A stretch of DNA of 32,282 bases from Pseudomonadota bacterium (GTDB lineage: Bacteria; Planctomycetota; UBA8108; UBA1146): NCBI GenBank assembly GCA_017859655.1, contig JAFMMO010000014.1:1-32282 (forward strand). The letters are read 5' to 3'. The position numbers and the translations under genes were made by a program. The notes beneath the pieces were generated by a model. That model had not been told where the DNA came from. It ran no database searches and was given only the letters and a program-made list of their open reading frames with translations. Each line of letters opens with the position of its first letter. The stretch's first letter is position 1. Positions 1 to 32,282 of the stretch are shown here, one piece after another.

Positions 1-224
1 AAGCGGGTGACCGCACCACCCTCCTGATCGACCACGACATGGAGCCCCGCGCCGAGTCGATTTCGCAGCGCCTCCACGAGAGCACGGACCTGCTCCGCGC
101 TCTCGATGTTCCGGCGGAACAGGACGATCCCACCGGGCTCCACCTCACGGAGGAGCTCATCGTCCTCCGAGGTCAGACGAGGGCCGTCGAGAGCGATCCA
201 CAGACGGTCACCGGCGGTGCGCAT
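1..224 (-). CDS. nagZ: Beta-N-acetylhexosaminidase (glycoside hydrolase 3, NagZ type), N-terminal fragment
   Basis: This is the first 74 or so codons of a minus-strand gene that runs off the left edge of the window. It starts at ATG 224. The visible protein has the family's opening features: a GP-x-L start region, the segment PGGIVLFRRNIES, and then VVVDQEGGAV followed by a basic residue, the conserved substrate-pocket strand of GH3 NagZ enzymes. NagZ removes N-acetylglucosamine from muropeptides during cell-wall recycling, normally in the cytoplasm. The ATG lies 17 nt inside the end of the upstream symporter gene, so the two are probably translationally coupled. That pairing suggests import and hydrolysis of amino-sugar compounds, which is inference. 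The catalytic His/Asp loop lies outside the window, so activity cannot be judged. Confidence 0.8.
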   Translation of the reverse strand, partial: MRTAGDRLWIALDGPRLTSEDDELLREVEPGGIVLFRRNIESAEQVRALVEALRNRLGAGLHVVVDQEGGAVTR

Positions 225-1737
225 CGGACTCCCCATCGCTCTCCGGCCACCCGGGGGCACCGCTCGCGGTTCCTCCCGGGAACAGCGCGATGACGACCAT
301 CGTCACGAGCGCGCAGATCGGGATCCGCCAGACCCACGCGACCCAGACCTGATCCCAGATCGTCTGCTGAAGGAAGAGGAGGACGCCCAGCGCTCCGCCG
401 ACACACAGCCCCGCGACCGCGCCCGCCCCTCGTCCTCGACGGGAGAGGAGCGCCATCGCGAACAGACCGAGGAGAGCGCCGTAGACGATCCCCATGGAGG
501 AGAGCGCGACCTCCACCAGACTCAGCCCCTGCTCCGCATGCTCGGACTGATGAACGGAGAATCCGATCGCACCTCCCACGAGCAGCGCCGCGATGACGAC
601 GTTCCCCCGGCGGGCGCGGGAGCTCGTTCCCGCCTCCGAGCTCGCGTCCCTGCTCGACGACGCGACCGCGATGTCCACGGTCCAGGTCGCGCCGATGGCG
701 CAGATCGCGGAGTCGAGGCTCGACATCGCAGCGGCGAAGAGCCCGGCCACGACCAGGCCCCGCCACGGGTCCTCCATCCGATCGCGAACGAAGCTGGCCA
801 CGAGATCCTGCCCGCCCGCACCCCCACCCTCGAGGGCATGGAGGGCGGCGAGGCCGGTGCCCACCGAGAGGAACAGGACGACCACGGGGATGTTCACGAA
901 CCCGCTGCTGACGAGCGCGGCGCCGCCCGCCCTCCCGGTCCGGGTGGTGAGGAGCCTCTGCACCATGTCATGGTCGGTGGAGTGGGTCGCGAGGGTGAGG
1001 AAGAACCCACCCGCGACCGCCGAGACGACGAAGCTGCTGGAGGCGAGGAGTCCGCGGAGTCCTCCGTCGAGCTCGAGCTGGAGGAGCCTCGCCGCATCCT
1101 GATCCCGCGTCCACTCGAGGAGCGCCGCCGCGCCACCCGGTGCCTGCGCGGTGATCGCGGCGAGGATCGCTCCCGCCCCGCAGAGGAGGACGAGCCCCTG
1201 AAACGCATCGGTCCAGATGACCGCCCGGATCCCCCCGCTCACGGCATAGATCGCCGCGATTCCTCCGCAGCCCAGGACCGCGACCTCGAGGGAGAGACCG
1301 GAGACGAGGGCGAAGGCGGTCCCCGCGATGAAGAGGCGCACGGACGAGGCGAAGAGTCTCCCCACAAGGAAGGTCCACGCGGTGGCGAGGCGGGCGGAGG
1401 GTCCGCAGCGCTGGCCGATGAACTCGTAGACCGTGCGGACCCCGCGGCGGTGGTAGAGCGGAATCACCCAGATCCCCAGGACGAGGCGGGCGAGGATCGA
1501 GCCGACCCCGAACTGCAGGTAGGTCCAGGCGAGGGCGCCGTAGGCGCTCTCGGGCACCCCGATGTAGGTCGCCGCGGAGAGCTCGGTCGCCACCAGGCTC
1601 AGGAGAACGGCCGGGGCGGGAATCCTCCGCCCGCCGAGGAGGTAGTCCTCCTCTCCGCCCCGCCGGGTGGTCGCGAGACCGATCCCGAGGACGATGAGGG
1701 CGTAGACCGTGATCGGGAGGATGTCGAGCGCTGACAT
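208..1737 (-). CDS. Sodium:solute symporter (SSS family)
   Basis: A 509-residue inner-membrane transporter with about a dozen hydrophobic segments. It begins with a TM helix at residues 5-22, followed by the SSS-typical GGRRIP turn after the first helix. The family signature GGIRAVIWTDAFQ is at residues 168-180, and a second conserved patch with SSLDSAICAIGATWTVD lies in the C-terminal half. SSS proteins couple Na+ influx to uptake of sugars, amino acids, sialic acid or organic anions; the substrate cannot be read from sequence. Overlap with the NagZ-type glycosidase points to an amino sugar or muropeptide fragment (inference). Start ATG 1737 has no Shine-Dalgarno but sits just downstream of a possible -10 box, so the mRNA may be leaderless. 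The last 20 or so residues are hydrophilic. Confidence 0.88.
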   Translation of the reverse strand: MSALDILPITVYALIVLGIGLATTRRGGEEDYLLGGRRIPAPAVLLSLVATELSAATYIGVPESAYGALAWTYLQFGVGSILARLVLGIWVIPLYHRRGVRTVYEFIGQRCGPSARLATAWTFLVGRLFASSVRLFIAGTAFALVSGLSLEVAVLGCGGIAAIYAVSGGIRAVIWTDAFQGLVLLCGAGAILAAITAQAPGGAAALLEWTRDQDAARLLQLELDGGLRGLLASSSFVVSAVAGGFFLTLATHSTDHDMVQRLLTTRTGRAGGAALVSSGFVNIPVVVLFLSVGTGLAALHALEGGGAGGQDLVASFVRDRMEDPWRGLVVAGLFAAAMSSLDSAICAIGATWTVDIAVASSSRDASSEAGTSSRARRGNVVIAALLVGGAIGFSVHQSEHAEQGLSLVEVALSSMGIVYGALLGLFAMALLSRRGRGAGAVAGLCVGGALGVLLFLQQTIWDQVWVAWVWRIPICALVTMVVIALFPGGTASGAPGWPESDGESDAHRR

Positions 1738-1743
1738 GGGGGC

Positions 1744-1772
1744 AGGATACCGGACCGCTCCCCGGATGGCAG
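1744..1772 (-). promoter_or_regulatory. Possible promoter for the symporter-nagZ unit (leaderless)
   Basis: Read on the minus strand, CTGCCA (1772-1767) and TATCCT (1749-1744) are separated by 17 nt, each matching four of six bases of the sigma-70 consensus. Transcription would begin at about 1737, exactly at the symporter ATG, which has no Shine-Dalgarno. The placement fits a leaderless mRNA, but short motifs like these can occur by chance. Confidence 0.3.
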
Positions 1773-1841
1773 GAGGATCACCGCCCCTTCGGGCTCCGGA
1801 ACGGGTTCCCCTCCGCGAGAGGAGCGGGGAGAATCCAGGGC

Positions 1842-2621
1842 ATGAACAGCCATCTGGAAGACTGGTGCGAGGGAGAGGTTGACGCGCGCATCGGCGCGCT
1901 CTTCGGACCGGAGCCCCTCGCCGGGATCGCCGAGCTCGTCGCGGTCGCCGAGGCCGATGAGGAGATCGAGTCCCAGCTGGTGGAGGTCCTCCAGGCCTCT
2001 CTGGACGATCCCGTCGATGTCACCATGGGGACGGCGGCCGTCACCCTCGTGCTCGGTGAGATCGGGAGCCATGAGGCGATCGGCGCGCTCATCGCGGCGC
2101 TGACCTCGGATGATGAGATGATCGTCGCGGCCGCGATCCGCGCCCTCCGGCGGATCGGCGCCCCCGCCCTCGAGGCCCTGCTGGAGCTTCTCGACGACCC
2201 CGAGATCGATGCGGATGTCGCGCAGTCGATCGTCGAGGCCCTCGAGGGAGTCACCCTCCACGAGCTGGCCGACCTCCGCGCGGAGATCGAGGCGCGGCTC
2301 CTGCAGGAGCTGCTGGAGCCGGGGCTGCGCTCCCGGAGGAGGGAGGCCGCGGCCCTCGCGCTCGCGCGGCTCGGAGTGAGGCGATCGAGGCCGGTGATCG
2401 AGCGCATCTCTTCCGAGGAGTTCCGTCAGGGGAACGCCTTCCTCCTCGAGGCGATCGAGCTCCTCGAGGAGCATCCGGACGGACTCCCCTGCCCCGCCGC
2501 GGGTCCGTGGCAGGAGGACCTCCGCTGGGCGGATGCCGGCACCCTCCCCGGCGGCGAGCTCGAGGAGCCCGAGGCGGATGGGGACGACCCGATCGCCGCG
2601 GCCGATCCCGGCAACAACTGA
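1842..2621 (+). CDS. HEAT-repeat (PBS-lyase type) protein
   Basis: A 259-residue acidic, Leu/Ala/Glu-rich protein with no signal peptide or membrane segment. Residues about 25-150 form paired amphipathic helices of HEAT/PBS-lyase type, for example the stretches containing GEIGSHEAIGALIAAL and RRIGAPALEALLELL, spaced about 30 residues apart. Less regular helices continue to about residue 210, followed by an acidic, disordered-looking tail rich in E, D, P and G. Such repeats are protein-binding scaffolds; no enzymatic residues are visible and no specific partner can be named. The start ATG 1842 is preceded by GGGGAG at a spacing of about 10 nt. It is transcribed divergently from the symporter and converges on the GAPDH-like gene. 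Confidence 0.72.
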   Translation: MNSHLEDWCEGEVDARIGALFGPEPLAGIAELVAVAEADEEIESQLVEVLQASLDDPVDVTMGTAAVTLVLGEIGSHEAIGALIAALTSDDEMIVAAAIRALRRIGAPALEALLELLDDPEIDADVAQSIVEALEGVTLHELADLRAEIEARLLQELLEPGLRSRRREAAALALARLGVRRSRPVIERISSEEFRQGNAFLLEAIELLEEHPDGLPCPAAGPWQEDLRWADAGTLPGGELEEPEADGDDPIAAADPGNN

Positions 2622-2652
2622 GCGGCGCGCCGCGAACGCGGGCGTGAATGGA

Positions 2653-2690
2653 GAAGGGCCCGGTCCTCCCGCGGGAGAACCGGGCCCTTC
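2653..2690. terminator. Bidirectional terminator hairpin between convergent genes
   Basis: Arms 2653-2664 and 2679-2690 pair over 12 bp (GAAGGGCCCGGT with its complement). The pairing continues inward after one mismatch for five more pairs to a very tight loop near 2671. It sits between the stop of the HEAT-repeat gene (2621) and the stop of the minus-strand dehydrogenase (2730). The T-rich flank is short (CTTCCTGTTC on the plus strand), as is usual in GC-rich genomes. Confidence 0.75.
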
Positions 2691-2729
2691 CTGTTCGCCC
2701 CGCGCGGGAGCCGACGGCCCCCCGCAGGC

Positions 2730-3800
2730 TCAGACCTCCGCGAAGAAGTAGCGCCCGAGCACCTGCAGGCGCTCCTCGTACTCATCCGGTTCGATCAGCC
2801 AGAGCGCGCCCGCCACGGAGCTCAACAGCGAGTTGCCGTCCTGGGGCGTGAAGCAGAAGCCGTAGATGTCGTGGTCGCCCACCACCGTCAGCGTCTCGTG
2901 CGGGATCACGGTCTGGTTGAGGATCCGCCCGAAGAAGCCGTGGTCGCGCCCGAAGCTGAAGACCTGGTTCGCGGACTTCTTGTAGGTGAGGGCGAGGCGG
3001 TCGTTCTCCTTCACCTGCTCGAGGATGCGGGAGACCGAGGTCGGCTCCTGCACGCGGAGGTGGAAGCGAAGGGTGTGCATGTACTGGGAGTTGAGCTTCA
3101 CCGCGCTGGAGAAGAGGCGGGGGAACTCGATGTCCAGGGTCTGGAAGAGGTGGTACGCGTCCCGCGCGTGGTGGGTCCCGAAGGACTCCTCCTTGTGCTT
3201 CCCGACCTGAGGGCTCGGCGCGTAGCCGGCGTCCTGACTGACATCGTTCGCGCGCCGCATGCAGACGAAGTCGGCGGAGACGAGGTTGTCCATCCGTCGG
3301 CCGTTGTCGCAGGCCATCGTCTGGATGATCGCGGCCAGGTTGTGGGTGTTGCAGCTGACGACATGGAGGAAGCGATCCTCCCGCGGGTCGAGCGCGGCGT
3401 CGTTGATCCCGCGCGCATACATCTTCCCGAAGCCGAACTCAGAGCCCTGGGCGATGAAGCCCTTCACCCCGGACGCGGAGGAGTAGAGCGACTCCTTGTT
3501 GGCGATCCCCGCCCCCGACGGCGTGCAGTCGATCACGACGCTCGCGCGCTCGATCGCCTCGGCGGTCTCGAAGGTCGGGAGCATCCCGAGCTTCTCGAAG
3601 CCGGACATCGCCTCGTCCCCGGTCGCGAGCCGCGCTCCGCGCTGCAGGAGGTCCTGGACCTTGGACCGATCGGTGTAGAGCGGCGTCCGCTTGTTGAAGG
3701 TGATCTCGTCGAGGCCCAGCTCATTCTTGAGGTGACAAAGCAGACCGATGAGGGGCTCACCGATCGTCCCGGTCCCCACGACGTGCACGATGTTCGGCAC
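2730..3800 (-). CDS. Type II (archaeal-type) glyceraldehyde-3-phosphate dehydrogenase-like protein
   Basis: A 356-residue NAD(P)-dependent dehydrogenase. The N-terminus has a Rossmann dinucleotide loop VVGTGTIG (residues 7-14). IDCTPSGAG at 90-98 matches the archaeal IDCTPEGIG strand, and AQGSEFG corresponds to the archaeal FQGGEKHE segment. VVSCNTHNL at 147-155 places the predicted catalytic Cys at 150, as in archaeal VVSCNTTGL. A later MH motif (QYMHTLRF) and an ending TLTVVGDHDIYGF also follow the archaeal order. Archaeal-type GAPDH oxidises glyceraldehyde-3-phosphate; here divergence around the Cys (HNL for TGL) and in the phosphate-binding region leaves the substrate open. Start GTG 3800 has AAGGA seven bases upstream. 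It is a single-gene unit with its own promoter and leader hairpin. Confidence 0.75.
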   Translation of the reverse strand: MPNIVHVVGTGTIGEPLIGLLCHLKNELGLDEITFNKRTPLYTDRSKVQDLLQRGARLATGDEAMSGFEKLGMLPTFETAEAIERASVVIDCTPSGAGIANKESLYSSASGVKGFIAQGSEFGFGKMYARGINDAALDPREDRFLHVVSCNTHNLAAIIQTMACDNGRRMDNLVSADFVCMRRANDVSQDAGYAPSPQVGKHKEESFGTHHARDAYHLFQTLDIEFPRLFSSAVKLNSQYMHTLRFHLRVQEPTSVSRILEQVKENDRLALTYKKSANQVFSFGRDHGFFGRILNQTVIPHETLTVVGDHDIYGFCFTPQDGNSLLSSVAGALWLIEPDEYEERLQVLGRYFFAEV

Positions 3801-3870
3801 CTTGGGTTCCTTCCCCTGCCCCCCGGACCACCTGAGGCGTGAGCACCTCGGGGATCGATGTCGGGGGGGA

Positions 3871-3890
3871 GGCCCGCCGAACGGCGGGCC
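3871..3890 (-). promoter_or_regulatory. Perfect 9-bp hairpin in the leader of the GAPDH-like gene
   Basis: GGCCCGCCG and its exact complement flank a two-base loop at 3871-3890. On the minus strand the hairpin is followed by a T/C run (TCCCCCCC). It lies between the predicted start of transcription (about 3949) and the GTG start codon (3800), so it could act as a transcription attenuator or protect the mRNA 5' end. No leader peptide or known riboswitch core was recognised. In the 3801-4121 gap I see only this hairpin, the promoter at 3956-3984 and the terminator at 4036-4068. Confidence 0.5.
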
Positions 3891-3955
3891 GGTTCGCGCG
3901 GTGGCACCACTGGGTCAACATGACACCGGGGCCTCACCGCGGACTCTCCCCTCAC

Positions 3956-3984
3956 ATCGTATCGCGCCGCCCTTCGGGGTTGAA
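3956..3984 (-). promoter_or_regulatory. Promoter of the GAPDH-like gene
   Basis: On the minus strand TTCAAC (3984-3979) is followed after exactly 17 nt by TACGAT (3961-3956). Transcription would start near 3949 and give a leader of about 150 nt. The same GCGCGATACGATG context recurs at the strong candidate promoter at 8985-9012, which supports both calls. Confidence 0.55.
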
Positions 3985-4035
3985 GCGCGGCCCGGGATCT
4001 CAGCGGGAAGTTCCCGGAGCCCCCGGGAATGGAGA

Positions 4036-4068
4036 GCGGGCCCGACCGGTCTCACCGGTCGGGCCCGC
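4036..4068 (-). terminator. Terminator of the Gly-rich lipoprotein gene
   Basis: A perfect 15-bp inverted repeat (arms 4036-4050 and 4054-4068, three-base loop CTC) begins about 55 bp past the lipoprotein stop codon at 4122 in its direction of transcription. No long T tract follows. Confidence 0.75.
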
Positions 4069-4121
4069 CCCGCCTGTCACTGGAAGTCCGTCGCCCGAGA
4101 GCCCCTCAGGGCCCTCCGGGA

Positions 4122-7100
4122 TCAGTTGTTGAAGTCGATCTGGATCTGGTCGATCACCGGCGCATCGGTCGCAGTGGTGTAGAGGAGGACCCGCAGGCGG
4201 ATGAACTCGACCGCATCGAGGAGGTCGGTGTCATCGAGCGGTCCGAACCACTCGCCGGGGACCGCGGGGCTCGCGGGATCGGCGTAGGCACCTTCGATGA
4301 GGACCCGGTACTCCGTGCCGGCGCCGGCGGTCGAGAGGTCGACCACCGACTGGGCGCCGGTCGCGAACGAGGCTCCGCCGATCAGCGTGCTCCCGTCCTC
4401 CGCGATCAGGCGGTAGGCGGTGCTCACGGCGGTGCGCTCGCGGAGGTCCGCGGTCGAGAAGGCGCCGGTGAGGAAGGCACCGACATTCTGACCGGACCCG
4501 TCCGTGAAGCCGAGCGGGGTCTCCATCCGGACCCGGCCGTCCGCCCCATCCCCCGCAGTGAACTGCGCGGTCGGACCGAGCGGGTAGGTCGAGACCGGCT
4601 CGAGGTTCGCCAGTCCGCCCTGGGTGTCGATCACGGCAAGCGGGAGGATGTTGACGGTGCTCGTGCTGCGCATGCGGATCGCACCCCCGGCCCCCGCGCC
4701 ACCGCTTCCGGCGTTCGAGGGTCCGCGGACGGCGTTTCCGCCGCGCGCGCGCAGGACGGCCGTGGAGTTCACCGAGATCGGTCCGCGGCTGAAGACCTCG
4801 ACGAACCCGCCGCCGCCGCCGCCGCCGCTCCCCGGGGAGAGGACGGAGCCGCTGGCGTACGCGCCGCCGCCCGCGCCACCACCGCCCCCGGCGCGAAGCT
4901 CGATCGCCTCAGCCGGGTTCTCGGGGTCGATGACGAGGAAGAAGTTCGATCCGTAGGAGGTTCCGCCCATGCCACCGGGCTCGCAGCCCCCGGAGGCGCC
5001 CGCGTCGGTTCCGGCGCTCGAGAACCCGCCACCACCGCCGGAGCTGCCGTCGCAGGGGTCGGCGTCGGTCGAGCCGTACCCGCCCTGCGCCGCGACGATG
5101 CCGTCGGAGGGGACCGGGTTTCCGGTGCCGCCGCCGCCGCCGAGGGGCGGGGTCATGGCGATCAGGGAGTCCGGGATCACGGCGGAGAGGCCGCCCGCCG
5201 CGCCACCGGTGGAGGTCAGCGCCGCGGGATCGACCGCGCCACCCTCTCCTCCGGCACCACCACCGGCGCCCGGCGCGCCGCCGAGCCCCGGGAGGGGGTT
5301 GAGCGGATCGGAGAAGTCAGGCTCTCCTCCCGCCTCACCGGAGACATCGATCGTGCCGGAGATCGTGGTGAAGCCGCTGCACTCGAAGACGAGAGGCATC
5401 GAGCCCCGACCGACGAGCGCGATCCCGAACGGGACCTCGAGGTTGCGGAGCTCGAAGACCCAGGAGTCTCCCCCGGTGGAGAGAGCCGGGTTCGTGAAGA
5501 CGAGGACGCCGTTCGAGTCGTAGACCTCTCCGAGGTCGGTGTCGACGACATACTCGACCATGCCGAGGTTCGGGCTGGAGGGATCGGTGACCGCCACCTG
5601 GCCGGCCGCGGTCAGCACGGAGGAGTCGAGGTCGGTGAAGGAAATGCCCGGGAGGTCGGCTCCGACCGACATCACGCCGATCGACACGCCGATGGTGCCC
5701 TCGGCCGGGTCGTAGGTCCCCTCGTTGATGCCGGCCTGGGCGAGGTTGCCCTGAACCGAGATCCGCCCGGGGGATCCGTCTCCACCATTGACCGGGTTCA
5801 GGCTGCTGCTGCTCGCGATGCCACCAAAGCCGCCGGCGACGTTCAGCAGCGCGTCCGCGCCGAACTCGACGTTGCCGGTCGCGTGGAGCATGATCGCCCC
5901 GCCGGCTCCGCCGCCGCCCGCGCCGGACTGCTGTCCGGGACTGCCCTTGGCGCCATCGCCACCGGCGCAGGAGATCGTGCCGAGGATCTGGATCGAGCCG
6001 CGCGCGGCGACGCCGAACGCGCCGCCACCGCCGCCACCGCCGCCACCGTGACGGGCGGAGATGTTGTTGTTCGCGAAGACCGCGACCGCGCCTCCTCCAC
6101 CGCCGCCGGCTCCCGCCGTCAGGGTGGTGAGCCACTTGTCGCCGCGAGCCGGTCCTCCCGGGGAGGGCGGCAGACAGATCGCGTTGCTGGACGGGTCCTC
6201 GTAGAGGGCGTTGATCGCATCGTCGCCGTGCTCGGCGTGGCCCCCTCCGCCACCGCAGCCCGCGCGAGGCGAGGAGCTTCCGCCGGTGCCGGTGACATAG
6301 GTGCTGCTCAGGCCGCCATAGCCGCCCTCGAGGCCACCCCGACCCGCCGGATCGATCGAGTCCACGAGGAGGTTCGCGCCGTCGATCGAGACGAACGCCC
6401 CGTCTCCCCCGGCTCCCCCGCCGCAGATTCCACCGGCGCCGCCGGGGGTGTTGCTGCCGGAGGTCGCGTCGACCGCGGCCTCACCGTCGAAGTTGATCTC
6501 GCCGGCGATCACCACGGACTGGAACTCGTCGGTGCCATCCCCCGCGACGCGGAAGAGGACCGGGTTCGATCCCTGCCAGGTCACGTCGGCGCCCTCCTGA
6601 ATGAGGAGGCTCCGGACGTGGAACTCGCCGGCGGTCGCGCCCGGGTTGTTCTGCAGGAGATCGACAGGGTTCACCGGGTCGGTCTCATCGAGGATGAACA
6701 TGCTGTCGGTGTCGATCACGTAGACGCCTCCGGCGAGCAGGATGATGTCATCCGTGCCCGCGCCGGTCGCGGGGATGATCGGAGCGCCGACGGGGGGAGG
6801 GGCCGCGGTCAGCACGCCCGGGCTGTTGGCGGAGTTCCAGAGCGCGTTCGTGCCGGGACCCTGCTGGTTGTTCGAGTTGAAGTCCTCGACGATCGAGAAG
6901 GTCGCCCCGACGTCGTTGTTGACGACGATCACCGGCGAGACGTAGTCCGGGACGCAGCTCGGGGTGAAGAGGGAGGTACCGCCCGAGGCCTCGTCGAAGA
7001 GGATCCGGATCTGCGTCGTGACGAGCCCGAGGCTCGGGGGGATGTCCGCGGAGGAGTCCCAATGGAGGGTGTAGGTGGTCCCCGGCCCCACGACCCCCTC

Positions 7101-8207
7101 GACATCGCTGACCTGCGAGGAGTTCCCCGGCATGAGGCGCGCGGTGCTCGGGCTGATCTGGTTCGGGTCCTGGGTCAGCGGCAGCCAGGTGTTCCCGGTC
7201 GGGTCGGTCGGATCACGGAACTCGAAGGTGGCATCCCACAGGGTCTCGGAGGGATCGCTGGCGTAGGTGAACGCCATGTCGATGATCCCCGCGCGGATCC
7301 CGGCCGGGATCGAGGCGGAGGTGACATACGGCTCAATCCCCGCGAAGGAGCCCGGCCTTCCGAGTGGAATCTGGAACGGAACCGCAGAGCCGGAGAGCCC
7401 GAGGCTGCTGGAGACGACGGTCAGCTCCAGTGCCTGGGAGTTGCAGGAGTTGTTGACGATGAGCCCGTTCGGGAGCTCGACGGTGACCCCCTCCATGCCG
7501 GTCGGAAGCGTGTACGCGGCGGAGAAGGGGATGCCGTTCGTGATCCCGGCGGCCGGGATCGACGAGGACTGGTCGTCGGCGATGAAGACATCGGTGACGT
7601 TGTTGATCAGGTTGTAGCCGAGCAGCGTGACGGTGTTCGGCTGCAGCGCACCGAAGGGCTGCAGGATCGCGAAGCCGAGGCCGCTGTCGTTGATCGCATA
7701 GCCGAGGACGACCGGCGCACCGGTGAAGCCGCGCGCACCCGCCGGGACCCCATCCTGGGTCAGGCCGGTGTTCGGGTTGAGCACGTTGTCGATCTCGACA
7801 TTGAGGAAGCCGGTGCGCACTCCGGTGGGGATGCGGACGGTGAGGCTGGAGTCCGCGCCCTCCCCTTCGACGAACACGCCGACATTCACGCTCTCGATGC
7901 GCCCCGGAATGCTGATGCTTCCGTTGTTGTTCGTGAAGTAGACGTGGTTCTCGTCGAGGTTCGGCGAGAAGTTCTTGCCGCTGACCGTGATCAGGTCACC
8001 GGGGGCTCCCCCCTCAGGGTTGATCCCGGTCACGAGGGGCTGAGCGGGATCGAGCTGGGGGCCCGGCGGGCCCGCCTCGTTCCGACTTCCCGTGTTGCAG
8101 CCGGCGGTCAGGAGGAGCGGCAGGAGGAACGCCCCGATGAGGGCGAGGTTCCGCGCCGCGCGCACGCGCCAGAGATCGTTCCGGGGTCGACTGGCAACCT
8201 TTGCCAC
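4122..8207 (-). CDS. Giant Gly-rich lipoprotein with IPT/TIG-like domains
   Basis: Starting at GTG 8207 gives 1361 residues. This start has AAAGGAG seven bases upstream and places a basic N-region and hydrophobic core (about residues 21-34) just before a lipobox-like TAGC, with Cys37 as the likely lipidated residue. An in-frame ATG at 8318 would add a sequence unlike a signal peptide. Residues about 50-150 form an IPT/TIG domain (VTGINPEGGAPGDLITVSG), with one or two similar beta-sandwich units after it. From about residue 520 there are blocks of Gly-Gly-Ala runs interleaved with short beta-strand segments (GSIQILGTISCAGGDG style), ending in a compact domain that includes DAPVIDQIQIDFNN. The architecture indicates a surface or periplasmic structural/adhesive protein with a possible beta-helix. 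No catalytic motif was recognised. Confidence 0.75.
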   Translation of the reverse strand: MAKVASRPRNDLWRVRAARNLALIGAFLLPLLLTAGCNTGSRNEAGPPGPQLDPAQPLVTGINPEGGAPGDLITVSGKNFSPNLDENHVYFTNNNGSISIPGRIESVNVGVFVEGEGADSSLTVRIPTGVRTGFLNVEIDNVLNPNTGLTQDGVPAGARGFTGAPVVLGYAINDSGLGFAILQPFGALQPNTVTLLGYNLINNVTDVFIADDQSSSIPAAGITNGIPFSAAYTLPTGMEGVTVELPNGLIVNNSCNSQALELTVVSSSLGLSGSAVPFQIPLGRPGSFAGIEPYVTSASIPAGIRAGIIDMAFTYASDPSETLWDATFEFRDPTDPTGNTWLPLTQDPNQISPSTARLMPGNSSQVSDVEGVVGPGTTYTLHWDSSADIPPSLGLVTTQIRILFDEASGGTSLFTPSCVPDYVSPVIVVNNDVGATFSIVEDFNSNNQQGPGTNALWNSANSPGVLTAAPPPVGAPIIPATGAGTDDIILLAGGVYVIDTDSMFILDETDPVNPVDLLQNNPGATAGEFHVRSLLIQEGADVTWQGSNPVLFRVAGDGTDEFQSVVIAGEINFDGEAAVDATSGSNTPGGAGGICGGGAGGDGAFVSIDGANLLVDSIDPAGRGGLEGGYGGLSSTYVTGTGGSSSPRAGCGGGGGHAEHGDDAINALYEDPSSNAICLPPSPGGPARGDKWLTTLTAGAGGGGGGAVAVFANNNISARHGGGGGGGGGAFGVAARGSIQILGTISCAGGDGAKGSPGQQSGAGGGGAGGAIMLHATGNVEFGADALLNVAGGFGGIASSSSLNPVNGGDGSPGRISVQGNLAQAGINEGTYDPAEGTIGVSIGVMSVGADLPGISFTDLDSSVLTAAGQVAVTDPSSPNLGMVEYVVDTDLGEVYDSNGVLVFTNPALSTGGDSWVFELRNLEVPFGIALVGRGSMPLVFECSGFTTISGTIDVSGEAGGEPDFSDPLNPLPGLGGAPGAGGGAGGEGGAVDPAALTSTGGAAGGLSAVIPDSLIAMTPPLGGGGGTGNPVPSDGIVAAQGGYGSTDADPCDGSSGGGGGFSSAGTDAGASGGCEPGGMGGTSYGSNFFLVIDPENPAEAIELRAGGGGGAGGGAYASGSVLSPGSGGGGGGGFVEVFSRGPISVNSTAVLRARGGNAVRGPSNAGSGGAGAGGAIRMRSTSTVNILPLAVIDTQGGLANLEPVSTYPLGPTAQFTAGDGADGRVRMETPLGFTDGSGQNVGAFLTGAFSTADLRERTAVSTAYRLIAEDGSTLIGGASFATGAQSVVDLSTAGAGTEYRVLIEGAYADPASPAVPGEWFGPLDDTDLLDAVEFIRLRVLLYTTATDAPVIDQIQIDFNN

Positions 8208-8599
8208 GCCAGAGCTCCTTTCTCCTCGGGCGACCCTCGTGGCCGGCCGCGCACCCCCTCGGGCCTGCGGTCCGGCGAACACGAATCCTCGGTCGTCGAG
8301 GAATTGCTTCCGTCCCACCCGGTCCGGGTGGGCTCTTTCCCTGGGGAATCGAGGCCAGCTGCGAGGCGAGTTCCGGCCCGATCAAACGGGACCAGGTCGC
8401 TCTTCGCCGGCGCTTCGGGGGTCGCTCGGGTCCCCGTCGAGAGGTGACAGCCCCTCGATCTCCCGAACCCCCGTCCCTCCCGCGGTTCCGCGGGCGAGGT
8501 GAGTGGCCCATACCGAGCAGCGAGGCCACTCGGAGGCTGCAGCAAAGGCGATGCCGAGCGGACAACGCCGCCGAACTGCGCGAATCCTGCAGCTTTCGA

Positions 8600-8978
8600 T
8601 CGACTCTTGGTCAGCCCCGTAAGCGGGGCTTGACGCCAGGACGCACCGGTGTGCGCCAGATGTGACACAGTCGCTCATCCGGAGCCTCCGAGCACACCCC
8701 ACCACCGCCGAGAGGCGGGACCCAGGACCTCCTGTGGGAGGAAGTCGAGGTGAGGTGCCAAGGGAGAAAGACCCGGCTCCAAACCGGTGTGAGGTTTGGG
8801 GACGAGCCGAAGAGGTCCCTCGCCGAGGGGCGGGAGTCCTCTCGTTGAAATCCGGACCGGCTCCGAAGGGGGCATCCGGCTCCCGACCGCTCAGGACGCA
8901 GGCGGGAGGCGAAGCGGAGTCCGCCCGCTGTGCCTGAGTGAGGCAGCGTCGGACGGATTTCATCCCCTTCGTGGAGAA
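8600..8978 (-). ncRNA. Candidate structured RNA or structured leader, class unknown
   Basis: The predicted transcript begins near 8978, downstream of the promoter at 8985-9012. A GAAATCCG segment near its 5' end can pair with CGGATTTC about 110 nt later, closing a multi-branched domain that contains the CTCAGG/CCTGAG arm. A second domain (about 8773-8862) has nested CGGCTC/GAGCCG pairings around CCAAACC/GGTTTGG and CCCTCG/CGAGGG hairpins. The 3' boundary is set at the long hairpin 8605-8640, which could be a terminator but lacks a U tract. I looked for RNase P, tmRNA, SRP, cobalamin, TPP, SAM and c-di-GMP cores and did not recognise any. It may be a separate RNA gene or the first part of a 770-nt leader of the lipoprotein mRNA. 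Confidence 0.4.
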
Positions 8979-8984
8979 ACTCCC

Positions 8985-9012
8985 ATCGTATCGCGCGGGG
9001 TGATGTTGTCAA
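8985..9012 (-). promoter_or_regulatory. Strong candidate sigma-70 promoter
   Basis: On the minus strand a consensus TTGACA (9012-9007) is followed after 16 nt by TACGAT (8990-8985). Transcription would start near 8978 and read through the hairpin-rich region towards the Gly-rich lipoprotein. It is the best promoter match in the window and shares the GCGCGATACGATG context with the promoter at 3956-3984. Confidence 0.6.
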
Positions 9013-9173
9013 GATGAGGGGGAAGGGCGCAAGAGGCGAGAATCGCCCATTCTCGCGAGAATTCGCGATTCCCGTGGTGCGCCGGGGGTGGGGCGCCGAT
9101 CATCGGAGGAGAGCCCGTTCTCCCGGGAACCGCCGGGAGTCCTCGGGAGTCCATCTCGCGAAGGGCGGGTGCG

Positions 9174-10872
9174 GTGCGCGACGACGGCTGGGGACCGATC
9201 TTCGAGACCGAGCGGGAGATCCTCCGCCGCCAACTCCGGCACTGGCAGCGCGCCCGCGCCGGTCGAGGAGGCAGCGCGGATCGGCTCGACCTCGAGCGAA
9301 TGCGGGCCCCCTCTCCCCGAAGGCTGCGACGCCTCGGGCCGATCCTCGGCTGGACCCTCTCCCTGGGGCTCCACATCGGGCTCGGTGCCTGGCTGCTCCC
9401 GGCGCTCCTGCAGGACCCTCCCCCCCCCGCCCGCTCCGTCGAACCCGATCTACATCTCCTTCCTCCCTCCGACTCCTCTCGTCGAAGTCCCCGCGACGCC
9501 GGCGGCGGAGCCGGAGCCGGAGCCCCGCCCCGAACCGGAGCCGATCCCTGAGGCGGTCCCCGAGCCGGAGCCCCTCCCGGAGCCGATCGTGGAGTCGCGG
9601 CCGGTCGAGCCGGGTCGGGACGATGGCAGCACCGACGGTGACGAGAGCCTCGCCAGCGAAGTCGCCGTCCTGGGACCGGGGCCCGGGGCGGAGCGGACGG
9701 GACGATCGAAGCTGGGGTCGCGGTACGGCGGTCGGGCGCGAGCTCTCCGTGCGTATGGAGGAGGGGCGGAGACGGAAGAGGTCGTCTCGCGCGGCCTCGA
9801 GTGGCTCGCGCGCCATCAGGACGCGGACGGCAGCTGGGCTCCCCACGGCTTCTCTCGCCACTGCGCGTCCGGGGTCGCCTGCAACGGTCCCGGGCTCCCC
9901 GAGTACCGGACAGGAGTCACGGCCCTCGCGCTCCTCGCGTTCCTGGGAGCGGGGCTCGATCACCGAACCGAGTCCCCCTACCGCCAGTGCGTCGCCGGAG
10001 CGCTCGCGTGGCTCACCGCCCAGCAGGACGAGCGGGGCATCTTCGGCTCGCGAGATGGGCAGTACTTCTACAACCACGGGATCGCCACCCTGGCCATCTG
10101 CGAGGCGGCGATCCTCACCTCCGATGCGCAGCTCCTGCAGGCGGCGTCCCGAGCGGTGCGCGCCATCGAGAGAGGGCAACAGCGCGGCGGGGGCTGGGAC
10201 TACACGTCCGCCCGCACCGATCGAAACGACCTGTCGGTGACCGGCTGGCAGGTGATGGCGCTGAACGCCGCCGTCGGAGCCGGAGTGCCGGTCGAGGCCT
10301 CGACCTGGGCGTCGCTGGAGGAGTACCTCGGCCGCGCGGTGCGTCGCGACGGCTCCGCGGTCTACGCCGATCGCGGGACGGCGGCCGGACGCGGCGGAGT
10401 CTCGATCGCAGCGGTGGGCCTCCTCTCCCGACTCTATGCAGGCTGGTCCCCCCGCTCCCGGGAGTCGGAGCGAGCGGCCGCCCGCCTCGTACGCGAGGGA
10501 CCGGACCCCGATGCGCGCGCGGACTGGGATCGCACCTACCAGTCGACCTACTACTGGTACTACGCGACCCTCGCCCTCTTCCATGTGGGCGGGGATCCCT
10601 GGGAGGCCTGGAACCTCTACCTTCAGCGGAGCGTCATCCCCCTCCAGCACCGGCACGGCGAGGGAGACGGGTCCTTCGACCCGGATCCGAACTGGCTGGG
10701 GGCCGCGGGAGGCCGAGTGATGAGCACGGCGCTGGGCGTCCTCATCTTCGAGGTCTACTACCGGTACACTCCGCTCTACCGCAAGCTGGGCCTCCCCGGC
10801 CGCGCAGAGAGGAGCGCCATCGATGGAAGCCCGACCCCCTCGAGCGGACCGATCGGGAGTCCCCGGTTCTGA
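9174..10872 (+). CDS. TonB-like membrane-anchored prenyltransferase/squalene-oxidase-repeat protein (apparent frameshift)
   Basis: The gene reads in two frames. The first, from GTG 9174, encodes a basic cytoplasmic start and one TM helix (residues about 54-80, SLGLHIGLGAW) as in TonB-like proteins. It enters a nine-C tract at 9420-9428 and would stop at 9551. Shifting by +1 at the tract continues with NPIYISFLPPTP, a Pro/Glu linker (EPEPEP type), and a soluble domain of QDADGSW-like helical repeats of the prenyltransferase/squalene-oxidase alpha-toroid fold (from about 9770). The joined product is about 566 residues. Similar secreted repeat proteins are common in planctomycetes with unknown roles; the aspartate-rich DxDD motif of true cyclases was not seen, so enzymatic cyclisation is doubtful. 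The tract may be a sequencing error, a slippage site or a real mutation. Confidence 0.75.
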
Positions 10873-11629
10873 GGAGTCCCCCCTCCAGCACCTGACCGCC
10901 GCCGACTCGCGAGAGTTGGACCGCCGCGCCATCGAGGTGCATCGGATCCCGGGCCTCATCCTGATGGAGCATGCCTCGATCGGCCTCGCCATCGGAGCCC
11001 TCGAGCTCCTCGGAGAGCGGGGAGTCGCGCCGGAGGAGGCACGGGTCGAGATTCTCTGCGGCCCCGGGAACAACGGCGGCGACGGACTCGCGGTCGGGCG
11101 GCACCTCTGGAATCGTGGGTGCCGGGTGACCCTCCTCGATCTCGTTCCTGCCGGAGGCAGACCCCGGGGAAGCGATGCCGACCGTCAGCGGGAGATCAAC
11201 GACGCCCTGGGAATCCCCCGCATCGATGCCTCGACCGGACCGCCTCCCCTCTCTCCTCGCGCCTCGCTCCGCATCGACGCCATCCTCGGAACGGGGATCT
11301 CCCGACCCCCGGGCGGGGCCCTGGAGAGGGGAGTCCGAGCCCTCCTCGATGAGCGCGTCCCGGTCCTCTCCGTCGACCTCCCCTCCGGGCTCGACCCGGA
11401 CCGCGGGGAGCCCCTCGGCGCCACCGTGCGAGCGGCGCGGACCATCACGCTCGGACTCCCCAAGCAGGGGCTGGCGCGCCCCTCCGCTCGGCCCTTCACA
11501 GGGGCTGTCTCTTATGTTCCCATTGGGGCTGCCCGAACCGAGATCCCCGCCAACTACCCCGCGTTTCCCCCGGTGCCGTGCCCTCTGGGAGAGGACCTCC
11601 TCCCCCTCCGTGGTGCCTCCGGGGCCTGA
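10823..11629 (+). CDS. nnrE: NAD(P)H-hydrate epimerase (YjeF N-terminal domain)
   Basis: A 268-residue single-domain protein. NnrE interconverts the R and S epimers of damaged hydrated NAD(P)H so that the S-specific dehydratase can repair both. GPGNNGGDG at residues 80-88 is the family signature. The metal/substrate segments DAILGTGISRPPGG and VDLPSGLDPD follow in the usual order. The C-terminal kinase-like dehydratase domain (NnrD), often fused in bacteria, is absent, so the partner must be encoded elsewhere. Start ATG 10823 has GAGGAG eight bases upstream and overlaps the end of the preceding gene by 50 nt, suggesting coupled translation. The first 20 residues and the Pro-rich last 35 are not family-conserved. 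Confidence 0.88.
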   Translation: MEARPPRADRSGVPGSEESPLQHLTAADSRELDRRAIEVHRIPGLILMEHASIGLAIGALELLGERGVAPEEARVEILCGPGNNGGDGLAVGRHLWNRGCRVTLLDLVPAGGRPRGSDADRQREINDALGIPRIDASTGPPPLSPRASLRIDAILGTGISRPPGGALERGVRALLDERVPVLSVDLPSGLDPDRGEPLGATVRAARTITLGLPKQGLARPSARPFTGAVSYVPIGAARTEIPANYPAFPPVPCPLGEDLLPLRGASGA

Positions 11630-11673
11630 ACGCCCTGTGGTCCGGTCCCCGCCCAGCAACCGTGGAGAGACTC

Positions 11674-13356
11674 GTGTCCCGACCCTTCCTCTGCGACTGC
11701 GGCGATGTCATCGATGTGAACGGGCTCACCGAAGATCAGCCCATCCACTGCCCCCTCTGCTCCTGGAGTGGGAGCATCGAGGAGCATCCCGATCGACTCC
11801 TCGCGCTCTCGGCCCACGGCGGCGGAGTGTACGACTCGCTCCTGCGCGATCGCCTCTCCACTGCGGAGGGCCTCCCGATCGCGGGCCAGCTCGCGACGGT
11901 TCCCCCGAGCCGGATCGAGGAGACCACTCCCATCCCCACCCGCGGAGCCTCCTCCACGCGGGTCGCGAGGGAGCCCGTCGCCCCCCCCGCTCGGAACAGC
12001 GCGCTCCAGCCCGGCGAACGACTGGGACCGTTCCGCATCGACGCTGTCCTCGGGCGCGGGGGCATGGGGGTCGTCTATGACGCCTTCGACACCGAGCTGG
12101 AGCGGAAGGTCGCCCTCAAGGTCCTTGGAGCGGACCTCCTGAGGGAGGAAGAGCACGTCGACCGCTTCCGTCGCGAGGCCCGCTCCGCCGCCGCGCTCAG
12201 CCACCCGAACATCACCCACATCTACGGCATGGGCTCCGAGGGGGGGATCCACTGGTTCGCGATGGAGATCGTCCGTGGGAAGACCCTGGCCGAGAAGGTC
12301 GACGAGGATGGGCCGATCGACTTCATGACCGCACAGCAGTATCTGGAGCAGATCGTGGCGGGGCTGCAGGCCGCCCACTCCCACGAGATCATTCACCGGG
12401 ACCTCAAGCCGTCGAACCTCATCCTCGACGAGGAGGGGCGGGTGAAGATCAGCGACTTCGGGCTCGCCAAGATCGCGACCGACTCGGTCGAGATCACGGC
12501 GACCGGTATTGTCATGGGCACTCCCCTGTACATGTCCCCCGAGCAGGGGCGCGGCGAGTCGGTCGATCACCGCTCGGACATCTACTCGCTCGGCTGCACC
12601 TTCCATCACCTCCTCTCCGGACAGCCCCCGTTCACGGGCGAGACGGCGATGGCGGTGATCCTGAAGCACATCACCGACGAGCCTCCCCCTCTCGATGAGG
12701 CGACGGTCGGCCCTCTGGGATCGATCCTCACGCGCATGCTGCGGAAGTCCCCGGAGGAGCGGCACCAGAGCTACGAGGAGCTCCTCTCCGACCTCCGATC
12801 CTCTCGTCGTGAGCCCGGCTTCGGAGCGGAGCCGGTCCACGGAGGCCGGACGATTCTCGTGACCGAGGTCCCCGATCCGGCCCGCTCCCTCGACCCGATG
12901 AACTCGAAGCAGCTCTCGGTCGCGGATGCCAACCTGGGCCTCGGCCGGGGTGAGAAGGCGCTCTCCCTCTACCGGAAGGTCGGGGAGGACTGCCCCGAGC
13001 TGGCGGTGGAGATCGCCTTCCGGGAGCTGAAGATCCATCAGCGGCAGGGGAATGAGGCGCAGGTCGAGGCGCTCCTCCGACAGCTGCTCCAGACCACGGT
13101 CGAGCCGGCGGACCGGGCCTACTGCCGCTGGAAGCTGACCTGCATCACCCTCGAGCGGTCCCACCTGGCGGTCCGGGAGTCCCGCGAGTGGGTCGAGGAG
13201 CTCCTCCGCGAGGAGATCCCGTCCGCGATCCCGGTCGGTCCGCTGAAGATGCGCCTCGTCCAGCTCAACGAGCTGGAGCAGCACCTCGGAGACGATCTCT
13301 CCGGGGGGATGCTCCTCGTTCGGAAGTCCGGGGACTTCCAGCTCGAGCTCGACTGA
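11674..13356 (+). CDS. Ser/Thr protein kinase with N-terminal zinc ribbon
   Basis: Starting at GTG 11674 (GGAGA five bases upstream) gives 560 residues. An in-frame ATG at 11578 would overlap nnrE and add an unlikely Pro-rich start. The N-terminus has four Cys in a CDCG...CPLC pattern (residues 7, 9, 26, 29), a probable zinc ribbon. The Hanks-type kinase domain spans about residues 115-385: glycine loop GRGGMGVVYD, ATP-binding Lys149 in VALKVL, HRDLKPSN with catalytic Asp243, DFG at 261-263, and MSPEQ. All catalytic residues are present. The C-terminal 165 residues are helical and TPR-like. There is no transmembrane segment, unlike many PknB-type kinases, so it should be cytoplasmic. Substrates are unknown. 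It lies 44 nt after nnrE and may share its transcript. Confidence 0.88.
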   Translation: MSRPFLCDCGDVIDVNGLTEDQPIHCPLCSWSGSIEEHPDRLLALSAHGGGVYDSLLRDRLSTAEGLPIAGQLATVPPSRIEETTPIPTRGASSTRVAREPVAPPARNSALQPGERLGPFRIDAVLGRGGMGVVYDAFDTELERKVALKVLGADLLREEEHVDRFRREARSAAALSHPNITHIYGMGSEGGIHWFAMEIVRGKTLAEKVDEDGPIDFMTAQQYLEQIVAGLQAAHSHEIIHRDLKPSNLILDEEGRVKISDFGLAKIATDSVEITATGIVMGTPLYMSPEQGRGESVDHRSDIYSLGCTFHHLLSGQPPFTGETAMAVILKHITDEPPPLDEATVGPLGSILTRMLRKSPEERHQSYEELLSDLRSSRREPGFGAEPVHGGRTILVTEVPDPARSLDPMNSKQLSVADANLGLGRGEKALSLYRKVGEDCPELAVEIAFRELKIHQRQGNEAQVEALLRQLLQTTVEPADRAYCRWKLTCITLERSHLAVRESREWVEELLREEIPSAIPVGPLKMRLVQLNELEQHLGDDLSGGMLLVRKSGDFQLELD

Positions 13357-13423
13357 GGGCCCCTGGGACGGCAGGAATCGCCGATCCTCGAAAAGGTCTT
13401 CCCGAAACGACCGCTCCGGCCGA

Positions 13424-13429
13424 TACGAT
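13424..13429 (+). promoter_or_regulatory. Possible -10 element of the PDZ protein gene
   Basis: TACGAT in the context CGATACGATG, identical in core to the candidate promoters at 3956 and 8985. Transcription would start near 13436, about 26 nt before the ATG at 13462. No good -35 hexamer was found at 16-18 nt spacing, so the call rests on the -10 match and its position. Confidence 0.35.
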
Positions 13430-13461
13430 GAGAGAAACCCCGCGCGAAAGGACCGATTCGC

Positions 13462-14040
13462 ATGCTCGGAGCCATCGAGAAGACCGTCTGGGCCCTCTCC
13501 CTGCTGTTCGTCGTGATCTCCGGCGTCTACGTCGGGTACTTCGGACTGCCGAGCACGACCCCGCCCCTGGCCGCCAACTCGCGGCAGATCCAGGAGGGTG
13601 ACCTCAAGCTCTCGACGGGAGCCCGGCAGGACTTCGACTCCCAGATTCAGGGGGTCGACGTCGAGGGGGGCGAGCAGAAGCCGCGGAACCCCCGGCCTCG
13701 CCCGAAGACGTTCTACCAGGTGGACCGGAACCTCCAGCAGCGCCTCGGCAATCTCAGCGACTGCATGCAGGAGATGAACTTCGCCAGCAGTCAGATCACC
13801 CCGGAGGGGACGCTCAAGATCTTCGACATCAAGGAGGGGAGCCTCCTCTCGAAGGTCGGTCTCGAGGAGAACGATGAGATCCAGCGGGTCCTCGGCACCT
13901 CGATCGACTTCAACGACAAGCTCGCCTGCCACGATGTCTGGCAGCAGAGCCTGAGCAAGCTGGACAGCGGGACCCCCATCGTGATCGAGCTGCGTCGGAA
14001 CGGCCAGGTCCGCCAGCTGGTCATCACGCCCGGCCTCTAG
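13462..14040 (+). CDS. Membrane-anchored PDZ-domain protein, GspC-like
   Basis: A 192-residue protein with a short cytoplasmic start, one TM helix (residues about 8-30), a linker rich in polar residues, Pro and Gly, and a C-terminal PDZ-like domain (about 108-190). That domain contains LKIFDIKEGSLLSKVGLEENDEIQRVLG and ends with IELRRNGQVRQLVITPGL. The layout resembles the inner-membrane clamp protein GspC of type II secretion, in which the PDZ region helps contact the secretin. No other secretion gene is nearby, so it could equally be a stand-alone periplasmic PDZ scaffold. Start ATG 13462 has AAAGGA nine bases upstream. It converges on the sigma-54 activator gene. Confidence 0.65.
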   Translation: MLGAIEKTVWALSLLFVVISGVYVGYFGLPSTTPPLAANSRQIQEGDLKLSTGARQDFDSQIQGVDVEGGEQKPRNPRPRPKTFYQVDRNLQQRLGNLSDCMQEMNFASSQITPEGTLKIFDIKEGSLLSKVGLEENDEIQRVLGTSIDFNDKLACHDVWQQSLSKLDSGTPIVIELRRNGQVRQLVITPGL

Positions 14041-14091
14041 GTCGCTCCTCGCTCCTCGCCGGAGTCGTGGCCGTCCCCCCCCGCGCGGGCC

Positions 14092-15471
14092 TCACCCGCT
14101 CGTGACGCCGATCCGGCGCTTCACCCGGTTGTAGACCGTCTTGACGTTCACCCCCAACGACTGCGCCGCTCGGGTCTTGTTGCCACCGAAGTGGTCGAGC
14201 ACCCGGTCGATGTGGGCGTCCTGCAGCTCCCGCAGGGGGACCTCGATCGGGTAGCGCTGGACGAGGGACGTCCCCCCGCTCTCCGACTCGATGGGATCCG
14301 CGGCGAGCGTGAGGTCGCGGAGCTGCTGACGGACCTCCTCGGGGGTCGCATCCCCACCTGGGTGAAAGAGCAGCAGTCGCTCGACGACGTTCTCCAGCTC
14401 CCGGATGTTCCCCGGCCAGCGATGCTCCGCGAGCACGGAGAGGACGGGCGGAGCGAGGTCGACCGCCGCCGGGAGGCGCGCGCGGAGCCTCTCGACGATG
14501 CCATGGCAGAGCTCCGGGATGTCCTCGATGCGATCCCGGAGAGGCGGCAGCTCGATGGAGACCACGTTCACCCGGTAGTACAGGTCGGTCCGGAAGCGCC
14601 CCTCCCGAACCTCCGCCCGGAGGTCCCGATTCGTCGCGGCGAGGACGCGGAAGTCGACCTTGCGATCCGTCCCCCCGACCGGGCGCACCATCCCGCTCTG
14701 GAGGACTCGCAGCAGCTTCACCTGAAGCTCGAGGGGGAGCTCGCCGATCTCGTCCAGGAAGAGGGTCCCCCCATCCGCGGCCTCACAGAGGCCGATCTTG
14801 TCCTCGTCCGCACCGGTGAACGCCCCCTTCACGTGCCCGAAGAGCTCGCTCTCCATGAGGCTCTCCGGGATCGCGCCGCAGTTCACGGGGACCCAGGGCC
14901 CCCTCCGGCGGGGGCCGCACTGATGGATGAGGCGCGCGGCGAGGTCCTTTCCCGTCCCGCTCTCCCCCTCGATGAGGACGGTGGTGTCCGCGGCCGCGAC
15001 CGCCTGCATCCGCTCGAGCGCTCGGCGCATGCCGGCGTGGGAGCCGGGGATGAGGAGGTCGATCGCGCCCCCATCCGCCCGCACCTCGTGCCCACGGGCC
15101 GAGCCGACGGGGGTGGGAAGGAGGGCGGGGGGGGCGACGACCTCCTCCGCCCAGGCGGCGATCGCCTCGGCTCCCTCGAGGACCTCTCCCGAGGAGGTGA
15201 GCCCGCGAGGGGTGCCGTCATCGACGGCCTCCAACCGCAGTCGTCCGAGGTAGGGCGCCACGGAGGCCAGGCGACCGAGCAGCAGCTCCGCCTCGGCATC
15301 GGGCAGGTCCGACCCGGCGATGAGCACGCCCTCCCCTCCTTCAGGGAGGAGCGCGGAGACCCCCTCCCCGCGGGAGGCGGTCCGAACCTCGAACCCATGG
15401 CTCGCGAGGGCGGCCGCGAGGCGCTCCCGCATCTGCGGCTCCGCGAGGAGGAGGACGGCGACGGCACTCAA
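14092..15471 (-). CDS. Sigma-54-dependent activator with degenerate receiver domain
   Basis: Starting at TTG 15471 gives 459 residues. GGGGAG lies eight bases upstream and the TTG overlaps the preceding stop (TTGA). The N-terminal 110 or so residues look like a CheY-type receiver, but the acidic pair is replaced (LAEP) and the phosphoacceptor Asp position reads Gly53 within LIAGSDLP. The AAA+ domain is intact: Walker A GESGTGKD, the sigma-54-contact loop GAFTGA, Walker [14 protein letters not shown], and [12 protein letters not shown]. The C-terminus is a Fis-type helix-turn-helix ([23 protein letters not shown]). It should bind an upstream activating sequence and open sigma-54 promoters, but not under classical phosphorylation. 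Co-transcription with an HD-GYP protein suggests c-di-GMP or protein-protein control (inference). Confidence 0.88.
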
Positions 15472-16475
15472 GGAACCAGCTCCCCGACCGGAGACTCGTC
15501 GCGCGTGGGGCAGGTCTCGGTGATGTCGGAGAAGTGCTCGAGGAAGGTCCGGGCGATCCGCTCGTCGAACTGACTCCCCATCCCCTCCCGGATCCTTCCA
15601 CACGCAGCCTCGGCCGAGAGCGCGCCGCGATAGGAGCGGTCACTCGTCATCGCATCGAACGCGTCGACGACCGCGATGATCCGTGCCTCGTAGGGGATCC
15701 GCTCGCCCGCGAGGCCGGCGGGGTAGCCCCCCCCGTCCCAGCGCTCATGGTGGTGGAGCACCGAGGGGAGACAGGGGCGGAGGAACTCGACCGGCGCGAG
15801 GATCGAGTGCGAGGCGCGGGGGTGCTTCCGGATCTCCGCGAGCTCCGCATCGGTGAGCGGTCCCTCCTTCTCGAGGATCGCCTCGGGGACTCCGATCTTG
15901 CCGATGTCGTGGAGCAGGGCCGCGTAGCCCAGTCGCTCCAGCTCGCCCCGGTTCAGGCCGAGGTGCCGCCCGAGCGCCACGGCGAGGTCCGCCACCCTGC
16001 GGCTGTGACCGTTGCTGTAGGGGTCCTTGCTCTCGAGGGCGCGGAGCAGGACATCGATGACCTGCTGCAGCCCCCGATGCTCGGCGCGGTGCACCACCCG
16101 ATCCCGCGCCCGCTCCATGCTGCGCAGGAACGCATCCAGGGTGAAGGGCTTCGGCAGGAAGTCGAAGACGCCCTCCCGGGTGAGCTCCATCGCCTTCTGG
16201 ATCGTCCCGTTGCCGGAGAGCACGAGGATCGTGAGGTCGGGATCGAGTCGGAGCGCCCGCCGGACGAGCTCCTCGCCTCCCACCCGCGGCATTTGCAGGT
16301 CGGTGATCAGGATGTCGAAGCGGTCCTCCGAGAGGCGCTCCAGCGCCTCCCGGCCGTCGGACGAGGTGACCGGCGGCCGCCATGCTCCCACTTCGAGCAT
16401 CTCGGTGAGGAGCTCCCGCTCCACCGGCTCGTCGTCGACGACGAGTACCCTGAGATCGGTCGGACCCAGCGACAT
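15468..16475 (-). CDS. HD-GYP response regulator, predicted c-di-GMP phosphodiesterase
   Basis: 335 residues. The receiver domain (1-125) is complete: acidic pair Asp14/Asp15, phosphoacceptor Asp59 in LITDLQMP, and Lys109 in LPKPF. The HD-GYP domain (about 130-325) has HSRRVADL, the HD pair in LLHDIGKIGVPE (His189/Asp190), the triple-His HHHERWDGGGYP and DAFDAMTSDRSYR. All metal-binding residues and the GYP signature are present, so hydrolysis of cyclic di-GMP is likely, switched by a histidine kinase not encoded here. The start reads ATG at 16475. It lies 13 nt after the ATPase gene, and its stop overlaps the TTG start of the sigma-54 activator, so the three form one operon. Confidence 0.92.
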   Translation of the reverse strand: MSLGPTDLRVLVVDDEPVERELLTEMLEVGAWRPPVTSSDGREALERLSEDRFDILITDLQMPRVGGEELVRRALRLDPDLTILVLSGNGTIQKAMELTREGVFDFLPKPFTLDAFLRSMERARDRVVHRAEHRGLQQVIDVLLRALESKDPYSNGHSRRVADLAVALGRHLGLNRGELERLGYAALLHDIGKIGVPEAILEKEGPLTDAELAEIRKHPRASHSILAPVEFLRPCLPSVLHHHERWDGGGYPAGLAGERIPYEARIIAVVDAFDAMTSDRSYRGALSAEAACGRIREGMGSQFDERIARTFLEHFSDITETCPTRDESPVGELVP

Positions 16476-16488
16476 GGCGCTCGTCTCC

Positions 16489-17316
16489 TCAGTCCTGCTC
16501 GTGAGGTCGGGGCACGACCGGGAGGATCCATCCCCCCCCGGTGAGCTCCCCTTCCTCCAGGAGGGCTCTCACCTCCTCGAACGCCTCATCGAGACAGCGA
16601 CGGACGTACTCCTCCTGCGCGGTGAAGCGCCCCCGGTCCCCGACCCACCGGCGCGGCGCGCGGGCATCCGCGCCACAGTGCAGGCGGACCCGCTCGATCA
16701 GTTCGGCGACGTTCCCGCTCCAGTGCGCGCGCATCAGCTCCGGGAGCTCCTCGCGCTCGAAGCGCGCCCACCGCTCATCGAAGGAGTCGGGCAGGGTGTG
16801 GAGCCAGACCTGATAGCGGCAGAGCACCGGGACATCCTCCGGCCGCTCCTGAAGCCCGGGCACCTCGTGGTGCCGACGCAGCAGACAGGCCAGCAGGCCG
16901 ATCTCATCGAGAGAGCGCCAGGCGGGAGATCCGAGCCGGGCCTGCGAGCTCGTCAGGAGCCGCGGGCCGAGGTGACCGTGAACCACGCGCTCGCGGAGCG
17001 CCTGCGCCGTCTCGACGGCGAGCCTCTCCACGTTTCGAATGTAGAGACCGCCCGGGCCCTCGGACTCCGGGTCATGGCGGTAGAGGCTCTCCACCTCGTC
17101 CACGGTCAGCGCCGCTCCCTCGACGGAGCAGCAGGGGGTGCCCGACCGATGTCCGATCGCGTGGATCTTCGCGGCCATCAGCGTCTTGCCGGAGCCGGGA
17201 GGCCCCGTCAGCAGGACGGGCTCCGGTCCCAGACTCGCCGCGACGATGAACTCACGGAGTCCATCGATGGCGGCGCTCTCTCCCAGCAGCGGAGGCTGGA
17301 TCGTCAGCGTTTCCAT
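16489..17316 (-). CDS. Degenerate NtrC-like AAA ATPase
   Basis: 275 residues from ATG 17316, with a GGGGAGAGGGAAG ribosome site just upstream. The order of motifs is that of a sigma-54 activator AAA+ domain with key parts missing. Walker A GPPGSGKT (38-45) is intact. The GAFTGA loop is absent, and the Walker B position reads GGLYIRNVERL without the acidic DE pair. A late WSGNVAELIERV echoes [12 protein letters not shown]. There is no receiver and no DNA-binding helix-turn-helix; the C-terminal 60 or so residues are charged helices. It may bind ATP without efficient hydrolysis and act as a partner or anti-activator of the co-transcribed sigma-54 activator. That role is inference. A plain MoxR- or ClpX-like ATPase seems less likely. 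Confidence 0.7.
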   Translation of the reverse strand: METLTIQPPLLGESAAIDGLREFIVAASLGPEPVLLTGPPGSGKTLMAAKIHAIGHRSGTPCCSVEGAALTVDEVESLYRHDPESEGPGGLYIRNVERLAVETAQALRERVVHGHLGPRLLTSSQARLGSPAWRSLDEIGLLACLLRRHHEVPGLQERPEDVPVLCRYQVWLHTLPDSFDERWARFEREELPELMRAHWSGNVAELIERVRLHCGADARAPRRWVGDRGRFTAQEEYVRRCLDEAFEEVRALLEEGELTGGGWILPVVPRPHEQD

Positions 17317-17330
17317 CTTCCCTCTCCCCT

Positions 17331-17364
17331 GCGCGGACCGACTCCGCATCGGAGTCCGCCGCGC
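17331..17364 (-). promoter_or_regulatory. Hairpin abutting the ribosome site of the signalling operon
   Basis: An inner 7-bp stem (17340-17346 with 17350-17356, loop CAT) is extended after a small internal loop by a 6-bp outer stem (17331-17336 with 17359-17364). It lies in the predicted leader immediately before the Shine-Dalgarno of the ATPase gene, so it may modulate translation or mRNA stability. Confidence 0.45.
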
Positions 17365-17462
17365 CCCTTCTCTGGTCAGTTCGCGTCATGGCTCCTTCGG
17401 GCCATGGGAAGAGGAGGTCCCCGCTCGCCGGTTCCGGCGCCCGGGTCGATGTGCTGCTGAAG

Positions 17463-17490
17463 CCTACAATCCGCCATCGGAAAGCGTCAA
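17463..17490 (-). promoter_or_regulatory. Possible promoter of the signalling operon
   Basis: On the minus strand TTGACG (17490-17485) is followed after 16 nt by TGTAGG (17468-17463). The -35 is good and the -10 is weak. Its position, about 140 nt before the ATPase start and after the pentapeptide gene, is appropriate. No sigma-54 (-24/-12) element was seen here. A weak hairpin at 17516-17538 just upstream could end the pentapeptide-protein transcript. Confidence 0.35.
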
Positions 17491-17602
17491 ACGGGCGAGG
17501 CGGTGAGAGCCCGGGGGAGGCGCGAAGTGCGCTCCTCCGCGCCCACGAAGGGGCGGAGACGGCCCCGCGAGGGCGTCCCGGGGAGTTGGATTGGAGGAGG
17601 GC

Positions 17603-19585
17603 TCAGGCGCTCGCGGGCAGGGCGAGATGCGCGACGAGGGGCGCCGCCGAGCGGACCAGGTTGCGTCGGGAGCGCCCGGCGAGGTCGGGCAGGCGCTGCT
17701 CGATGAAGGAGGAGATCTCGTCGACCGGGTCTCCATCGCCCGCCCGCGCGGCGGCGTCGACGATGCCCTGCACGACGCTGAGCGCGTCTTCGCCTCTCAG
17801 GGCAGGATCCTCCTCCGCCCGGATCACGAGCACCGTGGGGTCTCCCAGCTCGATGCCGTGCAACGCGACGCCCCGCCGGGCACCGGAGTCACCGAGGAGG
17901 ATCCCCGTGACCACCGCGAGGAGGTCGTCGAGCTCGAGGAGCAGCCCCGCGAGGTCCCCCGGGGTGGGGTGCGCGATGCGACTCCTGAGGCGCACCTCTC
18001 CGACGGGATCCGTGCCGACCGAAGGATCGGGTCCCGGGGCCGGGGCCCGGAACAGCGCGGTGATCTCCGGGGTCAGGCCCGGGCAGCTCGCGAGGTCCTC
18101 CTCGTCCACTCCGGCCAGGTCCAGCTCGTTGAGGACCGCCGACTCGAAGGACGCGCCCGACAGGAGCGAGCCGTTGAAGTCGACCCGCACGAGGTGGGCG
18201 CCATCGAAGCGCGTCCCCGCGAGGCGGGCATCCCTCAGCTCGACATCGGTGAGATGCGAGTCCATCAGGTCCGCATCCTCGAGACTCGATCCGGAGAGCT
18301 GCACTCGCTCCAGCGTGCAGCCGCGAAGCCGCACGCGCTGGAGGTCGCTCCGGCGAAGGTCCGCATCGAAGAGCTGGACCTCGCCGAAGATCGCCCGTCG
18401 CCAGGAGTTCCCCGAGAACCGGTTCGAGACCCACTCGGTCCGCTCGAAGGTCGCCATCGTGAAGCGGCAGTCCCGCAGCTCGCAGCCCTCGATCCGGGCG
18501 TTGGAGAAGTCTCCGCTCTCGAAGGTGGCATCGAGGATGCGGGAGTTGGCGATGGAGGCGCGCGCGAAGTTCGAGCCGGCCGCGTTGACCTCCTCGAAGG
18601 TCACGTCCTGGAGGGTCGCGCCGAAGAGGTTCGCCTGCTCCAGCCGGGTCCTATGGAGCGTCGTGCCCTCGATCCGGGTCTCCTGGAGGCTCGCGCCCGT
18701 CAGGTCGGTGCGGTCGAGCTGGGTCCCCACCATCGACGAGCCCCCGAGCAGGGCGGAGCGGAGGACCGCGCCGCTCAGGTTCGCTCCGTCCAGGTTGGTG
18801 CGCTCGAGATTGCAGCGGTGGAGGGTCGCCCCACTGATGTCGATCCCCGAGAGGTCACGCCCGCTGAGGTCGATCCGCGTGAGGGTCGCCCCGCGGAGCG
18901 ACATGCCCTCGAGGGATCCCCGGGGGAAGGTCGCGCCTTCGAGGCGCGCACCCTCCAGGCAGACGTTCTCCACGATCACGGCGGAGAAGTCGAACTCCAC
19001 GAAGCGGGCCCCCTGCAGATCCAGCCCGGCGAGTTCGGTCTCATCGAGGCGGACATCCTGGAAGACGGTGCCCTGGAAGCGCGTGTCCGCGAGGCGACAG
19101 CGGACGAGAGAGGCCCCGAGGAGCTGCCCGTCGGAGAAGTCGCACCCCGTGATGCGGCAGTCCTTGAAGATCGCGCCTCCGAGGTCCGCGCCGTCGAAGC
19201 GGCAGCTGACGATGTCCTGATCGTAGAAGTGAGCCCGGAAGAGGCGGGCGCCGGAGAGTCGGGAGTCCTGCAGGCAGGTCTTGTTGAAGCGGACCCCGCG
19301 CAGATCGGCGCGGGTCAGGTCCGCCCCCTGAAGGTCGGCGAGCTCGAGATTCGTCCGGCAGAGCTTCGCGCTGCCGAGGCGGGCGCCCCGGAGGCTCGCG
19401 CCGATCAGGCTGCCCTCGGTGAGGTCGGTCCCCTGGAGGTTCGCACCGGAGAGATCCGCGCTCTCGAAGTTCATCCCGCGCAGGTCGAGCCCGCTCAGGT
19501 CGAGGCCGCAGAGGATGGCCCCTCGCAGGGAGCGCTTCTGCTCCCAGCATTGAATGACGGTGTCGCGATCGATGGTCGTCGTCAC
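17603..19585 (-). CDS. Large pentapeptide-repeat protein with unique C-terminal domain
   Basis: 660 residues from GTG 19585, which has GGGAGG seven bases upstream; an earlier in-frame ATG at 19642 would add a basic Gly/Arg stretch without a ribosome site. After a 20-residue lead, residues about 25-500 are nearly continuous A(D/N)Lxx pentapeptide repeats (LSGANLQGTDLTEGSLIGAS style), predicted to form a long right-handed quadrilateral beta-helix. The last 150 or so residues lack repeats and are acidic, Leu-rich and helical. Short pentapeptide proteins such as Qnr and MfpA mimic DNA and bind gyrase, but long ones like this are usually of unknown role. No signal peptide or TM segment is visible. 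No function is assigned. Confidence 0.85.
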   Translation of the reverse strand: MTTTIDRDTVIQCWEQKRSLRGAILCGLDLSGLDLRGMNFESADLSGANLQGTDLTEGSLIGASLRGARLGSAKLCRTNLELADLQGADLTRADLRGVRFNKTCLQDSRLSGARLFRAHFYDQDIVSCRFDGADLGGAIFKDCRITGCDFSDGQLLGASLVRCRLADTRFQGTVFQDVRLDETELAGLDLQGARFVEFDFSAVIVENVCLEGARLEGATFPRGSLEGMSLRGATLTRIDLSGRDLSGIDISGATLHRCNLERTNLDGANLSGAVLRSALLGGSSMVGTQLDRTDLTGASLQETRIEGTTLHRTRLEQANLFGATLQDVTFEEVNAAGSNFARASIANSRILDATFESGDFSNARIEGCELRDCRFTMATFERTEWVSNRFSGNSWRRAIFGEVQLFDADLRRSDLQRVRLRGCTLERVQLSGSSLEDADLMDSHLTDVELRDARLAGTRFDGAHLVRVDFNGSLLSGASFESAVLNELDLAGVDEEDLASCPGLTPEITALFRAPAPGPDPSVGTDPVGEVRLRSRIAHPTPGDLAGLLLELDDLLAVVTGILLGDSGARRGVALHGIELGDPTVLVIRAEEDPALRGEDALSVVQGIVDAAARAGDGDPVDEISSFIEQRLPDLAGRSRRNLVRSAAPLVAHLALPASA

Positions 19586-19714
19586 GGTCGGACCTCCCAC
19601 GCAGGCTCCCCGGCCCCGTCGCCCCTTCCCGTGGGGGCACACCGGGTCCTCTGAAGACTACCCTGCTGAGCGGGATGTCGGCCAACCGGCGGGGAGGCGG
19701 GCGCGGGATGCGAC

Positions 19715-19751
19715 GCGGGGAGGGGGGATCGGTCCGATCCCCCCTCCCCGC
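19715..19751 (-). terminator. Terminator of smc
   Basis: Arms 19715-19732 and 19734-19751 are exact complements over 18 bp around a single central base (the actual loop must be a few bases wider). It begins about 30 bp past the smc stop. The G/C-rich arms (GCGGGGAGGGGGGATCGG and complement) make it the longest perfect inverted repeat noticed in the window. No T tract follows. Confidence 0.75.
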
Positions 19752-19779
19752 GCGACTTTCCGAACCGGTCCGCGATCCG

Positions 19780-22700
19780 TCAGGCGGGCCCCGCCTCCTC
19801 GAGAGAGGTCTCGAGCGAAGCCCCCTCGTCCTCGACGCTCGGCTCGGCGGACCCCCGGGTCGGCAGGTGATCATCGGACCCGAGGCGTGGGGGAGGGAGC
19901 AGCGCATCCGCGTGGACCGACCCATCGCCGGCCGCCTCCTCGCCGATCCCCTTGTCGACGGTGACCGCCACCTTCCGGGAGACCCCCTCCTCCTCCATGG
20001 TGACCCCGTAGAGGCGCTCCGCCTCCCCCATCGTCACCCGACTGTGGGTGATGATGAGGAACTGGGACTGGTCGGAGAACTGCTGGAGCACCCGGACGAA
20101 TCTCCGGATGTTCGACTCATCGAGCGGCGCATCGACCTCGTCCAGGATGCAGAAGGGGCTCGGCTTCGAGCGGAAGAGCGCGAAGAGGACCGAGACCGCG
20201 GTGAGCGCCTTCTCGCCACCGGAGAGCGCGCGCAGGGAGGTGATCTTCTTCCCCGGAGGCTGAGCCTTCACCTCGACCCCCGCCTCAAGCGGGTCGACAC
20301 CCTCTTCGAGGATGAGGTCGGCGTTACCGCCATTGAACACGGTGCGGAAGAGGTCCTGGAAGTTCCGGCGGACCGCCTCGAAGGTCGAGAGGAAGAGGTC
20401 GCGGCTCTTCTCGTTCAGGGTCTCGATCGATTCGAGGAGGGTCGTCCGCGCCTCCTCGAGGTCCGTGATCTGGGAGCCGAGGTGGTCCCGCCGGTCCTCC
20501 TCCGTGCCGAGCTCCTCCACCGCCTGCAGGTTGACGTTGGAGTTCTTGCGGAGCCGGCGGGAGAGCTCCTCCTGCTCCGATCGCAGGCGCGCGAGGAGAC
20601 CCTGCTCCCCGACCTCGGAGCCGTACTCCTCCAGCAGCTCCCCTCGCCAGGTGTCGATCGGGAGCTCCGTCACATCCCCATCGAGCTCCTCCTGCAGCTT
20701 GGTGCGGATGTTCTCGATCCGGACCCGTCGCTCGTTGTCGGCGAGGAGCTTCCCCTCACGGTGCTCCCGCAGCCGCTCCCCTTCCCGACGCAGCCGGCCG
20801 AGGAGGCCCTCCGCCTCCCGCAGCCGCGCCTTCGCTGCGGCGTTCTCATCCTCCGCCTCGGTGACGCGCTCGGCGAGGGCCTCGAGCCCCCCCGAGACCT
20901 CGGTCCCCCGATCCCTGTCCCGCTGCTCCTCACCGTCCAGCCGCTCCCAGCGCTCGTCATCCTGCCGGGAGTCCTCCTCCAGCCGGCGACGCCGGGCTCC
21001 GCGCTCCTCGAGCTCGGACTGCACCCGCATCTGCTCCCGCCGGCGCGCGACGAGTCGCTCCTCGGTCTGCGTGGTCTCGACCCGGAGTCGGGAGCAGAGC
21101 CCCTCCAGCTCGGTGAGAGCCGCGTCGAGGGGAGCACGCTCCTCCTCCGCCTTCGCGACCTTCGCCTCGAGCGCCACCCGCTCGCGCTCCACCTCGTTGA
21201 AGCGAGAGACCCGCTCCGCGAGGTCCGCCTCGAGGCGGACGAGCTGCTCGGCGAGATCCTCGAGCTCCGTCTCCACCACCTCGCTGCGGTCGATGAGGCG
21301 AGACCGCTCCTCCTCGTTCTCGGAGAGCAGACGATCACAGTGCTCGACATCCAGCTCGTGACGCTGGGCGGCCTCCTGACTGCCGCGCATCTCCGCCTGC
21401 CGCTCCTGGATCGTCCCCTCCAGCTCCGTCCCCTTCTCCCGCGCCTCACCGAGCTCGGCTCCGAGAACCTCGGTGCGGCTCTCGAGTCCGGCGATCTCGA
21501 TCCGGCGGGAGACGAGGCCACGCCCCTCTTTCGCCGGCATCCGGAGCGCCCCCCACGGCTCGAGCACCGTGCCGTCGGCGAGCACGCAACGCACCTCGAG
21601 ACCCGGCGTCGCCTGCAGCGCGACCGCCTCGGGGAGTCCGGGGCACAGGATCACATCGAGGAGGAGCGCGCCGATGACCCCTTGGTGGCGCGGCTCGATC
21701 CGCACCACATCGAGCAGGGGGCGACAGCCGTCGGGGAGCTCCCGCTCGGTGCCGGGGGCGTCGCTCAGACCATCGACCTGAATGAACGCCACATCCCGGC
21801 CGTCGACCTCCCGCGCGATCGCTCGGCAGCGATCACCGGGCGGGATCTCCCCGGAGAGGACCACGGTCTCTCCATGGACGCCCAGCGCGGCGTCGACCGC
21901 GAGCGCGTGCTCCGGGTCGACCTCGAGGCCGCCGGCGAGCAGCCCGAGGACATCCCCTCCGATGGCCGCCTCGCTCGCGAGGAGTCGCCGCGCTCCCTCA
22001 CCGATCCCCTCGCGCCGCTCCTCCAGCTCGCGGAGGAACCGCAGTCGGGCCTGCGCCTCCTCGTACTCGCCGCGGAGGGTCGCGAGGCGCTGACGGTTCT
22101 CATCGAGCAGCTCGGTGCGCGAGCGCACCTCGCGCTCCAGCTCCTTCGCGCGACGCCCCGACTCCTCGGCGTCGCTGCGCGCGGCCTCCCGCCGCGCTTC
22201 GAGCTCCGTGCGCACGCGGGAGGTCTCCTCGAGCTCCTCGCGGAACTCCTGGGCCTCGCGCGCCCGACGCTCTCGCAGGGAGCGGACGCTCCGCTGCTCC
22301 GACTCGAGCGCCGTGCGCTCGTTCGAGAGCTGGGTCGCGCGGTAGACGCAGCCGAGGGCCTCGTCCTTCGCCGCATGAACGCTCTCCTCGAGCGCGCGCC
22401 GCCGGGCCTCGAAGTCCCGATGCCGGGTCTCGGCCTCCTCGGACTCCTCCCGGCTTGTCCGCAGCGATCGGATCGACTCGAGCACCTGCGCCCGAATCCG
22501 GTTCCGCTGGGCGGCGTAGTCCTCCTCGCTTCGGCGCAGCTCCTCCGACTGCTCCTCCCGCCGCTCGCGGGCGTCGGAGATCTCCAGGCGTCGGGCGGCG
22601 ATCCCCTCGAGGCGCTGCTCGATCCCCTCCAGCTCGACGCGGAACTCCAGCTCCTCGCGGCGAAGCTCGGTGACGCGAGCCGCCGCCGCCTCCGCCGCCT

Positions 22701-23520
22701 CGCGGGACTCCTCCCGGTGGGACTCGGTGCCATCGTCGAGCCGGGTCAGCAGGGAGCGCTGGAGCTGGGTCCAGAAGAGATCGAAGGTGAGCAGCTCTCG
22801 CTCCGCGACGAGGGCGCGCTGCTCCTCGTTGGCGAGGACCGCCTTCACCTGGATGAGGCGGTCGCGGTCCTCGACGAAGCGACGCGCCTTGGTCGCCTGG
22901 ATCTTCAGGCTGCGGATGCGGCTCTCGACCTCCCGGAAGCGGTCCTGGGAGCGGTCGAGGTCTCGCTCGGCCCGCTCGAGGCGACGCAGCGCCTGCACCT
23001 TCTGTTTCTTGTAGCGGGAGACCCCGGCCGCCTCCTCGAAGATCTTCCGGCGGTCCTGCGCGCTGGAGTTCAGGAAGGCGTCGAGGTTTCCCTGCTCCAT
23101 GACGGAGTAGCCCTCGGTGCCGATGCCCGTGTCCGCGAAGAGCGCGAGGATGTCCTTCAGCCGGCACTTGGTGCCGTTGATCAGGTACTCGCTCTCACCG
23201 CTGCGGAAGAGGCGGCGGGAGATCTCCACCTCCGAGAAGTCGATCGGCAGGGTCCCGTCCTCGTTGTCGAAGAGGAGGGAGACCTCCGCCCGCCCGAGCG
23301 GCTCGCGGCGGCTCGTCCCCTTGAAGATGACGTCCAGCATCTCGCTGCCGCGCAGCTCCTTGGCGGAGCGCTCGCCGAGGACCCAGCGGAACGCGTCCAC
23401 CACGTTCGACTTGCCGCAGCCGTTGGGGCCGACGATCGCCGTCGTCCCGGGATGAAAGTGGAACTCGATCGGGTCTGCGAAGGACTTGAAGCCCGCGACC
23501 GTCAGTCTCTTGAGGTACAT
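19780..23520 (-). CDS. smc: Chromosome segregation protein SMC
   Basis: 1246 residues, slightly longer than the usual 1150-1200. The head N-lobe opens with MYLKRLTVAGFKSFADP and has Walker A GPNGCGKSN at 31-39. Coiled coil follows to about 515, then the hinge (about 515-665) with a GLEVDPEHALAVDAALG segment, then the returning coil. The C-lobe has the ABC signature LSGGEKA near residue 1098 and Walker B FCILDEVDAPLD near 1123. A tail of about 50 residues, acidic and Pro-rich, follows the normal end and accounts for part of the extra length. SMC dimers with ScpA/ScpB extrude DNA loops and organise the chromosome. Start ATG 23520 has AAGGAG about 10 bases upstream. scpA and scpB are not in the window. 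Confidence 0.97.
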   Translation of the reverse strand: MYLKRLTVAGFKSFADPIEFHFHPGTTAIVGPNGCGKSNVVDAFRWVLGERSAKELRGSEMLDVIFKGTSRREPLGRAEVSLLFDNEDGTLPIDFSEVEISRRLFRSGESEYLINGTKCRLKDILALFADTGIGTEGYSVMEQGNLDAFLNSSAQDRRKIFEEAAGVSRYKKQKVQALRRLERAERDLDRSQDRFREVESRIRSLKIQATKARRFVEDRDRLIQVKAVLANEEQRALVAERELLTFDLFWTQLQRSLLTRLDDGTESHREESREAAEAAAARVTELRREELEFRVELEGIEQRLEGIAARRLEISDARERREEQSEELRRSEEDYAAQRNRIRAQVLESIRSLRTSREESEEAETRHRDFEARRRALEESVHAAKDEALGCVYRATQLSNERTALESEQRSVRSLRERRAREAQEFREELEETSRVRTELEARREAARSDAEESGRRAKELEREVRSRTELLDENRQRLATLRGEYEEAQARLRFLRELEERREGIGEGARRLLASEAAIGGDVLGLLAGGLEVDPEHALAVDAALGVHGETVVLSGEIPPGDRCRAIAREVDGRDVAFIQVDGLSDAPGTERELPDGCRPLLDVVRIEPRHQGVIGALLLDVILCPGLPEAVALQATPGLEVRCVLADGTVLEPWGALRMPAKEGRGLVSRRIEIAGLESRTEVLGAELGEAREKGTELEGTIQERQAEMRGSQEAAQRHELDVEHCDRLLSENEEERSRLIDRSEVVETELEDLAEQLVRLEADLAERVSRFNEVERERVALEAKVAKAEEERAPLDAALTELEGLCSRLRVETTQTEERLVARRREQMRVQSELEERGARRRRLEEDSRQDDERWERLDGEEQRDRDRGTEVSGGLEALAERVTEAEDENAAAKARLREAEGLLGRLRREGERLREHREGKLLADNERRVRIENIRTKLQEELDGDVTELPIDTWRGELLEEYGSEVGEQGLLARLRSEQEELSRRLRKNSNVNLQAVEELGTEEDRRDHLGSQITDLEEARTTLLESIETLNEKSRDLFLSTFEAVRRNFQDLFRTVFNGGNADLILEEGVDPLEAGVEVKAQPPGKKITSLRALSGGEKALTAVSVLFALFRSKPSPFCILDEVDAPLDESNIRRFVRVLQQFSDQSQFLIITHSRVTMGEAERLYGVTMEEEGVSRKVAVTVDKGIGEEAAGDGSVHADALLPPPRLGSDDHLPTRGSAEPSVEDEGASLETSLEEAGPA

Positions 23521-23549
23521 CGTCGATCCGCTCCTTCGAGGTCTTCCCC

Positions 23550-23576
23550 GATCGGCGGCGACACCCGCCGCCGATC
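23550..23576 (-). terminator. Hairpin between nrdR and smc
   Basis: An 11-bp perfect stem (23550-23560 with 23566-23576, GATCGGCGGCG and complement) with a five-base loop. It lies after the nrdR stop (23659) and before the smc start (23520) in the direction of transcription, so it is a probable intrinsic terminator or attenuator separating the two genes. No T tract follows. Confidence 0.6.
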
Positions 23577-23658
23577 TCCCCCCGGTCCCGGAGCCGCCGC
23601 CGCGCGGCGACCCCGTGACCTCGGGAGTCCGCTCCCCCGGTTCCGCGCGCCGAGCCTG

Positions 23659-24126
23659 TTACTCGACTCCCCGGGACTCGGACTCCTTGGTCCCCAACAG
23701 CTTCGCGAATTCGCTCGGATCGGCGAACTCCTGATAGACCGATGCGAAGCGGACGTAGGCGACCTGATCGATCTGCTTCAGCTCCTCGACGAGCATCTCC
23801 CCGATGCGGACCGCGAGGATCTCCGTCTCTCCCGACTCCTGGACCATTCGCTCGACCTTGTCGACGGCGAGCTCGAGACGGTCCGCGGGGACCGGTCTCT
23901 TCTCACAGGCCTTGCGCAGTCCGGACAGGACCTTGTCGCGACTGAAGGGCTCGCGACTGGTGTCCTTCTTGATGACCAGGGGGGGATTCCACTCGATCCG
24001 CTCGTAGGTGGTGAAGCGGCGAGAGCAGCTCTGGCACACGCGACGGCGCCGAATGGCGGATCCATCCCCGGCGGTCCGGGAGTCGATGACCCGGTCCTCC
24101 AGCGACCCGCAGGTCGGACACTTCAT
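23659..24126 (-). CDS. nrdR: Transcriptional repressor NrdR
   Basis: 155 residues from ATG 24126, the usual NrdR length. The N-terminal zinc ribbon has CPTC (residues 3-6) and CQSC, with the family's VIDSR and RRRVCQSCSRRFTTYER around them. The ATP-cone domain (about 46-136) begins PLVIKKDTSREPFSRDK. NrdR senses ATP/dATP through the cone and represses ribonucleotide reductase genes by binding NrdR boxes; no such box or nrd gene was seen here. A longer frame upstream to 24282 is Arg-rich and not NrdR-like, and MKCPTC is the conserved start. Between this start and the mnmE stop at 24307 lie 180 bp in which I saw no clear promoter. Confidence 0.96.
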   Translation of the reverse strand: MKCPTCGSLEDRVIDSRTAGDGSAIRRRRVCQSCSRRFTTYERIEWNPPLVIKKDTSREPFSRDKVLSGLRKACEKRPVPADRLELAVDKVERMVQESGETEILAVRIGEMLVEELKQIDQVAYVRFASVYQEFADPSEFAKLLGTKESESRGVE

Positions 24127-24306
24127 GGGATTCTTCTCCCGTCGCGGGCTCCTCCGTCTGGCTCTCCTCCGGGACCCCCGATCGCATCCGGCCTCTCCCT
24201 GAGAGGCTCGAGCGAGCGGGCCCAGGATCCCGGATCCCCCTGTCGAGGAGGGGACGGTACCACGGAACCACGGGGGCGGCAACGGAGCGCAAGAGTTGGC
24301 CGCTGC

Positions 24307-25740
24307 TCACTTTCCGACGCAGAACCGGGAGAAGATGCGCCCGAGGGTGTCCTCGGTCGCGATCTCTCCGGTGATCTCCTCGAGCGCCGCGTGGGCGCGC
24401 CGGAGGTCGACCGCGGCGAGCTCCGGCTCGAAGGACGCCTCCGCCTCCGCGCAGACCTGCTCGAGGAGGCCCGCGCCGATGAGCGCCCCGCGGCGCTGAC
24501 GCTCGTTGAACCGGAGGCCGGCCCCTCGCGCGCCGAGGTCCCCCCCCCGAAGGATCCCCCCGACCTTCGTGGCGAGGCTCTCCATCCCATCTCCCCGGAG
24601 AGCGGAGATCGCCTGGGTCCGTCCCCCATCGGCCTCGAGCCGGGCGCAGAGGCGCGAGACCCCCTCCCCCGGGTACCGATCCACCATGGTCAGCACGAGG
24701 AGGGCTCGCTGCCGCAGCTCCGGTGGGAGTGATTGCCACTCCTCCTCCACCTCGCCCGCCGGGCGCCCCCCGTCGATGAGATAGAGGACCGGTCCCCCCT
24801 GCTCCAGCGCGCGCCGGGCGAGCGCATCCGCCTTCTCCTCGATCGAGGTGAGCCGCGCCTTCCTGCCGGGGAGATCGACGAGCTCCACCTCCAGCCCATC
24901 GATCGGGGCGACCACGCTCACGGCGTCGGTCGTGGTCCCCTCCCGGGCAGAGACGAGGGCGCGATCCTCTCCCGCCCAGGCGTTCAGGAGGGTCGACTTG
25001 CCCGCGTTCGCTCGCCCCCAGATCAGGAGGCGGGGGGGGATCCCCTCCTGCAGCGCGGCGTCCGGACTCCCGGCGGCCTCGCGGAGCTCCCTCGCGATCG
25101 ATCTCGCCTCACCGGTCCATCGCCCGACCTCGGGGGGCTCGACCTCCTGATCGGCGAAGTCGAGGCCCGCCTCGAGCAGCGCGATCAGGTCGTGGATCCG
25201 GTCCGCGAGGGAGACGATCCCCGCGGCGAGGCCGCCCTCGAGGGTCCTGCGCGCCGCCTTCAACTCCGCGCCGGACTCGGCGGCGATGAGCGCCGCGACC
25301 GACTCCGCCTGGGTCAGGTCGAGCCGACCCGACTCGAACGCTCTTCGGGTGAACTCCCCCGGACCGGCCGCCCGGATCCCGTGGTCGGAGAGGAGGGCGA
25401 GGATCGCGCGGACCCAGGCCGGGATGCCGGGGAGGAGCAGCTCCACCGACTCCTCTCCCGTGTAGGAGCGGCCGGACGGCTGCAGGAGCGCGAGCACCGG
25501 GAGAGGCCCGCGCTCGGCTCCCGACCCGAGCACCAGCTCGCCTCGATGGAGAGAAGCGCGAAGGGAGGGGCGGCGCGCGGGGTCCTCGGCCTTCGGGAGC
25601 GGAGGCTCCGCTCCGGCGAGCAGCTCGCGGAGAGTCTCCCAGCACCCGCGCCCCGAGACGCGCACGAGGGAGAGCTCGCCGATGCCGTCGACGGTCGCCG
25701 GCGCGGCGATGGGATCGCCATCGAGGTGCACGCCCTTCAC
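24307..25740 (-). CDS. mnmE: tRNA modification GTPase MnmE
   Basis: 477 residues. MnmE with MnmG installs the carboxymethylaminomethyl group on wobble uridine of certain tRNAs. The N-terminal folate-binding domain ends with GPGEFTRRAFESGRLDLTQAE (131-146 region). The inserted G domain has Walker A GRANAGKST (242-250), a GTT switch I motif and DLPG (289-292) as G3. The protein ends with FCVGK, the expected catalytic-Cys tail. The G4 motif NKxD is replaced by TMVD (351-354), which is unusual because N and K confer guanine specificity. GTG 25740 overlaps the yidC stop (GTGA). yidC-mnmE adjacency is common in bacteria. mnmG is not nearby. Confidence 0.95.
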   Translation of the reverse strand: MKGVHLDGDPIAAPATVDGIGELSLVRVSGRGCWETLRELLAGAEPPLPKAEDPARRPSLRASLHRGELVLGSGAERGPLPVLALLQPSGRSYTGEESVELLLPGIPAWVRAILALLSDHGIRAAGPGEFTRRAFESGRLDLTQAESVAALIAAESGAELKAARRTLEGGLAAGIVSLADRIHDLIALLEAGLDFADQEVEPPEVGRWTGEARSIARELREAAGSPDAALQEGIPPRLLIWGRANAGKSTLLNAWAGEDRALVSAREGTTTDAVSVVAPIDGLEVELVDLPGRKARLTSIEEKADALARRALEQGGPVLYLIDGGRPAGEVEEEWQSLPPELRQRALLVLTMVDRYPGEGVSRLCARLEADGGRTQAISALRGDGMESLATKVGGILRGGDLGARGAGLRFNERQRRGALIGAGLLEQVCAEAEASFEPELAAVDLRRAHAALEEITGEIATEDTLGRIFSRFCVGK

Positions 25741-27569
25741 GAGCGGCGCTTGATCGGCTTCCCCGGCTTCGGCGGCGGAGGCGTGGCGGGCGCCTTCACG
25801 ACCACGCCATCCCCCTCGTCCTCCTCGCGGGCGAGCTCCGCGCGGATGATCTTCTGCTCGACGAGCCCGAGGGTGGCGGAGGTGAGGAAGTAGAGGAGCA
25901 GGCCGGAGGCGAAGCTGTAGAAGATGAAGCCGAACGCGACCATCATGAAGGTCATCATCTTCTGCTGCTGGCGCATGTTCGGATCATCCGACTTCGGCAT
26001 CATCCGCTGGTTCACCAGGGTGACGATGACGTAGAGGATCGGCAGGAGGTTGAAGTCGGACCCGAGGAACGGGAGCGCGAACGGGAGCTCCCCGAGGCGG
26101 TCCGGGGCGGTCAGGTCCGCGATGTAGAGGAACGGGGCCTGGCGCAGCTCGATCGCGATCCGGAAGGTGCTGAGGAGCCCGATCCAAATCGGCAGCTGCA
26201 GGAAGAGCATCAGGCAGCCCCCCGCCATCTGCGCCGGGTTGATCCCGTGCTCCCGGAAGAGCTTCTGGATCTCCTGGTTCGCCTTGAGGGGGTCGTTCTT
26301 GTGCTTCTCGCGCAGCGCCTTCATCTGCGGCTGGACCCGGGCCATCTTCTTCTGCTGCCGCTGCATCCCCCGCTGATTCTTCTTGTTGATCGGGTGGAGG
26401 AACGCCTTCACCACGACGGTCAGGAGGATGATCGCCACCCCCCACGAGCTGACCAGCGCCTCGAAGGTGCGCAGGAGGAAGAGGAAGAGACGGACGAGGA
26501 GACCGAGCGCGCCGTAGTCGATCAGCTCGAGGTACCCGACCGCCTCGAAGCTGCGCAGGACATCGGGGTCCTTCGGGCCCAGGAACACCCGGTAGCGGTC
26601 GGTCTCCCCGGACCGGATCGGGGTCTGGAACCCGACCCGGAACGGGTACTTCTGGAGCGCGGTGTCGCGCCCTCCCACCACTCCGCCCTGGGATGCGTCG
26701 GCGATCCCGACCTCCACCGCGCGGGAGAGGGCTCCCGCCGCGCGCTCGATCGGCCGCACCACGCAGGCGAAGTAGTTGCTCTCCAGCCCGATCCAGAGAG
26801 CCGGCTCCTGGACGAAGCGAACCCCCTGGGCGAGGAGACCCACGGCCTCGTGGTCGGTGGCGTTGAACTCTCCGCGCGCGTTCTGGATCCCCACCACCCG
26901 GGCGTTCGAGCGATAGCCGCTCACGTCGTGGCGGATCCGCTCCGGGCCGAGGAGGCGGTAGGGGACATCGGTGCCCTTCGGGAACTCTCCTTCGAAGCGA
27001 ACTCCGACCTCGAGCTCGAATCCTCCACGGGGGAGCCGCAGCTCCTTGACGACGGCGCGACCGCCGGGGAGGGGATGACGGAAGACGAGGAGCTCTCCCT
27101 CCCGCTCCTCGATGAGCTCCCAGTGGGTGTCCTGCAGGTCCGCCTCGATCGCCCCCCCGACCAGGTCGACGAGGAGCGCGCGCTCGGAGGCGAGCTGCGG
27201 GCCGAGGAGGCTGAGGACCGCCTCGCCGTCCTCCTCCCGGTACTGCACCAGCTCGACCGACCGGACCGACGCGCCGAGGGAGTCGACGGTGAGGCGCAGC
27301 TGCTCGCTCACGAGGGTCCGGGTGACCGCCTCGAAGTCCGGCTCCGGCTCGGGAGCGGAGGTCGGCGCGGCGGTCGACCCCGCATCTCGTGCGGGGGCGA
27401 CGGGCGCGGGATCTCCCGCCTGACCCGCCCCGGGCAGGGCGGTGGCGAGCGAGGCCGGCTCCCCCGGCGTCGGGTTCGACGGCTTCTCCACCGGCGGCAT
27501 GAACAGGTTCATGTAGGCCGGGATGAAGAATGCGCAGAAGAGGATGAAGACGATGAATCGCTTCTCCAC
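25737..27569 (-). CDS. yidC: Membrane protein insertase YidC
   Basis: 610 residues from GTG 27569, with AAAGG nine bases upstream; upstream in-frame codons to 27635 are Arg-rich and unlike YidC. The start EKRFIVFILF is the first TM helix. Residues about 80-350 form the periplasmic beta-supersandwich domain of the Gram-negative type. The insertase core (about 365-600) has the TM2 region SWGVAIILLTVVVKAFLHPINKK, the cytoplasmic helical hairpin, GINPAQMAGGCLMLFLQLPIWIG, and final helices ending near YFLTSATLGLVEQKI. The groove Arg of TM2 (Arg366 in E. coli) is Lys here. A Lys/Arg/Pro-rich tail follows. YidC inserts and folds inner-membrane proteins with or without Sec. rpmH and rnpA are not adjacent. 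Confidence 0.97.
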   Translation of the reverse strand: MEKRFIVFILFCAFFIPAYMNLFMPPVEKPSNPTPGEPASLATALPGAGQAGDPAPVAPARDAGSTAAPTSAPEPEPDFEAVTRTLVSEQLRLTVDSLGASVRSVELVQYREEDGEAVLSLLGPQLASERALLVDLVGGAIEADLQDTHWELIEEREGELLVFRHPLPGGRAVVKELRLPRGGFELEVGVRFEGEFPKGTDVPYRLLGPERIRHDVSGYRSNARVVGIQNARGEFNATDHEAVGLLAQGVRFVQEPALWIGLESNYFACVVRPIERAAGALSRAVEVGIADASQGGVVGGRDTALQKYPFRVGFQTPIRSGETDRYRVFLGPKDPDVLRSFEAVGYLELIDYGALGLLVRLFLFLLRTFEALVSSWGVAIILLTVVVKAFLHPINKKNQRGMQRQQKKMARVQPQMKALREKHKNDPLKANQEIQKLFREHGINPAQMAGGCLMLFLQLPIWIGLLSTFRIAIELRQAPFLYIADLTAPDRLGELPFALPFLGSDFNLLPILYVIVTLVNQRMMPKSDDPNMRQQQKMMTFMMVAFGFIFYSFASGLLLYFLTSATLGLVEQKIIRAELAREEDEGDGVVVKAPATPPPPKPGKPIKRRS

Positions 27570-27635
27570 GGGACGTACCTTTCCGCGACGGCGACCCGCT
27601 CGCGGGGTCTTCAGGAGGAAGGGGGTCGGAGCCAC

Positions 27636-27656
27636 CCCGCTCCGGAGGGGAGCGGG
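27636..27656 (-). terminator. Terminator of the metallophosphoesterase gene
   Basis: An 8-bp stem (27636-27643 with 27649-27656, CCCGCTCC and complement) and a five-base loop. It lies beyond the tandem stop repeats and before the yidC start, separating the two minus-strand genes. Confidence 0.55.
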
Positions 27657-27664
27657 CGTCGGGC

Positions 27665-27724
27665 GCCCTCGTCAGTGCCCTCGTCAGTGCCCTCGTCAGT
27701 GCCCTCGTCAGCGCCCTCGTCAGC
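27665..27724. repeat. Five tandem 12-bp repeats carrying in-frame stop codons
   Basis: The unit GCCCTCGTCAGT (last base C in two copies) is repeated five times without spacers. On the minus strand each copy carries TGA in the frame of the metallophosphoesterase gene, because the unit is a multiple of three. The gene ends at the first TGA (27722-27720) and the other four follow every 12 nt. The left three copies are identical and the right two differ by one base. Confidence 0.95.
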
Positions 27725-28469
27725 GCCCCTCGATCAGGCGCAGCGCGAGCTCCTCGGGGAGAGGGGTCTCACGGAAGCGACGAATCGCCTCCTCGACGTC
27801 GTACTTCACCCGATGGAACTCGACGATCTCCCCGTCGAAGATCACATAGGAGCCGCGGGGATCCCCGTCTCTCGGCTGACCCACGGAGCCGACGTTGATG
27901 AGGACCTTCCTCTCTCCCACCTGATAGCGGTTCCCGATCTGACTCGGGTGGAGGAACTCGCAGTCCTCGGTGAACACGCCCGCGGTGTGGGTATGCCCCG
28001 CAAAGGAGGTCCGCTGCTCCTGGGCCTCGAAGATCTCGGCGATCTTCGCCGGATTGCGGATGTCGGAGACGAAGACGTACTCCCGTGTCGGATCCCGAGG
28101 GGACCCGTGGACATAGAGGACATCTCCCTCGACATGGCGGGCGGGCATGTCGCCGAGGAAGTTCCAGATCTCACGCTTCTCATCCTGCGTCAGCTCGGCG
28201 ACGCGGAGCTGGTCCTTCGTCCAGTCGACGGCGGACTTCGCCCGTGCGTTGAACCCGATCGGCTCGTAGAGCACGGCCTCCTCATGGTTTCCCAGGAGGT
28301 TCAGCTCGAAGCTCCTCGACTTCGCGAGGCACTCCCGCGGCTGGGGGCCGTAGCCGATCACATCACCGAGGCAGTAGATGGAGTCGACTTCCTGTCGCTC
28401 CAGCTCGGAGAGGACCGCCTCGAGCGCCACGAGGTTCGCATGGATGTCGGAGATGATCGCTCGCCTCAA
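27720..28469 (-). CDS. Metallophosphoesterase (calcineurin-like)
   Basis: 249 residues from TTG 28469, with AAGGA six bases upstream, so the conserved SDIHANL lies at the very N-terminus as in relatives. An in-frame GTC/ATG-type start upstream (to 28583) would add an unconserved segment. The dinuclear-metal motifs are complete and ordered: DIH, GDVIGYGP, GNHE, the VHGS strand and GHTH. The family is most like bacterial single-domain phosphodiesterases of the YfcE/MJ0936 group; the true substrate (nucleotide, phosphodiester or phosphoprotein) cannot be told. No signal peptide, hence cytoplasmic. The gene ends in the 12-bp stop repeats and has its own candidate promoter. Confidence 0.88.
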   Translation of the reverse strand: MRRAIISDIHANLVALEAVLSELERQEVDSIYCLGDVIGYGPQPRECLAKSRSFELNLLGNHEEAVLYEPIGFNARAKSAVDWTKDQLRVAELTQDEKREIWNFLGDMPARHVEGDVLYVHGSPRDPTREYVFVSDIRNPAKIAEIFEAQEQRTSFAGHTHTAGVFTEDCEFLHPSQIGNRYQVGERKVLINVGSVGQPRDGDPRGSYVIFDGEIVEFHRVKYDVEEAIRRFRETPLPEELALRLIEGR

Positions 28470-28567
28470 CGCGAGTCCTTCCCGCCCCGGGCGACCGGAG
28501 CGCAGGGGGATCGTCCCGCCCCCCGGACCCTCTTTCGCGGGACACCGGAAGGGGGGCTTGATCGGAG

Positions 28568-28596
28568 ATCGTATCGGGTCCAACGGGCGATTCCAG
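28568..28596 (-). promoter_or_regulatory. Possible promoter of the metallophosphoesterase gene
   Basis: On the minus strand CTGGAA (28596-28591) precedes TACGAT (28573-28568) by 17 nt, in the context CCCGATACGATC. Transcription would start near 28561, about 90 nt before the TTG start. The -10 is shared with the other candidate promoters of the window; the -35 matches only three bases. Confidence 0.4.
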
Positions 28597-28673
28597 CGAT
28601 CGCGAGGGACTCCCCGACCCCCGAGAGCCCCCCCGAGGCCCGGACAGGCCGGTCTCCGCCCCTCCGCGACGAT

Positions 28674-29387
28674 TCACGCTTCCTCGCCTCCCCGGTCTCC
28701 GAGCAACGAGACCCACCGATCCGCCCCGATGATGAGGTGGTCCAGGAGGGGGATGCCGAGGGTCTCGCCGCATCGGCGAAGTCGCTCGGTCACGGCGCGA
28801 TCCTCGGCGCTCGGCGTGGGATCCCCGCTGGGGTGGTTGTGCAGGACGATGATCGCCGCGGCCGCGTGTCGGATCGCCGGTCGGAAGACCTCACGCGGAT
28901 GGACGATGCTGGCGACGAGGGAGCCCCGGGAGACCAGCTCCTCGGCGATCAGCCGGTGACGCACATCGAGACTGAGAACGAGGAAGGACTCCCGGCGCGC
29001 CTCGCGGAGCCGAGGAGAGAAGCTCTCGAACACCTGACGGGCTCCCTCGAACGGCGTCCCCACGCGCCAGGGGCGAGCGGCGACCCGTCGGCCCAGCTCG
29101 AGGGCGGCCCCGAGGCGCACCGCCGCGGCGGGGCGAAGTCGACCGGTGCGCACCAGCTCCTCGGGAGCGGCGCGCGCGAGCCCGTGGAGACCATCCGTCC
29201 CGAGGAGCTCGACGGCGCGCCGATGGGAGGACCCGGCCTCCGCGTCGTCGCAGATGAGCAGGGAGAGCAACTCGACGGTCGAGCGCTCCGCGTGTCCCCC
29301 GAGGATGCTCGGTTCGAGAGCGCGAAATGCGCGGGGAGGGTGCGCCGGAGCGAGCGCCTCTTCCGTGGGCGGGGTGGGTGGGAACAT
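28674..29387 (-). CDS. radC: RadC-like JAMM (JAB1/MPN) protein
   Basis: 237 residues from ATG 29387, preceded by GGAGAGG; the usual RadC length is 220-230. The N-terminal half has a helix-hairpin-helix-like region (LLSLLICDD to LARAAPEELV). The C-terminal JAMM domain is complete: an upstream Glu in AEELVSRGSL, then HNHPSGDPTPSAED, giving the HxH...D zinc site. RadC was once linked to DNA repair, but its role is unclear; JAMM folds are often metalloproteases or deubiquitinase-like. The same strand order (metallophosphoesterase downstream, sulfatase upstream) gives no functional hint. Confidence 0.9.
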   Translation of the reverse strand: MFPPTPPTEEALAPAHPPRAFRALEPSILGGHAERSTVELLSLLICDDAEAGSSHRRAVELLGTDGLHGLARAAPEELVRTGRLRPAAAVRLGAALELGRRVAARPWRVGTPFEGARQVFESFSPRLREARRESFLVLSLDVRHRLIAEELVSRGSLVASIVHPREVFRPAIRHAAAAIIVLHNHPSGDPTPSAEDRAVTERLRRCGETLGIPLLDHLIIGADRWVSLLGDRGGEEA

Positions 29388-29538
29388 CCTGTCCTCTCCG
29401 AGGGGGGACCACGCGCCGGGCGCGCCATCTGAATCGCTCCCCCCCGGAGGACAAGGGGGCTTCCGCCCGAGGTCGGGTCCGGGACCGCGCGTCGGAAAGC
29501 GGACGGTGCGCCGCGCTCCCGGGACCATCGGTGTCCGA

Positions 29539-30996
29539 TCAGGGGAACTCCCAGCGGACTCCCTCCTCGCGAACCTCGGCGTGCCGCTCGAGGAGTCGGC
29601 GCTTCAGTCGCTCGAGGAGCTCGGGGTGCACGGCGGCCAGGTCCTGCTGCTGGGCCGGATCGCGGGAGAGGTCGTAGAGCTCGAAGCGCTCGAGCCGCTC
29701 TCCCTTGATCGCGGCCATCGAGCGTTCGTTGATGTTCCTCCCGAGCGCCGGGGGGCCGACCCGCGAGGCGAGGATCATCCAGCGCCCTTCACGGAGGGCG
29801 GCCTTGGGATCCCCGAGCGCGCGATAGTAGTGCCAGTAGAGGGGGCGATCCCGATCGAAGGCTCGGCCCTCGAGCAGCGGGGTTGCGTCGCTCCCGTCCA
29901 GGATCCGATCGGCGGGAGGTTCGACCCCGGCGAGGGCGCAGAGTGTCGGGAGCACATCCACCCCGCAGAAGGGGACATCCACCACCTGCCCCCCCGGCAC
30001 CCGCCCGCTCCACCGCAGCAGTCCGGGGACTCGGATCCCCCCCTCGTAGAGCCAGAGCTTCATCCCGCGCAGCGGACCGGGGCTGCCGTGCGATCGGGAG
30101 GCACCCCGATAGCGGTCGAGGGTCTCCGGTCCGTTGTCGGAGGTGAAGAGCACCACGGTGTCCTCGCCGAGCCCGAGCGCATCGAGGCGTTCGATGATGC
30201 GACCGACCGCCCGATCGAGGTTGGTGATGTTGGCGAGGTACTGTGCCTCCCCCGGACTCCGGGCTTCGGCCTCGTAGCCACGGACGAGGTCCGGGGGGGA
30301 GGCGACCGGCTCGTGGGGCTCATGGAAGCAGACGAAGAGGAAGAACGGCGCATCCGCCGGTCGCGCTTCGAGCCACGCGATCGCCTCGTCTGCGACCAGC
30401 TGGCAGGAGTAGCCCCGGAGGGGGCCCACCTCCGCGCCATTTCGGACGAAGTTCCGCGGGTCCTCATGGGAAGGCGCGGCGTTGTTCTGGGTCGCGAACC
30501 AGTGGTCGAAGCCGTGCTCCCCGGGCTGCGGCTGGCGGGGGTCGTTGAAGACTCCGTTGAGATGCCACTTCCCGACCTGCGCCGTCCGGTAGCCGGCGCT
30601 CCGCAGAAGGGTGGCGAGGGTCCGCTCGCGCGCCGGCAGATGGACCGGGTGGCCCGCCGGGATCCAGTCATAGACGCCGACACGACTCGGCGTCCGACCG
30701 GTGAGGAGCCCGGCGCGAGAGCTGGAGCAGACCGGCGCCGCGGCGTAGCAGCTCGTCAGGCGCATCCCCTGCTCCGCGAGGCGATCGAGGTGGGGAGTGC
30801 GGACCCGGGGGTGGCCGTAGCAGGCGAGGTCGCCGTATCCGAGGTCGTCGCAGAGGATCACGAGGAAGTTCGGGCGACGCGCCGACTCCCCGACCCCCGC
30901 ATCCTCCTGCGGCGGAGTCGCGCAGGAGCTGACGAGCAGGAGGATGGCGAGGAGTGCCGCCCCGGCGCGCGATCGACGCCACCTCCCTTGCTGCAT
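29539..30996 (-). CDS. Lipoprotein sulfatase (formylglycine type)
   Basis: 485 residues from ATG 30996, with GGGAG seven bases upstream. A basic start and hydrophobic core lead to lipobox LVSSC with lipidated Cys25. The alkaline-phosphatase-fold sulfatase domain begins RPNFLVILCDDLGYGD, with the metal-binding Asp pair at 50-51. The activation site is PVCSSSRAGLLTGR; Cys90 would be converted to formylglycine. The position normally Pro or Ala in CxPxR is Ser, so recognition by the maturation enzyme deserves a check. Later motifs GKWHL, FTSDNG and an R-rich C-terminus fit the family. It probably removes sulfate esters from polysaccharide outside the inner membrane. No maturase gene is in the window. 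Confidence 0.92.
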   Translation of the reverse strand: MQQGRWRRSRAGAALLAILLLVSSCATPPQEDAGVGESARRPNFLVILCDDLGYGDLACYGHPRVRTPHLDRLAEQGMRLTSCYAAAPVCSSSRAGLLTGRTPSRVGVYDWIPAGHPVHLPARERTLATLLRSAGYRTAQVGKWHLNGVFNDPRQPQPGEHGFDHWFATQNNAAPSHEDPRNFVRNGAEVGPLRGYSCQLVADEAIAWLEARPADAPFFLFVCFHEPHEPVASPPDLVRGYEAEARSPGEAQYLANITNLDRAVGRIIERLDALGLGEDTVVLFTSDNGPETLDRYRGASRSHGSPGPLRGMKLWLYEGGIRVPGLLRWSGRVPGGQVVDVPFCGVDVLPTLCALAGVEPPADRILDGSDATPLLEGRAFDRDRPLYWHYYRALGDPKAALREGRWMILASRVGPPALGRNINERSMAAIKGERLERFELYDLSRDPAQQQDLAAVHPELLERLKRRLLERHAEVREEGVRWEFP

Positions 30997-31106
30997 CCGT
31001 CGGCTCCCCCGGTCCGACCCGCCCTCGCTCCGCTCGGCGCCGATCCCCGCCGAGAACGAGGGGCGGCCGGCTCCGCCTCTCTCCAGTCCGCGGGGCACGC
31101 CGCGCC

Positions 31107-32282
31107 TCACCGGTCGGAGATCGCGGCTTCCGGGCAGCCGGGGAGGGTGTCCGGGGTCGGATCGAGACCGATCCACGGAAACGGTGCCGGGGGGGGAGGT
31201 CCGCCGGCGTGGAGGAAGGACGCCAGAGCGACGAGGTCGTCGATGCCGATGCGACCATCGTCGTTCACATCCGCCGCGTCCGCGCGTCGCGGAGGGAAGC
31301 CCTGACCGGAGAGGATGCTCCGGAGCTCGAGGAGATCGCGCCCGTCGATCGCGCCGGAGACATCCGCGTCCCCCCGGAGGAACTCCCGAGAGTAGCGGAA
31401 GCCATCCCGCAGGGTGAACAGCTCCCCCGTGCGGGGGTCGAGCACCGTGACCGGGATCGGAGAGGATTCCTGCCAGCGAGCCGGGAGCTCACGAGCGGGA
31501 GGAGGAACGACGACCGCGGTGTACCCGGTCGTCCCGACCTGCACCACCTCCCCCGGAACCCCACCGAAGCGCACCTGGAGATGGGGCGGCAGTCGGCTCC
31601 CTTCGAGGAGCACCCGACCGGGATCGCAAGCCTCCGCGCTCGCTGGATGGACGGCGAGGAGCGTGAGCCGCGGTGCGTCGGTCCGCTCCGCCGCGGGGAT
31701 CAGCTCCGGGACCCCGCGCACCAGCCCCCGCGCCCCGAGTGTCGAAGGAATCGGAGGAGCATCGGAGAGAGCGGAGCCCGCGGGCGACGGCGGGACCGCC
31801 TCCCCCCGCTTGAGAGCGGGACGCGGAGGGTTCTCCTCGAAGGCAGCGACAGTGGGACCCGGCGAGGAGAGCGCGGGGAGGAGCGCGCCGAGACCTCGGA
31901 CCCCCACCGCGCGGGAGGGACGCACCCTTCGCCCCTGCCCGTGGATCTCACGCAGCGAACCCGCCCCGGCGGCGGCCGCCGCGGGTGCGGTGAGAGGGAG
32001 ACCGGAGGGGTTCTCCTCCGTCGTGATCGTGAAGGTCGTGCCGAAGGGGGTCGGCGGGGGCCCGATCGTCCCGAAGTCGTAGAACTCGTTCTCGTATCCG
32101 GCTCCTCCACCACTCCAGGCGGCGAGTCGGATGGTCGTGGCGCCGGAAGGGGCCTCATCCCGGACCCGGAAGCGATAGAAGGCGAGCGGGAGGTCGACGC
32201 CCCCGCCGAGGACTCCGGCGCCGGGCGGGACGGTGAGGCCGGCGCGCCCCTCGAGGGTGTCGATCGTGGAGGCCACCGCCGC
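31107..32282 (-). CDS. Secreted IPT/TIG and dockerin protein, C-terminal part
   Basis: The frame is open to the right edge of the window, so the N-terminus and signal peptide are missing; the GTG at 32276 is internal. About 390 residues are visible. The first 90 have a beta-rich Gly/Ala/Pro-rich composition with FYRFRVRDEAPSGATTIRL, like a cohesin- or sandwich-type domain. A Pro/Arg-rich linker follows. An IPT/TIG-like unit (LLAVHPASAEACDPGRVLLEGS) precedes a type I dockerin (last 100 or so residues) with two EF-hand-like calcium loops, DADVSGAIDGRDL and DVNDDGRIGIDDL. Dockerins bind cohesins in cellulosome-like or surface assemblies. Combined with the neighbouring sulfatase it suggests extracellular polysaccharide handling (inference). 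Confidence 0.8.
   Translation of the reverse strand, partial: AAVASTIDTLEGRAGLTVPPGAGVLGGGVDLPLAFYRFRVRDEAPSGATTIRLAAWSGGGAGYENEFYDFGTIGPPPTPFGTTFTITTEENPSGLPLTAPAAAAAGAGSLREIHGQGRRVRPSRAVGVRGLGALLPALSSPGPTVAAFEENPPRPALKRGEAVPPSPAGSALSDAPPIPSTLGARGLVRGVPELIPAAERTDAPRLTLLAVHPASAEACDPGRVLLEGSRLPPHLQVRFGGVPGEVVQVGTTGYTAVVVPPPARELPARWQESSPIPVTVLDPRTGELFTLRDGFRYSREFLRGDADVSGAIDGRDLLELRSILSGQGFPPRRADAADVNDDGRIGIDDLVALASFLHAGGPPPPAPFPWIGLDPTPDTLPGCPEAAISDR

Follow-up and report, generated by a model that had tools for sequence, protein, structure and literature searches.

A predicted tandem sigma-70/sigma-54 control region with a locally encoded activator upstream of a giant lipoprotein gene

The interval between positions 8600 and 8985, together with its flanks, is most probably the DNA control region of a giant lipoprotein gene, built as a tandem sigma-70/sigma-54 promoter with an activator encoded nearby; we put the probability of this reading at roughly three in four (0.77). 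The interval lies in a DNA stretch of 32,282 nucleotides, referred to below as the window. Its predicted regulatory sites and their geometry are conserved, rpoN is present, the activator gene is conserved and the arrangement occurs throughout the family. What was originally predicted to be a structured RNA thus becomes a testable regulatory circuit, whose promoter, activator, binding motif and target are all predicted from comparative sequence alone. No description of such a circuit was found for this lineage.

Conserved sites between the distal promoter and the lipoprotein gene

The controlled gene occupies positions 8207-4122 of the minus strand. It starts with a GTG codon at 8207 and encodes a glycine-rich lipoprotein of 1361 amino acids, aligned here with its homologs, in which a lipobox, LTAGC, can be read. 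The protein has no Pfam match, and homologs are present in all 16 genomes of the family. A conserved Shine-Dalgarno (SD) sequence, AAAGGAG (8221-8215, minus strand), precedes the GTG codon with a 7-nt spacing. The upstream regions of 14 lipoprotein orthologs from four genera were compared. At their distal end lies a sigma-70-type promoter, P1 (9012-8985, minus strand), with TTGACA at 9012-9007 and TACGAT at 8990-8985 separated by 16 bp and an expected start at about 8978. This promoter had been recognised in the original prediction and is borne out by its retention, as TTGAC-N16/17-TACGAT, at all 14 orthologous loci; in a genome of the same genus it occupies the syntenic place with 92% identity. 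The longer pattern TTGAC-N16/17-TACGATG occurs only once in the window's own genome, at P1 itself. In all relatives read, P1 and the stretch following it accompany the gene for the giant surface lipoprotein, so the proposal that this stretch is a long leader or cis-regulator of that gene was right in kind.

In the 14 leaders, P1 and the SD sequence are 365 to 826 nt apart, and a few short blocks between them are conserved throughout. The first is a palindrome, GTGTCA-CATC-TGGCGC (8668-8653, minus strand), found as GTGYCA-N4-TGGCRC in 14/14 leaders and proposed to be enhancer (activator-binding) site 1. To our knowledge, this motif corresponds to no described activator site. The second, CGTYAA, lies 30-33 bp from the start of the palindrome, again in every leader; its version in the window, CGTCAA (8635-8630, minus strand), is proposed to be one half of enhancer site 2, which takes the form CGTYAA-N6-TTGACG in genera g3 and g4. 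The third block is P2, a putative sigma-54-type -24/-12 promoter, CGGCATCGCCTTTGC (8556-8542, minus strand; GG at 8555), with an expected start at about 8530. The invariant core of sigma-54 promoters is GG-N10-GC, here GGC-N6-TTTGC, and exactly one such sequence is present between P1 and the SD sequence of each of the 14 leaders. It begins 113 or 115 bp from the palindrome start in genus g1 and 123-125 bp from it in the others, so that in 14/14 leaders the palindrome falls within the approximately 80-200 bp upstream where an enhancer would be sought. The outer distances, from P1 to the palindrome (58-309 nt) and from the palindrome to the SD sequence (271-552 nt), vary several-fold. Among 2800 shuffled leaders, none contained the palindrome and 28 had the sigma-54 core, a large contrast even though the counts are post hoc, the core having been recognised after the conserved blocks had been looked at.

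Some details of the arrangement are less regular. The -24 side of P2 reads TGGCC or CGGCA and not TGGCAC. Distances from palindrome to promoter cluster at 100-101, 113-115 and 123-125 bp when all targets described here are considered, and helical phase is thus kept only loosely. Two other candidates were discarded: the palindrome's own TGGCAC as a sigma-54 -24 element, as no GC follows 10 bp further on, and an upstream ORF of genus g5 ('MKQTASALD...'), which has no counterpart ORF in g1 or g4, leading us to treat the conserved block as a nucleic-acid motif.

The candidate activator, its distribution and further candidate targets

A gene for a sigma-54 activator (bEBP) is found at 15603-14092 on the minus strand of the window. 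Its product combines an AAA+ domain (PF00158), with the GESGTGK and GAFTGA motifs, and a Fis-type helix-turn-helix (HTH_8, PF02954). Each of the 16 family genomes has one close ortholog, which shares a contig with the lipoprotein gene in 13 of them and lies near it wherever contigs allow, those of G001, G002 and G010 being too short or broken to tell. The recognition region of the DNA-binding domain, GVNVKT(V/I)YNR, does not vary among the family members compared; in those other families where it is readable, its counterpart is GINVKTLYN. The loop motif is GAFTGA in the window and in G002 and GSFTGA in G001; among the orthologs L160-L175, those of genera g3-g5 have GAYTGI or GSYTGI in place of GAFTGA. 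The sigma factor itself is available, as a PF04552 match above the cut-off was obtained in 16/16 family genomes, with two matches in the window's own genome. Most family genomes carry two rpoN genes (for example at G000:C3:12737-13210 and G000:C177:6369-6842), and one copy adjoins vWA-type genes in G000 and G002. Adjoining the activator gene is one for a response regulator with an HD domain (PF13487; 16475-15468, minus strand), conserved in six neighbourhoods and a possible source of signal input. Next to both stands a gene for a short AAA protein whose sigma-54-activator domain is partial (17349-16489, minus strand); this gene and the response regulator accompany the activator in most neighbourhoods read.

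We propose that P1 provides a basal transcript with a long leader, while the activator, which is linked to the palindrome by their co-occurrence, would bind the enhancer formed by the palindrome and the half-site at 8635-8630. Measured from the P2 start, the centres of the two tandem sites would fall near -140 and -108 in g3-g5, and near -130 and -96 in the window. The bound activator would then loop over about 100 bp to the sigma-54 RNA polymerase at P2 and open this promoter at the expense of ATP, turning the lipoprotein gene on at its signal. After transcription, a stem next to the SD sequence and a conserved GAAGCA motif (see below) may tune translation.

The combined pattern was searched for in 29 genomes of the class, 16 from the family and 13 from outside it. 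All 16 family genomes gave matches, in 14 of them at the lipoprotein control region. The match in G002 belongs to another gene. In G010 the lipoprotein gene is broken over contigs and the match lies at a place common to G004, the sequences at G004:C54 and G010:C226 being identical and away from the lipoprotein. None of the 13 genomes outside the family matched, and a control with the reversed pattern gave no match in any of the 29. Looser searches revealed additional targets with the same layout in two genera. In G002, a lipoprotein paralog is preceded by GTGCCA-N4-TGACAC, TGTTAA at +30 and TGGCCCGAGGGTTGC, whose GG lies at +101; the gene of a secreted protein in that genome has TGTCAA at +30 and CGGCACCCAGGTTGC with GG at +100. 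With a relaxed -24 element, a secreted vWA-like protein of G003 was found to have CGGATCGATCTTTGC with GG at +113; it shares a DLPSGGG motif with the secreted protein of G002. The vWA-like gene was predicted to carry the enhancer module in g4 as well, but its orthologs there lack it. Two distant lipoprotein homologs from another family of the class (L186 and L187, in G017 and G019) have a GG-N10-GC sequence close upstream of their start (CGGCAATCGGCTTGC and TGGCATGCGAATTGC); both loci are devoid of the GTGYCA-N4-TGGCRC palindrome, and the lipoprotein homolog of G017 has an activator homolog a few kb away.

RNA structure and other readings of the region

The interval 8600-8985 had been proposed to specify an undescribed structured RNA, held together by at least eight strong inverted repeats, including a helix between GAAATCCG (8961-8954, minus strand) and CGGATTTC (8854-8847, minus strand) that would close a multi-branched domain. 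The presence of a promoter of its own and a mildly low folding energy (z of -3.1 on the minus strand and -2.2 on the plus strand) speak in favour of an independent RNA. For the entire 673-nt leader z was -4.0 (20 shuffles). Control windows elsewhere on this contig gave z values between -1.7 and +0.5 in 11 of 12 cases and -3.8 in the remaining one, so the energy of the interval is one that ordinary windows can attain. Compared with dinucleotide shuffles of the interval, which has 67% GC, the repeats proved no commoner: perfect inverted repeats of 8 bp numbered 3 against 1.8 +/- 1.8 (83/300 shuffles reaching 3), those of 7 bp 11 against 6.7 (39/300 reaching 11) and those of 6 bp 31 against 23.5 (39/300 reaching 31). 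Both arms of the closing helix exist, but their pairing probability is at most 0.001 whether 386 or 673 nt are folded. The same-genus locus aligns over 8984-9021, the promoter, and 8195-8228, the start region, with nothing alignable between, which deprives the nested fold of support from conservation. No Rfam family reached its gathering threshold in the window or in 15 related loci. The only low-E match was to a fragment of the archaeal SRP RNA (Archaea_SRP), which scored 24.7 bits where the cut-off is 96.5; it is spurious, the true SRP RNA of this genome being located elsewhere (G000:C212, 58 bits). As the fold is not conserved and the conserved features behave as DNA regulatory sites, we regard an independent RNA as very improbable. 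The case also carries a warning that GC-rich intergenic regulatory DNA can resemble structured RNA.

An RNA role is better argued for the leader as a whole. One could suppose that the long P1 transcript is a cis-regulatory RNA, in which the palindrome forms a hairpin and a stem abutting the SD sequence acts as a translational switch. P1 and its 365-826 nt leader are indeed conserved, the palindrome variants seen among the 14 orthologs retain pairing as G-U, and some leaders have a low folding z (-6.0, -4.3). The stem is the RNA part that holds up, outside the interval originally singled out. It is preceded by GAAGCA (8310-8305) and pairs CCTCG (8301-8297) with CGAGG (8228-8224), the entire element spanning 8310-8224 on the minus strand. 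In the 14/14 orthologs it forms in each leader's own fold, with the 5' arm following a conserved GAAGC; shuffling the interior re-formed it in 2-7 of 300 trials for g1 and g5 and in 18-68 of 300 for the short elements of g3 and g4. Its pairs are fully kept in nine distinct rows, one being changed on both sides (U-A/C-G) and another showing a G-C/G-U exchange, while the insert between the arms differs strongly in length between genera. The covariation is modest, its score being reached by 22 of 500 shuffles. With GAAGCA, the stem is a plausible translational element. It resembles known 5' UTR translational control stems in abutting the SD sequence and in having a conserved unpaired motif (GAAGCA) upstream; it differs in matching no Rfam family and in leaving the SD sequence itself outside the stem. 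Extending an RNA role to the palindrome meets with several difficulties. The palindrome keeps its distance to the sigma-54 core and not to the SD sequence, and most of the leader is unalignable between genera. Moreover, the GTGCCA/TGACAC variant of G002 breaks the RNA hairpin with a C.A mismatch yet keeps its position and the layout, which favours a DNA site bound by a protein. We therefore consider the cis-regulatory RNA unlikely as the main explanation, although it is the strongest competitor of the tandem promoter.

The conserved blocks could also be parsed as a promoter for an ECF-type sigma factor, with the palindrome's TGGCAC as -35 element and CGTYAA as -10 element, the sigma-54-like site being incidental. 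CGTC and CGTT are common ECF -10 cores, and the spacing from GCAC to CGTYAA is 14-15 bp in 14/14 leaders. This parsing leaves the conserved 5' arm of the palindrome, GTGYCA, without an explanation, as it does the sigma-54 core found 113-125 bp away in every leader, and we judge it improbable. Finally, the suggestion that GTGTGCGCC resembles some group II intron 5' ends, and that the plus strand may hold an intron remnant, can practically be dismissed: no intron family appeared in the Rfam scan at gathering threshold or even at E<=10, and GTGTGCGCC is simply the edge of the conserved palindrome read on the opposite strand.

Relation to known systems and neighbouring genes

The proposed tandem sigma-70/sigma-54 arrangement finds its closest parallel in glnALG, where a distal sigma-70 promoter (glnAp1) likewise accompanies a sigma-54 promoter (glnAp2) with two tandem activator sites (for NtrC) upstream of it, and where the activator is also an AAA+ protein with a Fis-type helix-turn-helix. 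NtrC recognises GCAC..GTGC, whereas the putative site here is a different palindrome, GTGYCA-N4-TGRCRC. At glnA the two sites precede the start by about 140 and 90 bp (PMC7408454), close to the positions computed above, and in another two-site NtrC system activation depends on the face of the helix (PMC7408454). The two systems differ further in that glnALG serves nitrogen metabolism while the present target is a surface lipoprotein, and in that the activators of g3-g5 have no receiver domain in the aligned ORFs. A comparative study associated sigma-54 regulation with lipoproteins and other surface components at the bacterial exterior (PMC3162934), a theme into which sigma-54 control of this gene would fit; that study predates the genomes of this lineage, contains no planctomycete or similar term that we could find and does not describe the locus. 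The best account is that the kind of system is known and that the lipoprotein promoter region is an added member of it, distinguished by the motif GTGYCA-N4-TGRCRC plus CGTYAA. Conceivably, though we hold this only as a tentative and rather unlikely extension, the region may be part of a dedicated surface-protein switch, in which a one-per-genome activator with natural variants of GAFTGA (G(A/S)YTGI in most relatives) would use a new enhancer code (this same motif), possibly with the second sigma-54 of most of these genomes as partner and input from the HD-domain response regulator, to control giant lipoproteins, while the SD-abutting mRNA stem would add another level of control.

Two other genes of the window deserve mention. 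A 356-amino acid protein (3800-2730, minus strand) has no Pfam match and is 76-84% identical across genera, far above the conservation of its neighbours. On the other side of the control region, a divergent gene (9174-10872, plus strand) has a TonB-like N-terminus, as judged by reading, and a squalene-cyclase-like C-terminus (PF13243); its reading frame changes at a stretch of C residues around 9419-9428, reflecting either a sequencing error or a real frameshift.
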